Both the position numbers and the translations under genes were made by a program. Below, piece by piece: positions 1-64,000 of a stretch of DNA of 64,000 bases. This DNA comes from Erysipelothrix amsterdamensis (lineage in GTDB: Bacteria > Bacillota_I > Bacilli_A > Erysipelotrichales > Erysipelotrichaceae), in contig NZ_OW659496.1 of the NCBI RefSeq assembly GCF_940143175.1, forward strand, positions 930,001-994,000, given 5' to 3'. The first letter of the stretch is position 1, and each line of letters begins with the position of its first letter. Below the pieces are notes generated by a model that saw nothing but the letters and a program-made list of their open reading frames with translations, searched no databases and had not been told where the DNA came from.

Positions 1-1
1 T

Positions 2-664
2 AAGCCGCTTATTATTTTACCTATTGGGACTGCGAATGAGATTGCGAAAAATTTAGGGAATGTCGCCCATATTACTGATATTCTAAGCAATCTTGAAAAC
101 TTAACTGAAAGACCAGTTGATCTGGGCGTTTTAAATGAAACGGATTGTTTTACCTTTGCACTCACGTTTGGAAACTTTACAGAGGTTACATATAAAACAC
201 CGCAGAACTTGAAAAATTGGTTGGGTTATCGCGCTTATTTAATTTATGGTTTTTTAACGTTTCGACGCATTCATGCATATGGTTTGAAAGTTCGAATTGA
301 TGACACGTCGTTTTCGGGTAGTTTTGTATTTGGAGGCATCACGAATTCGAAATCTGTGGGGGGCATCTTTCATTATGATGAAAATGAGATTGAATTATCA
401 GATGGTCTTTTTGAGGTGATGTTGATACGGAAACCACGAAATGTTTCACAGATACGTCAAATTCTTAAAGGAATGATGAGTCGTGAATATGATAATGAAA
501 TGTTTGTGATCCGTCAGTGTACAGAAGTAGAGATTCAGTCGGATACGGTAATGTCTATGAATATTGATGGTGAGTTTGCAGGAGATATGAGTTCGTTTAA
601 AGCAACGAATCATAAAGAGATTTTAAATCTTATGGATTATAAAGGAGTCACAACACATGATTAG
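2..664 (+). CDS. Diacylglycerol kinase family lipid kinase, 5'-truncated
   Basis: This is the C-terminal part of a lipid kinase of the DagK/YegS family, which phosphorylates diacylglycerol or a related lipid at the membrane. The reading frame is open from base 2, so the start lies outside the window. The first visible residues include LPIGTANEIAKNLG, which matches the family's GTANDxA nucleotide-binding motif. The rest is the beta-rich C-terminal domain, with IDGEF near the end, as expected for this family. An internal ATG at 209 is not the true start because the homology continues upstream of it. The stop overlaps the next gene, suggesting translational coupling. The family is well supported. 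The substrate cannot be told from this fragment. Confidence 0.85.
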   Translation, partial: KPLIILPIGTANEIAKNLGNVAHITDILSNLENLTERPVDLGVLNETDCFTFALTFGNFTEVTYKTPQNLKNWLGYRAYLIYGFLTFRRIHAYGLKVRIDDTSFSGSFVFGGITNSKSVGGIFHYDENEIELSDGLFEVMLIRKPRNVSQIRQILKGMMSREYDNEMFVIRQCTEVEIQSDTVMSMNIDGEFAGDMSSFKATNHKEILNLMDYKGVTTHD

Positions 665-908
665 CCAATTGGAACAATTTCGTTTGGATAAACTAACAGA
701 GGCGATTGAGATTCAATCGATTTTAAGTCCGAAGCAAGCAAAAGCGCTTGCGGGTAGTTTGTATGATGAAATTGATTGGGATGATGTTCATGTTCGCTCA
801 AAGAGTTTTCAACGTCTTGTGACACCTTTCCTTTATGAACGTAATGTATTGCGTTCTCAACATGAACGCAGCTGTTCCATCAAACGTGGGTTTAAGTTCA
901 AACGATAA
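657..908 (+). CDS. Hypothetical small hydrophilic protein
   Basis: This is an 83-residue product that I do not recognise. Its ATG overlaps the end of the lipid kinase gene and is preceded by AAAGGAG at good spacing, which is the main reason to call it real. There is no signal peptide and no membrane segment. The C-terminus is very basic (SIKRGFKFKR). It ends 58 bases before the histidine kinase start, so the three genes may be cotranscribed. The last 25 residues have unusual composition, so a frameshift near 830 in a longer ancestral gene is possible but cannot be shown here. Confidence 0.5.
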   Translation: MISQLEQFRLDKLTEAIEIQSILSPKQAKALAGSLYDEIDWDDVHVRSKSFQRLVTPFLYERNVLRSQHERSCSIKRGFKFKR

Positions 909-966
909 CAGTCTCAATTTCATATTGTTAGATATTAAAGTACAAAAATGTTTGTCAGGAGGTATC

Positions 967-2784
967 ATGTCATATTTCTTAATGATTACAATCGTTGCGA
1001 TTTCGATATCGTTTTTTTATGGACTATCTTGGTTTTTTCTAAATCGAGAAATGATTGTTTTAAGGCATCGTAAACAAACGTTATTTAAGTTTCTTGGAAT
1101 TTTTATTCTCATTCAAGTTCTCAATAATTATATCTTAGAATTCACTCCTGGATTAGTATCGAGTCTTATGAACCGAAATCTATTGTATTTAGTGGAAGGT
1201 CCGGTATTTGCGATACAAGCTCTTGTTTTATCGATCATTCTGGCGCGTGATGCTCACATAAGCTACCTCCATGCTTTGTCTTCAAGTTTATTCAGTTACT
1301 TTATCACAGGAAGTCTATTTACCGTTGTGACTACGATTCTATATCAAATTTTGATACCATTTCCAAACTTAATTTCGTATACCGTTTTAGGTGGGTATGT
1401 ACTCACCGCGTGTGTTGCCTTTCTAATCTCGATCCTATTTCGCATCTCAAATTTTAGTGATTATTTTTCAAAATTGTTTACTTCACGTCGAAAAGCCTTA
1501 TTAGTAACCTTTGCGTTTTGGTGTATTAAGGATGTGTTTCGTATCATCTATGTTTATGGCACCAAAAGTTACAGCAACGCATCTTTTGTTTTAGGTGTTA
1601 TTGTTGTGTTTGAAGTAATTCTCATCATCTTAGTAATTTCCGTTTTAGAACATCAACGCTTGATCTTACACACACAACGTGTTCATTACCTCCAACAGGT
1701 TCAACAGGCTCACTCCTTAGAACGATTAACTCAAGAAGTGCGGATGTTGCGACATGACTTTAAGAATTTGTTTTCTAGTATTTATCTTGCTTTTGATGAA
1801 GGGGATGAGACGGTTCAACGTATCCTCGACCAAACCGAACGTTATATGGATCATGTTGACCATCCAGAACCTATTCAAATTACCCATACACCAAATGATA
1901 CTGGTTTTGTTGAGGTAATTCTCAACACGCTTTATGAACTGCGTTTGGGTTTGGGGATTTCAATGTTTCTTGTCATTGGTGGTATTGTGCTCTTGGAGGT
2001 TTCCGGAAAAAATTTAGGTATTTATCAATATCTTGAAGCCAATCGCATTCATCTGATTCTAGTTCTTTCTTGTTTAGCGATTGTGAGTGTTGTTTTTCTT
2101 TCGTTTGAATCGGTATCGAAACGTATTGATGCCACCAATTCTTATATTGCTGAGCAAAATTATTATCTTAATTCGCTTTTTAAGCTCCAAGAAGGCGTGA
2201 GACAAAGCCAAAAGATTTACCGTGATACGTTTAATCAACTTGCATATCAAATTGAAGCCAGTGGCTTGGATGGCGGTAGAGAGTACCTAAGAACCAATAC
2301 ATTGGCGATTGATCACCAACTTGAGAAGGAAGTAAAACAAACGGCTCAGCTTGCGAATATCGAAATCATGGAGATTAAGAGTTTGCTCCTAGGGAAATTC
2401 ATCGAAATGCAGGGCAAAAAAATTGATTATGTCTTTGAATGTATGAATCCGATTCAGACAATCTCGATGCACTCCAATGATTTTATCCGGGCAATTGGTA
2501 TTTTAATCGATAATGCGATTGAAGCGGTAGAAGGACATCCCACAGGTTACATTAACGTACTTCTTTATCAAGAAGATACATACCTTAAAGTTGTGGTAGA
2601 AAACACAATTCATGAACCCATTGCAATCAACAAAATCTTTAATCCTGATTACAGTTCAAAAGGGAGTGGAAGAGGCCTAGGTTTACAAAGTTATCGAAGT
2701 ATTTTGAATAAATATCGTAATGCTGTAGGACATACCTCATGCACAAATGATAAATTTAAACAAGAACTCAGAGTGGAGAATTAA
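967..2784 (+). CDS. AgrC-like GHKL sensor histidine kinase, apparently chimeric
   Basis: This 605-residue membrane kinase partners the LytTR regulator that starts one base after its stop. The ATG at 967 is chosen because AGGAGG lies just upstream; the frame is open further back (ATG 835) but without a ribosome site. Residues 1-235 carry about six membrane segments. A typical H-box (MLRHDFKN, His263) follows, as in the AgrC/peptide-sensor family. Instead of continuing to an ATPase domain, the protein has two more hydrophobic segments (about 327-347 and 361-381) and a second, degenerate H-box region (YRDTFNQ near residue 419, no His). Only then comes the GHKL ATPase, with the N-box around Asn516 and the glycine box GSGRGLGL from 566. 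The layout looks like a fusion of two kinase genes. The signal is unknown; no peptide precursor gene is adjacent. Confidence 0.85.
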   Translation: MSYFLMITIVAISISFFYGLSWFFLNREMIVLRHRKQTLFKFLGIFILIQVLNNYILEFTPGLVSSLMNRNLLYLVEGPVFAIQALVLSIILARDAHISYLHALSSSLFSYFITGSLFTVVTTILYQILIPFPNLISYTVLGGYVLTACVAFLISILFRISNFSDYFSKLFTSRRKALLVTFAFWCIKDVFRIIYVYGTKSYSNASFVLGVIVVFEVILIILVISVLEHQRLILHTQRVHYLQQVQQAHSLERLTQEVRMLRHDFKNLFSSIYLAFDEGDETVQRILDQTERYMDHVDHPEPIQITHTPNDTGFVEVILNTLYELRLGLGISMFLVIGGIVLLEVSGKNLGIYQYLEANRIHLILVLSCLAIVSVVFLSFESVSKRIDATNSYIAEQNYYLNSLFKLQEGVRQSQKIYRDTFNQLAYQIEASGLDGGREYLRTNTLAIDHQLEKEVKQTAQLANIEIMEIKSLLLGKFIEMQGKKIDYVFECMNPIQTISMHSNDFIRAIGILIDNAIEAVEGHPTGYINVLLYQEDTYLKVVVENTIHEPIAINKIFNPDYSSKGSGRGLGLQSYRSILNKYRNAVGHTSCTNDKFKQELRVEN

Positions 2785-2785
2785 A

Positions 2786-3514
2786 ATGATACCTGTATAT
2801 ATATTAGAAGATGAAACAATAATTCGTGAACACATACAAGATGTAATTGATAAACATATTGTGATACAAAATTATGATATGAAGATTTTGTGCGCAACAG
2901 ATAATCCAGAGTCTATATTAGAAATAGGTGCTTTGGAAAATGTTCGGGGTTTATATTTTCTTGATGTCGATTTAGGGCCCAATGCGATGAGTGGTTTTGA
3001 ATTGGCTAAAATAATTCGAGAACGCGATCCTCGTGGCTATCTTGTCTTTATTACGACACATGATGAATTGTTGTTGGAAACATTTAGAATGCGTCTTGAA
3101 GCAATGGACTATATTCTCAAAGATGATATGAACCAAGTGGATGAGCGTATTCGACATTGTATTGATGAGACCATCGATCGTGTCATTAAGGAACAAATGG
3201 AAATTGGTGAATATTATACGGTTAAAATATTTGATGATCTTTATCATATTCCAGTCAGCGAGATCCTTTATTTTGAAACATCTCAAGAGAAACATCGAAT
3301 CATTATTCATGCAGATCGTGATATTTTAGATTTTGTTGGAAATCTATCCAAAATTGATATCGATTTGGGTAAGACCTTTGTACGAGTGCACCGATCTTAT
3401 GTTGTGAATGAAAAACGGATTAAACGAATTGACCGTGGCAAGTCCGAAATTGAACTGGATAACGGTGAAATTATTCCTATGTCTCGAAAGGGGCGTAAAA
3501 CGCTAGAAGGCTAA
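2786..3514 (+). CDS. LytTR-family (AgrA-like) response regulator
   Basis: This is a 242-residue response regulator. Residues 1-125 are a receiver domain with the acidic pocket at E8/D9 and the predicted phosphoacceptor Asp60 in the YFLDVD motif. Residues 140-240 are a LytTR DNA-binding domain, recognised by FVRVHRSYVVN and the basic C-terminus. The start at 2786 is one base past the kinase stop; the open frame further upstream lies inside the kinase gene and is not used. The family binds imperfect direct repeats upstream of its target promoters. The pair forms one operon that ends at a strong terminator. Targets are unknown; the ABC exporter just downstream is a candidate because such pairs often control neighbouring transporters, but this is inference. 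Confidence 0.9.
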   Translation: MIPVYILEDETIIREHIQDVIDKHIVIQNYDMKILCATDNPESILEIGALENVRGLYFLDVDLGPNAMSGFELAKIIRERDPRGYLVFITTHDELLLETFRMRLEAMDYILKDDMNQVDERIRHCIDETIDRVIKEQMEIGEYYTVKIFDDLYHIPVSEILYFETSQEKHRIIIHADRDILDFVGNLSKIDIDLGKTFVRVHRSYVVNEKRIKRIDRGKSEIELDNGEIIPMSRKGRKTLEG

Positions 3515-3529
3515 AGCCTTCTTTTTTTT
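3505..3529 (+). terminator. Rho-independent terminator after the two-component operon
   Basis: A 7-bp stem AGAAGGC/GCCTTCT with a 4-base loop is followed by a run of eight T. It overlaps the stop codon of the response regulator. Confidence 0.9.
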
Positions 3530-3621
3530 GTCATTAAGCCAAGAAATTGGGTCGTTTAGGTCGTTTAAAGAAGATTTCAAATGATTCATGATAATCTTTA
3601 ATTATTCAAAGGAGATTGAAT

Positions 3622-4314
3622 ATGATTAATGTTAAGAATATGACAAAGAAATACGGAAATAAAACAGCTGCAAATAATGTTTCGTTAATTGCAAATCCGG
3701 GGGAAATCACAGTTTTATTAGGTGAAAATGGTGCTGGAAAGTCCACAACCATCAAATCTATAATTGGTTTATTAGATTATGAAGGGGAGATTTCAATTTG
3801 TGGTTATGATAATCACAGTGTAGAAGCCAAAAAACGTTTTGGATATATACCCGAAGTACCGGTTCTTTACGATCTACTTACCGTACAAGAACATATTGAT
3901 TTTATCGGTCATGCTTATGACGTTAAGAATTATGAAGTGCTCGCGACGGAATATTTAGATTTATTCCGACTTGATTCCAAACGGGATACGATTGCGAAAG
4001 AGTTATCAAAAGGGATGCGTCAAAAACTCTCAATGATTCTTGCACTCATTACGGAACCTAAGGCGATTTTAGTCGATGAACCGATGATGGGACTTGATCC
4101 TCAAAGCATTGAAGATACTCTTAAACTACTTACAGACCTAAAAGATAAAGGTACCAGTGTTCTATTGAGTACTCATGTAATTGATATTGTTAGTGAAGTT
4201 TGGGATCGTGCTTATATTATGAAAAATGGTCACGTTATTTGTGAAGTATTGCGAAAAGATATTAAAGATAAGAGTCTTAAAGAGATTTATTTTGAAGTCG
4301 GTAAGGAGATATAG
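3622..4314 (+). CDS. ABC transporter ATP-binding protein
   Basis: This 230-residue ATPase energises the permease encoded 3 bases downstream. The Walker A motif GENGAGKST is at residues 34-42. A variant signature (LSKGMRQK) lies in the middle, and the Walker B region reads AILVDEPMMGLDP. The D-loop and the H-loop (LLSTHV) follow. This is the arrangement of ABC-2-type drug, peptide or lipid exporters. The ATG at 3622 follows AAAGGAG; an in-frame TTG at 3616 overlaps that site and is less likely. The substrate is unknown. Its position after a two-component system suggests a stress or peptide-response exporter. Confidence 0.9.
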   Translation: MINVKNMTKKYGNKTAANNVSLIANPGEITVLLGENGAGKSTTIKSIIGLLDYEGEISICGYDNHSVEAKKRFGYIPEVPVLYDLLTVQEHIDFIGHAYDVKNYEVLATEYLDLFRLDSKRDTIAKELSKGMRQKLSMILALITEPKAILVDEPMMGLDPQSIEDTLKLLTDLKDKGTSVLLSTHVIDIVSEVWDRAYIMKNGHVICEVLRKDIKDKSLKEIYFEVGKEI

Positions 4315-4317
4315 AAG

Positions 4318-5856
4318 ATGGTAATACTGCTTAAACTATCATTACTAAAACGGTTTGCGAAAATAAGAAATATATTGAGTAAGCCTACTTCCGCACTTTT
4401 TACTTTAGGAGCACTTTTACTTTACGGTTCAATGTTTATCCCAATGTTTAGACATGAAGGAAAAGCAATTATGGCACCGGAACTCATGCAAGCATATATT
4501 ATGATTGTTTTAGGGATTTCTGCCTTTTTCATGCTTTCTATGGTGCTCTCAAAACATCAAAGTCTATTCTTTCTTGAAGATTCGTATTTTATGTTCATCG
4601 GACCCTTTAATCGAAAACAAATCTTAAGTCTTTTACCTTTTGAAAACATTTGGGGAAGCATGCTGCTCGCATTATTAGCGTCATTCCTAAGTGCTTTCCA
4701 GTTTAGTTTGCATTTTGCAATGCCAATTCAGCTTGTCTTGATCACATTTTTTATGAATACACTCTTGATAAGTGCGTTTTCATTGATTATGGAGTGGTTT
4801 TATCTTAAAGGCATTATTCAAAAAACTAAGAGTAAAGGACCACGCATTCTTTTGGGATTATTAATCGTGTGTGCTTTATTAATTTTTGGAACTCAATTTT
4901 ACCAAAATGGTTTTGATGTCATGGCATCTTTAATGGCTTTTGTAACCCAAGATTCCTTTTTCTGGATACCTTTATTTGGATGGGCTAAACTGGGTCTTGT
5001 TGGATTTGTAAGTCAAAACATAGTTCAAGTTTTACTGGGCTTTGGCTTAATGGTCTTATTCCATGTTATTGCAATCTATGTTTTTGCGAATACAAAGGGA
5101 GACTTCTTCGAACAAGCAATGCTTGATGCTGAAGATTTTTCAGAATTCTATGCCCGTGCAAAATCAGGTAAGCAAGAAATCAATACAGATGATATCAAAC
5201 AGGTTGAAGTAAAATATGGTATTGGTGCTCGTGCTATACATAATAAGAATGTACTCTTACTAAAAAAACAAAGACGCATGATCGGTCTAAAAGATGTTTT
5301 AATCTATATTATCTACCTTATTATGGGTTTTTTTATGAAGATGCCGATTCAAGGATACATCATGTTTATTATTATTGCGTTATTTAATCAAGCAAATATT
5401 GATACATTAACGGATGATTTAAAACAATATCATTTGTACCTCATTCCGGATTCACCATTACGTAAACTATTTAATACAATTAAACTACCATTTCTTAAAT
5501 CACTGGGGATTGCTTTATTCTTTACTTTAGTCTCTATTGGGATGGCTCGTGCAAATCTTGGCGAAGCGTTGGTAGCACTTGTATTCGTATCAAGTTATGT
5601 TGCTTTAATTAACGTATCATCAATTTTAACCATTCGCATAATGAAGTCTCGTCACAACCAAATCGTGGATATGCTTCTACGGATGATTCTATGTGTATTA
5701 CCCATTGTAGTCGTATTTGCGACTGCCGGCCTTTTAAGTGTCGATATTGAAGCAAATGCAATGGCTCTAGGTTTAACTGTGAGTGCACTTGCTTATGCAA
5801 TAGCTGGGGCAGGATTTGTCTGGGTGGCACCGATGCTCAGAGGAACTGAGTTTTAA
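4318..5856 (+). CDS. ABC exporter permease (ABC_export-like family)
   Basis: This 512-residue integral membrane protein follows its ATPase gene with a 3-base gap. It has about ten or more hydrophobic segments, with a cytoplasmic stretch near residues 260-320 (FYARAKSGKQEINTDDIKQ), resembling the putative ABC exporter family found across Firmicutes. The ATG at 4318 is preceded by AAGGAG. It would form the membrane channel of a homodimeric exporter with the 230-residue ATPase. Nothing in the sequence identifies the substrate. A small glycine-rich membrane protein follows 12 bases later and may be an accessory subunit. Confidence 0.85.
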   Translation: MVILLKLSLLKRFAKIRNILSKPTSALFTLGALLLYGSMFIPMFRHEGKAIMAPELMQAYIMIVLGISAFFMLSMVLSKHQSLFFLEDSYFMFIGPFNRKQILSLLPFENIWGSMLLALLASFLSAFQFSLHFAMPIQLVLITFFMNTLLISAFSLIMEWFYLKGIIQKTKSKGPRILLGLLIVCALLIFGTQFYQNGFDVMASLMAFVTQDSFFWIPLFGWAKLGLVGFVSQNIVQVLLGFGLMVLFHVIAIYVFANTKGDFFEQAMLDAEDFSEFYARAKSGKQEINTDDIKQVEVKYGIGARAIHNKNVLLLKKQRRMIGLKDVLIYIIYLIMGFFMKMPIQGYIMFIIIALFNQANIDTLTDDLKQYHLYLIPDSPLRKLFNTIKLPFLKSLGIALFFTLVSIGMARANLGEALVALVFVSSYVALINVSSILTIRIMKSRHNQIVDMLLRMILCVLPIVVVFATAGLLSVDIEANAMALGLTVSALAYAIAGAGFVWVAPMLRGTEF

Positions 5857-5868
5857 GGAGGGGACAAT

Positions 5869-6027
5869 ATGAAACATGAAAAAAATGCATTAGCAACATG
5901 GATTCCAATTGGTGTTGGTGTTGGCTTGGTTATCGGTCTTATCTTTGATAAGCTCGTACTTGGTTTGGGTTTAGGATGCAGTGTTGGAGTTTGTGTCGGA
6001 AGTTATTTAGATTCAATGGATGATTGA
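5869..6027 (+). CDS. Small glycine-zipper membrane protein
   Basis: This 52-residue ORF begins with ATG at 5869, preceded by AAGGAGGGG, a strong ribosome site. The product is a charged N-terminus (MKHEKNALATW), a single glycine-rich hydrophobic stretch with regularly spaced Gly (GVGVGLVIGL, GLGLGCSVG), and a short acidic tail. Such glycine zippers pack membrane helices together. It is 12 bases after the permease and is probably in the same transcript. Function is unknown; an accessory or regulatory subunit of the exporter is plausible. Confidence 0.75.
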   Translation: MKHEKNALATWIPIGVGVGLVIGLIFDKLVLGLGLGCSVGVCVGSYLDSMDD

Positions 6028-6031
6028 TGTA

Positions 6032-6058
6032 TAAAAAAAAACAGGCATTTGCCTGTTA
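6032..6058 (-). terminator. Rho-independent terminator of the XRE gene
   Basis: The stem ACAGGC/GCCTGT with a 4-base loop is followed, reading the minus strand, by a run of at least eight T. The plus strand lacks a T-run, so it serves mainly the minus-strand gene. Confidence 0.8.
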
Positions 6059-6078
6059 ACTAATATATGATCTGGGGA

Positions 6079-6270
6079 CTACTCATCAATAAATATATCT
6101 TGTAAGTCAGTCTTGAGCGCTTTCGCAATATTGAAAGCAAGTTGTAATGATGGCACATACTTATTGTGCTCTACAGCCAAGATCGTTTGCCGGGTTACAC
6201 CGGTTTGATCTGCAAGTTCTTGTTGTGTTAATTTTAGTGCTTTACGTTTTTCTTTAATTTTATTTTTCAT
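6079..6270 (-). CDS. Small XRE-family transcriptional regulator (YozG-like)
   Basis: This 63-residue protein is little more than a helix-turn-helix domain of the Cro/C1 type. The helices are evident in KALKLTQQELADQTGVTRQT and ILAVEHNKYVPSLQLAFNIA. The C-terminus LQDIFIDE is typical of the small YozG/YgzD-like regulators, which often sit beside genes for membrane proteins. It is transcribed away from the bL12-like gene and converges with the exporter operon. Its target is not evident. The family often represses its own operon. Confidence 0.9.
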   Translation of the reverse strand: MKNKIKEKRKALKLTQQELADQTGVTRQTILAVEHNKYVPSLQLAFNIAKALKTDLQDIFIDE

Positions 6271-6453
6271 TTCATCGTACCTTTCCGATATGATGAGTTA
6301 ATCTTAGTATCCCCTTAACCTATGATTAGTTGGTTATAGTATAGCAAAAAGTTCTTTAATTGTGAGTAAAAGCTTAAAAAAACATTGTTTTTACTACTAT
6401 TTGTTTTAAAAAAAGCACATATAGGATATGATATGAGAAAGAAGGTGATTATT

Positions 6454-6783
6454 ATGGAACAAGTACTTGTAACGTTAATTATTATTCTGGTTGTACTTAT
6501 AATTGGTTTAAGTATTGCGCGTATTCAAGAACGTACAACTGAGTATGATGTATTTGAGGCTGAACGAAAATCACGACCTTATACAGAAGCAGAGGTACAT
6601 CACCATGAGGTGAAGTTTGGAAGTAAAGCCAAACCAAGCAATTCGATTCGCGTAAGTGAAACTACTGAGGAAGAAATTCGTCATCTCGTTTTATCAGGTA
6701 AGAAAATCTTAGCGATAAAAATGCTCGTTGAGAAAACGGGAATGTCGCTATCAGAGGCAAAGCATCGTATTGATCAATATTAG
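6454..6783 (+). CDS. Membrane-anchored protein with bL12-C-terminal-like motif
   Basis: This 109-residue protein has one N-terminal membrane helix (about residues 4-22), a charged linker, and a C-terminal segment (GKKILAIKMLVEKTGMSLSEAKHRI) that resembles the helix pair of the ribosomal protein bL12 C-terminal domain (IxxIKxxRExTGLxLxEAKxxV). The ATG at 6454 is chosen because AAGGTG lies 8 bases upstream; ATG 6433 is in frame but has a poorer site. The gene stands alone, ended by a terminator. Function is unknown. Small membrane proteins with a bL12-like tail occur in many Firmicutes, but I know of no defined role. Confidence 0.75.
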   Translation: MEQVLVTLIIILVVLIIGLSIARIQERTTEYDVFEAERKSRPYTEAEVHHHEVKFGSKAKPSNSIRVSETTEEEIRHLVLSGKKILAIKMLVEKTGMSLSEAKHRIDQY

Positions 6784-6786
6784 TAG

Positions 6787-6813
6787 AAATCTAACTTCGG
6801 TTAGATTTTTTTT
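6787..6813 (+). terminator. Rho-independent terminator with UUCG loop
   Basis: The 9-bp stem AAATCTAAC/GTTAGATTT closes on a TTCG tetraloop and is followed by a T-run. Confidence 0.9.
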
Positions 6814-6888
6814 ATGTGATATTACACATAAACTCATTATGAACGTACATTCATGTTATATTTAAAACAGTAAGTTAGGAGGGGTTAT

Positions 6889-8361
6889 TTGAATATCTTA
6901 TTAAGTAAATTTAAAGAGGTATCTTTTTCAGTATTGCCCATTACAGTTTTAGTACTCTTAATGCATTTTTTTCTAGTACCACTTGAAACAGATGTATTGG
7001 TACGATTTCTCATTGGGGGATTATTTGTAATCATCGGTTTGGGCATTTTTTTATTTGGTGCAGAACTGGGGATTGTACCAATCGGAACGCTTATGGGGAA
7101 ATCGATTGCGCGAACGAATAAAGTGAGTATTGTTGCGGTGCTAGGTCTAGTTCTTGGTTTTTTAATTACCTTTGCGGAGCCAGACTTACAAATTCTTGCG
7201 AATGAAGTGAATGTGGCTTCTGGGGGTACCTTATCCGCAACATTAATTGTAAGTGTTGTTTCGGTAGGTGTAGGCATAATGGTAGCGATCGGTCTTTTGA
7301 GAATTTTGTTTAATAAACCTCTCAATAAACTTTTTGCTGTTACTTATTTTGGAATTATGGTATTAGGTGTTTTTGTATCCGAAGAGTTTCTCGCAATTTC
7401 TGTTGATGCCTCGGGTGCTACAACCGGTGCAATGACAACACCGTTTATTCTTGCTTTAGGGTATGGGGTGTCTCAACTTAAAGGTGGAAAGCATGCGGAG
7501 GAGGACAGTTTTGGGATGGTTGGACTGGCATCTGCAGGTCCTATATTTATGGTTATGATCCTAAGCTTAGTTAGAGGACTTGGTGGTATTGAAGGAGAGA
7601 GTGCCGTGATTCTGGAATCACAAGGGATTCTCTTGCCTTTTATTCGGATATTGCCTACAATGTTGAAAGAGTCCTTGCTTTCATTGTTACCACTCACAAT
7701 TTTGTTTATTGCCTTTGATATGTGGAAGTTCAAACTGACACGTTTTCGAAGAGATAAGATTTTTAAAGGACTGTTCTATACTTTCTTTGGTCTTTCCATT
7801 TTTATGACAGGCGTTCAAGCAGGATTTATGGATGCAGGTCGTATTTTAGGAGAAGGTGTTGCTTTAATCCCAAATCGCTCTCTGCTGTTAGTTGTAGGTT
7901 TTTTAATGGGTATGGTGGTTGTGTTGGCTGAACCGGCGGTATATGTACTGACCGAACAAGTTGAAGATGTAACTTCTGGCCATATTAAGAAAAAATCAAT
8001 TCTGGTTACACTATCAATAGGAATAGCGTTTGCAGTGATGTTGTCCATGCTACGCATTACATCAGAGCATTTAAAACTATGGCATTTACTACTGCCGGGA
8101 TTTATGTTGGCTACGGTTCTATCGTTCAAGGTTCCTAATATTTTTGTGGGAATTGCATATGATTCCGGTGGGGTAGCATCGGGCCCCATGACAGCAACCT
8201 TTGTATTAGCGTTTGCTCAAGGTGCTGCATCAGCAATACCGACTGCGAATGTAATGACGGATGGCTTTGGTGTTATTGCGATGATTGCAATGATGCCAAT
8301 TATTGCAATTCAAATTTTAGGATTCTTATATGCCTTAAAAACTAAAAAAAGAGGAGGTTAG
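6889..8361 (+). CDS. DUF1538 integral membrane protein with internal duplication
   Basis: This 490-residue membrane protein belongs to the DUF1538 family. It starts at TTG 6889, with AGGAGGGG upstream. The protein is an internal duplication: GAELGIVPIGTLMG (57-70) matches GVQAGFMDAGRILG (308-321), FAEPDLQILANEV (95-107) matches LAEPAVYVLTEQV (346-358), and DASGATTGAMTTPFILA (173-189) matches DSGGVASGPMTATFVLA (425-441). Repeated motifs with a conserved AEP and a Gly-rich re-entrant-like segment in each half are what transporters built on inverted or direct repeats look like. The adjacent PII-like gene suggests its activity is gated by a small-molecule sensor. The substrate is unknown. Confidence 0.9.
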   Translation: MNILLSKFKEVSFSVLPITVLVLLMHFFLVPLETDVLVRFLIGGLFVIIGLGIFLFGAELGIVPIGTLMGKSIARTNKVSIVAVLGLVLGFLITFAEPDLQILANEVNVASGGTLSATLIVSVVSVGVGIMVAIGLLRILFNKPLNKLFAVTYFGIMVLGVFVSEEFLAISVDASGATTGAMTTPFILALGYGVSQLKGGKHAEEDSFGMVGLASAGPIFMVMILSLVRGLGGIEGESAVILESQGILLPFIRILPTMLKESLLSLLPLTILFIAFDMWKFKLTRFRRDKIFKGLFYTFFGLSIFMTGVQAGFMDAGRILGEGVALIPNRSLLLVVGFLMGMVVVLAEPAVYVLTEQVEDVTSGHIKKKSILVTLSIGIAFAVMLSMLRITSEHLKLWHLLLPGFMLATVLSFKVPNIFVGIAYDSGGVASGPMTATFVLAFAQGAASAIPTANVMTDGFGVIAMIAMMPIIAIQILGFLYALKTKKRGG

Positions 8362-8364
8362 AGG

Positions 8365-9033
8365 ATGCCTTTCGAATTATCAAATCTTATAATGGTTTGC
8401 TCAATTGTTGAACGTGAACACGGTTCGCATATACTTTCAATTTCCCGACAAGTGGGTGCTACAGGTGGGACTGTTTTTCAAGGTAGAGGATGTGTAAGAG
8501 ATCGCCTTCTTAATATGCTCGGTATTGAAGAACGTCGTAAGGAAGTATGCATTACAATTATGCCGGAGGTTTTTGAAACAGACTTCTACGAACGCATACA
8601 AAAACATACTCAATTTAAAAAACCGGATACAGGTGTAGTTTTTTCAGTTCCCTTAAAAGGAGTCTTAGGGATTCAAAAATTACCGGGTCATGTTAAAACG
8701 CTAAAGGAAGGTGAACGACATATGGGTACAGATGCTATTTTTATTATTGTTGATGATGGTCTAGCGCAAGATGTCATGCATGTTGCAAAAAAACATGGAG
8801 CAACAGGTGGAACCATTATTCATGCACGTGGGTCTGGAACGCATGAGCATGAAAAATTATTCAATATGGATATTGAACCAGAGAAAGAAATTATTTTAAT
8901 TTTATCGGAAATGGAAATGACATCATCCATCGTCGAAGCGCTTAATGCGACATTCGAAATTGATAAACCTGGACATGGTGTCATCTTCGTTATTGAAACA
9001 TCGCGAACATTGGGTCTTTTAGGTCAAGAATAA
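8365..9033 (+). CDS. Tandem PII-like regulatory protein linked to DUF1538
   Basis: This 222-residue protein consists of two PII-fold repeats. Repeat one (about residues 8-110) and repeat two (about 123-220) share REHGSHILSISRQVGATGGT versus LAQDVMHVAKKHGATGGT, and KKPDTGVVFSVPL versus DKPGHGVIFVIE. The GATGGT segment sits where PII proteins have the start of the T-loop, and DTGVVF/GHGVIF resemble the family's GxGxIF signature. PII proteins trimerise, bind nucleotides or 2-oxoglutarate, and plug or activate membrane transporters. The gene starts 3 bases after the DUF1538 gene, so the two are one operon. I infer that it controls the DUF1538 protein. Confidence 0.85.
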   Translation: MPFELSNLIMVCSIVEREHGSHILSISRQVGATGGTVFQGRGCVRDRLLNMLGIEERRKEVCITIMPEVFETDFYERIQKHTQFKKPDTGVVFSVPLKGVLGIQKLPGHVKTLKEGERHMGTDAIFIIVDDGLAQDVMHVAKKHGATGGTIIHARGSGTHEHEKLFNMDIEPEKEIILILSEMEMTSSIVEALNATFEIDKPGHGVIFVIETSRTLGLLGQE

Positions 9034-9037
9034 CTTT

Positions 9038-9064
9038 AAACAGGTTTCATCAACCTGTTTTTTT
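9038..9064 (+). terminator. Rho-independent terminator after the PII-like gene
   Basis: The stem AAACAGGTT/AACCTGTTT is followed by a T-run. Confidence 0.85.
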
Positions 9065-9111
9065 ATGTTTTATTGTCCATTGGAATTCGTGTGATTTTTG
9101 TGAAACTCTTA

Positions 9112-9125
9112 TGATAACGCTTGCA
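9112..9125 (+). promoter_or_regulatory. cre-like site (CcpA) overlapping the -35 box
   Basis: TGATAACGCTTGCA matches the cre consensus TGWAANCGNTNWCA at 13 of 14 positions. It overlaps the -35 hexamer of the PTS promoter, so CcpA binding would repress the operon when a preferred sugar is present. No CcpA gene is in the window. Confidence 0.6.
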
Positions 9126-9148
9126 TCTGGTGATGACTGTGTTATATT
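9121..9148 (+). promoter_or_regulatory. Promoter of the GntR-linked PTS operon
   Basis: A -35 box TTGCAT and a -10 box TATATT are separated by 16 bases. They lie about 70 bases upstream of the EIIC start codon. Confidence 0.6.
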
Positions 9149-9161
9149 AAGATTAGCTACA

Positions 9162-9189
9162 TGGTATATACCACTCGAAATACCGGTAT
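9162..9189 (+). promoter_or_regulatory. Probable GntR operators in the leader of the PTS operon
   Basis: There are two perfect palindromes, TGGTATATACCA (9162-9173) and ATACCGGTAT (9180-9189), just downstream of the predicted transcription start. A related site occurs in front of the GntR gene at the end of the operon. GntR/UTRA regulators of PTS operons bind short palindromes of this kind, so these are likely its operators. Confidence 0.55.
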
Positions 9190-9215
9190 AATACGTAGTA
9201 AAGGAGAAGATATAT

Positions 9216-10538
9216 ATGGAGAAATTAACTTCATGGATGGAAGAGCATTTCGTCCCAATTGCAATTAAAATTGGTTCGCAAAAGCATTTAGTTGCGATTC
9301 GTGACGCTTTTATCAGCATTATGCCGATTACAATGGCGGGTTCTGTTGCGGTTCTATTAAACGCACTTGTACGTGATTTACCCGCTAAGTTTGGGGCGGA
9401 TGGTATTACCGATGCTTTCAGTTGGCTTATTGGTATTAATGGAAACATTTGGTTTGGTACGCTTGCGATTTTAGCTTTAGTGTTTGCATTTGCAATCGGT
9501 TATCAATTATCAAAAGCTTATGATGTTGATCCTTTAGCGGGTGGATTGATTTCACTTGCATCATTTATTGTCGTTACGCCTCAAGTAGCATCAATTGATG
9601 TAGCAGGCTTAGCAGAACCTGTTGTTGGATGGGGATTTATCGGAATTGGTTATATGGATGCGAAGGGTTTATTTACAGCTCTAATTGTTGGCTTTATCGC
9701 AACCATCATCTATGCAAAACTAATGAATAAAAACATTACGATTAAATTGCCAGATCAAGTGCCTCCAGCAGTTTCACGTGCCTTCGCATCAATCATTCCA
9801 GGATGTGTTGCTTTATATACAGTAGGTACACTTGCATACCTTACATCAACATTCTTTGATGCTTCGGTTGGTGATCTTATACTTAAGTATGTTCAGATGC
9901 CTTTCCTTAATGTTTCCCAAGGACTTGGATCGGTTATCTTTGTTACGATGTCTGTTTCAGTGTTCTGGTTCTTTGGTCTTCATGGTACCAACGTATTAGC
10001 ACCTGCACTTGATGGTGTTTATAAGGTTGCTTTAACAGCAAATACGAATGCTTATAATGCAGCGTTATCGGCTGAAAATTTACCTTATTTATGGACACGT
10101 GGATCATTTGATGCATTTGCATGGATGGGTGGAGCAGGATGTACACTCGGCCTCATTATCGCATTGCTTATTTTCTCAAAACGCGAAGAAAATCGTGCTG
10201 TTGCGAAATTGAGTGCTCCGATGGGACTGTTTAATATCAATGAACCTGTAATTTTCGGATTACCGATTGTTTTAAATCCAATTTATTTAATTCCTTGGAT
10301 TTTAGTACCAACAATTCTCGTTACGATTGCATATCTTTCTACATCAGCAGGAATTGTACCACCAGTATTCCTTGAAGTACCATGGGTAATGCCACCCATC
10401 CTTTATGCTTGGATGGCGACAGGCTTCTCATTCTCAGCGGCCTTGCTTGCTTTGATTAATCTTGTCATTGGTACTGCAATTTGGGCGGTATTCGTTTTAG
10501 TTGCTAATAAAATTGATTATACTGAAACACAAGAATAA
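9216..10538 (+). CDS. PTS EIIC component, lactose/cellobiose (CelB) family
   Basis: This 440-residue sugar permease is the membrane domain of a phosphotransferase system. It has about ten membrane segments and family landmarks such as FFGLHGTNVLAPALDG, GGAGCTLGL and LFNINEPVIFGLPIVLNP. The last is the signature loop of the lactose/cellobiose/chitobiose class. It is EIIC alone: no EIIA or EIIB gene follows, so phosphoryl transfer must use partners encoded elsewhere. The ATG at 9216 follows AAGGAG. Because the operon ends with a MupG-type 6-phospho-muramidase and a GntR regulator, a wall-derived disaccharide such as MurNAc-GlcNAc is a more likely substrate than cellobiose. That is inference. 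Confidence 0.9.
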   Translation: MEKLTSWMEEHFVPIAIKIGSQKHLVAIRDAFISIMPITMAGSVAVLLNALVRDLPAKFGADGITDAFSWLIGINGNIWFGTLAILALVFAFAIGYQLSKAYDVDPLAGGLISLASFIVVTPQVASIDVAGLAEPVVGWGFIGIGYMDAKGLFTALIVGFIATIIYAKLMNKNITIKLPDQVPPAVSRAFASIIPGCVALYTVGTLAYLTSTFFDASVGDLILKYVQMPFLNVSQGLGSVIFVTMSVSVFWFFGLHGTNVLAPALDGVYKVALTANTNAYNAALSAENLPYLWTRGSFDAFAWMGGAGCTLGLIIALLIFSKREENRAVAKLSAPMGLFNINEPVIFGLPIVLNPIYLIPWILVPTILVTIAYLSTSAGIVPPVFLEVPWVMPPILYAWMATGFSFSAALLALINLVIGTAIWAVFVLVANKIDYTETQE

Positions 10539-10546
10539 TGGTATCG

Positions 10547-10578
10547 AAATATTAGGGGCATCCTTGCTCCTAATATTT
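10547..10578 (+). terminator. Strong intra-operon hairpin after the EIIC gene
   Basis: A 14-bp stem with one G-T pair (AAATATTAGGGGCA against TGCTCCTAATATTT) closes on TCCT. It is followed only by GTTTTAG, so it is probably a leaky terminator or an mRNA 3'-end stabiliser that lets the permease be made in excess over the downstream enzymes. Confidence 0.6.
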
Positions 10579-10596
10579 GTTTTAGTGGAGGTAGTT

Positions 10597-10746
10597 ATGA
10601 AACAGTGGCTTGTTTTTATTTTCGCATTTGGAACGCTTTTGGTTCTATTATCAAGTACAGTAGACCAAGGTAGTGGGATTTTTCTTTTAGGAATCACACT
10701 CATTGTGATTGCACTTGGTTTATTTTATCGAAAGGGGAGAGAATGA
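10597..10746 (+). CDS. Small two-segment membrane protein
   Basis: This 49-residue protein consists almost entirely of two hydrophobic stretches joined by a polar turn (SSTVDQGSG) and ends in a basic tail (YRKGRE). The ATG at 10597 has GGAGG upstream; the open frame extends back into the EIIC gene but without a ribosome site. Its stop overlaps the ATG of the next gene (ATGA), so translation is coupled. It is not a recognisable PTS component. Its place between EIIC and the DUF3284 gene suggests an accessory role in the same uptake system. Confidence 0.7.
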   Translation: MKQWLVFIFAFGTLLVLLSSTVDQGSGIFLLGITLIVIALGLFYRKGRE

Positions 10747-11195
10747 TGGAAGTTTATCGAACGATCAGTGGAACACCGGATCAATGTTTTGATTTATTGA
10801 TTGAATCGCTGTGCATGGATATCTTATCAAGTACCGGTCAATCAATAAATGAAGATGAAATCCGAGAAGGGTTTCGCTATGATAAACAGTTGAGAGGCCG
10901 TATGGGTAATTCTGGAATCGTTACTGTGACGATTTTAGAAATTAAACGACCCGAAGTGTATAAAGTGCGTTTTGAAAGTGCCCAAGGCATTAATATTCTT
11001 GAGTATCATCTTGAAGCAATTGATAATTCAGAATTTCAATTAAAGTACATGGAATCCTATCACTCGCATAAAAAACGAAAGATGTTGAATTTTAAACTGA
11101 TGGAGCGATTTTATCGTAAAGGCAGTTTGAAACGTATTAACCTATTATTAGATCAAATTGAAGGTATTTTGCGAGAACGAACAACGAAGAAATAG
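10743..11195 (+). CDS. DUF3284 domain-containing protein
   Basis: This 150-residue soluble protein belongs to DUF3284, a START/SRPBCC-like family that I know mainly from PTS operons of the lactose/cellobiose class. There is no membrane segment. The beta-rich body (GNSGIVTVTILEIKRPEVYKV) is followed by a long basic helix (RFYRKGSLKRINLLLDQIEG). Starts at 10743 and 10746 are both possible; the first overlaps the preceding stop. The molecular function is not established. A regulator or binding partner of the EIIC protein is a reasonable guess from the conserved neighbourhood. Confidence 0.8.
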   Translation: MMEVYRTISGTPDQCFDLLIESLCMDILSSTGQSINEDEIREGFRYDKQLRGRMGNSGIVTVTILEIKRPEVYKVRFESAQGINILEYHLEAIDNSEFQLKYMESYHSHKKRKMLNFKLMERFYRKGSLKRINLLLDQIEGILRERTTKK

Positions 11196-11209
11196 AGAAG
11201 GAGCATATT

Positions 11210-12298
11210 ATGGCACGTTTAGGAATATCGATATATCCAGAAAATTCCACAAAGGAAAAGGATATTGCGTACTTGAATCAAGCAGCAGACTGTGGTTTTA
11301 AACGTATTTTTATGAGTTTACTTCAATCTGATTTTGATCATAAAGATCAACTCATTCGTGATTATCGTTTGCTTACGGATGCTGCTCACCAAAGAGGCAT
11401 GGAAGTTATTGTCGATGTGGCACCTGCAGTATTTAAGGCATTTAATATTACGCATACAGATCTTTCTTTTTTTAATGAAATTGGTGTAGATGGTATTAGA
11501 CTTGATGAAGGGTTTAATGGTTCATTAGAAAGTCAAATGACCTTTAATCCATATAATTTAAAGATTGAATTAAACTCAAGTCAGGGAAATGATTATATTG
11601 AAAATGTCATGACGTATTATCCAAATAAAAATGCTTTAATCACATGCCATAATTTTTATCCGCAACGATATACGGGACTAAGTAAGGAACATTTTGATTA
11701 TTGTAATCAGAAGATTCGAAAACTAGGACTTCAAAGTGCTGCATTTGTATCAAGTCAAAATGAGGATACTTTCGGTCCATGGCCTGTTTATGAAGGCTTG
11801 TGTACACTGGAACATCATCGTGATTTACCAATTGATGTGCAAATTCGGGAGTTAATTGCGACCGAAATGATTGATGATATTATAATTGGTAATGCTTATG
11901 CATCGAATGAAGAATTAGCCTCATGTGCAAGCATCGAACTGGGCAAGTTACAGTTTAAAATCGACTTAGAGGTTGAGCTTTCAGATGTTGAGTCTAAAAT
12001 AGTTTATGAACATTATCACTTTGTTCGTGGTGATATGAGCTCTTATATGGCACGCTCAACGATGCCGAGGGTTACGTATGCGGAAGCATCAATTCCACCT
12101 AAGAATACGGTTGACTTAAAACGGGGCGATGTTGTTGTTTTAAATGATGCATATGGCCGTTATAAAGGGGAATTGCATATTGTTCTTGAAGCGATGCCAA
12201 ATGATGGAAATAAAAATAAAATTGGGCAAATTCCTGATATGGAAATGATGTTGCTTGATTACATCAAACCATGGCGTCCATTCGCATTCATCAAATAA
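11210..12298 (+). CDS. mupG: MupG-family 6-phospho-N-acetylmuramidase (DUF871)
   Basis: This 362-residue cytoplasmic enzyme has a TIM-barrel domain (about residues 1-235) followed by a cyclophilin-like beta domain. The family was first called DUF871. Characterised MupG cleaves MurNAc-6-phosphate-GlcNAc after PTS import. Landmarks are GISIYPENST at the N-terminus, VDVAPAVF, GVDGIRLDEGF and CHNFYPQRYTGLS, the last being highly characteristic. The RBS GAAGGAG precedes the ATG at 11210. It is the fourth gene of the GntR-linked PTS operon, and a second MupG lies at 47258. Two divergent copies in separate PTS operons suggest different muropeptide fragments or different inducers. Confidence 0.85.
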   Translation: MARLGISIYPENSTKEKDIAYLNQAADCGFKRIFMSLLQSDFDHKDQLIRDYRLLTDAAHQRGMEVIVDVAPAVFKAFNITHTDLSFFNEIGVDGIRLDEGFNGSLESQMTFNPYNLKIELNSSQGNDYIENVMTYYPNKNALITCHNFYPQRYTGLSKEHFDYCNQKIRKLGLQSAAFVSSQNEDTFGPWPVYEGLCTLEHHRDLPIDVQIRELIATEMIDDIIIGNAYASNEELASCASIELGKLQFKIDLEVELSDVESKIVYEHYHFVRGDMSSYMARSTMPRVTYAEASIPPKNTVDLKRGDVVVLNDAYGRYKGELHIVLEAMPNDGNKNKIGQIPDMEMMLLDYIKPWRPFAFIK

Positions 12299-12301
12299 TC
12301 G

Positions 12302-12341
12302 TTGATTGTTTTTAATATTATTTTATAATAGGTATATATTG
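12302..12341 (+). promoter_or_regulatory. Internal promoter and operator-like site before the GntR gene
   Basis: TTGATT and TATAAT are separated by 16 bases (12302-12329). The following AGGTATATATTG (12330-12341) agrees with the upstream palindrome TGGTATATACCA at 9 of 12 positions, suggesting autoregulation by GntR. Confidence 0.5.
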
Positions 12342-12352
12342 GAGGTGTAGGG

Positions 12353-13012
12353 ATGAAGATTCCACTTTATCAGCAAATTAAAGATAAAATCATAACAATG
12401 ATTGAAATCATGGAACCAAACGCCTCAATTCCCAGTGAACGTGATTTTACCGATCACTTTCAGGCAAGTCGTATGACCGTACGAAAAGCAATTAATGAAT
12501 TGGTTGATGAAGGATACCTTTATCGCGATGCCAACCGTGGTACGTTTGTATCGGACAAGCGATTAATCAAGAAGAATTCATTACTAACACCAGAGTTTGA
12601 TAAACATACAATTTTATATTTTGATGTAAAGGCTTCTTGTGGTGAAGACGTGAGTTCAAAATTAAATATTTCTCAGGATACTTCAGTGGTACGGTTTATT
12701 CGCATCTTATCCAAAAATAATATTAATATTGCTCTTGAAGAAGTTTATATCGCTCGGAATCAATTGTCTGATGATGCGTTCAACGATTTACCAAAACTAG
12801 AGAATTTTAATGCATTCTTCAATCGTGGTAGTGCGTCCTTTACGGTGATTCCAATGCTTGTTCCAATTAAATATGCGAATCTTTTAGGAATCAAGCTCGA
12901 AAGCCCGATTTTATCCATTGAATCTATTATTTATAAAAATGATGGAAGCCCACTTGTTTACATTAAGAGTTTTAATCATCCTATTTATCGATCAATTGAA
13001 ATTACAGATTAA
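12353..13012 (+). CDS. GntR-family regulator with UTRA domain
   Basis: This 219-residue repressor has an N-terminal winged helix (about residues 1-68; IPSERDFTDHFQASRMTVRKA is the recognition region) and a C-terminal UTRA ligand domain (about 80-218). It belongs to the HutC/DasR/NagR group, whose ligands are typically phosphorylated sugars. It ends the PTS-MupG operon but has its own promoter with an operator-like site. The likely ligand is MurNAc-6-phosphate or a relative produced by the pathway. This follows from context, not from visible residues. Confidence 0.9.
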   Translation: MKIPLYQQIKDKIITMIEIMEPNASIPSERDFTDHFQASRMTVRKAINELVDEGYLYRDANRGTFVSDKRLIKKNSLLTPEFDKHTILYFDVKASCGEDVSSKLNISQDTSVVRFIRILSKNNINIALEEVYIARNQLSDDAFNDLPKLENFNAFFNRGSASFTVIPMLVPIKYANLLGIKLESPILSIESIIYKNDGSPLVYIKSFNHPIYRSIEITD

Positions 13013-13046
13013 AAAAAACTTAGACACAATAGTCTAAGTTTTTTTC
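13012..13046. terminator. Bidirectional terminator between GntR and ABC-F genes
   Basis: The 10-bp stem AAACTTAGAC/GTCTAAGTTT is flanked by A-runs and T-runs on both sides, so it works on both strands. It overlaps the ends of both convergent genes. Confidence 0.9.
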
Positions 13047-14569
13047 TGTTTTTCTATACTGATTATCTTATCAATCCAATCTTCATAGAAGCTAGCTTCA
13101 TGGGAAACAAGAATAATTGTGCCTGTATAAGATTGTAAGGCGTATTTCAAGGCATCCTTACTTTCGATATCAAGATGGTTGGTTGGTTCATCGAGTACGA
13201 GCATATTTGTATAACGATTCATCAACAAGCATAGTTTTACCTTGGTTTGTTCACCACCACTTAATGTCTTGATGCTACGACTCCAATGTTCTTCTTTCAT
13301 GCCGACTGAGGCAAGGGTCTTACGCACTTCGCCCTGAGAAAACTTTGGATAAGTTTGACTCACGATTTGCAAGGGCGTTAAAGTGTCGTCACTCCAATTA
13401 AGGCTTTGTTCAAAGTAACCGATTTTTAAATCATCATTTAAATAGATGCTACCATCTAAAGGTTTAAGTTGGCCCATGATTGTTTTGATGAGCGTTGATT
13501 TACCAATACCATTAAAACCTGTAATCGCAAAGCGTTCTCCGCCATAAATTTTCATATTAAAGCCATCAATTAGAACCGAATCATAACCGATTGCAAGTTC
13601 AAGTGTTTCAAGAACTCGAACGTCAGCTTGAGAAAGTGTTTTGAAAGCATAGTTTTGTTTTGCGTGAGCTAAGGGCGCGTGGACACGATCAAGACGATTT
13701 AATTGTTTCTGACGTCCTCGTGCCATCTTTGCATTACCACCTGCTTTATTTTTACGAATAAAAGCCTCTGTTTTATCAATATAATTTTGTTGTTTGGAAT
13801 AAAGACTGAGTTGTTCCATGCGGTTATGTTCTTTTTGTTTTAAAAAGGCGTCATAGTTTCCGTTATAACGTGTTATTTTTTGAAAATCGATATCGACGAT
13901 GACATTTGCGACACGATTGATAAAAGAATCATCATGGGAAACAACGATAAAACTCTTCGCATAAGCATTCAAATAATTCGCAAGCCATTCAATATGATCA
14001 ACATCGAGGAAGTTTGTTGGCTCATCAAGCAATAATACGTCTGCATCGGAGAGTAATAACTTTCCTAAGATTACTTTTGCACGTTGCCCACCGGATAAGT
14101 GCTCAATTTTTGTGTCAGATCCTAGGAGATGTAATCCAAGTCCTTGAATTACTTTTTGAATTTCTGTTTCTATTGTATAAAAATCCGCCTGTAAAAGACG
14201 TTCTTGAATGTTTGAAGCTTTGCGAAGTGCATCCTCATTCTCAATTGATTCTAAGTAATAAGCATTCATGCGTGTCTCTAAATCAAACAATTCTTTGTAG
14301 GTTGTGGAAAGGTAACCGTGAATAGTAAGGGTAGGGTCAACGCTGACATATTGATCCATAAATGCAACATTCAGCTTATCTTGCCAAACTACAGTTCCGA
14401 AATCGGGAGATAAATCACCAGTCATAAAGCGTATTAATGTACTTTTACCGGCTCCATTTAAGCCAACAAGACCGATATGGTCTCCCTTATGTAAGAGAAA
14501 CTCTGCATTACTATAGAGTTGTCGCTCCACAAATGTGTGCGTTAAATTCTTAATTTCAAGATAGGGCAT
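13034..14569 (-). CDS. ABC-F family ATPase (translation factor or ribosome protection)
   Basis: This 511-residue soluble protein has two ABC ATPase domains and no membrane segments, the hallmark of ABC-F proteins that bind the ribosomal E site. Domain one has Walker A GLNGAGKST and signature LSGGQRAKV. Domain two has GFNGIGKST and LSGGEQTKV. Between them is a charged linker (about residues 235-305, KQKEHNRMEQLSLYSKQQ, RKNKAGGNAKMARGRQKQ) corresponding to the P-site tRNA interaction motif. The predicted start is preceded by AAGAAGG. It could be a housekeeping factor of the YdiF/YfmM type or an antibiotic protection protein; the linker alone does not decide this. Confidence 0.9.
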   Translation of the reverse strand: MPYLEIKNLTHTFVERQLYSNAEFLLHKGDHIGLVGLNGAGKSTLIRFMTGDLSPDFGTVVWQDKLNVAFMDQYVSVDPTLTIHGYLSTTYKELFDLETRMNAYYLESIENEDALRKASNIQERLLQADFYTIETEIQKVIQGLGLHLLGSDTKIEHLSGGQRAKVILGKLLLSDADVLLLDEPTNFLDVDHIEWLANYLNAYAKSFIVVSHDDSFINRVANVIVDIDFQKITRYNGNYDAFLKQKEHNRMEQLSLYSKQQNYIDKTEAFIRKNKAGGNAKMARGRQKQLNRLDRVHAPLAHAKQNYAFKTLSQADVRVLETLELAIGYDSVLIDGFNMKIYGGERFAITGFNGIGKSTLIKTIMGQLKPLDGSIYLNDDLKIGYFEQSLNWSDDTLTPLQIVSQTYPKFSQGEVRKTLASVGMKEEHWSRSIKTLSGGEQTKVKLCLLMNRYTNMLVLDEPTNHLDIESKDALKYALQSYTGTIILVSHEASFYEDWIDKIISIEKQKKT

Positions 14570-14751
14570 TCTAAACCTTCTTTCGTGATGAAGGTTTAAG
14601 CTATAACATCCTTCATTTAAAATATATTGCTTATTATAACATAGTTGTTTTGAATAATTAAGATTTGTACAAATTAGGAATGGTTTTATCTAATACGGCG
14701 AAACGAATAAATATCCTATTTTCTATGATACGTTATAGGGGGGATTTTATT

Positions 14752-15297
14752 ATGAATAAAAATAGAAAACACATAAATGTATTTGTGAGTCTTGTTTTAG
14801 TTGTTGTTGTTTCGTATCAGGGATTTAAGATGCATTACGCCGTATTGGTATTAAAGTCTGATACTGTTCCGTTTCAACGGACTACCCAGACAATCTATGT
14901 TGTACGTAAAAATACTGAGTTTGTACTCCCGGCACATAATTTGTATGAACCCGACCAAGAAGTCTTGTTTAAGGGATGGATTCTTGATTCTAAATCAAAT
15001 CCACAAAATAAAATTATGGTTACAGATGATATAGCGGTATATGCCTCATGTAAGGTTGTGACCTCGGAAGTAATGGTTGAAAATGTTGAGATTCCGTTTA
15101 AAACGATGTATGTTGATCCAAAATCGTTTGATATGATCGATCCAGTACAAGGGGAAAATGGGGTTATGGAGGTTCGAACACGGGTTATTTATCATGATGA
15201 TGAGATTTTCAAAACCGAAAAACCGATTAAATTTGTGAAAACAATGCCGATTGATGAAATTAAACATATTAATCTTGAGAATTCTCGACAAGAATAG
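14752..15297 (+). CDS. Membrane-anchored extracellular protein, unknown function
   Basis: This 181-residue protein has a short basic N-terminus and one hydrophobic helix (about residues 8-25), followed by an exported domain. The ATG at 14752 is used because GGGGGG lies 8 bases upstream. The segment FVLPAHNLYEPDQEVLFKGW followed by VTDDIAVYASC resembles the Listeria-Bacteroides (InlB B-repeat) fold, in which FxGW and a following YA pair are conserved. There is no LPXTG motif, so it is anchored by the helix. No functional assignment is possible. It is probably transcribed on its own or with the VanZ gene downstream. Confidence 0.65.
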   Translation: MNKNRKHINVFVSLVLVVVVSYQGFKMHYAVLVLKSDTVPFQRTTQTIYVVRKNTEFVLPAHNLYEPDQEVLFKGWILDSKSNPQNKIMVTDDIAVYASCKVVTSEVMVENVEIPFKTMYVDPKSFDMIDPVQGENGVMEVRTRVIYHDDEIFKTEKPIKFVKTMPIDEIKHINLENSRQE

Positions 15298-15336
15298 GGG
15301 AATCATGTAAAATTTAGATATAGAATGGAGTTTTAC

Positions 15337-16392
15337 ATGTTTGAACGTTATTTAAGTCCTATCATAAACAATACTCAAGGGGTATCCATCAATTCAGGCA
15401 TCATCGTTTATATTCTTATCGCGATGATTTTTTTAGTGAGATATCGCAAAACAACAATCAAAAACAAAATTTTAGGTCTTCTTTTTATTTTGTATCTTGG
15501 AAAAGTTATGGATCTTACATTATTTCCGCTTCCTTTAAATCAAAAAGAAGTACAGAATGCAGCCATTCATTTTTCTCTTGAAAATGCATCCATTGATTAT
15601 TATAATTTGATTCCGTTTCGAAATGGATTCAGTCTCAAAAATCTCAAAGAGCCATTGCTAAATGTATTAATGATGGTTCCAATGGGCGTGTTTCTACCAA
15701 TGTTTTTTAAACGTTTTCGTAAGGTAGAAAAGACGGTACTTGCAACCTTTATGATTTCGCTCCTGATTGAATGTGCTGAATTGTTATTGACGCTTTCTTT
15801 TGGTGTTATATTATGGCATTTTGATGTCACCGATTTAATTACAAATACATTTGGGGGATTCATGGGTTATTGTTTGTATTATCACGCAGTCCGTCATGTT
15901 CTGGTATATTTAGATCGGAAAGAAGATCATTGGTTGCAACGAAAAGGGTTTGGTGTCATGTCTGTTTTACTGCTGTTTATTTTTATGATGTCGAGCATTT
16001 ATTTAGAGGTGTCTGCAAATGATTCAATCACGTATCGCTTAAACATGCGGAATATGATTTCAAATGGGAAATCGAATCGCAAGTATTACTCCTTTGATCC
16101 CCATTCGGTATCGATGGAAGGATCAATGAAATTGAAACGAGATGATTTTGAAGGGATTCATGATGATAATCCGACGATTGAGTTAAAACAAAAGGTATTG
16201 TTCCTTGATTATTCGTTTGGAAAATACGAGGTAGGTCGAATTCATTTAGATGCTCATCAAGAAGTAGGCGATGTGCGTTTATTTTCAATCCTTTGGGATT
16301 TAGAGCGTGGTGGTGATCACTTCTATTTCATAACTGAATCCAAGATTGCGACAGCACGCAAGGTTGGTGAAGCGAAGATTACAAATCCATAA
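15337..16392 (+). CDS. VanZ-family membrane protein with extracellular C-terminal domain
   Basis: This 351-residue protein has a VanZ-like domain in the first 190 residues or so. It has about five membrane helices with the family motif region YYNLIPFRNG and NVLMMVPMGVFLP, and the acidic helix LLIECAELLLT. After a further helix near 215-230, the last 120 residues are soluble, probably outside the cell. ATG 15337 is preferred over 15325 because TGGAG then sits 7 bases upstream. VanZ proteins are linked to glycopeptide tolerance, but their reaction is unknown. A second VanZ protein lies at 43274. Confidence 0.85.
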   Translation: MFERYLSPIINNTQGVSINSGIIVYILIAMIFLVRYRKTTIKNKILGLLFILYLGKVMDLTLFPLPLNQKEVQNAAIHFSLENASIDYYNLIPFRNGFSLKNLKEPLLNVLMMVPMGVFLPMFFKRFRKVEKTVLATFMISLLIECAELLLTLSFGVILWHFDVTDLITNTFGGFMGYCLYYHAVRHVLVYLDRKEDHWLQRKGFGVMSVLLLFIFMMSSIYLEVSANDSITYRLNMRNMISNGKSNRKYYSFDPHSVSMEGSMKLKRDDFEGIHDDNPTIELKQKVLFLDYSFGKYEVGRIHLDAHQEVGDVRLFSILWDLERGGDHFYFITESKIATARKVGEAKITNP

Positions 16393-16416
16393 AGAAGGAA
16401 ACCCTTCTTTTTTTTT
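16391..16416 (+). terminator. Rho-independent terminator after the VanZ gene
   Basis: The 8-bp stem AAAGAAGG/CCTTCTTT has a 4-base loop and a T-run. The 260 bases that follow, up to the AraC-type gene, are AT-rich and without a gene. Confidence 0.9.
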
Positions 16417-16564
16417 GCGTATTTGTACGAAAAAGTGGACAAAATAGACATATTCTGCGTATAAATCTACCAAATGTGCAAAACCTATGTGAAATTTTGT
16501 TGAAATGTGTTAAATTATACATGTTGTATTCGATAAAGAAAAAGATATAAACAAAAAAAACAAT

Positions 16565-16601
16565 CTTTGATTTTAATAAGTATGGGTAATGCTTATCAAA
16601 G
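16565..16601 (+). promoter_or_regulatory. Interrupted inverted repeat upstream of the AraC-type gene
   Basis: The arms CTTTG/CAAAG and, inside them, ATAAG/CTTAT form a bulged hairpin or operator about 80 bases before the start codon. It could be the binding site of the downstream regulator or a leader structure. No clear -35/-10 pair was found nearby. Confidence 0.3.
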
Positions 16602-16677
16602 AAAAAGATAATCGTACGATTCTAAATGAATCCTCTATGATTCTTTTTGATGACAATGTGCAAGGGAGAACCATACC

Positions 16678-19080
16678 ATGAATACTATACATATCAAAAA
16701 ATCTGAATCCTGCTCGCTCGCAGGAATTGCTATGAATAATGGAATTGTTGTTGTTAGAAGAAATTTACCGTACCGGACATTTTTAAAACAAATTGACGGC
16801 AAGGAATTTGAGGCGAATAAAGCGTTTGAAGTGATCTATGTCGTAAAGGGCATGATTGGACTTCGCGTAAATGGTTCGTATTTAAATCTCAATGAAGGTG
16901 ATGTTTATATTCTTGAACCGAATCGAGCTCATTGTTTTTATGCAAACAGTCGGGATAATTTACTTCTCGTAGCACAGATTGATTCATCGTTTGCAGAGGA
17001 ACATTTTAACTTATCGCCAAAGGTAAGTATCGATAGTACACTTAAAGACCAGCGAAATAAAGTACGTCTTATTGAATCCATTCGTCATCTGTATGGCCAA
17101 AAAGATGCAGGTGAAGTAACATTTGAAGAAAGTTATCATGCTGTTAAAGAAGTTGTGGATTCTATAAAACTCTTTGTTATGAATCAAAAACGATCCATTA
17201 TAAGTACTGATTCCATTGAATCCATCGTAATAGATATTACAGAAAAGTATGCAGATGCGAAAAATGAGAAAATAACGTTAGAGGGACTTGCGGACGAGTA
17301 TAATGTGAGTGGCGCATATCTATCGAGAATGTTTAAAAAGATCACCGGCGTTAATGTAAGTGAATACTTTAGGGTGAATCGCATTAATTATGCTGTTGAC
17401 TGTTTAATCAACACAGACTTAACAATGACAGAGATTTCAAATCATTGTGGCTTTTTAGATATTAAAGCATTAGGAAGAGATTTCCAAAAAGTTTTTGGTT
17501 TATCACCAACACAATTTAGAAAACAGTATACAACGGAACATATCGCATCCTTAGAATATCCTTATGCTGCAGATTCTAAAGTACGTTATTTCTTGGAAGT
17601 GGGTACAAAAGGCCCAAGTCAACTCGAAAATGAGCCTATTAAAGCACTTGAAGCTCGAATCAATCCAAACTTTATTAAAGGACACTTCCGGAATGCGTGG
17701 GGTGTTGTGGTTGATTTGGATTGTGTGGTCGATCGTGATTTCTTAAGTATTGCGGAATTACGGGAAACACTGGGGCAATTTAAATTTAAAACAGTTAAAA
17801 TTAAACTTGCGTTTTTAGACGGTGTCTTTAAATTGCAAACAAAATCTGGTGCCTTGCGTGATTTCTCGTCATTTGAAATTTATAATATCTTCACAGTATT
17901 TTCTGAATTTGATATTATTCCAGTATTGAGACTTGATTTTGTAAGCTTTAATGCGTTATTACAAGAAGGTGCGAGTTTAAATGAAATCAATCATGCTGTA
18001 GTTGGGATGCAGAAAGCATTGGATGAGGCATCATTAATCATTAGTAATTCTAAACTTCGTGAGTGGGGTTATGAATTATACTTTCCAACCATTAACGATG
18101 CGGTCAGTGATCAATCAAGAAGACCAATGTTTAAAGAATGCATTCATTCTTTCGTAAAAGTCCTTCAAGAAAAGTTTGATCAGGAAAAAGTGCGTTGGGG
18201 CTTGTACCTTGGTTCTTTTGAAAACGATACACGAGATATTCATCAAGAGTATCTTGAGATGATTGCGGAAATGAATATCGAACCAGCATTCTATACATGT
18301 GACCTCAATTTCACAAACAATGATTTTGGAAGTGATCAATTACTACCGAAAATTCTTAATGATATTCGTGAGATTAATCATGCAATCCGTATTAGTTTAC
18401 CTGCGGATCGCTTAGGAAGACATATTGTGGCAGCTTCATTCAACTATACGGTTGAAGATGATTATCGTTGGAATGATGCATTTGATAATCCATTCTATAA
18501 TCTACTCTTTCTTCCAATTCTGCTTCAGCTAAGTTTAGGTGACTTCTACTTTTCATCTTGGAATATATTAGGTAAGTCGCAGCATCAACTGATGCCGATG
18601 TCTTATTCAAGTTTCTATAACTATCTTGGTGTTGAACGGATGCCATTTTATGTCCTTAAATTTCTTCAAGAATTGTTTAGTACTGTCGTTGATTATGGTG
18701 AGGGTTATATCGTGACCCGGAATCATCATGATTATGCAATTATTGTATATTCCAACTATTACGAATCGTATCGTCGTGTAGACTCTAAAGATCGTAACAG
18801 TGGTTCAGAGTATGAGCGTAAGGTTAATTTTAAAATTGAAAGCATTAGTGGCCGTTACAAAATGACGGAACGCTATTTAGATTATAAAAATGCATATTTC
18901 TGTCAGAACTGGATTGAAGATACCGGAATGTCAAATCTGACTCCAGAAGAGCGTGATTACATCCGCCAGCAATCAAATCCACGAATGAAGGTTAAATATT
19001 TGGAAATCGATGGTGAATTAGATTACGCATTCAATCAGAGTTTGTTGAATATTAGTCTCATTAAGTTAAATAAGATATAA
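16678..19080 (+). CDS. AraC-family regulator fused to a GH39-like domain
   Basis: This 800-residue protein has three parts: an N-terminal cupin sensor (about residues 20-100), an AraC helix-turn-helix pair (about 185-284; EGLADEYNVSGAYLSRMFKK and SNHCGFLDIKALGRDFQKVF), and a long C-terminal region (about 300-800) resembling a family 39 glycosyl hydrolase barrel. Where GH39 xylosidases have the acid/base WNE motif, this protein appears to read WGYELYFPT (463-471), so the usual asparagine-glutamate pair is missing. The barrel is therefore probably a sugar-binding sensor, not an enzyme. The gene is monocistronic, flanked by terminators. The target operon is not adjacent, and the inducer is unknown. 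Confidence 0.8.
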   Translation: MNTIHIKKSESCSLAGIAMNNGIVVVRRNLPYRTFLKQIDGKEFEANKAFEVIYVVKGMIGLRVNGSYLNLNEGDVYILEPNRAHCFYANSRDNLLLVAQIDSSFAEEHFNLSPKVSIDSTLKDQRNKVRLIESIRHLYGQKDAGEVTFEESYHAVKEVVDSIKLFVMNQKRSIISTDSIESIVIDITEKYADAKNEKITLEGLADEYNVSGAYLSRMFKKITGVNVSEYFRVNRINYAVDCLINTDLTMTEISNHCGFLDIKALGRDFQKVFGLSPTQFRKQYTTEHIASLEYPYAADSKVRYFLEVGTKGPSQLENEPIKALEARINPNFIKGHFRNAWGVVVDLDCVVDRDFLSIAELRETLGQFKFKTVKIKLAFLDGVFKLQTKSGALRDFSSFEIYNIFTVFSEFDIIPVLRLDFVSFNALLQEGASLNEINHAVVGMQKALDEASLIISNSKLREWGYELYFPTINDAVSDQSRRPMFKECIHSFVKVLQEKFDQEKVRWGLYLGSFENDTRDIHQEYLEMIAEMNIEPAFYTCDLNFTNNDFGSDQLLPKILNDIREINHAIRISLPADRLGRHIVAASFNYTVEDDYRWNDAFDNPFYNLLFLPILLQLSLGDFYFSSWNILGKSQHQLMPMSYSSFYNYLGVERMPFYVLKFLQELFSTVVDYGEGYIVTRNHHDYAIIVYSNYYESYRRVDSKDRNSGSEYERKVNFKIESISGRYKMTERYLDYKNAYFCQNWIEDTGMSNLTPEERDYIRQQSNPRMKVKYLEIDGELDYAFNQSLLNISLIKLNKI

Positions 19081-19110
19081 AAAAGATACCAAATTACGGT
19101 ATCTTTTTTA
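19081..19110. terminator. Rho-independent terminator after the AraC-GH39 gene
   Basis: The 10-bp stem AAAAGATACC/GGTATCTTTT has a 7-base loop and T-runs. It separates the regulator from the Tad pilus operon. Confidence 0.85.
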
Positions 19111-19280
19111 TATCTATCACATCTAATACAATTAATTACAATTGGTATGACAAATAATGCGAAGTGCACAACAAGGATGGGTAAACGGTTAAAATTTTGT
19201 GAAATTCACGTCAAAATATTGGTAGATACAGAGGTCATATCATCATATACTATCTATGTCGGTGATGAGGAGATTCTATA

Positions 19281-19976
19281 GTGAATATTATTGTTTATAT
19301 GGTTCTAACTGCTTTATTTTTTACACTAGGATACAACATTTCAAGATTTGTGAAAGATACTGTAGCTTGGAAACAAAAACGTAATAATAAGATCTATAAG
19401 GTCTTTCGTCCAGAAGATGCGCATGACGCATTGATGAATGGCATTTATGTCGGTGCAGCTACTTTAGTTGCATATACATCATTCGGATTGTTTGAAGCAA
19501 CTGTTATTTCTGTAATTGCTTTCTTAGCGGTTTATGGTATTCGAATCGATCAACGCATTCGAATTATTCCAAATGAGATGGTCCTTTGTGTCCTTGTCAT
19601 TGGTGTAATATATCAGTTTGTAACAAATGGATTTCATGGATTGTCAACTGGACTTATAGCAATGCTATTAACAGGTATACTGTTCTTTGCTACAGCCTTC
19701 TTGACAAAAGCATTCTCTGGAAGTCTCGGTGTGGGAGCAGGCGATATAAAGCTTGCAATTGCATTATCATTTATGTTGGGATTACCTAATATCTTAACAT
19801 TTCTAATAGGTATCGTACTTTGCTTGTTAATTTACATTGTTATCGGTTTTTACACCAAAACGATGTACATCGGTAGTACATTCCCCATGTGTACACAATT
19901 AATGGGCGGTGCTTTATTCGCGCTGTATTACCCAGTCATCAGTATGTTGATTTGCAGTGTTCTGTTAGGATGTTAG
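19281..19976 (+). CDS. tadV: Prepilin peptidase of the Tad pilus (A24 family)
   Basis: This 231-residue membrane aspartic protease cleaves the leader peptides of the Flp pilins and TadE-type pseudopilins. It has about seven membrane helices. The two catalytic aspartates are visible: Asp90 in GIRIDQRIRIIPNE and Asp155 in the GxGD motif VGAGDIKL. The start is GTG 19281, with GAGGAGA upstream. It lacks the N-terminal methyltransferase domain of classical PilD, as expected for TadV/CpaA. It is the first gene of the operon and lies 9 bases before the first pilin gene. Confidence 0.9.
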   Translation: MNIIVYMVLTALFFTLGYNISRFVKDTVAWKQKRNNKIYKVFRPEDAHDALMNGIYVGAATLVAYTSFGLFEATVISVIAFLAVYGIRIDQRIRIIPNEMVLCVLVIGVIYQFVTNGFHGLSTGLIAMLLTGILFFATAFLTKAFSGSLGVGAGDIKLAIALSFMLGLPNILTFLIGIVLCLLIYIVIGFYTKTMYIGSTFPMCTQLMGGALFALYYPVISMLICSVLLGC

Positions 19977-19985
19977 GAGATAGTT

Positions 19986-20159
19986 ATGATAACCGTAAAT
20001 GAATTTATGGACGAGGAGTCTGGACAAGGCATGGTTGAATACGGACTCATTCTCGTATTGGTTTCAGTAGTTACAGTAGTGGTGCTCAAATCTATCGGGA
20101 GTGGTTATGTTAAAACAATGTTTGAAACAGTCGCTGATCTAGTCCCTAAAATTAATTAG
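19986..20159 (+). CDS. Flp-family type IVb pilin 1
   Basis: This 57-residue pilin precursor has a short leader ending in SG and mature N-terminus QGMVEYGLILVLV, which carries the Glu5 required for pilin assembly. Cleavage after the Gly is expected by the adjacent prepilin peptidase. A single hydrophobic helix follows, with a short amphipathic tail ending at VPKIN. The ATG at 19986 is preceded by TTAGGAGA. It is 23 bases upstream of a second, very similar pilin. This copy has a longer leader and a less charged tail, and may be a minor pilin. Confidence 0.9.
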   Translation: MITVNEFMDEESGQGMVEYGLILVLVSVVTVVVLKSIGSGYVKTMFETVADLVPKIN

Positions 20160-20182
20160 GGAAGAAAAATGAGGAGAAAATT

Positions 20183-20353
20183 ATGAAAAACTTTTTATTC
20201 AATGAAGAATCAGGACAAGGTATGGTTGAATACGGTCTTATCTTAGTTCTTGTTTCAGTAGTAGTTATCGTTGTTATGAAGACTTTAGGTACAAACCTAA
20301 AAGGAATCTTCGAAAACGTAGGTAAAGAATTACAAGCAGGTAAAGGCGCTTAG
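20183..20353 (+). CDS. flp: Flp-family type IVb pilin 2, likely major pilin
   Basis: This 56-residue pilin precursor has leader MKNFLFNEESG and mature start QGMVEYGLILVLV, identical to the first pilin over the processing site and helix start, with Glu5 conserved. The tail is lysine- and glycine-rich (GKELQAGKGA). The ATG at 20183 follows GAGGAGA. A strong hairpin series lies immediately downstream, which is common after highly expressed pilin genes and would stabilise the short upstream mRNA. I therefore infer that this is the major subunit. The two genes arose by duplication. Confidence 0.9.
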   Translation: MKNFLFNEESGQGMVEYGLILVLVSVVVIVVMKTLGTNLKGIFENVGKELQAGKGA

Positions 20354-20375
20354 TCTTAACACGCATTTATAAATT

Positions 20376-20468
20376 GTTAAAGTATCGCGCAAGTGATACT
20401 TTAACTTTAAATATTTTATAATCTCTATCCGGCTTGGATAGTTCCGAGGGGATGATTTTTCATCCCCT
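20376..20468 (+). terminator. Three consecutive hairpins between the pilin and TadE genes
   Basis: Hairpin one is an 11-bp stem, GTTAAAGTATC/GATACTTTAAC (20376-20405), with a T-rich tail. Hairpin two is CTATCC/GGATAG (20425-20441). Hairpin three is a 9-bp GC-rich stem, AGGGGATGA/TCATCCCCT (20447-20468), with a short T-rich tail. Downstream genes belong to the same system, so this is probably a partial terminator and 3'-end stabiliser that keeps pilin mRNA in excess. Confidence 0.75.
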
Positions 20469-20493
20469 TTATTTGTCGCTTTAAGGAGTGAAT

Positions 20494-21033
20494 ATGATAA
20501 AAAAACTTAAAGGTGAAAGTGGTCAAAGTGTTACGGAATTTGCTTTAATCCTTCCTATTCTTATAATTATGCTTGCTTTGATCATGGACGTTGGTAAAGC
20601 GGTGCATGCGAAGGTCAATTTACAATATCTAACCAGTGAAATTCAAAAGGTTGCGGTATTGTACGACGAAGGTGGTGCAACGGGTGGTGTAAAAGATCAA
20701 TCCCGATTTAGCAGTAAAGAGAAGACGATTGAAACACTTATTAACAATAATGGTACACTTGACCCTAAACGCTTAAAATATGAAATTGACTTATCTGATA
20801 TTGAACATCGTGATTTTACGCGAAAAATTTGGAGCGCAAATGATGGTGGGTTTATCGGACATAAAAATAGAACTGATATACGTTATGTAACCGTAACAAC
20901 AACTTATGATGTTCCTTTCTCAATGTATATTACAAAACAAATAATGGGTGAGACACTTCGTCTAACAGAAACGTACAGTGGTTTAATGTACTTAGGAGGC
21001 GATGGTGATGCTAATGTCAAAGTTGGTCAATAA
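20494..21033 (+). CDS. TadE-like pseudopilin 1
   Basis: This 179-residue pseudopilin of the Tad system has a short basic leader, a Gly10-Gln11 processing site, and Glu15 at position +5 of the mature protein (QSVTEFALILPIL), followed by a single membrane helix and an extracellular domain. ATG 20494 follows AAGGAG; a GTG at 20488 overlaps the ribosome site and is unlikely. It overlaps the next gene by 26 bases. TadE and TadF are minor pseudopilins needed to start Flp fibre assembly. Which of the three here corresponds to which is not decidable. Confidence 0.85.
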   Translation: MIKKLKGESGQSVTEFALILPILIIMLALIMDVGKAVHAKVNLQYLTSEIQKVAVLYDEGGATGGVKDQSRFSSKEKTIETLINNNGTLDPKRLKYEIDLSDIEHRDFTRKIWSANDGGFIGHKNRTDIRYVTVTTTYDVPFSMYITKQIMGETLRLTETYSGLMYLGGDGDANVKVGQ

Positions 21034-21583
21034 ATCTAAAAAAGAAAAAGGTCAGGCAATGGTGGAATTTGCGATTGTGCTGCCACTTTTTCTATTGATA
21101 GTTTGCTTTTTAATTGATGTAAGCTGGGTGGTTTATAACAAAGTGCAGTTTGATTACTCACTGCGTAAGATGGCCATTCAATTGGATCTTGGTCCTCAAC
21201 AAAAGCATGCCCTCCATACGAATCAAAGTTATATCGTAGATGGTGGTTGGGCCAATACTCATATTCGCGATATGTATGAAAAAAATGTCGAAGAAATGGG
21301 TGCACCGATTGATGTAAGTCGTGTAACGATTGAAAACAGTCGTATTGCGGTACTCGCTGGTAAACGCGAATTTAATTATGGTGTTCCAGATGGTACGGAT
21401 AAAGATCGCGCAAACAGTAAATTTAAAACAACGACAATGGAAATAGCGTCGGATGTAAAATACAAAGTCTACCCAATTACTCCTTTCTCGAAGCCATTCC
21501 TCAAAGATGGTGTAGAGTTGAAAAATAATCTTTATAAAATTAGAAGAATTGAGTTAGTAGGGGGTAAGAATCAACAATGGTAA
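21008..21583 (+). CDS. TadE-like pseudopilin 2
   Basis: This 191-residue pseudopilin has the same layout as the one before it: basic leader, processing site at Gly15-Gln16, Glu20 at +5 (QAMVEFAIVLPLF), one membrane helix and an exported domain. Three in-frame ATGs are close together (21002, 21008, 21014). 21008 is chosen because AGGAGG ends 8 bases upstream of it. It overlaps both the preceding and the following genes, indicating tight translational coupling within the operon. Confidence 0.85.
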   Translation: MLMSKLVNKSKKEKGQAMVEFAIVLPLFLLIVCFLIDVSWVVYNKVQFDYSLRKMAIQLDLGPQQKHALHTNQSYIVDGGWANTHIRDMYEKNVEEMGAPIDVSRVTIENSRIAVLAGKREFNYGVPDGTDKDRANSKFKTTTMEIASDVKYKVYPITPFSKPFLKDGVELKNNLYKIRRIELVGGKNQQW

Positions 21584-22065
21584 ATTTTAAAAATGAAGAA
21601 GATGGAAATATTCTAATTATGTTTGCATTTATTCTAATGTTTCTATTGGGATTTGTTGCGCTATCAACGGATGTTGTTTTAGCAATGAATAAAAAAGATA
21701 AATTAACAGAAGTAGCCTATTTGGTTCGTGAAGCACGTCTTGATATCACAGAAGAAATGTTGCATTCACAACAAGGTCAACAGATTGCATTGGATAATGC
21801 ACATGAGATCCTGAAACGAAATGGTATTGATCCCAGTCAATTCGAGTTGGTCTGGAATGAACAACGTGGTATGTCTCCAAATGGTAACTATATGATTAGT
21901 CTTACCGGGACTATTATTTTACGTGATGTTTATAAAACGACAACTTTGAAAGCACTTGGAATTGATGAGTTCCCAATTAAAGTTGAATTACCTGTATGGC
22001 AAAACTTTACAGATCAACAACCTATTTGGGATGGTCGTACTCCAACCATTAATGGTGTTTATTAA
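21577..22065 (+). CDS. TadG/TadE-like pseudopilin 3
   Basis: This 162-residue protein has a short acidic leader (KNEEDGN), a hydrophobic helix (ILIMFAFILMFLLGFVALST) and an exported domain. The start of the helix resembles the TadG-type Flp assembly proteins (PF13400-like). The usual Gly-Gln-x-x-x-Glu processing site is replaced by DGNILIMF, so it may not be cleaved. The ATG at 21577 overlaps the preceding stop by 7 bases. Full TadG proteins often carry a von Willebrand domain; this one is too short for that. Confidence 0.75.
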   Translation: MVNFKNEEDGNILIMFAFILMFLLGFVALSTDVVLAMNKKDKLTEVAYLVREARLDITEEMLHSQQGQQIALDNAHEILKRNGIDPSQFELVWNEQRGMSPNGNYMISLTGTIILRDVYKTTTLKALGIDEFPIKVELPVWQNFTDQQPIWDGRTPTINGVY

Positions 22066-22086
22066 TATTAAGAAAGAGGAATTACT

Positions 22087-22896
22087 TTGGATAAGAATAA
22101 ATTAATTTCTGTAGTTGTAGCTGCAGGTGTATTTCTTTTAGCGTTAATGAACCCAATCCAAGGTTTAAAAAAGGAAATACCGAAGAAAGATTTAACGCAA
22201 GTTGTTGTAGCGCTTAAACCCCTTACAGCACAAACTCGAATTACTCAAGATATGATAGAAGTTAAGAGCGTTCATAAAGATGCTGCACCTGAAGGTGCTT
22301 TTGCGGATGCTGAGCGTGTTGTCGGTAAAGTTACAACTACAAAGATGTCCGTTGGCGATATGTTTACTGGAGAAAAGGTAGAGGTAGTGGGTCAAGGTTC
22401 AAGTGGTTTAAGTACAGTTCTTACGGACAATATGCGTGCTTATACTGTAAAACTTGAAGGACAATACGGAATGCAAGGGTTAATTCGTGTTGGAAATAAA
22501 ATTGATATCATTACTGTTTTAGATAGTGATTTACCAGAAGATACACTTCAAAAATATGATTATTTGAAGAAGAACTATCCTCAATTGTATGCAGGATCTG
22601 TTGAAACTGCAGTTGATGGTAAAGAACGTATTCCAGTTCTTGGTTTGAAAGAAAAGAAAGCAGTGCTCCTTTTACAAAATAAAGAAGTTCTTGCAATCGA
22701 TCAAGAAACCTTACCGGATGATAAAAAAGTAGCGGATAAGATGTATACAACGGTAACACTAGCTGTTTCTGCTGAAGATGCACTTAAATTAGCTGTTTCT
22801 GAATCAGTAGGTACTAACCGTGCAATCTTAAGAAGTCATGATCATGACAAGGTTGATAAAGTTCCTGGTGTTATCACAGGCGATTTATTGAAATAG
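22087..22896 (+). CDS. cpaB: Flp pilus assembly protein CpaB/RcpC
   Basis: This 269-residue protein has one N-terminal membrane helix (about residues 6-23) and a SAF domain (about 38-105; VVVALKPLTAQTRITQDMIE is the typical start), followed by a beta-rich domain. In Gram-negative bacteria it works with the secretin RcpA; no secretin gene is present here, consistent with a single-membrane cell in which CpaB may contact the wall or the pilus base. The start is TTG 22087, with AAGAGGAA upstream, immediately followed by a Lys-rich segment. It is cotranscribed with the pseudopilin and tadZ genes. Confidence 0.85.
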   Translation: MDKNKLISVVVAAGVFLLALMNPIQGLKKEIPKKDLTQVVVALKPLTAQTRITQDMIEVKSVHKDAAPEGAFADAERVVGKVTTTKMSVGDMFTGEKVEVVGQGSSGLSTVLTDNMRAYTVKLEGQYGMQGLIRVGNKIDIITVLDSDLPEDTLQKYDYLKKNYPQLYAGSVETAVDGKERIPVLGLKEKKAVLLLQNKEVLAIDQETLPDDKKVADKMYTTVTLAVSAEDALKLAVSESVGTNRAILRSHDHDKVDKVPGVITGDLLK

Positions 22897-22910
22897 AGAA
22901 GGAGAATTAG

Positions 22911-24149
22911 ATGGAGTTAAAAGTTTTAGTATTTGCTGAAGATAGTGTCGCACAAAGACTCTTTCCGATGCTACAAGATGATGAAATCCGCATCGTTGGT
23001 AAATCAAACGATGAGAACAAAGTCTTAGATGATATCTCAAAAACAAAACCAGATATTGTTCTAATTTATTCTTCTCATGAAAGTATTTTGCAACGTGTAT
23101 GTCAACAAATTTATTTATTACGTCCTAAATCTGTACCCGTAGTTTTAACACAAGAATACACAAGTGAAACGATGCAGAAGGTTATGCAAACAGGTGTTCA
23201 TTATATTTTACCGATGCAAATTGATCGTTCTACTTTAGTACAGCAATTAAAAGGAATTCATAGTAATGAGTCATCACGACTTATTGCATTAGAAAACAGT
23301 TCAACAAACAACTGGAAATCAAAAGTTATTACAGTTTTTAGTTCAAAAGGTGGTGTTGGTCGTACAACAGTAGCAATGAACTTAGCTGTGAAACTTGCTC
23401 AAAAGAAATTAAAAGTTGCGATTTTAGACTTTGATCTTGAATTTGGAGAAGTTGCAACGGCAATGCGTATTGAAACGAAAGATACACTTGCTGAGTTATT
23501 ACAAGAACAAGCAAGTCCAAACGTAGATACCATCCGAAAATATATGGCTGTTCACCCTTCTGGTGTAAACGTGCTTGCTGCACCTAACAGTCCTGAATTT
23601 GCGGATAACATTTCAGTTTCACAAGTTGAAAAAATTGTATCGTCACTTCGTTCCTATTACGATTACCTAATTATTGATACGAGCATGGGATTTAATAACA
23701 TTAACTTGTCATGTTTTGATTTGTCATCAACAATTATTTATGTAACAGGAATGGATATTCCAACATTACGTAGAACCAAAAAAGGATTGTCGATTGTAAC
23801 CTCATTAGCAGGTAATGAAAAAATTAAATTGGTAGTTGCGAAAGAAGAACCTGGACGTGTTAAGCCGAAAGATGTTTCACGTGTCTTGGAATTCCCGCTA
23901 TGGCATACCATCCCTTATGATTTAAAATCATCGATTGATGCTCTAAATCAAGGGAAACCGATTGCAATTGATTCACCATTATCCGGTGTTGCGAAAGCAT
24001 ACCAAGTTATGGCGGATGAAATTGATCAATCCGATTCACCGGATGAACAAGAAGCGGGTCCTGCGGGACTTCTTGCTAAATTTTTACCAAAACCTAAAGA
24101 AAAACCTGCTAAAGCAAAAAAAGGTAAACGAAAAAAAGGTGGTAAATAA
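22911..24149 (+). CDS. tadZ: TadZ/CpaE-like pilus localisation ATPase
   Basis: This 412-residue cytoplasmic protein has an N-terminal receiver-like domain (about residues 1-120) and a C-terminal MinD/ParA-type ATPase with the deviant Walker A motif KGGVGRTT at 146-153 and the later AILDFDLEFGE motif. TadZ proteins mark the cell pole or site where the pilus machine assembles. The C-terminus ends in a lysine-rich tail (KPKEKPAKAKKGKRKKGGK) that may bind membrane lipids. Its stop overlaps the tadA ATG by one base. The large DivIVA-like protein at the end of the operon is an obvious candidate partner for polar placement. Confidence 0.9.
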   Translation: MELKVLVFAEDSVAQRLFPMLQDDEIRIVGKSNDENKVLDDISKTKPDIVLIYSSHESILQRVCQQIYLLRPKSVPVVLTQEYTSETMQKVMQTGVHYILPMQIDRSTLVQQLKGIHSNESSRLIALENSSTNNWKSKVITVFSSKGGVGRTTVAMNLAVKLAQKKLKVAILDFDLEFGEVATAMRIETKDTLAELLQEQASPNVDTIRKYMAVHPSGVNVLAAPNSPEFADNISVSQVEKIVSSLRSYYDYLIIDTSMGFNNINLSCFDLSSTIIYVTGMDIPTLRRTKKGLSIVTSLAGNEKIKLVVAKEEPGRVKPKDVSRVLEFPLWHTIPYDLKSSIDALNQGKPIAIDSPLSGVAKAYQVMADEIDQSDSPDEQEAGPAGLLAKFLPKPKEKPAKAKKGKRKKGGK

Positions 24150-25513
24150 TGAAGTTATCAGAACGCTTAGAACGTGCTAAAGCAACTGAAGGTGGCGGCT
24201 CGGGTGATGGACTAGCGTTTATGCCTGGTGTATTTGAAGTTGATGCCGAACCTCAAGTTGACCAATTTAAAGACTTAAAAGCAATTATTCACCGTGAAAC
24301 GATTGATGCGTATAATACACGAATTCAAGACAATCACGGTGATAAAGAAGGAATTGATGTTCGTGAAATTATTACGGAATGCTTAACACAACGTGCAGAA
24401 GCAATGACGAAAGCAAAGCGCGAACAATTAATTCAAGAAATTTTTGACGATGTTACGGGACTTGGACCTTTAGAAGTTCTAATCCGTGATGAAGATATTT
24501 CTGAAATCATGGTTAACGGTCCGAATACGGTTTATATTGAACGTAAAGGTCGTCTTGAGTTATCCAACGTTTTCTTTAGAGATGATGCTCACGTAGCTCA
24601 AATTATTAATCGTATTGTTTCACCATTAGGTCGTCGATGTGATGAAGCAAACCCAATGGTTGATGCGCGTTTACCGGATGGTTCTCGTGTTAATGCCATT
24701 GTTCCGCCTGTAGCTTTAAGTGGGCCAACAATTACAATTCGTAAATTTAATTCAACACCACTGCAAATCAGTGACTTAATTGGATTTAATTCGATTTCAT
24801 TTGGTATGGCTGCTTTTCTTGAAGCATGTGTTAAAGGACGCTGTAACGTTGTGGTTTCTGGAGGTACTGGTTCTGGGAAAACAACATTACTTAACGTTCT
24901 TTCAAGCTTTATTCCTGAAACAGAACGTATTGTAACCATTGAAGATGCGGCTGAAATTCAGTTAATGCAAAATCATGTTATTACACTTGAAGCACGTCCA
25001 GCTAACGTTGAAGGTAAGGGTGCTGTAACCATTCGAGATATGGTAAAGAACTCCCTCCGTATGCGTCCTGACCGTATTATTATTGGTGAGGTTCGTTCCG
25101 GTGAAGCGCTTGACATGTTACAAGCGATGAATACAGGTCACGATGGCTCTCTTGCTACAGGTCACGCGAATACACCGAGGGATATGGTTTCACGTCTTGA
25201 AACAATGGTTATGATGTCAGGAATGGATCTGCCTATTAAAGCGATCCGTGAACAAATTGCATCTGCGATCAACATCATTGTTCAACAAACCCGTCTTCGT
25301 GATGGTTCACGTAAAGTTGTTGCGATCACAGAGGTTACAGGTATGGAGGGTGAAATTGTTACACTCCAAGACATCTTCGTTTTCAAACAAGAAGGCTATG
25401 ATGCTGCAGGTAAAGTTAAAGGTAAATTTATGGCAACGGGTATTCGTCCATACATCATTGATACATTAGAAGCGAATGGTATCCTTGTGAAAGATGAGTG
25501 GTTCCAAAAATAA
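24149..25513 (+). CDS. tadA: TadA/CpaF secretion ATPase
   Basis: This 454-residue hexameric ATPase of the type II/IV secretion superfamily drives Flp pilus extension and possibly retraction. The Walker A motif GGTGSGKTT is at residues 238-246. The Asp box ([10 protein letters not shown]), a Walker B-like segment ([13 protein letters not shown]) and the His box ([13 protein letters not shown]) follow in the right order. The N-terminal domain carries [20 protein letters not shown], typical of CpaF. Start and stop overlap the neighbouring genes by one base each (TAATG), so translation is coupled from tadZ through tadB. Confidence 0.95.
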
Positions 25514-26448
25514 TGTGGATTATAATGGCAGCATGCCTTAGTTACATTACGCTTGTTGTCCTTCAATTTGTATTAAATTTGATTTATCATCGCTTCATAA
25601 TGTTAAAAGACCGTTTGGACTTAATCGAAAAACAAAGTTTATACGGTTATTCAAAAAAATCAAAAAAAGATCAGAAAAAAGAAAAACAATCCATCAGTAT
25701 TGAAGTTCCAGAAAAATTAAAAGAAAATCTCTTAATGGCTGGAATTAACTTACGACCGGATGAATTTCTGAAAATGTGGTTAGGACTTGCTGCGTTTGCA
25801 GTTGTAATTTGTGTTGCACTTGATAAAGGGATGATTGTTACATTATTCGCTTTCGCTGCAGCACTTATTGGTCCACCGATGTATATTAAAATTAAAAGAA
25901 AACAACGAATTGGTAAATTTAGTCAACAATTAGGTGATGCATTATTAATTCTTTCCAATAGTTTACGTGCTGGTTTTACCTTTGAACAAGCACTTGCAAG
26001 TATTGCGAAAGATTTACCGGATCCAATTGGTCCTGAGTTTCTTAAAGTGTGTCGTGAAGTTGAATTGGGAGAGAATATTGAAAAATCTCTGGCCGCTGTA
26101 TCAACACGCATGGAATCCGAAGAAATGAAATTGATGAACACTGCTGTTAGTATTCAAAGACAAGTAGGGGGTAACCTTGCGGATGTCTTGGATAATATCG
26201 GTGAAGCGATTCGAGAACGGATTACAATTCAGAAAAATATTAAGGCTCTAACAGCACAAGGAGATGTTTCTGCGAAAGTAATTGCAGGATTGCCGGTTGT
26301 TGTTCTTGTCTTAATTTCGATGGTTAATAAAGAATATATGGAGCCAGTATTCACAACTCCATTCGGTTATGCATTGCTTGGTGTTAGTGCAACCCTTGAA
26401 ATCATGGGTTATGCGATGATCAAGAAAATAACAAATATTGAGATGTAG
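25513..26448 (+). CDS. tadB: TadB inner-membrane platform protein
   Basis: This 311-residue platform protein of the Tad system has a T2SF/GspF-like domain with the helices ALLILSNSLRAGFTFEQALA and VSIQRQVGGNLADVLDNIGE. It has membrane segments near the N-terminus, in the middle (about 90-125) and at the C-terminus. The ATG at 25513 overlaps the tadA stop (TAATG); an in-frame GTG further upstream lies inside tadA. With TadC it forms the membrane base that TadA acts on. The basic region KKSKKDQKKEKQ at 47-60 is cytoplasmic. Confidence 0.9.
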   Translation: MWIIMAACLSYITLVVLQFVLNLIYHRFIMLKDRLDLIEKQSLYGYSKKSKKDQKKEKQSISIEVPEKLKENLLMAGINLRPDEFLKMWLGLAAFAVVICVALDKGMIVTLFAFAAALIGPPMYIKIKRKQRIGKFSQQLGDALLILSNSLRAGFTFEQALASIAKDLPDPIGPEFLKVCREVELGENIEKSLAAVSTRMESEEMKLMNTAVSIQRQVGGNLADVLDNIGEAIRERITIQKNIKALTAQGDVSAKVIAGLPVVVLVLISMVNKEYMEPVFTTPFGYALLGVSATLEIMGYAMIKKITNIEM

Positions 26449-26457
26449 GAGGAAATC

Positions 26458-27378
26458 ATGATAAAAGCAATTACAGGAGCAATCTTTGCGTATGTCTTCG
26501 TAGATTTTGTAATGAGTGTCTTAACAGGAAAGTCACTTGTTATTAAAAAACGATTGGATGAAACAAAGAATTCGAGCTCACAAAAACATGGTTCTGATGA
26601 CATTTTGGATAAAACGTTCCAAGAACGTTTCTTACAACCGATTGTTGATAAGTTGATTCATGCCGTATCAACAATGCTCCCGGTTAAAGCAGAATCTCAA
26701 TTAAAACTTGCAGATCGTTTGCTTAAAGCGGGGATTACAACGAATCCTAAAGATTACCGTGCGATGAATGTTATTATTATTGTCGGTTTTGGATTAGTTG
26801 GACTTTATCTTGCTATTACATCCCATCAACGTGGGTTTTCTCGCATTATGTATATGATGATGGGGATGGCTGGTGGATACGTATATCGTCGTTATTCACT
26901 AGAGGGAAAGATAACAAAACGTAAAAAAGTTATCAAAGGACAATTACCTGAAGTAATGGATATTTTAAGTGTTTCTGTTGTTGCCGGTCTAAGTTTTGAC
27001 CAAGCACTCGGACATGTTACAACCAAAGCAGAGGGACCGTTGATTGAAGAGTTTCGTATTTGTCAACGGGAGATCATGTTGGGTAAACCTCGTAAAGAGG
27101 CGTTAAACCGACTTTCTGAACGAACTGAAATTGAAGAGGTAAAATCTTTTACCAATGCTATTATTCAAGCAGATGAACTTGGGATTTCACTCCAAAATGT
27201 TTTAATGAGTCAATCTCAAATGATTCGTACTTCACACCGTCAAGATGTTGAAGAACGTGCTGCAAAAATTCCAGTTAAAATTCTGATTCCAATGGTACTC
27301 TTTATTTTCCCTGTTATCTTTATTATTCTGCTCGGACCAGCTGTGCCGACAATTATTGAAGCATTGGGAGGCCGATAA
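26458..27378 (+). CDS. tadC: TadC inner-membrane platform protein
   Basis: This 306-residue second platform protein is homologous to TadB, with the T2SF motif pair VMDILSVSVVAGLSFDQALG and FTNAIIQADELGISLQNVLM. Membrane segments lie near residues 2-20, about 100-140, and the last 30 residues. The ATG at 26458 follows GGAGG. The stop overlaps the start of the DUF192 gene (TAATG). TadB and TadC together replace the single PilC/GspF protein of other pilus systems. Confidence 0.9.
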   Translation: MIKAITGAIFAYVFVDFVMSVLTGKSLVIKKRLDETKNSSSQKHGSDDILDKTFQERFLQPIVDKLIHAVSTMLPVKAESQLKLADRLLKAGITTNPKDYRAMNVIIIVGFGLVGLYLAITSHQRGFSRIMYMMMGMAGGYVYRRYSLEGKITKRKKVIKGQLPEVMDILSVSVVAGLSFDQALGHVTTKAEGPLIEEFRICQREIMLGKPRKEALNRLSERTEIEEVKSFTNAIIQADELGISLQNVLMSQSQMIRTSHRQDVEERAAKIPVKILIPMVLFIFPVIFIILLGPAVPTIIEALGGR

Positions 27379-27689
27379 TGATAAAAAACCTCGAAATCGC
27401 ATCAAACTTTGGAACACGTTTCAAAGGGTTGATGTTGAGAAAAGAAATCAATGAAGACCAAGGAATGTTATTTCTTCATTGTGCACGTGTTCATACTTGT
27501 TTTATGAAGTTTGACATTTGTGTCATTTACTTAGACAAAGACTTTAATATTATTGACCATGAAGTAATAAAACCTTGGCGTCTCGGTAAAAAAGTAAAAG
27601 GTGCGCGTCATCTAGTTGAAGCGTCACCTCAAATCGTAACATCACTCAGTGATATTACATTTAATGAATTAATTATGAAGGAGGGATAA
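27378..27689 (+). CDS. DUF192 family protein
   Basis: This 103-residue protein of the DUF192 family is recognised by FKGLMLRKEI near the N-terminus and by the conserved order CARVHTCFMKFDICVIYLDKD followed by ARHLVEASP. Most DUF192 proteins are exported, but this one lacks a signal peptide and is cytoplasmic as drawn. It is coupled to tadC by a one-base overlap, and DUF192 genes recur at the ends of tad clusters in Gram-positive bacteria, so a role in the pilus system is likely though undefined. Confidence 0.8.
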   Translation: MIKNLEIASNFGTRFKGLMLRKEINEDQGMLFLHCARVHTCFMKFDICVIYLDKDFNIIDHEVIKPWRLGKKVKGARHLVEASPQIVTSLSDITFNELIMKEG

Positions 27690-27690
27690 G

Positions 27691-29526
27691 ATGAACGATT
27701 TTTTTGATATGAGTTTTGGTGATGATTCAAAATCAAACGACTTCGCCATGCCGACATTTGACGCATCAAATGACATCGACGATGAAGAAGATGATGATCT
27801 CGAAGAATCATCGAATAAATTCAAAAAGACACTTTTCGGAGGCTATACACGCGGTAGTGTTGAAGCATATGTAGAACAAATTGAACAAAATGTTTCACAG
27901 ATGCAAGGAAACCTCGAATTTCAAATCAAAGAAATGTTGCTTGAAAAAGCTTCACTTTCTCAAGAAAATGCATTACTAAAGTCACAATTTACAGATGCAG
28001 AATCGAAAATGATTGAAATTGAAGAAGAGTACAAACGCATTAAAGGTTTAAATGAAGAATTAGCTGAAAATATTAAGAATCAAGAATTACAGTTTTCAAC
28101 TGAGTTAAATCAATATAAGACCGTTAGTGGAGAATTACAAGAAGAATTAGATAAAATATCTTCTCACTATCAATCACTCCAGGAACAGTTAGAACGTGCT
28201 CATGGTGAAGTATCCGTTTTAACACAGCAAGTGAAAGAAAATGAAGAAGAAAATATTAAAGTTGAGCAATACCTTGATCAACTTGAATCAAGCCTACAAG
28301 AAAAGAATCGCGCACTCGAAGAAAGTGTACGCCTCTTAAAAGAAAAAGAAATTGAACTTGAAACAAGTAATGCGGAAGTTCACGAGTTACGCGAACAAAT
28401 GCTTGTTATGGAAACTAAACTAGCAGAAAAAGATTCGGAAATCGCACGTACTATGAAAATTTTAGAAGAATATCAAGCTCAAGAAGAAAACTTTATGGCT
28501 TTAATTGATCAAAAAGAAGATATGATTATTGAACGCAATAATGCACTTCAAGAAGCAGCGCGCATGGTTGAATCATTAGAAAGCCAACGCGAAGCATTTG
28601 AATCACGTCTAATGGATCAACAAGGAACAATTGATGAACAACAAGAGTCAATTGAACATACACAGTATGTCCTTGATGAAAAAGAAGAAGAGATTAAAAC
28701 ACTTGAAGTCAAAATTCAACAACTTACTGAAGCTGTCGAAGCAATGAACAGTCAAGATGATTTAGCTGTTGAAACCTTAACAAATGAAGTAGAGTTTTTA
28801 ACTAAAAAACTTGAACTCATGACATCTGAAAAAGATGAGACTGTAATGTTGTTGCAAGAAAAGATTCAAAATCTTACACAACAACTTGAACAAGTTCAAT
28901 TACAACCAAATATTATGCAACGTGTAGAAGATATTCGTACGCAATATGATCAATTACTTCAAAAGAAGGATATTATCATAAACCGTTTGGAAGCAGAAGT
29001 TAACAGCGCTCCTTCTTTTACATTCGATCAAGAACGTGCACTTCTAAAACAAGAAATTGCGCAATTGCAAGAAGAACTTAAGCAAGAAATGATTGACAAA
29101 TATCAGGTTCGTAAAGGATTGAACGATGAGGTGCGTCGTCTCAAAGAACGATTAGATACACAAACGTTTCAAGGGCAACCCAGACAAGACTTTGAACGCA
29201 TTATCGATGAAAAAGACACCCAAATCAATCAACTCTTTCAGAAATTACAGAATATGCAAAAAGAAATGGAAGCATTAATGGGTCGCGTTAATTTTACAAA
29301 CCCATCTCATGATGCACTTCAAGAACGTACTCGTATTCAACATATGAATATGCAAGAGCCTGTCCTTGAGCCGGTTGCAAATTTTGTACCAACACCGCAG
29401 GTTGTTGAACCTGTAGTAGCAGCTAAAAACGACTTTGAAGAAGAAATTGCGCGTATTTACAAGCAAATTGAAGCTCAAAGAGAAACATTAGATGCATTTA
29501 TGGATCACTATAAATACAATTCATAA
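27691..29526 (+). CDS. DivIVA-like long coiled-coil protein of the Tad operon
   Basis: This 611-residue protein is dominated by coiled coil. After an acidic low-complexity start (IDDEEDDDLEESS), residues 45-72 (FKKTLFGGYTRGSVEAYVEQ) resemble the membrane-binding head of DivIVA/GpsB proteins, in which FxxxxGYxxxxVxxYL is typical. Heptads rich in Glu, Gln and Leu run from about 75 to 530, followed by a short Pro-containing linker and a last helix ending near the C-terminus. DivIVA proteins sense curved membrane and recruit partners to poles or septa. As last gene of the Tad operon, it may place the pilus machine together with TadZ. This role is inferred. Confidence 0.75.
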   Translation: MNDFFDMSFGDDSKSNDFAMPTFDASNDIDDEEDDDLEESSNKFKKTLFGGYTRGSVEAYVEQIEQNVSQMQGNLEFQIKEMLLEKASLSQENALLKSQFTDAESKMIEIEEEYKRIKGLNEELAENIKNQELQFSTELNQYKTVSGELQEELDKISSHYQSLQEQLERAHGEVSVLTQQVKENEEENIKVEQYLDQLESSLQEKNRALEESVRLLKEKEIELETSNAEVHELREQMLVMETKLAEKDSEIARTMKILEEYQAQEENFMALIDQKEDMIIERNNALQEAARMVESLESQREAFESRLMDQQGTIDEQQESIEHTQYVLDEKEEEIKTLEVKIQQLTEAVEAMNSQDDLAVETLTNEVEFLTKKLELMTSEKDETVMLLQEKIQNLTQQLEQVQLQPNIMQRVEDIRTQYDQLLQKKDIIINRLEAEVNSAPSFTFDQERALLKQEIAQLQEELKQEMIDKYQVRKGLNDEVRRLKERLDTQTFQGQPRQDFERIIDEKDTQINQLFQKLQNMQKEMEALMGRVNFTNPSHDALQERTRIQHMNMQEPVLEPVANFVPTPQVVEPVVAAKNDFEEEIARIYKQIEAQRETLDAFMDHYKYNS

Positions 29527-29530
29527 TAAG

Positions 29531-29560
29531 AAAAAGGTATTCAAGTTGAATACCTTTTTT
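29531..29560. terminator. Bidirectional terminator between Tad operon and glnN
   Basis: The stem AAGGTATTCA/TGAATACCTT with a 3-base loop is flanked by A- and T-runs. It serves both convergent transcripts. Confidence 0.9.
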
Positions 29561-29569
29561 TGTTGTGTA

Positions 29570-31642
29570 CTAGAGTTCAAATAATAATTGCGTATAAGTT
29601 GGGAAGGGATAATGTGATTTGGAAATTACGCGTTCCATTCGATCAACCAGTTCGCGAATTGTCTCAAATTCTGGTCGAATTTGATGATGCATTGCGAGTG
29701 ATTTTTCTTCTAAATCAGTAATTTCGTGAACAAACAATAATTTCTGCTCAAGTGTCATGATTGCAGCGTCAAGTGCATCGAGATTTGACTCGAGGTTTGT
29801 GATTTGACGTAGCACATAACTGCTTTGACTGTTTGATTTCGATAAGTGATTAATAGAAGTTACAATTGCAGGCATAATATCTTGTTTCACCATTTTTAGT
29901 AAAGTATTGGCTTCAGTGTTGATGGTTTTTATAAATCGCGTTTGAACGATAATGGTACGGGCTTGTAATTCACGTTCACTCAGTACTTCAGTGTTTTTAA
30001 ATAATTTAACTGTATTTGGATAAAGCATAGAAGGAATTGAATCAACATAGTGTTCAAGATTTGGTAAACCACGTCGTACCGCTTCATCTTTCCAGTTATC
30101 ATGATAAGCATCACCATCAAAAATAATCCTGTGATGCGCTTTAATGATTCGCTGACAGTGTCCCAATGCTTGTTCGCGAATATCTTGTACATACTTGTAT
30201 TGTTCCAAGTCATCCGCGATACGCTCAAGTGATTCTGCCATAATTGAACATAACACAGTATTTACAAATGCACTACAAATCGAAGAGCCTGGCATCCTGA
30301 ATTCAAATTTATTTCCAGTAAATGCAAAAGGAGATGTGCGATTTCGATCTGAGTAATCTTTCGTCACAGCGCTCAGTGTGGTAAGTGGTGTAAAATACTG
30401 AACCTCTTTTTCAATATTAATTTCCTTTGAGGTCGCTAATTGCTTGAATATTTCTTCAAGAACAGATCCTACAAAGAGTGAAATAATAGCAGGGGGTGCT
30501 TCAGATGCTCCGAGTCGATGATCATTGCCAGCAGATGACCCTGCAAAACGCAATAATTCCGCATGCGAGTCAACCGCTTCTACGAGTGCGCACACAAAGA
30601 CAAGGAAACGAATATTCTCGTGAGGACGTTCGCCCGGTTCGAAAAGGTTGTGGCCAGTATTTGTTACTAAGGACCAATTATTATGCTTACCGGATCCATT
30701 AATATTTTTAAAGGGTTTTTCATGAAGAAGTGCTGATAAATGATGTTTTTTTGCAACGCGCTGTAATGTTTCCATAACAATCATATTTTGATCAAGAGCA
30801 ATATTTGCCTTATCGAAATGGGTAACGATTTCAAATTGTGCTGGAGCGACTTCATTATGTTCCACTTTACTGTAAACACCAAGTTTCCACAACTCATCAT
30901 TAACATCCTCCATATAGTGCACAACATTTGAAGGAATATTACCGTAATAATGGCCCACTAAATCTTGACCCTTCGGTGCATTTTCGCCTAAAAGGGTACG
31001 TCCCGTAAAAACAAGATCTTCTCGTTGTTCGAAATGTTTAGAACTAACCAAGAAATACTCTTGCTCTAAACCAATCATAGCATCAACACTCGTAACACTT
31101 TTATCACCTAAAAGGTTTACGATACGAGTTGCCTGTTTACTTAAGGCTTCCATAGATTTTAAAAGTGGCGCCTTCTCATCCAAGGATTCACCGTGATATG
31201 AAATAAAAATTGAGGGAATAAATAAAACATGGCCCCGAATAAATGCGGGAGAGGTTACATCCCAATATGTATATCCACGTGCTTCGAAGGTTTGTCGTAA
31301 ACCACCATTTGGAAATGAGGATCCATCTGTTTCTCCTTTAATTAATGTTTTGCCAGAGAATCGTGTGATTGGCTTACCATTTCGATCGGGCTCAATAAAA
31401 GCATCGTGTTTTTCCGCACTTGAGCCTGTCATCGGATGAAACCAATGAGAATAATGTGTAGCACCATGTTCTAAAGCCCACACTTTCATTGCATGTGCAA
31501 TTGCTTCCGCATTTGCCATATCCATTTTCTCTTTATATTGGATTGCATTTAACCAACGTTCAAAAACGGGGCGAGGTAAATACTCACTCATCACATCCTT
31601 TGTGAAGAGCTTACTTCCAAAATCTTCGTACGGTTTCTTCAT
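29570..31642 (-). CDS. glnN: Glutamine synthetase type III
   Basis: This 690-residue type III glutamine synthetase (GSIII) joins ammonia and glutamate using ATP. Its length fits the family (about 700 residues, versus about 450 for type I). Visible landmarks include the GSIII signature region around NGSGKHNNWSL, the acidic active-site stretch EVAPAQFEIV, and RAFGNDHR-like RFAGSSAGNDHRLGASEAPP. The ATG is preceded on its strand by AAAGGAG. The gene stands alone between terminators. An adjacent regulator is absent, so control is not visible here. Distance from nitrogen genes suggests housekeeping assimilation. Confidence 0.95.
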   Translation of the reverse strand: MKKPYEDFGSKLFTKDVMSEYLPRPVFERWLNAIQYKEKMDMANAEAIAHAMKVWALEHGATHYSHWFHPMTGSSAEKHDAFIEPDRNGKPITRFSGKTLIKGETDGSSFPNGGLRQTFEARGYTYWDVTSPAFIRGHVLFIPSIFISYHGESLDEKAPLLKSMEALSKQATRIVNLLGDKSVTSVDAMIGLEQEYFLVSSKHFEQREDLVFTGRTLLGENAPKGQDLVGHYYGNIPSNVVHYMEDVNDELWKLGVYSKVEHNEVAPAQFEIVTHFDKANIALDQNMIVMETLQRVAKKHHLSALLHEKPFKNINGSGKHNNWSLVTNTGHNLFEPGERPHENIRFLVFVCALVEAVDSHAELLRFAGSSAGNDHRLGASEAPPAIISLFVGSVLEEIFKQLATSKEINIEKEVQYFTPLTTLSAVTKDYSDRNRTSPFAFTGNKFEFRMPGSSICSAFVNTVLCSIMAESLERIADDLEQYKYVQDIREQALGHCQRIIKAHHRIIFDGDAYHDNWKDEAVRRGLPNLEHYVDSIPSMLYPNTVKLFKNTEVLSERELQARTIIVQTRFIKTINTEANTLLKMVKQDIMPAIVTSINHLSKSNSQSSYVLRQITNLESNLDALDAAIMTLEQKLLFVHEITDLEEKSLAMHHQIRPEFETIRELVDRMERVISKSHYPFPTYTQLLFEL

Positions 31643-31918
31643 ATAATTCTCCTTTTTCTTGTAAAATATAAAATAATTTGCAGTAAAAGTAAAGAATTTT
31701 TTGATTTTGATTTACTTTTTTCAAATATATTAGAAAAATAATGGATATTATTCTAATTTGAAGTAGTTTTTAGACTTTAGAAAGATTGTATCGCAGATTA
31801 GTATCGTTAAAAATAGTATACATATATGGCCAAAGTTAGTATGTATATTTATTTTTACAAAACTCTTTTATTTGTGTAATTGATGTGATAGAATTACGGA
31901 GAAATAGGAGAGATAAGT

Positions 31919-32296
31919 ATGAAATATAGTGATTTAATTGATATAGCACACCAAAATTCAAGATGTGATGTGCTATCCTCGAATGCATTATTAAATGGAG
32001 AATGTACGGCATTATTATCAGCGGATGGAAACGTATATACTGGGATTTCTGTTCAAAGTACAACAGGAGCAGGATGTAATTCAGGTGTAAGTGCTATTGC
32101 GGAGGCTTTAAAATCTGGAAAAACACATTTTGTGAAAATGGTTACTGTGAACGGTGAGGGAAACGTGATTGCACCTTCAGGTCAAACACGAGAACTTCTT
32201 TCACAAATTAATGCAGATAATAAGCAATGTGAGATTATGGTTTCTAATGACCATTTAGTAATTCTTGATCAACTCTTGCCATATGCAGCATATTAA
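31919..32296 (+). CDS. Cytidine-deaminase-fold protein lacking catalytic residues
   Basis: This 125-residue protein has the cytidine/blasticidin deaminase fold: ALLSADGNVYTGISVQ matches the conserved first strands. The active site is degraded. Where the family has Cys-Ala-Glu, this protein has GCNSGVSAIAEA (Cys53, Ser55), so one possible zinc ligand remains but the catalytic Glu is gone. The second motif PCxxC reads PSGQT (86-90), with both cysteines lost. It is therefore unlikely to deaminate cytidine and may bind a nucleoside or have a new role. The ATG follows AGGAGAG. The gene has its own terminator and no clear operon partner. Confidence 0.7.
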   Translation: MKYSDLIDIAHQNSRCDVLSSNALLNGECTALLSADGNVYTGISVQSTTGAGCNSGVSAIAEALKSGKTHFVKMVTVNGEGNVIAPSGQTRELLSQINADNKQCEIMVSNDHLVILDQLLPYAAY

Positions 32297-32316
32297 CACG
32301 GGAAACCGTGTTTTTA
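32295..32316 (+). terminator. Rho-independent terminator with GAAA loop
   Basis: The 7-bp stem AACACGG/CCGTGTT closes on GAAA and is followed by a T-run. Confidence 0.85.
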
Positions 32317-32380
32317 TTTGTCTAATGATGCGATAATAGAACTATAAAAAATAGAAAACGATACAATTTCATGAAAATAG

Positions 32381-32440
32381 TTGACCAACGGTCAGTTTGG
32401 TGATAAACTAAACAACGGCTGGCATAATGACCAATGGTCA
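32381..32440 (+). promoter_or_regulatory. Promoter and two TetR operators
   Basis: Two near-identical inverted repeats, TGACCAACGGTCA (32382-32394) and TGACCAATGGTCA (32428-32440), lie 46 bases apart upstream of the TetR gene. The first overlaps the -35 box TTGACC (32381-32386). A -10 box TAAACT lies at 32404-32409, with a 17-base spacer. TetR binding would block the promoter and so control the whole efflux triad. Confidence 0.75.
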
Positions 32441-32462
32441 GTTTGTATCGGAGGAGGGAAAT

Positions 32463-33050
32463 ATGGTATCCAAGCTTGAGAAAAACAAGTTACTTAAAGA
32501 GAACAAATTGTATAATGCTGCGTATGATTTATTTACAAGTCATGGAATTAACGAAACATCAATCAGCGATATTGCGAAACATGCTGGAGTTGGTAAAGGA
32601 ACCTTTTATCTATACTTTAAAGATAAATACGATATTTTAGATCGCATTATTTTTAAGAAAAGTTCGGATGTTTTAGTTTATGCGGTTAACGAAACACATT
32701 TAAACGTATTCGAACATTTTGAAGATGAAGTGATATTTTTTATCAATGTAATTCTTGATTTTTTAGAACAAGATCGGCTTCTTCTAAAGCTTATCCATAA
32801 GAATTTGTCATGGGGGGTTCTTAAGAAGGCAAAAGAAGACTATGAAGAGATAAATTTAATCTATCATATGTTTACAAAAGGGCTTAAAGATTTAGGCATA
32901 TCAGAAGCAGAAATAGATCATACGATTTACATTGTAATCGAACTTACGGGTTCAGTTGCATACAATACAATAATTCTTGAGGAACCCTCAAGTTTAGAAA
33001 CCATGAAGCCCTTCCTCTTCGATACCATAAAACGTATTATTAGGAGATGA
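32463..33050 (+). CDS. TetR-family transcriptional regulator
   Basis: This 195-residue repressor has a typical N-terminal TetR helix-turn-helix (about residues 8-55; ISDIAKHAGVGKGTFYLYFKDK) and a helical ligand domain. The ATG at 32463 is used because GGAGGAGG sits 5 bases upstream; the open frame further back includes the operator. It is the first gene of a three-gene operon with an MMPL transporter and an exported repeat protein, and matching operators lie in its promoter. The inducing compound is unknown; for such triads it is often a membrane-active or lipid-like molecule. Confidence 0.9.
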   Translation: MVSKLEKNKLLKENKLYNAAYDLFTSHGINETSISDIAKHAGVGKGTFYLYFKDKYDILDRIIFKKSSDVLVYAVNETHLNVFEHFEDEVIFFINVILDFLEQDRLLLKLIHKNLSWGVLKKAKEDYEEINLIYHMFTKGLKDLGISEAEIDHTIYIVIELTGSVAYNTIILEEPSSLETMKPFLFDTIKRIIRR

Positions 33051-33054
33051 TTTC

Positions 33055-35163
33055 GTGAAGAAAGGTTTTACCCAAGCGTTTGGAGATGCGATTGCGAAAC
33101 ACCGCAAAATTATATTAATTATTGCGACTTTGCTTTTAATTCCATCGCTTTACGGAGCAGTATCTACGAAGATAAATTATGATATTCTAACATATCTTCC
33201 AAAAGACTCTGAGTCGGTTAAAGGTCAAGAAATATTAGACCGAGAATTTGGTGGTGCATCGACTGGAATGTTAGTCATTGAAAACATGACAAACAAAGAT
33301 GTAGTAAAAACAAAAGAAAAGATTAAGACGGTTAAAGGTGTCGAAGATGTAATTTGGGTCGACGACCTTGTAGATATATCCGTTCCTTCAACAATGTTAC
33401 CCGAAGATGTACAGTCGTTACTTTTCCGTGAGAACTCAACATTACTTATTGTTAAGTTTGATGAAGGAAATGCCTCACCACTTACCCATGAAGCAATCGA
33501 TGATATTCGATCATTGCTTGATGAACATTCATTCCTCAGCGGAATGTCTGCATTATTAAAAGATACAAAAGAACTTGCAGATGCACAAACACCAATTTAT
33601 GTTGGACTTGCAGTATTACTTGCCACATTAGTGCTCGCAATGACTTTAGAATCAACCGTTATACCATTTATAATCCTCTTGAGCATTGGATATGCAATCG
33701 CTTATAACTTTGGAACAAACGTGATATTTGGTCAAATATCATATATAACCAAATCATTAGCTGCCGTATTGCAATTAGGTGTAACGTTGGATTATTCGAT
33801 TTTCTTATTACATCGTTATGAAGAGGAGTTACGCAAGAATTCAAACAAAGAACAAGCAATGGGTTCTGCGATTGCCTCAACTGCATCATCGATTGTAGGG
33901 AGCTCATTAACCACGGTTGCAGGCTTTTTAGCAATCGGTGCTATGAATCTAACAATCGGTAAAGATATTGGATTTGTAATGGCTAAGGGTGTCGTGTTAG
34001 GTGTATTATCAGTTCTAACTGTATTGCCTTCATTAATTCTTATCTTTGATGGTCCAATTCATAAATGGCGCCATCGCACAATTCTACCTGAATTTGATCA
34101 TCTATCAAAATTAGTTACACGTCATGCGAAAGTATTTGTACTCATCGGTGTTTTACTCTTCGTTCCAGCATACTTTGGACAAAGCAATAATGATGTTTAC
34201 TACAACCTTGATGAATCCTTACCAAAAGACATGACATCAATGGTCGCACTTACAAAACTAAAAGATGATTATAATATGCAAACAACACATTTTGCAGTCA
34301 TTCCAAAAACAGTTCCTGATTTCGAAATCACCCGAATGATTAAAGAAATCGAATCGTTGGATGGCATTGAAAATGTTATTTCATATCAAAAATATGTGGG
34401 TCCTACAGTTCCAGAATCGTTTTTACCGGAAAAGGTAGTCTCAATTTTCGAAAAAGGTGATTATAAACGTCTCATCATTAATTCTTCTTTTAAATCCGCT
34501 ACGGATGAAGAAAACCAACAAATAGAGGCGATATCTTCAATTATGAAACATTATGATGAAGATGCATTATTAACGGGTGAAGGGGTCTTAACAAAAGATC
34601 TGATCGATATTGCGGATGAAGACTTTGCTCGTGTTAATGCACTGAGTTTTGCTGCCGTATTTATTATCATTGCCCTTGTATTTATGTCCGTATCAATTCC
34701 AGTTCTCTTAATCGCAGCAATCATGCTTGCAATCTTTATTAACATGAGTGTTCCATTCTATATGGGAACTTCTATTCCATTTATAGCTGGTATCGTAATT
34801 GGATCAATTCAATTAGGGGCTACAGTTGATTATGCAATTCTGCTAACTACACGATTTAAAGAAGAATGCGGGAATGGTTTAGAAAAACATGAAGCAATGG
34901 AAATTGCTGTTAAAGAATCAGCTAAGTCAATATCAACAAGTGGACTTGCATTCTTTGGTTCTACCGTAGGTGTTGCAATTATTTCTGAGATGGAATTAGT
35001 ATCAAGTCTTAGCGGTATGATCGCTCGTGGAGCAATCATTTCTACACTCGTTATATTATTTATTCTTCCTGGTATCTTACTTGGATGCGAAGGAATTATA
35101 AGTAAAACAACACGGGGATGGAAAAAAAGTAATAAAGGAGATGTTATAACGAATGAAGACTAA
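33055..35163 (+). CDS. MMPL-family RND transporter
   Basis: This 702-residue transporter has twelve predicted membrane helices in two homologous halves. Each half has a helix after the N-terminus followed by a large exported loop and a five-helix bundle. The acidic helix motif of the MMPL family is seen as LQLGVTLDYSIFLLHRYEEE in half one and IQLGATVDYAILLTTRFKEE in half two. The start is GTG 33055, preceded by AGGAGA. It overlaps the next gene by 11 bases. MMPL proteins move lipids or other hydrophobic compounds to the cell surface. The substrate here is unknown. Confidence 0.9.
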   Translation: MKKGFTQAFGDAIAKHRKIILIIATLLLIPSLYGAVSTKINYDILTYLPKDSESVKGQEILDREFGGASTGMLVIENMTNKDVVKTKEKIKTVKGVEDVIWVDDLVDISVPSTMLPEDVQSLLFRENSTLLIVKFDEGNASPLTHEAIDDIRSLLDEHSFLSGMSALLKDTKELADAQTPIYVGLAVLLATLVLAMTLESTVIPFIILLSIGYAIAYNFGTNVIFGQISYITKSLAAVLQLGVTLDYSIFLLHRYEEELRKNSNKEQAMGSAIASTASSIVGSSLTTVAGFLAIGAMNLTIGKDIGFVMAKGVVLGVLSVLTVLPSLILIFDGPIHKWRHRTILPEFDHLSKLVTRHAKVFVLIGVLLFVPAYFGQSNNDVYYNLDESLPKDMTSMVALTKLKDDYNMQTTHFAVIPKTVPDFEITRMIKEIESLDGIENVISYQKYVGPTVPESFLPEKVVSIFEKGDYKRLIINSSFKSATDEENQQIEAISSIMKHYDEDALLTGEGVLTKDLIDIADEDFARVNALSFAAVFIIIALVFMSVSIPVLLIAAIMLAIFINMSVPFYMGTSIPFIAGIVIGSIQLGATVDYAILLTTRFKEECGNGLEKHEAMEIAVKESAKSISTSGLAFFGSTVGVAIISEMELVSSLSGMIARGAIISTLVILFILPGILLGCEGIISKTTRGWKKSNKGDVITNED

Positions 35164-37297
35164 AAATTCAATACGTGCACTAAGTGGTGCGATTGCAATC
35201 AGTATGGTTGCCGTTGTACCTGTAAGTGCAAATGAACCGATAAAAAAAGACGAAACAGTTTTTGTAAACTTGGATAGTGATGGTCGCGTGATTCATAAAG
35301 TATCAAGTGTACACTTACATTCAGATAAAGAATTAAAGACTGTTTCAGATAAATCAAATTTAAAAAATATCGTCAATGTTAAAACGGACGATCAACCTGG
35401 TATTGCGGGTAATACAGTAATATGGAATACAGATCAAAAAGATGTTTATTATCAAGGAGATATCGAACAATCATTACCGATTGAAACATCGATTCATTAT
35501 ACCTTAGATGGTAAAACAGTTCGTCCAGAAGATATTGTTGGACAAAGCGGTCGATTAAAGATTTCAATCGACATTAAAAATAACGATCCACGCACTATTA
35601 AATTAAAAAATGGTGGAACAAAAAATGGTTATGCACCTTACATGGTTGCAACTGTCATGAACTTATCCTCAGACATTTTTAAAGATGTTACTGTGAATAC
35701 AGGTAAGTTAATTCAAGATGGGAACAATCAAATTGCTACCTTTGCTGTTCTTCCAGGAATGAAAGAAAATCTCGGTATTACCAAAGATTTCTTTGGTCTT
35801 GATGACCATATCGAAGTCCAAGCAGATGTTGTGGATTTTGAAATGAGTCCGATTGTCTTTACCGCGACTTCAAACATTCCAAATTTAGAAGCATTAGAAG
35901 AATTTGATCGTGTTGAAGATGTTGCAAGAAGTATCGAGACTTTAAAAGATGCTGCCAACCAACTTGCAAACGGAACACAACAATTATCCGATGGTTCAAA
36001 TCAATTAAATAGTGGCATTACTGACTATGTTAGTGCAGTTGGTAAAGTAAGCGATGGATCGCATGAGCTTGCTTCAGGTTCGGGTGTGTTTTTTGACGGT
36101 ATTTATCGAAGCTCGGTAGGTGCACAATCCCTTGCTGACAATACATCTCTTTTTACCGAGAAAACAGCACAATTAGGTAATGGTTATATGGCTTTAAGCG
36201 AAGGTGTTACGCAATATGCTTCCAAAGCAACTCAATTGAGCGAAGGCTTTATTAAAGCTTCTGAAGCATTGCAACCCGTTAGAGGCTCTGTAACCAAACT
36301 TAAGACTGGAATGAGTCAAATTGATTCGGGTACACAACAATTGACGACGGGAAGTCATCAAGTTGTATCAGGTGTAAACGGAGTCCAGGGTGCAAATACA
36401 ATGGGATTAGGTCAAATTAAACAAACAGCACAAACCATTGCATCGCTCAAAGAACAAATTACGGTACTTGAAAAAGCCATTGCATTGATTCCTGAAGACA
36501 AAGATCGTACAGAAATCCAACAAGAATATGAAACACTTGTTAAAACGGTTAATGCACTCGAACAATCCAATGAAGCAGTAAATACAATCTATGGACACGT
36601 TGATACACAACTACCTACGCTTGTTGAAGGTAGTGAAGCTGTGAAACAAGGACTTGAAACTGTGAATACAAATCAAAAATCAGTCTTAGCAGGACTTGGT
36701 CAACTAGATCATGGATTGGAACAATTTGAAACTGTGTCTGCACAATTGAATGAGAATGCACAAAAACTAAATGCTGGAGCCTTGGTACTTGATACTAAAT
36801 CTAAAGAGGCATCACGTGGAAGTCAACTTCTACTTGATGGTTCGTCCAAACTTTCCGCAGGTGCTACTGAACTATCATCAGGCATTCAAAAACTAAATGA
36901 CGGATCAATTGTTGTTAAAGAGGGACTTGATGCTCTTGCACAAGGCTCAAATCAAGTTTATCATGCTGGTTCACAACTCGAAGCAGGAGCAACCAAACTT
37001 GCTGAAGGTTCAACAGAACTTAATAACAAAGTTAATGAAGGAATGGCTGAAGCGAAATCACACGATGAGATCAGTATGGATGATTTAACTCGAATTCTTG
37101 ATGTAAAAGATGGTCTCTTAGAGATCGCTGAAACAAATACAACATTAAGTGGTCTGGGTTCTGACATGGAAGGCAGTTCCAAAATGATTATGAGAACTGA
37201 GGCAATAAAGAAAGAAAAAGAAACAAAAGTGATTGAAGAAACAGTTCAAGAACACAAAGGATTCTTTGCTTGGATTAAAGAAAAAATTTCAAAATAA
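35153..37297 (+). CDS. Exported repeat protein linked to the MMPL transporter (YhgE-like repeats)
   Basis: This 714-residue exported protein has a signal peptide of about 27 residues ending near VSANEP. The first 230 residues are beta-rich. From about 255 to 640 it carries many short repeats with the pattern L-x-x-G (LADGTQQLSDGSNQLNSG type, ATKLAEGSTELNNK), typical of YhgE/Pip-like long helical hairpins. No C-terminal membrane helix or sorting signal is seen, only a short Trp-containing tail (FFAWIKEKISK) that could sit at the membrane. It overlaps the MMPL gene by 11 bases. It may act as the extracellular arm of the transporter. Confidence 0.8.
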   Translation: MKTKNSIRALSGAIAISMVAVVPVSANEPIKKDETVFVNLDSDGRVIHKVSSVHLHSDKELKTVSDKSNLKNIVNVKTDDQPGIAGNTVIWNTDQKDVYYQGDIEQSLPIETSIHYTLDGKTVRPEDIVGQSGRLKISIDIKNNDPRTIKLKNGGTKNGYAPYMVATVMNLSSDIFKDVTVNTGKLIQDGNNQIATFAVLPGMKENLGITKDFFGLDDHIEVQADVVDFEMSPIVFTATSNIPNLEALEEFDRVEDVARSIETLKDAANQLANGTQQLSDGSNQLNSGITDYVSAVGKVSDGSHELASGSGVFFDGIYRSSVGAQSLADNTSLFTEKTAQLGNGYMALSEGVTQYASKATQLSEGFIKASEALQPVRGSVTKLKTGMSQIDSGTQQLTTGSHQVVSGVNGVQGANTMGLGQIKQTAQTIASLKEQITVLEKAIALIPEDKDRTEIQQEYETLVKTVNALEQSNEAVNTIYGHVDTQLPTLVEGSEAVKQGLETVNTNQKSVLAGLGQLDHGLEQFETVSAQLNENAQKLNAGALVLDTKSKEASRGSQLLLDGSSKLSAGATELSSGIQKLNDGSIVVKEGLDALAQGSNQVYHAGSQLEAGATKLAEGSTELNNKVNEGMAEAKSHDEISMDDLTRILDVKDGLLEIAETNTTLSGLGSDMEGSSKMIMRTEAIKKEKETKVIEETVQEHKGFFAWIKEKISK

Positions 37298-37319
37298 AAA
37301 ACGACTTCGGTCGTTTTTT
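37296..37319. terminator. Bidirectional terminator with UUCG loop
   Basis: A roughly 10-bp stem containing AACGAC/GTCGTT closes on TTCG, with A- and T-runs on both sides. It is shared by the exported-protein gene and the convergent brnQ gene. Confidence 0.9.
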
Positions 37320-37320
37320 T

Positions 37321-38613
37321 TTAAGCTTCAATCAGTGTAAGGTTTGCATAGATTGTTGTAATAATGGCAATGACGATTCCAGGTATGACCCAAGAAAGTT
37401 GAAGGTTATGTAATGGAAGCGTCGAGATGAGTTTAAAGCATGTACTGTAAGCATGATTAATACTTGATAGGATACTAATACATCCCACAACAATCGTCGT
37501 TATTTTAAATGTTATATCGGGTATGTCGCCTATAAGGGTTAAGAGAATTAAAGTAATTGCGATTGGATAGATTGCACTCAGTATCGGTGAACTGATCGCT
37601 AAAATCTGATTCAAACCGAAATTACCAATGATTAAACTAATTATTGAGAGTAAGATAACAAATTTTTCATAACTTAGGATATGTAGAAGTTCTGAAAAAT
37701 ATTTACTGCATGAAGTAATTAATCCGACACAAGTTGTAAGGCATGCTAAGGTAAAGATCAATCCAAGTACAATTGGACCATAAGACCCATAGGCCGCATA
37801 TGAAACAGCAATTAAGACCTCTGCACCATTGGTAGCATTTGGTAAATTTGGTGCAATATGAGAGCCTAGAAGTGCCAAAAGAATATAAACAAGAAATAAT
37901 AAGATCCCTGCAATCGCACCAACTTGATATGTTGTATTACGAATCAGCTTTTTATCGGTAATTCCGATGTCTTGTATAATCATAGAAAGTACAAGTCCAA
38001 CTGTAAGGGATCCGATCGCATCCATCGTCATATAACCATTAATAAATGCGGCCGTTGCCGGATGGAGACGATATGGATCTTTGGGAGGTAAAATTACATG
38101 TGCCTGTTTAGAAAAAATCAGGACTGAAGTAATAATCAAAAGACTGAGAAGAATCGGTGTTAATACTTTACCCATACGATCCACTAACTTATTGGGTTTC
38201 ATGGATAACCATGCGGCAATACCAAAGAACACAAACGTATAAATAAGCATTGCGACACCCAAGTTCGATGCAGATAACATCGGTTTAATTGCAATTTCAA
38301 AGGGCATTGTACCTGCTCGTGGAATCGCTAATCCAGGTCCTATAGAAATATAAATAATAACGGTGAACGCTGTGGCAAAGTGCGGGTGAACTTTTGACCC
38401 AATTGGATTGAAGCCTTCAGCCTTTGCGACGGCACTAATGCCTAAAAACGTTAGAAAGACGGCAGACATTGAAAAGAAAAAAATTGATATTGGAAGGTTA
38501 TATCCCGAAAGATAACCAATCATGGAAGGAAAAATAAGATTTCCAGCACCAAAAAACATAGAGAAAACTGTAATACCAAGAGAAAGTACCTCAAGGCGTG
38601 ATAATTTGTTCAT
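37321..38613 (-). CDS. brnQ: Branched-chain amino acid transporter BrnQ
   Basis: This 430-residue permease of the LIVCS family takes up Leu, Ile and Val with sodium or protons. About twelve membrane helices are visible, and the N-terminus SLGITVFSMFFGAGNLIFPS is a strong family signature (FxMFFGAGNLIFPP). The start at 38613 (MNKLSRLEV) is chosen because GGGGTCC lies just upstream on this strand; a TTG at 38625 would add four residues and overlap the ribosome site. It stands alone and ends in a bidirectional terminator. No leader peptide or T-box was found upstream. Confidence 0.9.
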   Translation of the reverse strand: MNKLSRLEVLSLGITVFSMFFGAGNLIFPSMIGYLSGYNLPISIFFFSMSAVFLTFLGISAVAKAEGFNPIGSKVHPHFATAFTVIIYISIGPGLAIPRAGTMPFEIAIKPMLSASNLGVAMLIYTFVFFGIAAWLSMKPNKLVDRMGKVLTPILLSLLIITSVLIFSKQAHVILPPKDPYRLHPATAAFINGYMTMDAIGSLTVGLVLSMIIQDIGITDKKLIRNTTYQVGAIAGILLFLVYILLALLGSHIAPNLPNATNGAEVLIAVSYAAYGSYGPIVLGLIFTLACLTTCVGLITSCSKYFSELLHILSYEKFVILLSIISLIIGNFGLNQILAISSPILSAIYPIAITLILLTLIGDIPDITFKITTIVVGCISILSSINHAYSTCFKLISTLPLHNLQLSWVIPGIVIAIITTIYANLTLIEA

Positions 38614-38676
38614 AAAGGACCCCAATTTCTAGAATTTAAGTTTAAAGTATAAAGGTGGATAATAAGTGAAATTGTA

Positions 38677-39189
38677 CTAATTCCCGAGGATATGGTCAAA
38701 GTTTTTTTCAAATAGCGTAATTTGGTAGTCAATTGTGTTGTACGTGATTACCGGACTCGAATTATTTGTTTTGTTTTTAATGATACTACTTAATTGGATT
38801 AAACGGTTATGATGATCGAGAATCAGTGAAGCCATTCGATCATGAGTATTGAGATCATCGTTACGATAATTTTGGCTGCAAATCATATCACCTTGGCTTC
38901 GAGACTTAAAACGAATTGATTCATTCAGAGATGCAATTTTCACGTCTTTATGGTCCGTTAGTCGAAATGATCTTAAAAATGTGCGATGATAATTATCTTT
39001 ATAAAACGTTCCATCCTGATTTAAAATAACATACGTTCCTGTATGGGTCAAAATCAACTGGGATTCCAATTCATTACCACATTTATAGAAGCGAGTGTGT
39101 TTCATAAATGGATTCAGTGATGAATACATAAACAAACCAATACACATTGATATTAATAGGAAATAGGTTAAGATATTCTTTTTATTCAT
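38677..39189 (-). CDS. Membrane-anchored protein of unknown function
   Basis: This 170-residue protein has a single N-terminal hydrophobic helix (about residues 6-24) and an exported hydrophilic domain (TGTYVILNQDGTFYKDNYHR and following) with no recognised motif and no lipobox or sorting signal. The start is ambiguous: ATG 39189 has the GGGGG ribosome site 10 bases away, while ATG 39195, two codons earlier, has it only 4 bases away. It lies 63 bases beyond the start of brnQ on the same strand. I do not recognise the family. Confidence 0.55.
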   Translation of the reverse strand: MNKKNILTYFLLISMCIGLFMYSSLNPFMKHTRFYKCGNELESQLILTHTGTYVILNQDGTFYKDNYHRTFLRSFRLTDHKDVKIASLNESIRFKSRSQGDMICSQNYRNDDLNTHDRMASLILDHHNRLIQLSSIIKNKTNNSSPVITYNTIDYQITLFEKNFDHILGN

Positions 39190-39407
39190 ATGCATAGATC
39201 CCCCAATAAAAGCGCTATAATTAGGATTATACACTGTTTTAGCGATTATAGGTCATCTTTCTTATCATTTAAACGATTTATTTTAAAATACAATAAGTCA
39301 TATTCGTATTTGATACTTTAAGAGTGTTTTTGCATAAGCGTTTTTATCTTAAATCGATTTAAGTTTTATTTAAGTTTATATTAAGAATTAGGTTTTAATA
39401 TATAGGG

Positions 39408-39490
39408 GTCGGACAGTGGAGGGGGACATGTATTCCCAGTACATGGTCACTGTGAAAATATATTCATTCTTCTCCTTGAATATAGCCGAC
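39408..39490 (+). ncRNA. Structured noncoding RNA candidate with three-way junction and kissing loop
   Basis: This stretch carries no ORF but folds well. P1 is GTCGG (39408-39412) with CCGAC (39486-39490). P2 is ACAGTG (39413-39418) with CACTGT (39448-39453), capped by a CATGTA/TACATG hairpin (39427-39445). P3 is TATATTCA (39459-39466) with TGAATATA (39477-39484). The P3 loop TTCTTCTCC (39467-39475) can pair with GGAGGGGGA (39418-39426), allowing three G-T pairs. Those wobbles would be lost on the minus strand, so the plus strand is favoured. A -10-like TAATAT at 39396-39401 would start transcription at 39408, exactly at P1; the -35 is weak. A terminator follows at 39498. No known riboswitch or SRP RNA signature was recognised. 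Confidence 0.5.
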
Positions 39491-39497
39491 ATAAAAA

Positions 39498-39539
39498 AAC
39501 GATGTAGTCTTCCGTCATTTAACTACATCGTTTTTTTTT
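39498..39539. terminator. Bidirectional terminator of cinA and the noncoding element
   Basis: The 11-bp stem AACGATGTAGT/ACTACATCGTT has a 13-base loop and is flanked by A- and T-runs. It directly follows the cinA stop on the minus strand and the structured element on the plus strand. Confidence 0.9.
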
Positions 39540-40779
39540 ATTTGATTTCATCGAAAATCATTTTCAAAGCATGATTTGTTGCCATTTTTTGGATTTGTAT
39601 TCGTTCATCAGCATGGTTTCGACCTAAGTTGAGGGTTTTCACTTCAACACCTTTTGACGTCGCAATTGCAATATATACAAGTCCTACCGGTTTATCATCA
39701 AAACCACCTGTAGGTCCTGCGATTCCTGTTATACCAATACCAATATCTGAACCTGCAAGTGTACGAATATTGGAAGCCATTAGTTTCGCGACTTCCGGAG
39801 AAACAGCTCCAACGGTATCAAAATATTCATGAGGTATGTTTAGGATTGCGTTTTTCTGATCGTTTGAATACGTAGTAACACCCAGATTAAATACTTTTGA
39901 ACTCCCGGAAACGCGTGTTATTCGGGAACTTAAAAGTCCTCCTGTACAACTTTCAGCCGTTGAAACGCTCATGTTTTTTCGTGTAAGTAAGGGAACAATC
40001 ACATCTTCAAGATAGGGCACATCAACACTGTAATAATAATCTTGAAAAAGTTCTTTGATTTCTTCGATTACGGGTTTTATAAGTGTGTCCGCTTCAAAAT
40101 AAGATTGAGCACTTGCAGTAATACGCAACATGACGCTGCCATCTGAAACATATGGTGCAATTGTAGGGTTTTGATAATCGATCATTTTATCTTTGAGAAT
40201 TGATTCGACTGTTGATTCACCAATTCCAAATAAATAGATCTTATGCGATACAAGCGTCACGTTTGTTTTTTGTTTTAAGTAATCATTAACAGATGTTTCA
40301 AACATCATTTTCATTTCACGTGGGGGTCCCGGAAGTAATATAACAGTTTTGGTGTTGGTTTCAATACCAATGCCTGGAGCGGTACCACACATGTTTTCAA
40401 ATACAAAAGCACCTTGAGGAATCATCGCTTGCTTAATATTGTTTTCGGTCATAGATTTACCACTTGTTTTAAAATACGATTCAAGCTTATCCATGGTAGG
40501 TTGGTGAAGTATAAGAGGAAGACCAAGCATTTCAGCGATAATTTCTTTTGTAAGATCGTCATAAGTTGGTCCAAGTCCACCTGTAAGAAGAATGACATCA
40601 CTACGACTTAAAGCTTCCGAAAAACTATGCTTAAGACGCTTCGGATTATCACCCACAACACTTTGATGATAACAAAATATGCCATCATTCGCTAATTGTT
40701 GGGCAATATACGTTGCATTTGTATTCACAACATCCCCCAACAACAATTCGGTTCCAACACAAATAATTTCTGATTTCAT
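39538..40779 (-). CDS. cinA: CinA, nicotinamide-nucleotide amidase / competence-damage protein
   Basis: This 413-residue full-length CinA has an N-terminal MoCF-biosynthesis-like domain (about residues 1-170; GTELLLGDVVNTNATYIAQ and ILTGGLGPTYDDLTKE) and a C-terminal deamidase domain (about 255-410) with the serine motif TAESCTGGLLSSRIT and GITGIAGPTGG. The C-terminal domain hydrolyses NMN in pyridine-nucleotide recycling. In streptococci cinA is cotranscribed with recA in the competence regulon; recA is not adjacent here. The start follows CGGAG on its strand. The gene is monocistronic. Confidence 0.95.
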   Translation of the reverse strand: MKSEIICVGTELLLGDVVNTNATYIAQQLANDGIFCYHQSVVGDNPKRLKHSFSEALSRSDVILLTGGLGPTYDDLTKEIIAEMLGLPLILHQPTMDKLESYFKTSGKSMTENNIKQAMIPQGAFVFENMCGTAPGIGIETNTKTVILLPGPPREMKMMFETSVNDYLKQKTNVTLVSHKIYLFGIGESTVESILKDKMIDYQNPTIAPYVSDGSVMLRITASAQSYFEADTLIKPVIEEIKELFQDYYYSVDVPYLEDVIVPLLTRKNMSVSTAESCTGGLLSSRITRVSGSSKVFNLGVTTYSNDQKNAILNIPHEYFDTVGAVSPEVAKLMASNIRTLAGSDIGIGITGIAGPTGGFDDKPVGLVYIAIATSKGVEVKTLNLGRNHADERIQIQKMATNHALKMIFDEIK

Positions 40780-40965
40780 AATTCAACTCCGTTCTGTCAC
40801 TATAATACCATTGTTACTGTCTTTTAACGAGAAAAATTCTTGATGACATTTTGTGATAGTTTCATGACAACCGCCGTTATATTTGAATAATCATTTTATA
40901 ATAACTATAAGATCGTAATTGTTTTTAAAACACAATCAAACAGCGATGAAAGAAGAGGAGTAGTT

Positions 40966-41511
40966 ATGCGTCATAAATGGGAAAATTCACTAGATTTATT
41001 AAAAGATGGAAATCTTCGCTTTACAAATCAAACGGTTCGAAATTCACATCATGCTCAACATGAGATGGAAGACTTAGGAACGGGACAAAATCCTTATGCG
41101 ATTATTCTTAGTTGTTCGGATTCTCGTGTGTCACCGGATATTATATTTGATTGTAAGTTAGGGGATTTGTTTTTGATTCAAAATGCTGGTAATATTTCAG
41201 ATTCTTCGGTGTTAGGAAGTATTGAATATGCGGTTGAGAATCTTAAAACGCCTTTAGTTGTCGTCTTAGGTCATAGTCAATGCGGTGCTATCAGTGCCGC
41301 GTTCAATAACCTATCACTTGATGGGAATCTAAAAACCATTGTGGATCAAATCAAAGGACACATTTTAAGTGAAGGCATTGATCATTCATCGGAAAACCAC
41401 GCTCAAAAAACGGCTTCAGAAATCGCAGACAATTCGTCTATCAAACGTCATGATGTTAAAGTTGTGAGTGCGTTTTATGACATAACAACAGGACTTGTAT
41501 CGTGGTTATAA
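40966..41511 (+). CDS. Beta-class carbonic anhydrase
   Basis: This 181-residue enzyme interconverts carbon dioxide and bicarbonate. The zinc ligands Cys50, His103 and Cys106 and the Asp52-Arg54 dyad are all visible in LSCSDSRVSP and LGHSQCGAIS. The family's NAGN motif follows in FLIQNAGNISD. The ATG at 40966 follows GAGGAG. The gene stands alone with a terminator downstream. In Firmicutes this enzyme supplies bicarbonate for fatty acid and nucleotide synthesis. Residues are complete and the length is normal for a short beta-class enzyme. Confidence 0.9.
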   Translation: MRHKWENSLDLLKDGNLRFTNQTVRNSHHAQHEMEDLGTGQNPYAIILSCSDSRVSPDIIFDCKLGDLFLIQNAGNISDSSVLGSIEYAVENLKTPLVVVLGHSQCGAISAAFNNLSLDGNLKTIVDQIKGHILSEGIDHSSENHAQKTASEIADNSSIKRHDVKVVSAFYDITTGLVSWL

Positions 41512-41585
41512 TTGCATCAATATCATAAGACTACTATATTCACAAAAATTTGCTATACTATTAAGAAGATAAGTAATGTAAAAGC

Positions 41586-41610
41586 CAAGACAAATCTGTC
41601 TTGTTTTTAT
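41586..41610 (+). terminator. Rho-independent terminator after the carbonic anhydrase gene
   Basis: The 7-bp stem CAAGACA/TGTCTTG closes on AATC and is followed by TTTTTATT. Confidence 0.8.
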
Positions 41611-41669
41611 TGTTTATTTATAAATATACTCTATAATAGGAGTTTGAACGAATTTAAAGGAGAATATCA

Positions 41670-43253
41670 GTGATTAGTACAAATAATTTATCGTTAATGT
41701 TTGATGGCAAGGCATTATTCGAAGAGGTATCTATAACATTTACAGAAGGTAATTGTTATGGTGTCATCGGTGCAAACGGTGCAGGAAAATCAACCTTCCT
41801 GAAACTCTTATCCGGTGAGCTTGAACCAACAAGTGGTCATATATCAATTCCAAATGGAAAACGACTCTCGTTTTTAAAACAAGATCATTTTGCCTTCGAT
41901 GATTTTACAGTTTTAGAAACAGTTATCATGGGGAACGAAAAACTCTATGAGATTATGAAAGAAAAAGAAGTGATCTACGCAAAAGAAGATTTCTCAGAAG
42001 CGGATGGAATTCGTGCTGGTGAACTGGAAGAACAATTTGCGGATATGGATGGTTGGAATGCTGAAGCAGAAGTGTTCACATTATTAAATGGTCTAGGCGT
42101 TGATCGTCAGTATCACGAATCGAAAATGGAACAACTTACAGGTTCTGATAAAGTTAAAGTATTATTAGCCCAAGCAATTTTTGGTAATCCTGATATTCTT
42201 CTACTTGATGAGCCAACAAACCACCTTGACCTTGAAGCCATTCAATGGCTTGAAGAATTCTTAATTAATTTTGAAAGTACCGTAATTTTAGTATCCCATG
42301 ACCGTCACTTTTTAAATAAAACATGTACTCATATTGCGGATATTGATTTCGGTAAAATTCAGTTATTTGTAGGAAACTATGACTTCTGGTATGAATCCAG
42401 TCAATTAATCCTTCGTCAAATGAAAGATGCAAATAAGAAAAAAGAAGAAAAAATTAAAGAACTTCAAGATTTTATTGATCGCTTTAGTGCAAATGCTTCA
42501 AAATCAAAACAAGCAACCTCACGTAAACAAGCTCTATCAAAAATCAAACTTGATGAGATGGTACCTTCAAAACGTCGTTACCCATTTATTGAGTTTAAAC
42601 CAAAACGTAATCTCGGAAGTTCAGTATTAGAAGTTGGCGATTTGAGTGCTACTTTAGATGGCAAAGAACTTTTCACAAATTTAAGTTTCACAATTGGAAA
42701 TAACGAAAAGGTAGCGTTCGTAGGAGACCAAGAAATCACTAAATCACGCTTTTTTGATATCATTACAGAACGAGTTCAACCAGATGCTGGTTTTGTGCAT
42801 TGGGGATCAAGTGTTGATTATGGATACTTCAATAAAAACTTTGATGAAGATTTTGAAACTGATGAACGAATTGTTGATTGGCTCATGGAATTTTCTGATG
42901 AAAAAGATGAAACGTATGTACGTGGATTTTTAGGACGCATGATTTTTGCTGGAGATGATGCATTGAAGAAACTTAATGTTCTATCCGGTGGTGAAAAAGT
43001 GCGTTGTATGATGTCCAAGATGATGATTATGGGTAAAAACGTTCTAATTCTTGATGAACCAACAAACCATCTTGATATGGAGTCCATTACTGCATTGAAT
43101 AATGCACTGATTAAATTCCCAGGTACAATTCTTTTAGCGTCACATGATCACCAAATTATTGAAACAACCGCAACACGTATTATGGAATTTAAAGAAGATG
43201 GTACGCTTGTAGACTATCTCGGAACATACCAAGAATATTTAGACCGTAAATAA
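41670..43253 (+). CDS. ABC-F family ATPase (YbiT/YkpA type)
   Basis: This 527-residue soluble twin-ATPase protein belongs to the YbiT/YkpA branch of ABC-F translation factors. Domain one has a normal Walker A (GANGAGKST) but signature LTGSDKVKV; domain two has LSGGEKVRC but a degenerate Walker A (VGDQEITKSRF). As I recall, changes of this kind occur throughout the YkpA/YbiT branch, so they are not a sign of decay here. The linker (about residues 240-315, KKKEEKIKELQDFIDRFSAN) contacts the P-site tRNA in this family. The start is GTG 41670, with AAAGGAG upstream. It likely helps stalled ribosomes and differs clearly from the ABC-F at 13034. Confidence 0.9.
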   Translation: MISTNNLSLMFDGKALFEEVSITFTEGNCYGVIGANGAGKSTFLKLLSGELEPTSGHISIPNGKRLSFLKQDHFAFDDFTVLETVIMGNEKLYEIMKEKEVIYAKEDFSEADGIRAGELEEQFADMDGWNAEAEVFTLLNGLGVDRQYHESKMEQLTGSDKVKVLLAQAIFGNPDILLLDEPTNHLDLEAIQWLEEFLINFESTVILVSHDRHFLNKTCTHIADIDFGKIQLFVGNYDFWYESSQLILRQMKDANKKKEEKIKELQDFIDRFSANASKSKQATSRKQALSKIKLDEMVPSKRRYPFIEFKPKRNLGSSVLEVGDLSATLDGKELFTNLSFTIGNNEKVAFVGDQEITKSRFFDIITERVQPDAGFVHWGSSVDYGYFNKNFDEDFETDERIVDWLMEFSDEKDETYVRGFLGRMIFAGDDALKKLNVLSGGEKVRCMMSKMMIMGKNVLILDEPTNHLDMESITALNNALIKFPGTILLASHDHQIIETTATRIMEFKEDGTLVDYLGTYQEYLDRK

Positions 43254-43273
43254 CAAGGAAAGGGGAATTGACG

Positions 43274-44434
43274 ATGCAAACCTATTTTTATCCAATACGA
43301 ACAGCTCTAATCAGTTTTCCTTTCATTGCATTTGCGATGTTAATTCCATATTTAATTTATGATTATCATAAACATGGCTCGGTCTCAAAATGGCGGGCTG
43401 TGGTAATCTACAGTTTTATTTTCTATTTACTGTGTGCTTTTTATCTGGTAATTTTACCATTACCCGATCGACAAACAGTGCATACACATTGGAAAGATAT
43501 GATTCAACCCATTCCATTCTCATTTATATCAGACTTTATTCGAGAGTCCTCGATGCGTTTATCAAATCCAAGCTCTATTCTGATGGGATTAAAAGAGGGG
43601 GTATTCACTCAACCGGTTTTTAATATCCTGATGACTGTCCCTTTTGGAATTTATTTACGTTATTACTTTAACTGTGATTTAAAGAAAACAGTGATTTTAA
43701 GTTTTATACTATCATTGTTCTTTGAGTTAACACAGCTTACAGGGCTTTATGGACTGTATCCAGGACCTTATCGTTTATTCGATGTGGATGATTTAATCTT
43801 AAATACTTTGGGTGGGCTTTTCGGATATGGCATCGCACCCTTAATGACTTACTTTTTTCCATCTCGAGAAGCGTTGGACTTAGAATCTGCTGAAAAATCG
43901 GTTCGAGTTACTTATATACGGCGTCTTGTCGCTTATATGATTGATACAGCGATAATGTCAGTGGTTCTTTCAGTATTTATGCTTGGAATGCGTGCAATTA
44001 ATCCCGAAGTAGCCCAGAATCATGTATTTGTGTCGATGGTTAACTTCATTGGATTCATCTTCTTTTTTGCGATATGGCCAATTGTACATCAAGGATCAAC
44101 CGTAGGTATGTCAGTGGTGCAAGTACGTATCGTGGCAAAGCAGAGTGCATCAAGAATCAAATCTATAATTTTAAGAACTGTTCTTGTTTATATATTTATC
44201 ATTCGTTTTGGAGATATTACAGGGGCACTGTTTGAAATGGTTTCATCAACCAATTTATATGTTGGTACCATTACGTCGGTCCTCTATTTATTGGTGATTT
44301 TAGGTTATTGGATATTTATTGTGAGTCATATTATTTCAACATTGTTTCGCAAGGATTATCGCCTTTTTTATGAACGGATTTCGAAAACATCTATTGTTAG
44401 TACTTATCATGAAAAAGAGTCGATGCATTCATAG
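43274..44434 (+). CDS. VanZ-RDD family membrane protein
   Basis: This 386-residue membrane protein combines an N-terminal VanZ-like domain (about residues 1-195; LVILPLPDR, NILMTVPFGIYLR, ALSFILSLFFELTQ-like SFILSLFFELTQL) and a C-terminal RDD domain (about 208-370; RRLVAYMIDTAIMS and GSTVGMSVVQVRIV). This VanZ-RDD arrangement is common in Firmicutes. ATG 43274 is preferred to TTG 43268 because AAGGGGAA then has normal spacing. Function is unknown; RDD proteins include transporters and channels, VanZ proteins affect glycopeptide sensitivity. The following terminator is the target of the IS30 insertion. Confidence 0.85.
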   Translation: MQTYFYPIRTALISFPFIAFAMLIPYLIYDYHKHGSVSKWRAVVIYSFIFYLLCAFYLVILPLPDRQTVHTHWKDMIQPIPFSFISDFIRESSMRLSNPSSILMGLKEGVFTQPVFNILMTVPFGIYLRYYFNCDLKKTVILSFILSLFFELTQLTGLYGLYPGPYRLFDVDDLILNTLGGLFGYGIAPLMTYFFPSREALDLESAEKSVRVTYIRRLVAYMIDTAIMSVVLSVFMLGMRAINPEVAQNHVFVSMVNFIGFIFFFAIWPIVHQGSTVGMSVVQVRIVAKQSASRIKSIILRTVLVYIFIIRFGDITGALFEMVSSTNLYVGTITSVLYLLVILGYWIFIVSHIISTLFRKDYRLFYERISKTSIVSTYHEKESMHS

Positions 44435-44450
44435 TTTAAAATACATAAAA

Positions 44451-44479
44451 AAACGTTCGCTGTTATCAGTGAACGTTTT
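44451..44479. repeat. Left target duplication, a terminator hairpin
   Basis: This 29-base direct repeat is identical to 45513-45541. It is itself a terminator hairpin: ACGTTCGCTG and CAGTGAACGT pair with one G-T wobble around TTAT, followed by Ts. It is the left target-site duplication of the IS30 element and still serves as terminator of the VanZ-RDD gene. Confidence 0.85.
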
Positions 44480-45512
44480 TCTTTTATCAAATCTCAACCG
44501 CACCACTTTTACTTTTATTAAAGTCTATCTCATAGGCCGTTTTGAAGTCAAATATTTTTCGCGGCATTGAGTTAATTTTGAAGCAAATATCATCAAGATA
44601 TTGTTGCGCTATATCATACATTGATTTACCTTTTGGTATAAACCTTCTTACTATTGCATTCGCTCGTTCATTGGTTCCACGTTGAAAAGAACAGTATGGA
44701 TCACACTTATATAGTTTCACACCCAACCGCTTGGCTGTAATTCCTAATGTTTTAAATTCAAGTCCATTATCTACTGTTATCGATTTCGTGGTTATATTAT
44801 TCTCTTCAATAAATTTTCGAATTAAGTTTGATGTGTAATAGTCATATCGATATTCTGCTTTAATAAGCCAGGTCATTCTTGAGCAGCGGTCTACAATGGA
44901 TATAATCGCTGCAGATTCATGTTTCTTACCGATTATAGAGTCGATTTCGAGATGGCCAATCTCGTTACGTTTCTCAATGTATTTAGGTCTAAGGCTAATT
45001 GGAAGTACTGTTTTCTCTTCCAAGTTCCATCTCAAGTGATTCATCATTCCACTAATTCTCTTTTTACGTTTTCGACGTTTATAGCACATTCTATTTGGTT
45101 TTATATCAAGTTTACCTTGATTAATCCAGTTATAGACTTGCTGCGATGAAACACACGGTTTATATGGATGATATCGTTTATAGTTACTCAAGCATACTTC
45201 TACCGAATGAACTTTAGGATCATAGTGAGAATGCAGATATTCGATTAGGTGGGAATATTTTTCTCGAATATCAATCGTTCGTTTCTTATAGACATTATTT
45301 TTATATCTAGAAATCGTAGAATGAGATATATTGAGTTTACGTGCTGCCTTGCGCATAGAGTAGCCGATGCTTAATAGAATATCAATTTGGTCTTTCATTT
45401 TTTTATCTAATTGTTTATACTTCATATGGGAGCTCCTTTTAGTCGGGTGGGCTCCTTTTATTATACAAAAACAACCGCACCTTGGGTGGTGCGGTTGAGA
45501 TTTGAATTTAGG
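44480..45512 (-). mobile_element. IS30-family insertion sequence, intact
   Basis: This 1033-base element lies between 29-base target duplications. Its ends carry inverted repeats; the conserved core TCAAATCTCAACCGCACCAC occurs at 44487-44506 and, reverse-complemented, at 45486-45505. One intact transposase gene fills most of it. Some IS30 relatives, such as IS1630 of Mycoplasma fermentans, are known to target and duplicate terminator-like inverted repeats. This insertion fits that behaviour precisely, since the duplicated target is a whole hairpin. Confidence 0.9.
44487..45425 (-). CDS. IS30-family transposase
   Basis: This 312-residue DDE transposase has an N-terminal helix-turn-helix (IGYSMRKAARKLNISHSTIS) and the catalytic core. 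The first Asp is in HLEIDSIIGKKHE, the second in TVDNGLEF, and the Glu in QRGTNERANAIVRRFIPKG; the last is a strong IS30 signature. The reading frame is complete and its stop lies at the inner edge of the left inverted repeat. There is no frameshift, so the element may still be active. The promoter would lie in the right terminal repeat. Confidence 0.95.
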   Translation of the reverse strand: MKYKQLDKKMKDQIDILLSIGYSMRKAARKLNISHSTISRYKNNVYKKRTIDIREKYSHLIEYLHSHYDPKVHSVEVCLSNYKRYHPYKPCVSSQQVYNWINQGKLDIKPNRMCYKRRKRKKRISGMMNHLRWNLEEKTVLPISLRPKYIEKRNEIGHLEIDSIIGKKHESAAIISIVDRCSRMTWLIKAEYRYDYYTSNLIRKFIEENNITTKSITVDNGLEFKTLGITAKRLGVKLYKCDPYCSFQRGTNERANAIVRRFIPKGKSMYDIAQQYLDDICFKINSMPRKIFDFKTAYEIDFNKSKSGAVEI

Positions 45513-45541
45513 AAACGTTCGCTGTTATCAGTGAACGTTTT
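45513..45541. repeat. Right target duplication, a terminator hairpin
   Basis: This is the second identical copy of the 29-base hairpin found at 44451-44479. It retains a T-run on the minus strand, so it still terminates the small minus-strand gene at 45551. Confidence 0.85.
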
Positions 45542-45550
45542 ATATTGTTT

Positions 45551-45781
45551 TTAGATATATTCATCTGCTTTGACTGTAAACATAATTGCGCCAGCCATAG
45601 GATCTTTTTTGATTTCAGCTTTAATGCGTTTGCACGCTTCGTCCTTATCTTCCATGTCCGTTTCGAAATAGAGTTTGATACCATCTTTCTTTACAAAAGT
45701 GCATTTCGGATCGGTCATTGTTTCAACAATTTTTTGAATTTGTTTTTGCATGATAGGACTATTTATAATAATTGTATTCAT
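45551..45781 (-). CDS. Hypothetical small soluble protein
   Basis: This 76-residue acidic protein has no signal peptide and no membrane segment. The pattern (short N-terminal helix, CTFVKKDGIKLYFET strand pair, basic helix CKRIKAEIKK, hydrophobic GAIMFTVKAD) suggests a small alpha-beta fold. AGAGG lies upstream on its strand. It is divergent from the MurNAc PTS operon and shares the intergenic region with its operators and a cre-like site, so it may be co-regulated. I do not recognise the family. A link to the PTS is possible, from context only. Confidence 0.6.
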   Translation of the reverse strand: MNTIIINSPIMQKQIQKIVETMTDPKCTFVKKDGIKLYFETDMEDKDEACKRIKAEIKKDPMAGAIMFTVKADEYI

Positions 45782-45819
45782 ATTAATACCTCTTTCTACA
45801 AATTAATAGTAGCAAAATA

Positions 45820-45833
45820 TGGAACCGATTACA
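45820..45833. promoter_or_regulatory. cre-like site in the divergent region
   Basis: TGGAACCGATTACA matches the cre consensus at 13 of 14 positions. It lies about 40 bases upstream of the minus-strand small gene and may place that gene under CcpA. Confidence 0.45.
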
Positions 45834-45850
45834 ATAAAAAAACAAAGATA

Positions 45851-45867
45851 TTGAAATAATATTCCAA
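45851..45867. promoter_or_regulatory. RpiR/MurR-type operator of the MurNAc PTS operon
   Basis: TTGAAATAATATTCCAA is a 7-3-7 inverted repeat with one mismatch. It matches the perfect site TTGAAATATCATTTCAA in front of murQ, and an RpiR-family regulator is encoded in the same cluster, so it is very probably its operator. Confidence 0.6.
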
Positions 45868-45883
45868 TATTTGCGAAGAAAGG

Positions 45884-45912
45884 TTGAAATATATTTTGAA
45901 ATCGGTTACTAT
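45884..45912 (+). promoter_or_regulatory. Promoter with operator half-site and cre-like site
   Basis: TTGAAA and TACTAT are separated by 17 bases. The -35 lies in a TTGAAAT operator half-site. TGAAATCGGTTACT (45897-45910) matches cre at 13 of 14 positions and covers the -10, so CcpA would repress this promoter. Confidence 0.55.
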
Positions 45913-45952
45913 TCATATGTAAGCACTAACAAGTGCAGGAAAGGGAGTTAAT

Positions 45953-47254
45953 ATGGAGAAGTTAACACAATTTATAGAAGAGAAGATTGCCCCACCACTC
46001 ATCAAATTTTCTCAGTTAAAATACGTTCAAGTAATGCAACGTACTGGACTTGGAATCATGTCCTTATTAGTTATTGGTTCTGTATTTTTACTTATTGCAT
46101 CATTCCCGGTTAAAGCTTGGACTGATTTCTTAGGAGATAAACGCTGGGTTATTGCAGCAGCATCTGGAGTAGGGACAGGTTTTATTGCCCTCTATACTGT
46201 AATCACGACATCTTATGGATTGGTCGAGTACTACAACAAACAACGCGGAGAAAATCACGATATTGTTCAACCGATGATCCTAGCCGTTGCATCATTCTTA
46301 CTTTTAAATCCAGCACAAACTGTTACAACAATGGTTGATGGTGTTGAAGGTAAGTTTACAGGTGTTCCATCAACATATATGGGCGCACTTGGCGTATTCG
46401 CTGCATTGATTGTCGCAATTATTACGGTTGAAATTTATCGATTTGTTGTTAATAAAAAACTTGTTATTAAAATGCCAGAGGGAGTTCCTCCAATGGTATC
46501 TCAATCATTTATCGCTTTAATCCCAAGTTTCTTTGTAATTTTATTCTGGTGGTTATTAGGTCATGTTTTCCAATTAAACATTCCAGAATTGATTGCAGGT
46601 GTGTTTAAACCATTAGTAGCCGTTGGTGATTCACCAATTGTTGTGATGATTGCAACACTTTTAAACCGAATCTTATGGGCTGTTGGAATTCACGGATCTA
46701 ACATCGTAAACTCAGTAGGTGGTACATTCTGGGGTCAAATGTCACAATTGAACCTTGCTGCATTTGAAGCTACCGGTACACTTGCAAATCTCCCACACAC
46801 ATATACATCCGTATTTATGGATAACTATATTTGGACCGGGTTGTTCCCATTATCACTTTGCTTAATTATGTCAAAATCACCACGTTTAAGCGGTTTAGGT
46901 AAACTTGCTTTAGCTGCATCCTTATTCAATATTGGTGAACCTCTTATCTTTGGATTACCAATTATGTTGAATCCACTCATGATGATTCCATTCATCTTAA
47001 GTTACTTAGTGCTAGCACTTGCCGCAATTGTTTTAACAACATTAGGTGTTATACCAGTACCGGCATTGATGATTTCTTGGATTACACCAGCACCGATTAA
47101 AACATATTTAGCGACAGCAGGAAGTATTCCAGCAACAGCGTTTGTACTCGTTGGTTGGGTATTTATGTTCCTATGCTTCTATCCATTTGTGAAGGCAATG
47201 GAGAAAAACGACCTCGCTGAAATGGCTGCTGCGGAACAAGCAGAAGAAAACTAA
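45953..47254 (+). CDS. PTS EIIC component, lactose/cellobiose family
   Basis: This 433-residue sugar permease has about ten membrane segments and the family signature stretches AVGIHGSNIVNSVGGTFWG and LFNIGEPLIFGLPIMLNP. It is EIIC only. Its neighbours (MupG, MurQ, AnmK, RpiR) point to a MurNAc-containing disaccharide as substrate, unlike the classical MurNAc transporter MurP, which is an EIIBC of the glucose family. The ATG at 45953 has GGGAG upstream. Operator and cre-like sites cover the promoter. The next gene begins 3 bases after its stop. Confidence 0.9.
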   Translation: MEKLTQFIEEKIAPPLIKFSQLKYVQVMQRTGLGIMSLLVIGSVFLLIASFPVKAWTDFLGDKRWVIAAASGVGTGFIALYTVITTSYGLVEYYNKQRGENHDIVQPMILAVASFLLLNPAQTVTTMVDGVEGKFTGVPSTYMGALGVFAALIVAIITVEIYRFVVNKKLVIKMPEGVPPMVSQSFIALIPSFFVILFWWLLGHVFQLNIPELIAGVFKPLVAVGDSPIVVMIATLLNRILWAVGIHGSNIVNSVGGTFWGQMSQLNLAAFEATGTLANLPHTYTSVFMDNYIWTGLFPLSLCLIMSKSPRLSGLGKLALAASLFNIGEPLIFGLPIMLNPLMMIPFILSYLVLALAAIVLTTLGVIPVPALMISWITPAPIKTYLATAGSIPATAFVLVGWVFMFLCFYPFVKAMEKNDLAEMAAAEQAEEN

Positions 47255-47257
47255 ATT

Positions 47258-48295
47258 ATGTTAGGTATCTCAAGCTATTTTAAAGATTTAGATTACGGAT
47301 ATTTAGAAGCTGCGGCTGCTATAGGAGTGAAGTATTTATTTACTTCACTTCATATTCCAGAAGAAGATTTATCGAAATTGGATCAAGAAATGCCAAAGTT
47401 TTTATCGGAAGTTAAACGCTTAGGTCTTGAACTAGTACCCGATATTTCTCCTGCAACTTTTGAGAAACTGGGAATTGCTGCAAATGATTATAAAGCACTT
47501 AAAACACTTGGTTTTACATCACTACGTCTTGACTATGGATTTGATGACTTTGATGTCGTTAAATCACTTCAAAAAGACTTTGATTTAATGTTGAATGCAA
47601 GTGTTGTAAATGAACCGTATATTCTTGATGCTTTGGAAGCAGGTGTTGATTTTAAGAATATTTCTGTTCTACATAACTTTTATCCTAAAACGGAGACGGG
47701 ACTATCGTTAGATTATTTTAAAAAAATCAATGAAGTATTTATTCGTCACAATATAAAAATTATGGCTTTTGTACCCGGTGATGCTTTAAAACGATTCCCT
47801 CTTTATGAGGGTTTACCTACCGTTGAGAAACATCGTCAATGTAATCCGTATCTTGCAGCCGTGGAATTGATTCATGATTGTGGTATCACGGATATTCTAA
47901 TTGGAGATAGTAAAGCACACCTTGAAACGTTATTCTATATTGAATCGTATATGAAAGATTCAATTATGCATATACCTGCATTCTTTACTAAAAATGCACC
48001 GGATATGTATGATAAAACGTTTGAAGTGCGTAAGGATTTATCTGAAAATGTGATTCGTATGTTAACACCACGTATTCCTGGGATTCCCGTAACCGATAAT
48101 GGACCGCGTGTCCGTGGAGCGATTACGATTGAGAATGAATTATCGGGACGATACAGTGGTGAAATGCAAATTTGTAAAAAAGCATTTCCAATGGATGCAC
48201 GAACCAATGTAATCGGATTTATTCATCCTGATTACGTAGATCTTGTTCATGCCATTGATCGATATACTAAAATAAAATTTGTGCGTATTGACTAA
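47258..48295 (+). CDS. mupG: MupG-family 6-phospho-N-acetylmuramidase (DUF871), second copy
   Basis: This 345-residue enzyme of the MupG/DUF871 family is similar in plan to the one at 11210. The barrel landmarks GISSYFKDLDYGYLEAAAA, VPDISPATFEKLG, SLRLDYGFDD and VLHNFYPKTETGLS are all present, followed by the beta domain. It should split the 6-phosphorylated disaccharide imported by the upstream EIIC into MurNAc-6-P and GlcNAc. MurNAc-6-P then passes to MurQ, encoded later in the cluster. The start is coupled to the EIIC gene. A terminator follows immediately, so EIIC-MupG can be made as a short transcript. Confidence 0.85.
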   Translation: MLGISSYFKDLDYGYLEAAAAIGVKYLFTSLHIPEEDLSKLDQEMPKFLSEVKRLGLELVPDISPATFEKLGIAANDYKALKTLGFTSLRLDYGFDDFDVVKSLQKDFDLMLNASVVNEPYILDALEAGVDFKNISVLHNFYPKTETGLSLDYFKKINEVFIRHNIKIMAFVPGDALKRFPLYEGLPTVEKHRQCNPYLAAVELIHDCGITDILIGDSKAHLETLFYIESYMKDSIMHIPAFFTKNAPDMYDKTFEVRKDLSENVIRMLTPRIPGIPVTDNGPRVRGAITIENELSGRYSGEMQICKKAFPMDARTNVIGFIHPDYVDLVHAIDRYTKIKFVRID

Positions 48296-48318
48296 GAAGG
48301 ATTCTATCCTTCTTTTTT
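48294..48318 (+). terminator. Rho-independent terminator after mupG
   Basis: The 9-bp stem AAGAAGGAT/ATCCTTCTT has a 3-base loop and is followed by Ts. It overlaps the mupG stop. Readthrough would express the second EIIC gene. Confidence 0.85.
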
Positions 48319-48363
48319 AAAATGCTAAGTACGCAATACTGTAAGTAGAAGAGGAAGTTTATT

Positions 48364-49536
48364 ATGTTTTTAGAAAAGTTTGTTTCATTGATACAGGGAA
48401 GTCGTTGTTTAAACGCTATAAAAAATGCGATTAATAAAATGGCATATATCAATATCGTTTTGGGTGTTTGTATTTTTGTGTATTATCAGTTTGATCAAAT
48501 CGGTTGGGTTCGTGATCCATTTCGTAATCAAGCTGTTCTGTTTTACCAGCTATATTGCGTCATGTTATCGATTTCTTTATCGTATCTAATTGCGAGTGAA
48601 GTTTTAAATACGAATGTTGATCTGAGTTTTACGATGAGTACTGTTTTCTTATCGTTATTACCTGGAGTTGTTTTGGTTCCAAATGGACACACAACCACGT
48701 TTCCATTGGTTACGATGATCGTATCTGTAATCGTATCACTCGCTTTCAATTATTTGGATTCGTTTAAGTTTAAAGGAACGCGGATTCCCCAAGCCGTTAC
48801 GGATTACTATAACCGCTTATGGCCAACTATCGTCATGTTGCTTTGTCTATTAATCTTTATATTTATTTTTAATTATTTCTTTCTAGTGCTGGCTAATGGT
48901 ATTATAGTAGTAACCAATGTTTTGAGTGAATTTATTATCATACTATCACTCATCATGATTATTTGTATGTTTTGGGTTTTAGGGATTCATGGTGTTGGCG
49001 TTATAGGAACATTAATGAGACCGTTTTGGTTCCATATGATGCTTGTGAACGGATTTATGATCGTTTCAGGTAATTTACCCGTATATATCGGTACGGAAGC
49101 ATTCTTAGGGTGGTGTGTTTGGATCGGTGGATCTGGATGCACATTAGGATTAACGGTTAATTTGCTTTTTGCGAAAAGCCGTCATCTTAAAACACTTGGA
49201 AAAGATAGTCTTCTTTCAAATATATTCAATATTAACGAGAATATAATTTTTGGAACACCGATTGTCGAGAATAAGTATTTTAGAGTGCCTTTTTTCTTAG
49301 CACCGTTAATAACAGGAAGTGTTGCGTACTGGGCAATGAATCTAGGTTATGTTTCGATTCCAAGTATTGTAGCACCATGGGTAATTCCCATGCCCTTAGG
49401 TTTATTTATTTCAACCTTAGGAGATGTGCGCTCACTGCTATTAGCACTTATTCTAGTCGGTATTACGACGCTAGTTTATTTTCCGTTTTTTAGAATGTAT
49501 GATCAATCGTTGGTTAAACAAGAACACGATAAATAA
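48364..49536 (+). CDS. PTS EIIC-like permease, shortened CelB type
   Basis: This 390-residue permease related to CelB is shorter and more divergent than the two other EIIC proteins in the window. The N-terminal region is basic and less hydrophobic than usual. The later landmarks are retained: WVLGIHGVGVIGTLMRPFW, GGSGCTLGLTVN and IFNINENIIFGTPIVEN; the last is changed from the usual NEPVIFGLP. The ATG at 48364 follows GAGGAAG. It lies after a terminator and before the regulator gene. It may be a second uptake route or a non-transporting sensor. Neither can be chosen from sequence. Confidence 0.75.
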   Translation: MFLEKFVSLIQGSRCLNAIKNAINKMAYINIVLGVCIFVYYQFDQIGWVRDPFRNQAVLFYQLYCVMLSISLSYLIASEVLNTNVDLSFTMSTVFLSLLPGVVLVPNGHTTTFPLVTMIVSVIVSLAFNYLDSFKFKGTRIPQAVTDYYNRLWPTIVMLLCLLIFIFIFNYFFLVLANGIIVVTNVLSEFIIILSLIMIICMFWVLGIHGVGVIGTLMRPFWFHMMLVNGFMIVSGNLPVYIGTEAFLGWCVWIGGSGCTLGLTVNLLFAKSRHLKTLGKDSLLSNIFNINENIIFGTPIVENKYFRVPFFLAPLITGSVAYWAMNLGYVSIPSIVAPWVIPMPLGLFISTLGDVRSLLLALILVGITTLVYFPFFRMYDQSLVKQEHDK

Positions 49537-49557
49537 TATATCATAGGAGGATTTTAG

Positions 49558-50400
49558 ATGAGTTGTATTTATAGGATTAAAGAGAATATGCATACTTATA
49601 CTGATACAGAAAAACGTATTGCGGAATACATTCTTGAGAATAAAGATGAAGTTGTTAATTTTTCATCGCAACATTTTGCGAAGGAGATTAATTCTTCTGC
49701 AGCTGCAATCGTTCGTTTTTCAAAAAAAATTGGCTATAACGGATTCACTCACCTAAAAGTAGAGCTTGCTCGAGATCACAGTGAAGAAGAACAATCGTTT
49801 GATAAACTCATCAAAGAAGAAGATACGATTGAAACCATGGTACGTAAATCACATTACAGCAATCATAGAACCTTTGATAACACATATAAACTTTTGAATC
49901 TTGAGGTGTTGGATGCTTCAATTGCAGCAATAAGCAATGCGCGTCGCATCTATCTCTTAGGTATTGGAGGTTCAGGTATTGTTTGTCAGGACCTTTACCA
50001 TAAGTTCGTTCGTATTGATGCAGATGTTGTTTATTTCGATGATTTCCATTTGGAAATGTCTTCACTAACGCATATAACTGAAAACGATGTCACTATTGCC
50101 TTATCCTATTCGGGTCAAACGCGTGAAATTATTATGGCTCAAAAACTCGCTCAAGATAAAGGGGCTACAACGATTGCGATCACTCAAGTAGGACGTAATG
50201 AGCTTGCGAAGAATTCTGACTTTGTCATTAACATTCCTAAAGAAGAGTCAGAAGTTCGTTTGGGTTCTATTGCATCACGTTTTTCAATGTTAGCTATTTC
50301 AGATTTACTTTACTTGGGTGTTGCGAAAAACAATATAGAAGAAACACGTCGTAAGATCGTAAATACACGCGACACGATTAAATCAATTCGAAATATTTAA
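49558..50400 (+). CDS. RpiR/MurR-family transcriptional regulator
   Basis: This 280-residue regulator has an N-terminal HTH_6 domain (about residues 1-77; FAKEINSSAAAIVRFSKKIG is the recognition region) and a C-terminal SIS sugar-phosphate domain (about 125-255; YLLGIGGSGIVCQDLYHK, ALSYSGQTREIIMAQ). MurR of E. coli, in the same family, represses murQ and senses MurNAc-6-P. The ATG follows AGGAGG. Perfect or near-perfect TTGAAAT-n3-ATTTCAA operators lie before murQ and before the EIIC-mupG operon, strongly supporting the same role here. Confidence 0.9.
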   Translation: MSCIYRIKENMHTYTDTEKRIAEYILENKDEVVNFSSQHFAKEINSSAAAIVRFSKKIGYNGFTHLKVELARDHSEEEQSFDKLIKEEDTIETMVRKSHYSNHRTFDNTYKLLNLEVLDASIAAISNARRIYLLGIGGSGIVCQDLYHKFVRIDADVVYFDDFHLEMSSLTHITENDVTIALSYSGQTREIIMAQKLAQDKGATTIAITQVGRNELAKNSDFVINIPKEESEVRLGSIASRFSMLAISDLLYLGVAKNNIEETRRKIVNTRDTIKSIRNI

Positions 50401-50427
50401 CTTTATTTCACGCTTTTGTTAATTAAA

Positions 50428-50456
50428 TTGAAATATCATTTCAAAGAAGGTATAAT
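50428..50456 (+). promoter_or_regulatory. murQ promoter and perfect RpiR operator
   Basis: TTGAAA (50428-50433) and TATAAT (50451-50456) are exactly 17 bases apart. The palindrome TTGAAATATCATTTCAA (50428-50444) starts at the -35 and fills the spacer, so repressor binding would block the polymerase. Confidence 0.8.
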
Positions 50457-50484
50457 AGATATACAATGAAATGAGGACAGATAT

Positions 50485-51387
50485 ATGAAAATCGACTTAT
50501 CAAAAATTGGTACCGAACTTCAAAATCCAAATACTAAAAATATCGATCGACTCGATTCCGTCGAGATGGTAACCTTGATCAATCATGAAGATCAACGTGT
50601 TATAGATGCGGTTGGTGAACAAACTTATGAAATCGCCGCTGCTATCGACGCTACCTATGACGCAATTGCTCAAGGTGGTCGCCTTGTATATATGGGGGCT
50701 GGTACATCAGGCCGTCTAGGCGTCCTTGATGCATCCGAATGTCTTCCCACATTTGGTGTTGGCGAAGAGTCAGTAATAGGAATTATTGCAGGTGGTGACA
50801 TCGCTTTAAGACATCCAGTTGAAGCTGCTGAAGATGATGAAGTTAGTGGTATGACGGACTTGAAAGCCATTAATTTTTCGAAAGATGATATTTTGTGTGC
50901 AATTGGTGCATCCGGTCGAACACCTTACTGTATTGGTGGTCTTAAATACGCTAAAGAACTTGGTGCTCAAACAATTTCAGTTGCATGTGTTTCTCAAAGC
51001 AAGATGGCTGCATACGCCGATCATCCCATCGAAGTTGTAGTTGGGCAAGAGGTTATAACAGGTTCTACACGTATGAAATCAGGTTCTGCAACGAAGATGG
51101 TTTTAAATATGATATCCTCCGGAGCGATGATTAAACTGGGTAAAGTTTATGGAAATCTAATGGTGGATGTTAAAGCAACAAATGCAAAACTTGTCGAACG
51201 TGCACGCAATATAATTATGAACGCAACTGGGTGTACTTATGAACGTGCAACCGATTTATTGAATTTAAGTGATAAAAGTGTCAAAGTAGCCATTGTAATG
51301 GAGTTATGTAATCTTGATGTTGAAGAAGCGTTACATCTTCTAAACCAAAACCAAGGGCATATTACACGTGCTTTGGAAAATAAATAG
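50485..51387 (+). CDS. murQ: N-acetylmuramic acid 6-phosphate etherase MurQ
   Basis: This 300-residue SIS-domain enzyme cleaves the lactyl ether of MurNAc-6-phosphate to give GlcNAc-6-phosphate and lactate. The family signature GAGTSGRLGVLDASECLPTF begins at residue 71. A second motif, TGSTRMKSGSATKMVLNMIS, is intact. The length matches the family. It has its own promoter with a perfect RpiR operator and is followed 9 bases later by anmK. It completes the route from imported muropeptides to amino sugar metabolism together with MupG and AnmK. Confidence 0.95.
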   Translation: MKIDLSKIGTELQNPNTKNIDRLDSVEMVTLINHEDQRVIDAVGEQTYEIAAAIDATYDAIAQGGRLVYMGAGTSGRLGVLDASECLPTFGVGEESVIGIIAGGDIALRHPVEAAEDDEVSGMTDLKAINFSKDDILCAIGASGRTPYCIGGLKYAKELGAQTISVACVSQSKMAAYADHPIEVVVGQEVITGSTRMKSGSATKMVLNMISSGAMIKLGKVYGNLMVDVKATNAKLVERARNIIMNATGCTYERATDLLNLSDKSVKVAIVMELCNLDVEEALHLLNQNQGHITRALENK

Positions 51388-51396
51388 GGGAACAAT

Positions 51397-52563
51397 ATGG
51401 AAACTAAATATGCAGTTGGACTGATGTCTGGAACATCTCTTGATGGGATTGATGCAGCTTTAGTAGAAATCAAAGGTTCGGGTACTGAAACGTCATGTAC
51501 TCTAATTCATTTTGTAACGCTTGAGATTCCAAAAGAGATTCGTCAACGAATTTTAAGAGCCAGTGTACCAGAAACATCACGTGTTGATGAAATTTGTTCA
51601 CTGAATTTTGAATTAGGACACCTCTTTAATGATGCAACGACAAAAGTACTGACAGAAAGTAATTTTAAGGGATCACTTGATTTTGTAGCTTCCCATGGAC
51701 AAACATTATACCATCTTCCAAATCCAAGTAATCAATTGATGAAGTCAACACTTCAAATTGGAGATCCATCAATCATCGCATTCCATCATAAGGTTCCTGT
51801 AGTTTTTAATTTTAGAGTCATGGATATTGTGGCAGGTGGGGATGGTGCTCCACTGGTTCCATATTCTGAATTTCTAATGTATCGCGAAAAACATAAAACG
51901 GTTTTACTTCAAAATATCGGTGGAATTGGTAACGTTACGGTAATTCCTAAAAATGCTCAGCTTGATGATTTGTATGCTTTTGATACCGGTCCGGGTAATA
52001 TGATGATGAATGCAGCAACATCTCACTATTATAATGAGTTATATGATAAGAATGGGCTACATGCGAAAAAAGGTACTTTAATCGAAGCACTTTATCAAAA
52101 ACTTTTAAATCATCCTTATCTAAAACTTGAACCACCCAAATCAACTGGACGCGAGCTTTTTGGAGAGCACTTAGTTTCAAAATTATATAAAGAAGGTTAT
52201 GATGCTGATGATGTTATTTATACATTAACAAAATTTACAGCACATTCAATTACAGATGCATACAAACGTTTTATTATGCCTAAACATACGATCGATAAAG
52301 TGATTATTGGTGGTGGTGGCGCATATAATCCCGTATTGCTCGAAGAAATACGCATGATGTTACCTGATGACATCATGGTTTGTACTCAAGAAGACCTCGG
52401 TTTTTCAAGTGATGCAAAAGAAGCCATTGCGTTTGCAATATTGGGTAATGAAACATTGGCGGGCAGGTCAAGTAATGTGCCATCTGCAACAGCTTCGAAA
52501 GAACATATGATCCTTGGTCAAATCTGCCCAAACCCGTGGTCATCACTAACAGAATCAGATTGA
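51397..52563 (+). CDS. anmK: Anhydro-N-acetylmuramic acid kinase AnmK
   Basis: This 388-residue kinase phosphorylates 1,6-anhydro-MurNAc while opening the anhydro ring, yielding MurNAc-6-phosphate for MurQ. The N-terminal nucleotide loop GLMSGTSLDGID starts at residue 8, DTGPGNMMMNAA follows in the middle, and the ASHGQTLYH and GGDGAPLVPY motifs are intact. Its presence implies that anhydro-sugars, products of lytic transglycosylases, are available. The ATG follows AGGGGAA. It is the last gene of the murQ operon and ends in a terminator that overlaps its stop. Confidence 0.95.
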   Translation: METKYAVGLMSGTSLDGIDAALVEIKGSGTETSCTLIHFVTLEIPKEIRQRILRASVPETSRVDEICSLNFELGHLFNDATTKVLTESNFKGSLDFVASHGQTLYHLPNPSNQLMKSTLQIGDPSIIAFHHKVPVVFNFRVMDIVAGGDGAPLVPYSEFLMYREKHKTVLLQNIGGIGNVTVIPKNAQLDDLYAFDTGPGNMMMNAATSHYYNELYDKNGLHAKKGTLIEALYQKLLNHPYLKLEPPKSTGRELFGEHLVSKLYKEGYDADDVIYTLTKFTAHSITDAYKRFIMPKHTIDKVIIGGGGAYNPVLLEEIRMMLPDDIMVCTQEDLGFSSDAKEAIAFAILGNETLAGRSSNVPSATASKEHMILGQICPNPWSSLTESD

Positions 52564-52577
52564 TTCTGTTTTTTTTT
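52549..52577 (+). terminator. Rho-independent terminator after anmK
   Basis: The 9-bp stem ACAGAATCA/TGATTCTGT has a 3-base loop and is followed by a long T-run. It overlaps the anmK stop codon. Confidence 0.9.
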
Positions 52578-52643
52578 ATTGTTTCTTAACAATTACTGAA
52601 GACGTTCTATCAATATTGAATCTAATACGTCAAAATGATATAA

Positions 52644-52724
52644 TTGACAAGGATAAATAGGTTATCTACTGTGTTTTATACAAAATGATTCCATTGAAAC
52701 ATGATTCAACCACTTCAATGGAAT
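52644..52724 (+). promoter_or_regulatory. Candidate capsule-operon promoter and leader hairpin
   Basis: A consensus -35 TTGACA (52644-52649) is followed at 17 bases by a weak -10 TACTGT. Downstream is an 11-bp perfect inverted repeat, ATTCCATTGAA/TTCAATGGAAT (52688-52724), with a 15-base loop and a poor T-run. It could be an attenuator or antitermination site in the roughly 190-base leader before the first capsule gene. Confidence 0.4.
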
Positions 52725-52837
52725 TTATTGTGATTACACTTTATCTATAACGTATTTGATTACTAAAAATATAAAAATGTTTCTATATGAAAACGAATTT
52801 GTGTTTTACGGGTAGTAGTTAATAATTAGGAGAAAAT

Positions 52838-54166
52838 ATGAGTAAAAATCTAAAGTCATTAGTAATTGTGGCTCTAAAGGGATTTATCTTTGTGTTTTTA
52901 GCAGCGGTATTCTTTTATCTCTTTGGAAAAGAAAATATTGCACTACAAAATTGGTCAAGAACAGCGGTCATTACAGGTTCGACCTTTATCTTGATTGGCA
53001 TTTTAATGCTTAAGGTTTACGGACCTTTCGAAATTGGTGTAAAAAAGAGCAAACCAATTATTTATAATTCAACGATTGCAATTATGTTAACGGATTTAGC
53101 GACATTTTTTCAATTGATGGTCATGAATACAAATCCTAATAACAATCAATCTTTTAAAATTGAGCAATTGGATTTATTATTCTATACCATACTCATTCAG
53201 ATTATTGGGATTGTGATTTTTGCCTATTTAGGCAATTATATTTACTTCAAGATGTACAAGCCGTCTCGTACTATTATTGTATATGATGAAAACGACCAAG
53301 TGAGTTTAGGAAAAGTTAAACATTATTTAGAGCGTTTTAAGCTGCAATATGATATTTTAGGATGCATTGCTGTTGATGATCCGAATTTGGAAGCAATGCT
53401 TTACAATGTTGATTATGTTGTAATCTTAGAAACACCTATAAGTGAGCGAAAACGTCTGGTTGATCTTTGTTACAAGCATCAATTAAATTTCATGTTTGCG
53501 CCTTCGATTTCGGATATTGTTGAATTATCAGGGTTCTCGATGGTTGTCGATGATAAGGCTATGGTTGAGGTAAATATTCAAGGTCTATCTTTCGAACAAC
53601 GTGTTTTAAAACGAATTTTGGATATCTTTGTAGCGGTAGTTGGTGCCATTTTATCATCACCAATTTGGATTATCGCAGCAATTGCGATCAAACTTAATGA
53701 TGGTGGCTCAATTCTTTTTAAACAAAAAAGAGCGACAATTGACGGACGCATTTTCGATGTTTATAAATTCAGAACAATGAAAGAAAATGTTGAAAATTAT
53801 TCTGCTACAGAGCATGATGACCGAATCACATCAGTTGGAAAGGTTCTTCGTAAAATTCGTATGGATGAACTTCCCCAACTCATCAATATACTTAAAGGTG
53901 AAATGAGCATTGTAGGTCCTCGTCCTGAAATGCTTGAAAATGTCGATTCTTATCAAAAAGTGTTGCCCGAATTTGCTTACCGCTTGAAGGTTAAAGCAGG
54001 CTTAACAGGTCTAGCGCAGATCGAGGGTAAGTACAATACATCTCCAAAAGATAAACTTCTAATGGATCTTATGTATATAGAAAACTATTCAATTTGGACT
54101 GATTTTAAATTAATCTTACGCACTGTTGTAGTTATTTTTAAAAAAGACAGTACAGAAGGGTTTTAA
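52838..54166 (+). CDS. Initiating sugar-phosphate transferase (polyprenyl-glycosylphosphotransferase)
   Basis: This 442-residue enzyme starts polysaccharide repeat-unit synthesis by moving a sugar-1-phosphate onto undecaprenyl phosphate. About four N-terminal membrane helices (to about residue 140) precede a nucleotide-binding-like middle domain (IIVYDENDQ) and the catalytic domain (about 240-442). Catalytic landmarks are ILDIFVAVVGAILSSPIW, the KFRTM box, RMDELPQLINILKGEMSIVGPRPE and TGLAQIEGKYNTS. The ATG follows AGGAGA. It is the first gene of the capsule operon. Which sugar it uses cannot be told, but a FucNAc-type precursor or its relative is possible, given the CapE-F-G genes downstream. 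Confidence 0.9.
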   Translation: MSKNLKSLVIVALKGFIFVFLAAVFFYLFGKENIALQNWSRTAVITGSTFILIGILMLKVYGPFEIGVKKSKPIIYNSTIAIMLTDLATFFQLMVMNTNPNNNQSFKIEQLDLLFYTILIQIIGIVIFAYLGNYIYFKMYKPSRTIIVYDENDQVSLGKVKHYLERFKLQYDILGCIAVDDPNLEAMLYNVDYVVILETPISERKRLVDLCYKHQLNFMFAPSISDIVELSGFSMVVDDKAMVEVNIQGLSFEQRVLKRILDIFVAVVGAILSSPIWIIAAIAIKLNDGGSILFKQKRATIDGRIFDVYKFRTMKENVENYSATEHDDRITSVGKVLRKIRMDELPQLINILKGEMSIVGPRPEMLENVDSYQKVLPEFAYRLKVKAGLTGLAQIEGKYNTSPKDKLLMDLMYIENYSIWTDFKLILRTVVVIFKKDSTEGF

Positions 54167-54234
54167 ACTCGTTTAAGTCTTAGGGAATTTATCTTTAAGA
54201 CTTATTATTTTATATTATTTTATTGGAGGTAATT

Positions 54235-56007
54235 ATGTACTATTTTGCACTGGTATTTCCTTTTATTGTTAGTTTATTACCAAAATTAACAAAAAAGCAA
54301 AAGTTTTATTTGGCAACGGTCCCACTTTTTATTATCGTAATTTTTAGAGTAGGTGTAGGTACAGATTATTTTTCCTATGAATATCTCTATAATTTACAAA
54401 ACGTAACAACGTTTGGGAAAATGTTAGACCATCAAAGTAACATTGAACTCGGATTTCGCATTTTTATATTTATATTTAAATCCATTGGTTTACCATTCCA
54501 ATTTTTTATTGGTTTTTTTGGAGCCGTTACACTCGGTTTCTTTGTAAAATGGATTGATGAGACGACTGATTCATCACTCGTTTCGCTGATTCTCTTTATT
54601 GGTATGTTTTTCTTTGTTTGGAATTTAAGTGCAATTCGTCAAGGTCTTGTTATGGCAGTTGCGTCCTATTATTTCTTTAATCCTCAAAAAAATCTATCCA
54701 AAAAACAATCAATCTTACTTGTAGCAGCACTTGCGCTATTCCATATATCTGTATTATTCTACCTACCGATTATATTCTTAGCACGCAACGTTAAATGGAA
54801 TAAAAAAACATTGATCATTGTTCTTGGTATTTCTTTTGTTTTTGCATTCATTCCATGGCAACGTGTACTCGCACACCTTCCATTTATTCCAGGATCTAAG
54901 AAAATAATGGGATATATTGATGCGAAGACACAAGTCTTGAACTTTGCAGGAATTGTCCGTATTGCATTCGCTACAGTAATTCTTTATCACTACGATAAAA
55001 TCACGGATTCCGTATTTAAGAAATTCATGGTTGATTCGACTTTACTTGGATTTGCAGTTTACTTTTGTTTGAAATTCTCAGAATTAATTGCTGGTCGAAC
55101 AACGATTTATACGTTTATTCTCTGCATCGTCGTATTCAAGTATATACTTGACCACTATTTCTTAAAAGACTCAAAAGTTTTGAATGGATTAATCTATACA
55201 GGACTCGCATGTTTTACAGGTTTGTTTCTCTACAAAGACATCAATGCCTACATGCACCAATCTAATTATCGTGGTCCAAACAAGTTATTACGATTTAACA
55301 CAATTTTCAATCGTCCGAGCTATGATGATTATGACAATCGCTTTGCATATCTAACAGTTCGACGTAATTGTAATGATGAGCGCGATGAGCTTTTAGATTC
55401 TCAAGCCGCGTTACCTTCATCATCAAAGTATCAAGAGAATCTTTCCTATTATGCAATGTGGGATCATGAATCAGAACTGTATGGAATTTTAGGAACCGAT
55501 CGAACTTGGATTGTTGAACCGACCTTTAAACGTAAGCCAACGGTCTATGGTTCACTTGTTGCATATACTCCAAATGATGACTTAAAACAAGCTTTTAAAT
55601 CTACAGAGTATCTTGATTTAGCGGGTAAAGAAGTCACCAAAGAACACATTCAAGAAGCTTTAAGCAAGGATTCACTTGAACGTCAAGAAATCACAACGCA
55701 AGCACTTGATGTCAAATCTTACGATGTTGAGAAACTTCCTGAAAGCATTGTTAATATGTTTCCTTATAAAGATGAAATCATAAGTGCAAAATATGTTGAA
55801 TTCAACAAACCTTATGCCTACAAGATTCTAGATCTTGAATACATTGATTATCATTTCTTTATTTATGTAGATGAGTCATTTGAACCCATTGTACCTGTTT
55901 TAAGTAATGATTTTTATCGGATTGCACCGGATGGTGTTATCACTGTAGATACATATTGTCGTCAACGCCTTTACAATAAAGATGGTTCTTTATTGTGGCA
56001 ATATTAA
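54235..56007 (+). CDS. EpsG/Wzy-like polysaccharide polymerase with extracellular C-terminal domain
   Basis: This 590-residue membrane protein has about ten helices in residues 1-340 and EpsG/Wzy features such as FRVGVGTDYFSYEYLY at the N-terminus and WNLSAIRQGLVMAV. The last 240 residues or so are soluble, beta-rich and probably outside the cell (RVNRNCNDERD region, DRTWIVEPTFKRKPTVYGS, and DGVITVDTYCRQRLYNKDG near the end). ATG 54235 is chosen because TGGAGG lies 5 bases upstream; a TTG at 54223 is inside the ribosome site. It probably polymerises lipid-linked repeat units. The C-terminal extension is not typical of EpsG proteins. Confidence 0.75.
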   Translation: MYYFALVFPFIVSLLPKLTKKQKFYLATVPLFIIVIFRVGVGTDYFSYEYLYNLQNVTTFGKMLDHQSNIELGFRIFIFIFKSIGLPFQFFIGFFGAVTLGFFVKWIDETTDSSLVSLILFIGMFFFVWNLSAIRQGLVMAVASYYFFNPQKNLSKKQSILLVAALALFHISVLFYLPIIFLARNVKWNKKTLIIVLGISFVFAFIPWQRVLAHLPFIPGSKKIMGYIDAKTQVLNFAGIVRIAFATVILYHYDKITDSVFKKFMVDSTLLGFAVYFCLKFSELIAGRTTIYTFILCIVVFKYILDHYFLKDSKVLNGLIYTGLACFTGLFLYKDINAYMHQSNYRGPNKLLRFNTIFNRPSYDDYDNRFAYLTVRRNCNDERDELLDSQAALPSSSKYQENLSYYAMWDHESELYGILGTDRTWIVEPTFKRKPTVYGSLVAYTPNDDLKQAFKSTEYLDLAGKEVTKEHIQEALSKDSLERQEITTQALDVKSYDVEKLPESIVNMFPYKDEIISAKYVEFNKPYAYKILDLEYIDYHFFIYVDESFEPIVPVLSNDFYRIAPDGVITVDTYCRQRLYNKDGSLLWQY

Positions 56008-56016
56008 GGAGGTCCT

Positions 56017-57222
56017 ATGAAAGTACTTTATTTAAGTTCAACAAATTCAGGGATGCATCGTCACAGTATTTACTTTGATCTACTTTCTGAATTTCAGAAA
56101 AAAGGACATGATGTTACGATTGCATATGCTCGTGAAAAACGTTTAGGCCAAGAAACAGAGTATTATGAACAATTTGGTATGCACTATCTTGGCATTAAAA
56201 CTGGAAATTTAACGAAAAATAGTAATTTAATTGATAAAGGCATCGCAACCCTTCGAATTGATTCACAATTCAAGAATGCGCTGAAAAAACATCTGGGACA
56301 TGAATCGTTTGATCTTATTCTGTATTCAACGCCCCCTATAACACTACTAAAAACCGTTAATTATCTTAAAACAAAGAATCCAAACGCGTTACTCTACTTA
56401 ATGCTCAAAGATATCTTTCCACAAAATGCCGTTGATCTTGGATTTATGAAAGAAATGGGTTTGATTCATCGTTTCTTCTCTCATAAAGAAAAAGCACTCT
56501 ACAAAATGTTTGATGTGATTGGCACGATGTCACCTGCGAACCTAAACTATATGGAAAAACATCATCCATCTACCGTAGGACGACTCGAAATCTTACCAAA
56601 CGCATTAGATATTAACGAAAACAATACAGCTCATGACAGCATTTCCATTCGTGAGACGTATTCCATTCGTGATGACCAAACGATTCTTCTCTATGGCGGT
56701 AACTTAGGGGCACCACAGGCAATTCCATTTGTGATCGAATGTATCGATCGCATTAAAAATGATGATCGTATTGTGTTTTTAATCGCAGGGTCGGGTGCAA
56801 AAGAGGAACTGATTACTTCCTTTATTCAAGAAAACAATATATCCAACACACTTTTCCTAGGGCAACTTGAAAGTAGGGTATATAATAGTCTTGTAAGTCA
56901 ATGTGATGTTGGTTTGATATTCTTAGATCATCGTTTTACGATACCAAATTATCCGCAAAGACTCTTGACCTATCTCGAGGCTTCTAAACCCGTTGTTTGT
57001 GCTACAGACACAGCGACTGATATCGGAACGATTGCAATGACCAATCAATATGGATTTGGGATTGAAAGTACGGATGTTGAGGCATGGTATCAAGCAATTG
57101 ATACGCTCGTATCCAATCAGACTTTAAGAATAGAAATGGGTGCAAAGGGGCATGAATACTTAATGAATCATTATACCGTTGCACACGCATATGAAATAAT
57201 TATAAAACACATGGGAGCGTAA
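56017..57222 (+). CDS. Glycosyltransferase family 4, WbuB-like
   Basis: This 401-residue GT-B glycosyltransferase has a short N-terminal Rossmann start (KVLYLSSTNSGMHRHSIYFD) and a C-terminal nucleotide-sugar domain with the YGGNLGAPQAIPFVIE and VFLIAGSGAKEEL stretches. It resembles WbuB-type enzymes, which in E. coli sit beside the fnlABC genes and are thought to transfer FucNAc. The same association occurs here because the CapE-F-G genes follow directly. The ATG follows AGGAGG. Assignment of sugar and linkage is inference from neighbours. Confidence 0.8.
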   Translation: MKVLYLSSTNSGMHRHSIYFDLLSEFQKKGHDVTIAYAREKRLGQETEYYEQFGMHYLGIKTGNLTKNSNLIDKGIATLRIDSQFKNALKKHLGHESFDLILYSTPPITLLKTVNYLKTKNPNALLYLMLKDIFPQNAVDLGFMKEMGLIHRFFSHKEKALYKMFDVIGTMSPANLNYMEKHHPSTVGRLEILPNALDINENNTAHDSISIRETYSIRDDQTILLYGGNLGAPQAIPFVIECIDRIKNDDRIVFLIAGSGAKEELITSFIQENNISNTLFLGQLESRVYNSLVSQCDVGLIFLDHRFTIPNYPQRLLTYLEASKPVVCATDTATDIGTIAMTNQYGFGIESTDVEAWYQAIDTLVSNQTLRIEMGAKGHEYLMNHYTVAHAYEIIIKHMGA

Positions 57223-57227
57223 AAAAT

Positions 57228-58241
57228 ATGTTTAAAAATAAAGTATTACTCATCACAGGCGGTACCGGCTCATTTGGAAATGCCGTTGTACGTCGTCTTT
57301 TAAATGAAGACATTAAAGAAATTCGCATTCTATCTCGAGATGAGAAAAAACAAGATGACATGCGTAAGTTTTTCAATGATGATCGCTTAAAATTTTATAT
57401 TGGAGATGTTCGTCAGAAAGAATCACTGATTCATGCAGTTCGAGGTGTTGACTATATTTTCCACGCTGCTGCTTTAAAACAAGTTCCTTCCTGCGAGTTT
57501 TTCCCAATTGAAGCTGTAAAAACCAACATTATCGGAACGGATAATGTCTTAGAAACAGCCATTGATTGTGGTGTTGAACGCGTTGTTTGTCTATCGACAG
57601 ATAAGGCTGCATACCCAATTAACGCAATGGGAATTTCAAAAGCTATGATGGAAAAAACATTTGTTGCGAAAGCACGTATTGCAAAAGAAACAAATACTGT
57701 AATTTGTGGAACCCGTTATGGAAATGTTATGGCTTCACGAGGATCTGTAATTCCATTATTCCTAGAACAAATTCGAAATGGTAAAGAATTAACGCTTACA
57801 AACCCACATATGACACGTTTCTTAATGAGTTTAGACGAAGCAGTTGAATTAGTATTATTTGCTTTTGAACACGGTGAACCCGGTGATCTCTTTGTCCAAA
57901 AGTCACCTGCAAGTACGATTGAAGATTTAACACAGGCAATCATAGAACTTACAGGATACCAAAAAGGAACCCGCATTATTGGAACACGTCACGGTGAAAA
58001 ACTTTATGAAACGCTTTTAACTAAAGAAGAATTCGAAAAAGCTGAAGATCTTACAGATTATTATCGAGTTCCTATGGATCAACGCGATCTCAACTATGAT
58101 AAATATTTCATGGAGGGTGAAGAAATTCATGAAGAACAAGAATATAATTCTCATAACACATACCGACTTAATGTTGAAGAAATCAAGGCTAAGTTAGTTA
58201 ATCTTTATGAAATTAAAGATGAACTGAAGGACATGATGTAG
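57228..58241 (+). CDS. capE: UDP-GlcNAc 4,6-dehydratase / 5-epimerase (CapE/FnlA/WbjB)
   Basis: This 337-residue SDR enzyme makes the first step from UDP-GlcNAc toward UDP-L-FucNAc. The NAD(P) loop GGTGSFG is at residues 11-17, followed by the SDR helices and the VCLSTDKAAYPINAMGISKAMMEK stretch. The residue at the usual SDR catalytic Tyr position is Met (AMGISKA), which is, as I recall, a trait of CapE-type enzymes and not decay. It begins 5 bases after the glycosyltransferase gene. With the next two genes it forms the same order seen in Staphylococcus cap5EFG and E. coli fnlABC. Confidence 0.9.
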   Translation: MFKNKVLLITGGTGSFGNAVVRRLLNEDIKEIRILSRDEKKQDDMRKFFNDDRLKFYIGDVRQKESLIHAVRGVDYIFHAAALKQVPSCEFFPIEAVKTNIIGTDNVLETAIDCGVERVVCLSTDKAAYPINAMGISKAMMEKTFVAKARIAKETNTVICGTRYGNVMASRGSVIPLFLEQIRNGKELTLTNPHMTRFLMSLDEAVELVLFAFEHGEPGDLFVQKSPASTIEDLTQAIIELTGYQKGTRIIGTRHGEKLYETLLTKEEFEKAEDLTDYYRVPMDQRDLNYDKYFMEGEEIHEEQEYNSHNTYRLNVEEIKAKLVNLYEIKDELKDMM

Positions 58242-59351
58242 ATGAAAATTCTTGTTACAGGTGCTTCGGGATTTGTTGGAAAAAATCTTGTAGCATCATT
58301 AAATCATCTTGGTCATACTGTACTCGCATATGACCGCAACAACACACTTGAAGAACTCGAGGCTTATGCATCTCATGCAGAAGTTGTTGTACATCTCGCA
58401 GGAATTAACCGTCCTACCGATCCTGAAGAATTTAAAAAAGGTAATGTTGGTTTTACCGAACACTTATGTAGTGCATTAGCTAAGCATAATAATAAAGCGC
58501 CTATTCTCGTTTCGTCCAGTATTCAAGCTGCGCTTGATAATGATTATGGTCGTAGTAAACGTGAAGGTGAATCGGTTTTAATTCGTCATATGGAACAAAC
58601 AGGTGCTAAAGTGTGGATTTACCGTTTCTCAAATCTATTTGGAAAGTGGTCTCGTCCTCATTACAACACAGTTATTGCAACATGGTGTCATGCAATTTCA
58701 AGAAATGAAGCCATCCAAGTTAATGATCCAAATATCTCATTAAACCTCATGTATATTGATGATGTTGTTTTTGAACTTGTGAGAGCAATTAATGGATCTC
58801 CTACTGTTGTTGAAGGGGTTTACTGTACGGTACCAACATCTTATGATGTTACTTTAGGTGAGATTGCAGATCTCTTACATTCTTTTAAAGAATCACGCAA
58901 TTCACTTTTTGTACCCAATCTTAAAGAAGGTTTTGAGAAAAAACTGTATAGTACATACCTCTCGTTCTTACCTAAAGATGCGTTTAATTATTTTCTCGAT
59001 ATGAAATGTGATGATCGTGGTTCATTTACCGAATTTTTAAAATCACCGGAACGTGGCCAGGTAAGTATCAATATTTCAAAGCCTGGAATCACAAAAGGAA
59101 ATCACTGGCATCACAGTAAAAATGAAAAATTTCTAGTTGTTTCCGGTCAAGGTTGTATCCAATTTAGGGATATCTTTGAAACAGAGATTATAGAATATCA
59201 TGTATCGGGTGAGAAGCTTGAGGTTATCGATATTCCAACCGGTTACACACACAATATCATTAATACGGGTGAAACAGATTTAATCACGGTCATGTGGGTT
59301 AATGAACCATTTGATCCTAATACGCCCGATACACACTATTTGGAGGTTTAG
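58242..59351 (+). CDS. capF: CapF bifunctional UDP-sugar reductase with cupin domain
   Basis: This 369-residue bifunctional enzyme has an N-terminal SDR reductase (about residues 1-245; TGASGFVG at 7-14) and a C-terminal zinc cupin epimerase domain (about 250-369; NHWHHSKNEKFLVVSGQGCIQF provides the histidines). The cupin epimerises the CapE product and the SDR domain reduces it to UDP-N-acetyl-L-pneumosamine or the talose form used by CapG. The ATG directly follows the capE stop. Domain order and length match staphylococcal CapF. Confidence 0.9.
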   Translation: MKILVTGASGFVGKNLVASLNHLGHTVLAYDRNNTLEELEAYASHAEVVVHLAGINRPTDPEEFKKGNVGFTEHLCSALAKHNNKAPILVSSSIQAALDNDYGRSKREGESVLIRHMEQTGAKVWIYRFSNLFGKWSRPHYNTVIATWCHAISRNEAIQVNDPNISLNLMYIDDVVFELVRAINGSPTVVEGVYCTVPTSYDVTLGEIADLLHSFKESRNSLFVPNLKEGFEKKLYSTYLSFLPKDAFNYFLDMKCDDRGSFTEFLKSPERGQVSINISKPGITKGNHWHHSKNEKFLVVSGQGCIQFRDIFETEIIEYHVSGEKLEVIDIPTGYTHNIINTGETDLITVMWVNEPFDPNTPDTHYLEV

Positions 59352-60476
59352 ATGAAAAAGCTAAAAGTTATGACTGTCGTGGGAACACGTCCTGAAATTA
59401 TTCGTTTATCTGCAGTGATTAATCGTTTAGAATCAAGTGATGCAATTGAACATGTGCTTGTGCATACAGGACAAAACTACGATTATGAATTAAATGAAGT
59501 GTTTTTTAATGACTTTAAACTTAGAAAACCTGATTACTTTTTAGAAACCGCTACGGGTAAACCCGTTGGTACGATTGGTAATATCCTTATCAATATTGAA
59601 CCTGTTTTAGAGGAAGTAAATCCTGATGCATTCTTAGTGCTTGGAGATACCAACAGTTGTCTTTGTGCAATCGCTGCAAAGCGTAAGCATATTCCAATTT
59701 TCCATATGGAAGCTGGAAATCGTTGCTTTGACCAACGTGTTCCTGAAGAAACAAATCGTAAGATTGTTGATCATATTTCTGATATCAACTTAACTTACAG
59801 TGATATTGCTCGCGAGTACTTATTACGAGAAGGTCTTTCCGCTGATCGCGTTATCAAAACTGGTAGCCCGATGTATGAAGTCATTCAATCGCGTCAGGAT
59901 GATATTGCCGCAAGTACAATTCTTGAATCACTTAAACTCACAAAAGGTGAATATTTTGTCGTGTCAGCACACCGAGATGAAAATATTAACTCAGAAAGAA
60001 ATTTCTTGAATCTAGTTGATAGTTTAAATGCAATTGCCGAAAAATACCAAATGCCCATTATAGTAAGTACACATCCACGCACAAAAAACATGATCGATGC
60101 GAAAGGTGTTTCTTTTAACCCGCTTGTGAAAATTATGAAACCAATGGGATTTAATGATTACGTAAAACTTCAAGTGGATTCTAAAGCTACTCTAAGTGAT
60201 AGTGGAACGATTAGTGAAGAATCATCAATTCTTAAGTTCAAAGCACTTAATCTACGTGAAGCTCATGAACGTCCAGAAGCAATGGAAGAAGCATCTGTAA
60301 TGATGGTAGGGCTCGAAAAAGAACGTATTTTACAAGGGCTAGAAGTATTGGAAGAACAAGAACCGGAAACATTACGCTATGTTTCTGATTACAGCATGCC
60401 GAATGTATCTGAAAAAGTATTACGTATTATTATTTCTTATGTTGACTACATAAATCGCAATGTTTGGAGTAAATAA
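59352..60476 (+). CDS. capG: UDP-sugar 2-epimerase, CapG/FnlC (UDP-L-FucNAc synthesis)
   Basis: This 374-residue GT-B-fold 2-epimerase of the WecB superfamily converts the CapF product into UDP-L-FucNAc, ending the pathway. Motifs include VGTRPEIIRLSAVI, VHTGQNYDYELNEVFF, VLGDTNSCLCAIAAKR, HMEAGNRCFD and SDSGTISEESSI. Given the CapE and CapF genes before it, the FnlC/CapG role is more likely than the general UDP-GlcNAc 2-epimerase. It starts with no gap after capF, and its stop overlaps the next start (TAATG). Confidence 0.9.
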   Translation: MKKLKVMTVVGTRPEIIRLSAVINRLESSDAIEHVLVHTGQNYDYELNEVFFNDFKLRKPDYFLETATGKPVGTIGNILINIEPVLEEVNPDAFLVLGDTNSCLCAIAAKRKHIPIFHMEAGNRCFDQRVPEETNRKIVDHISDINLTYSDIAREYLLREGLSADRVIKTGSPMYEVIQSRQDDIAASTILESLKLTKGEYFVVSAHRDENINSERNFLNLVDSLNAIAEKYQMPIIVSTHPRTKNMIDAKGVSFNPLVKIMKPMGFNDYVKLQVDSKATLSDSGTISEESSILKFKALNLREAHERPEAMEEASVMMVGLEKERILQGLEVLEEQEPETLRYVSDYSMPNVSEKVLRIIISYVDYINRNVWSK

Positions 60477-61648
60477 TGAAGGTTCTATTCGTTAATTCGG
60501 TTTGTGACTACGGAAGTACCGGTAAAATTGTACGAGATCTCGCAAACGGACTAAAAAAAGAGGGCCACGAAGTTTTAATATGTTACGGTCGTCATCAGGC
60601 AAAAGAAGATACGGATACGTTCTATATTGGTGATAAGCTTACGACATACAGTCATGTTTTCATGACGCGTGTCTTTAACCGACATGGACTGCATTCAAAT
60701 CGTGCAACTCAAAAACTAATTGAAAAAATTGAAACCTTTAATCCGGATGTGATTCATTTGCATAATTTACACGGATACTACTTAAATGTTGAAATGCTCT
60801 TTGAGGCATTAAAAACATTTAAGGGAAAAATTTATTGGACCTTTCATGACTGTTGGCCAATCAGTGGAAGCAGTGCTTATTTTGATTTCAACGGATGTAA
60901 AACGTGGAATGAAGGCTGTGTTGAATGTAATTCAACACGAGATTATCCTGAAGCATTAGTATTTAAACGCCAAAAGAAAAATTTCCTTTGGAAGAAAAAA
61001 GCATTTAGTGGTCTCGATAATTTAACCTTAGTGACGCCATCTTATTGGCTTAAAGAATTACTTTCAAAAAGTTTTTTAGCTCAGTATCCGTGCGAAGTAA
61101 TCCATAATGGTATTAATACGGATCTCTTTAAACCTACATATGATTCAGAATTAACAAAAAAATATGAGAATAAACTCGTTTTACTTGGCGTTGCAAGCGT
61201 TTGGGAGCAGCGCAAAGGCTTAAACGACTTCATTAAGCTAAGTACCATGATTTCTGATAATTACAAAATTGTACTGATTGGTTTGACTGAAGAGCAAAAG
61301 AATTCATTACCCGCTGCAATTGATGGTGTATTACGAACGGACAGTGCAGAGCAACTTGCAGCGTATTACACACTTTCGCACCGTTTTATCAATCCAACCT
61401 ATGAGGATAACTATCCTACAACAAATATCGAAGCGCTTTGCTGTCATACACCTGTGATTGCATATGATACAGGTGGTAATAAAGAAGTTTCGATTAAGCC
61501 GTTTATGACAATTATTCCCCAAGGCGATTTGGAAGCAATTGTTCATGAACTCAATTCATATAAAGAAATATCTTTTGATCACTTTGATAGTTTGACTCAC
61601 GATTCCCATACATTTGTGTCAAACACTCTTAAGTTGTATCAGCGGTAA
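60476..61648 (+). CDS. Glycosyltransferase family 4
   Basis: This 390-residue GT-B glycosyltransferase has an N-terminal GT4-type start (KVLFVNSVCDYGSTGKIVRDLA), the early FHDCWPISGSSAYFDFNGCKTW cysteine-rich stretch and the C-terminal nucleotide-sugar domain with NPTYEDNYPTTNIEALCCHTPVIAYDTGGNKE. The NPxxEDxYPTTNIEA run resembles WcaC/WcaL-like capsule transferases. It is coupled to capG by overlapping stop and start codons, so it probably builds the same repeat unit. The sugar is unknown. A hairpin just after its stop would stop most transcription here. Confidence 0.8.
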   Translation: MKVLFVNSVCDYGSTGKIVRDLANGLKKEGHEVLICYGRHQAKEDTDTFYIGDKLTTYSHVFMTRVFNRHGLHSNRATQKLIEKIETFNPDVIHLHNLHGYYLNVEMLFEALKTFKGKIYWTFHDCWPISGSSAYFDFNGCKTWNEGCVECNSTRDYPEALVFKRQKKNFLWKKKAFSGLDNLTLVTPSYWLKELLSKSFLAQYPCEVIHNGINTDLFKPTYDSELTKKYENKLVLLGVASVWEQRKGLNDFIKLSTMISDNYKIVLIGLTEEQKNSLPAAIDGVLRTDSAEQLAAYYTLSHRFINPTYEDNYPTTNIEALCCHTPVIAYDTGGNKEVSIKPFMTIIPQGDLEAIVHELNSYKEISFDHFDSLTHDSHTFVSNTLKLYQR

Positions 61649-61705
61649 TTGAAAACCCTCCGTTCAAATGTTACAATATGTAAGCAAATTTGAACGGAGG
61701 TTTTT
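61649..61705 (+). promoter_or_regulatory. Promoter inside a terminator-like hairpin that hides the next ribosome site
   Basis: A 13-bp stem, CCTCCGTTCAAAT (61657-61669) with ATTTGAACGGAGG (61688-61700), ends in TTTTT and then the ATG at 61706. The 3' arm contains GGAGG, the ribosome site of the LicC-LicA gene. A promoter, TTGAAA (61649-61654), 17 bases, TACAAT (61672-61677), overlaps it; transcription would start near 61684, within the loop. RNA from this promoter lacks the 5' arm and has a free ribosome site. RNA read through from the capsule operon keeps both arms and would terminate or hide the site. Confidence 0.7.
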
Positions 61706-63451
61706 ATGTTTTCGAAATTTTATATTCTCAGAACGTTACTTGAGCATGAAATTTCATCACAGCGTGAATTAAGCAAACACACAAATTTTTCCTTAGGGAA
61801 AGTTAATTCACTCTTGAATGATTGCATCAATCAAGGATATGTAAATAATTTCAAAATTACAAAAGAAGGACTTAGGTTTCTTAAAGAATACGAGGTCGAT
61901 AACGCAATAATTATGGCTGCAGGGTTTGGATCAAGGTTTGTACCTTATACCTATGAAACACCCAAAGGGCTTATGGAAGTTCACGGTGAGCGAATGGTCG
62001 AACGACTCATCAAACAACTTCAAGAAGTAGGCATTAAAGAAATATATGTCGTAGTCGGTTATCTCAAAGAGAAATTTGAATATCTCGTAACGAAATACGG
62101 GGTCAAATTGATTCATAATCCCGATTACAATCGATACAACAACATCTCTACGATTTATCATGCACAAGATGTTATGAAAAACACGTTAATTATGCCATCA
62201 GATATCTATATTATGGAAAATATGTTCCATAAATATGAATTTAAATCATGGTACGCTACAACATTTTTTGAAGGTGAAACGGATGAATGGACTGCAAAAA
62301 CAGCACCAAGCGGCCTTATTACTGAGATGGAAATTGGCGGCAAGGATGTACTTGGCCTTTATGGACCCACATTTTTTGACGCCGAAACATCTCAAAAAAT
62401 AATTAAAGCAGTTAATCAGGATATTAAGATTGCTGGAAAAGAGCAGTATTACTGGGAGAACTGCTGGCTCGATCGAATCAATCAAATTCATATTTATTCA
62501 AACGAGGTCGAACCAGAGTCAATTTTCGAGTTCGAATCAATTGAAGAGTTACGTGTTTTTGATACGACATATATTACCGAGACAAAAAATGAAATGATTT
62601 CAATTATTTGTAATGTCTTCGGAGTTACATCAAATGAGATAACCGGAATTGAGTCCATGAAAAAAGGGATGACAAATGATTCCTTTATCTTCAGAGTCAA
62701 TAACAAGTCTTATGTGTTTCGGGCTCCTGGAAAAGGAACTGAACAACTGATAAACCGACGCGAAGAGGCGGAAGTGTACCAGGCAATTAATCACTTAAAG
62801 TTATCGGATAAGCTTTATTATATCAACCCAGAAAACGGTTATAAAATTTCACGTTATTATGATAATTGTGAGTCGATTACCCAAGATGATATACCACAAG
62901 CTTTTAGTATCTTACGAATGTTGCACTCAAGCGATATCTCAGTGAGCCATTCCTTTAATTTAGAAGAGCGCATTGCATATTATATGACTTTATGTAAAGA
63001 TTCTAATGCGATTTTATTCGATGATATCAATGAGGTATCAAGACTCGTTGATGAAGAAATATCCTATCTTAATACACTTGACCGTCCGAAAGTTTTATGT
63101 CATATTGATCCAGTGGAATCGAATTTCGTGAAATTATATGATGGTTCTTTACGACTCTTAGATTGGGAATATGCAGCCATGGGCGATCCAATATTAGATA
63201 TCGCAATGCACGCAATTTACTCAGGACATCAAGATGATCAAATCTTAAAATTACTTGAAATCTATCTTGAACGAAAACCTACAAAACAGGAGTCTAAAAT
63301 CTTATTTATGTATGTTAGTTTATCAGGATATCTCTGGGCTTTATGGGCTCAATTTAAACAAGCCAGCGGAGAATCGTTTGGAAGTTATTCATTGGATCAA
63401 TACCACTATGCACATAAGTATGCACGCTTAGCGTTGTCTATGGAGGACTAA
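61706..63451 (+). CDS. Fused wHTH / LicC-type cytidylyltransferase / LicA-type choline kinase
   Basis: This 581-residue fusion activates choline for surface decoration. Residues 1-65 form a winged helix-turn-helix (REISSQRELSKHTNFSLGKVNS-like region). Residues 66-290 are a LicC-type nucleotidyltransferase (MAAGFGSR at 70-77, TPKGL at 85-89), making CDP-choline. Residues about 310-581 are a LicA-type choline kinase with the Brenner-like motif HIDPVESN at 466-473 and the metal-binding DWE at 486-488. In Haemophilus and pneumococcus these two activities are separate proteins. The start is preceded by GGAGG inside a hairpin. LicD follows one base later. Confidence 0.85.
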   Translation: MFSKFYILRTLLEHEISSQRELSKHTNFSLGKVNSLLNDCINQGYVNNFKITKEGLRFLKEYEVDNAIIMAAGFGSRFVPYTYETPKGLMEVHGERMVERLIKQLQEVGIKEIYVVVGYLKEKFEYLVTKYGVKLIHNPDYNRYNNISTIYHAQDVMKNTLIMPSDIYIMENMFHKYEFKSWYATTFFEGETDEWTAKTAPSGLITEMEIGGKDVLGLYGPTFFDAETSQKIIKAVNQDIKIAGKEQYYWENCWLDRINQIHIYSNEVEPESIFEFESIEELRVFDTTYITETKNEMISIICNVFGVTSNEITGIESMKKGMTNDSFIFRVNNKSYVFRAPGKGTEQLINRREEAEVYQAINHLKLSDKLYYINPENGYKISRYYDNCESITQDDIPQAFSILRMLHSSDISVSHSFNLEERIAYYMTLCKDSNAILFDDINEVSRLVDEEISYLNTLDRPKVLCHIDPVESNFVKLYDGSLRLLDWEYAAMGDPILDIAMHAIYSGHQDDQILKLLEIYLERKPTKQESKILFMYVSLSGYLWALWAQFKQASGESFGSYSLDQYHYAHKYARLALSMED

Positions 63452-64000
63452 ATGAACAAATTACAGCAAGAAGAGTTGAATATTCTCGTCGAATTCGATC
63501 GAATTTGTCGAAAACATGATATTATCTATTCACTCTCATCAGGAACATTATTAGGGTCAATTCGTCATCAAGGATTTATTCCTTGGGATGATGATATTGA
63601 TGTCAATATGTCTCGCAGTGAATTTAATCGATTCGAATCGATTGTTTCTGAGGAATTAGATAAAGATTATTTCTACCAATCTTTTGATACTGAAAAAGAT
63701 CACTATCACGCTTTTAGTAAGATTCGAAGTAATAAGATTGAGCTTGTTGAAAAATCAACTGAGTATCTTAAGATAAACCACGGTGTTTGGATTGATATAT
63801 TTCCTTATGATAACATTCCAGATGATATAGCATTTCGTGATGAGCAAAAGAAAAAAGTAGGTTTCTACAATAAACTTATTTCTCTATTTGTATATACATT
63901 TGTTACAGATGAAGATACCGGCAAAAAACGTATCATCAAAAATATTTTTTATCATCTAAATCGTATCTTTTACCGCGTGAATTTCTTGCTTCCAAGTTTG
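63452..64000 (+). CDS. licD: LicD-family phosphocholine transferase, 3'-truncated
   Basis: This is the N-terminal 183 residues of a LicD-family enzyme, cut by the window edge. LicD transfers phosphocholine from CDP-choline to a surface glycan. The family signature SGTLLGSIRHQGFIPWDDDI starts at residue 30, and the later WIDIFPYDNIPDD and KNKIELVEKS-like strands are present. The ATG directly follows the stop of the LicC-LicA fusion, with TGGAGG upstream. This is the usual order for phosphocholine loci. The acceptor is probably the capsular polymer made by the upstream genes. Confidence 0.9.
   Translation, partial: MNKLQQEELNILVEFDRICRKHDIIYSLSSGTLLGSIRHQGFIPWDDDIDVNMSRSEFNRFESIVSEELDKDYFYQSFDTEKDHYHAFSKIRSNKIELVEKSTEYLKINHGVWIDIFPYDNIPDDIAFRDEQKKKVGFYNKLISLFVYTFVTDEDTGKKRIIKNIFYHLNRIFYRVNFLLPSL

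Follow-up and report, generated by a model that had tools for sequence, protein, structure and literature searches.

The 13-bp dyad over the licC-licA promoter is most probably, with a probability of roughly three in four, an operator for the winged-helix domain of the LicC-LicA enzyme itself, and four Erysipelothrix genomes appear to have extended this site into a potential RNA hairpin. This reading comes from comparison of one window (the whole stretch of 64,000 nucleotides analysed here) with related genomes. Two inverted half-sites over the core promoter of licC-licA (licCA) would form the DNA operator, and its most likely binder would be the N-terminal winged helix of the enzyme. LicC-LicA would repress its own promoter according to the state of its substrates or products, letting go of the operator, or binding it, depending on choline, phosphocholine or CDP-choline; the contact between domain and site, the sign of regulation and the ligand are steps that we infer. 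LicC-LicA would be a DNA-binding trigger enzyme for phosphocholine activation, and in Erysipelothrix the same operator would mark other uptake or activation genes of choline, ethanolamine and aminoethylphosphonate type. In the four close species the operator appears to have grown (AAAACCCTCC ... GGAGGTTTTT) to the point where the right arm takes in the ribosome site; transcripts entering from the upstream operon would then probably end there or be translated poorly, and locally started RNA would be free.

Bacteria with phosphocholine on their surface polymers mimic the host, and to our knowledge little is known, beyond a few species, about how they match its synthesis to the supply of choline. 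Paired with a winged-helix activating enzyme, a conserved operator would make a feedback circuit that is concrete and testable, spans two phyla and predicts which further genes belong to it; the case also illustrates a route by which an operator in DNA might evolve into a regulatory hairpin in RNA. In the open-access literature we found no description of the LicC winged helix or of the operator. DNA-binding enzymes are already known as a kind; what appears to be new is the example of LicC-LicA with its operator, together with the overlap of ribosome site and hairpin.

Dyad, promoter and ribosome site of licC-licA

The features of the locus, in window coordinates, are the following.

60476..61648, plus strand: glycosyltransferase gene, ending directly 5' of the -35 box; possible source of readthrough
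61649..61654, plus strand: -35 box TTGAAA, directly 3' of the glycosyltransferase stop codon TAA (61646-61648)
61653..61705, plus strand: whole potential hairpin with A tract and T tract, from folding
61657..61669, plus strand: 5' arm of the 13-bp perfect dyad, CCTCCGTTCAAAT, including CCTCC, the complement of the ribosome site
61661..61666, plus strand: left operator half-site CGTTCA (consensus TGTTCA)
61672..61677, plus strand: -10 box TACAAT, 17-nt spacer from the -35 box, between both half-sites
61688..61700, plus strand: 3' arm of the dyad, ATTTGAACGGAGG, with GGAGG at its end
61691..61696, plus strand: right operator half-site TGAACG (consensus TGAACA), 24 nt from the left half-site
61696..61700, plus strand: Shine-Dalgarno GGAGG of licCA, with one base in common with the right half-site
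61706..63451, plus strand: licC-licA fusion, 581 aa, with a winged helix (about residues 1-62), a CTP:phosphocholine cytidylyltransferase (59-286) and a choline kinase (310-571)
61706..61891, plus strand: winged-helix domain, from Pfam HTH_24, AlphaFold model and PDB neighbours; proposed operator binder
63452..64000, plus strand: licD, next gene of the unit, extending beyond the window

The elements named in the original prediction, a 13-bp perfect stem with GGAGG in its 3' arm followed by TTTTT and an ATG, are all present, as is the promoter TTGAAA-17-TACAAT that overlaps the stem and has its predicted start in the loop. TTTTT occupies 61701-61705 and the licCA ATG follows at 61706. The loop of the dyad is 18 nt long (61670-61687) and would include the transcription start, which the promoter places about 7 nt past the -10 box, near 61684. 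The promoter matches the consensus at 10 of 12 positions and has an extended -10 element, with TG one base 5' of TACAAT (TGT); comparison of relatives showed TTGAAA or TTGATA at -35 in G061, G060 and E. tonsillarum too. The window's own half-sites, CGTTCA-N24-TGAACG, agree with the operator consensus at 10/12 positions. Beyond the one-base interruption at C61656 the stem resumes with the A tract against the T tract, and in the closest relative, G061, the base equivalent to C61656 is also paired.

The hairpin region folds with a z of -3.8, none of 200 shuffles being equally stable. Perfect inverted repeats of at least 12 bp with a loop of 3-30 nt number five in the 64-kb window, and Markov sequences of the same composition gave none at 12 bp (three trials) and one at 13 bp (a separate draw). 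The four other repeats, of 13-18 bp (19073-19115, 39493-39537, 13012-13045 and 29531-29559), are probably terminators. An Rfam search returned nothing above the gathering score, its only matches being sub-threshold ones to hairpin-shaped microRNA families, which were rejected; the plasmid collection that was searched gave no match. The inner loop palindrome TTACA-ATA-TGTAA was also dropped as a signal, as it is not conserved in E. tonsillarum.

A long-spaced inverted repeat before licC-licA genes

Homologues were gathered at the level of genus, family and phylum and from a species-wide collection, and the DNA before each start was compared. Promoters counted as non-redundant when their likeness over 100 nt was below 70%. 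Of the 30 non-redundant promoters that precede licC-licA fusions whose winged helix is intact, 27 carry the pattern TGTTCA-N24/25-TGAACA (spacing 24-26, at least 10/12 half-site matches; shuffle mean 1.2, maximum 4). Stricter matching of the same 30 promoters left 24 at 11/12 (shuffles 0.11) and 17 at 12/12 (shuffles 0). Spacings of 24 and 25 stand out, other spacings being at or near background, and the half-sites lie about three helical turns apart, centre to centre. By taxonomy, these loci come from Erysipelotrichia, other Bacillota families, Coriobacteriia and Actinomyces.

The position of the operator relative to the start of translation varies. It lies tens of bases upstream of the ribosome site in some loci (L127, L120, L005), abuts it in others (the window, L117, L191, L207), and in a third set the right half-site lies over the ATG (L004, L006, L188, L190, L047). 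This variability relative to Shine-Dalgarno and start codon argues for a DNA site and not an RNA device. Most operators overlap a promoter-like -10 box or flank it closely, and the box often sits between the half-sites; at several licCA loci, mostly of Coriobacteriia, no -10 with at least 5/6 matches was found. The original prediction had taken the RNA hairpin as the primary entity, but the core of the dyad is kept across two phyla, mostly without overlapping a ribosome site, and from these comparisons the conserved entity is the DNA inverted repeat, with the CCTCC of the 5' arm a clade-specific extension of its left half-site.

The repeat tends to accompany an intact winged helix. It was present at 28/31 fused genes with an intact winged helix versus 3/8 with a degenerate or missing one (Fisher p = 0.004, with loci treated as independent of kinship and the winged-helix class of L190 set by hand); among the three exceptions, one is a second copy beside an intact copy. 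The three fused intact-winged-helix genes lacking the operator are L124, L184 and L187, two of which look operon-internal. No operator was seen near 12 non-redundant genes with an intact winged helix and no LicA part. Genes of this last kind (L008-L014, L193-L202) in many cases look operon-internal; L012, L193, L196 and L198 share a conserved upstream stretch, TTTACAATTTTAC...GATGTAAGATAATG, perhaps a different operator. Additionally, L035, L037, L044 and L120 have extra half-sites: compact palindromes (CTGTTCGCGAACAG or TGTTCGTGAACA, for example) stand beside or inside the long-spaced pair, which suggests more than one binding mode.

The winged helix of LicC-LicA and the genes that carry the candidate operator

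The original prediction made no mention of a winged-helix domain in LicC-LicA. Pfam HTH_24 matches residues 7-46 above its curated cutoff, and Pfam MarR_2 matches 18 of 21 relatives. The presumed recognition helix spans residues 30-42 with a conserved SxGxxN, and Q19, R20, S29, G31 and N34 are invariant in the winged helix among relatives. The AlphaFold pLDDT of the domain is 91.9, and the nearest solved folds are those of the MarR family and of CggR-DNA complexes, with a TM-score of up to 0.84 by query length; Foldseek gave weak E-values, as a query of only 67 residues would lead one to expect, and a probability of about 1. LicC-LicA shares the winged-helix fold of the MarR-family and CggR domains and, unlike MarR, carries a single domain of about 62 residues attached to an enzyme and lacks MarR's dimerisation helices. 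Concerning the catalytic parts, both match Streptococcus pneumoniae proteins by sequence and fold, the LicC part 1JYK (E 2e-41, starting at residue 59) and the LicA part 4R77 (E 2.5e-32), and by these matches they are homologous to characterised metabolic enzymes. The solved pneumococcal LicC has no winged helix, and pneumococcal LicC and LicA are separate proteins. Since licCA encodes a MarR-like winged helix, the operator is best read as a site for the enzyme's own domain. The proposal that licCA would be controlled with no protein regulator becomes unlikely on two grounds, this domain and the coincidence of the dyad core with a conserved DNA repeat.

The evidence linking winged helix and operator is one of association, and a separate transcription factor sharing this operator across loci, with another role for the enzyme's winged helix, is possible but unlikely. 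Such a factor would explain why L038 and L039 keep the operator despite a divergent recognition helix, and why the second licCA of the window genome has an operator but a degenerate winged helix. Against it, the operator goes together, in genomes far apart, with licC-licA genes whose winged helix is intact, the domain of the first copy can serve the second, and in an unsystematic look no common regulator gene was noticed beside the loci.

Self-repression by the enzyme would place LicC-LicA beside the trigger enzymes NadR, BirA and PutA of E. coli, which carry a DNA-binding domain (PMC8249747). Like them, LicC-LicA is a metabolic enzyme with a DNA-binding domain, and candidate operator sites stand both at the promoter of its own gene and at genes of its pathway; unlike them, it joins a LicC cytidylyltransferase to a LicA choline kinase and acts on another substrate, its DNA binding is predicted, and its half-sites stand about three helical turns apart. 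The marks of a trigger enzyme found in LicC-LicA are catalytic homology, a DNA-binding domain in the same polypeptide and a conserved operator at its own and pathway promoters.

Exact six-base sites number 24 in 13 genomes of the genus versus 5 for the reversed control. Among those inspected, the extragenic ones precede licCA, solitary choline kinase or licA genes (L174, L228) and a choline kinase-EutH pair (L176). The operator also precedes fusions of an NTP-transferase (cytidylyltransferase) and an aminotransferase that resemble PntC-AEPT (L175, L176, L177, L229, L230), and ABC transporter genes (exact in L178 and L231, 11/12 in L237); other exact sites that were inspected fall within unrelated genes (L232-L236). 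Apart from the ABC transporter, the promoter-proximal genes handle choline or ethanolamine or, to judge from the families that they resemble, aminoethylphosphonate. The sites at PntC-AEPT-like promoters hint at a common control of phosphocholine and aminoethylphosphonate activation.

In the window genome the sole exact site precedes the second licCA-eutH unit, 3.6 kb downstream, the order after the first fusion being licD, an EamA (LicB-type) transporter, the second licC-licA fusion and eutH. The second fusion (L141:5262-7086, genome 995262-997086) lies just beyond the window; its winged helix is degenerate, and a classic terminator as well as the operator, exact at 12/12, stand upstream of it. 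Control of this fusion may come from the first copy, and ethanolamine may be its substrate. A five-base pattern gave 18 matches in the same genome versus 34 in the reversed control, most of those checked being intragenic; since the pattern is unenriched, weak single sites are credible only through their context. It was rejected as a stand-alone regulon finder, the six-base pattern performing better.

A possible hairpin layer in four Erysipelothrix genomes

In the predicted folds, readthrough RNA of the window buries the ribosome site (mean unpaired probability of GGAGG 0.001, 13.7 kcal/mol to open), whereas RNA starting 22 nt before the ATG does not (0.435 and 2.1 kcal/mol). Three related Erysipelothrix behave alike, with a predicted opening cost of 10.5-18.7 kcal/mol in readthrough RNA versus 1.5-1.9 in locally started RNA. 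At the other operator-bearing genes tested the cost was 1.9-4.7 kcal/mol, with the exception of L005 (10.2, by a different pairing). The original proposal that locally started RNA leaves the ribosome site free while readthrough RNA hides it thus agrees with modelled folding, and the precedent that it cited from T4 is real: in phage T4 gene e a hairpin hides the ribosome site in a longer RNA, and RNA from an internal promoter lacks the 5' arm (PMC3014915). The likeness to gene e is a ribosome site predicted to be paired in long RNA and free in local RNA; unlike in gene e, the arms at licCA extend a conserved DNA operator, in four Erysipelothrix genomes only, and the effect on RNA is predicted.

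A CCTC 5' of the left half-site, complementary to GGAGG, occurs only in the window genome, G061, G060 and E. tonsillarum. Aligned by eye, the outer pair is C.U in the window, C-G in G061 and A-U in G060 and E. tonsillarum, and the pair next to GTTC changes from C-G to U-G or U-A with the arms still paired; a sample of four closely related genomes is too small to establish selection for RNA structure. The pairing of the arms is absent from more distant carriers of the DNA site, including L117, L191 and L207, whose right half-site abuts the Shine-Dalgarno.

An RNA device acting alone, with the ribosome site hidden in readthrough RNA, free in local RNA and no protein regulator, is quite improbable as the whole explanation. 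Strong predicted sequestration in four genomes, arms that by eye stay paired despite changes at two positions, and the action of T4 gene e (PMC3014915) speak for it, but the dyad core is kept over two phyla without pairing to a ribosome site, the single covarying position within a half-site is equally explained by operator symmetry, and licCA carries a DNA-binding domain. Least probable of all is a plain intrinsic terminator of the upstream operon overlapped by a promoter by chance: the hairpin stands immediately after the stop codon with A and T tracts on its flanks (TTTTTATGTTTT), and a separate classic terminator precedes the promoter at L115, L125, L127 and L128 but in none of the four genomes. 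Against this reading, relatives that lack the T tract and the shape of a terminator still have the dyad core, and the 18-nt loop exceeds the usual terminator range. That loop keeps the hairpin off the list of a terminator scan with loops of at most 8; with inner pairs, the predicted fold resembles an intrinsic terminator. A terminator role can coexist with an operator role. The statement that every relative outside this clade has a separate upstream terminator was rejected, being true at some loci only.

With the dyad as operator for the enzyme's winged helix, the RNA hairpin may be a second layer in one clade, a readthrough block or a terminator, as folding suggests; its effect in cells is something we infer. 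A fuller version is more tentative, with the odds against it: through the 44-bp dyad as operator, LicC-LicA would sense its own metabolites and repress both itself and a small regulon of choline and ethanolamine genes. In the E. rhusiopathiae group the dyad would also be an RNA hairpin silencing readthrough from the capsule operon, and phosphocholine decoration would follow the enzyme's promoter only. Finally, a 13-bp perfect inverted repeat, AATATTCACGAAA...TTTCGTGAATATT, lies around -29 to +5 at L047 with a half-site spacing of 24 nt; here the ribosome site is inside the loop and the GTG start is overlapped.
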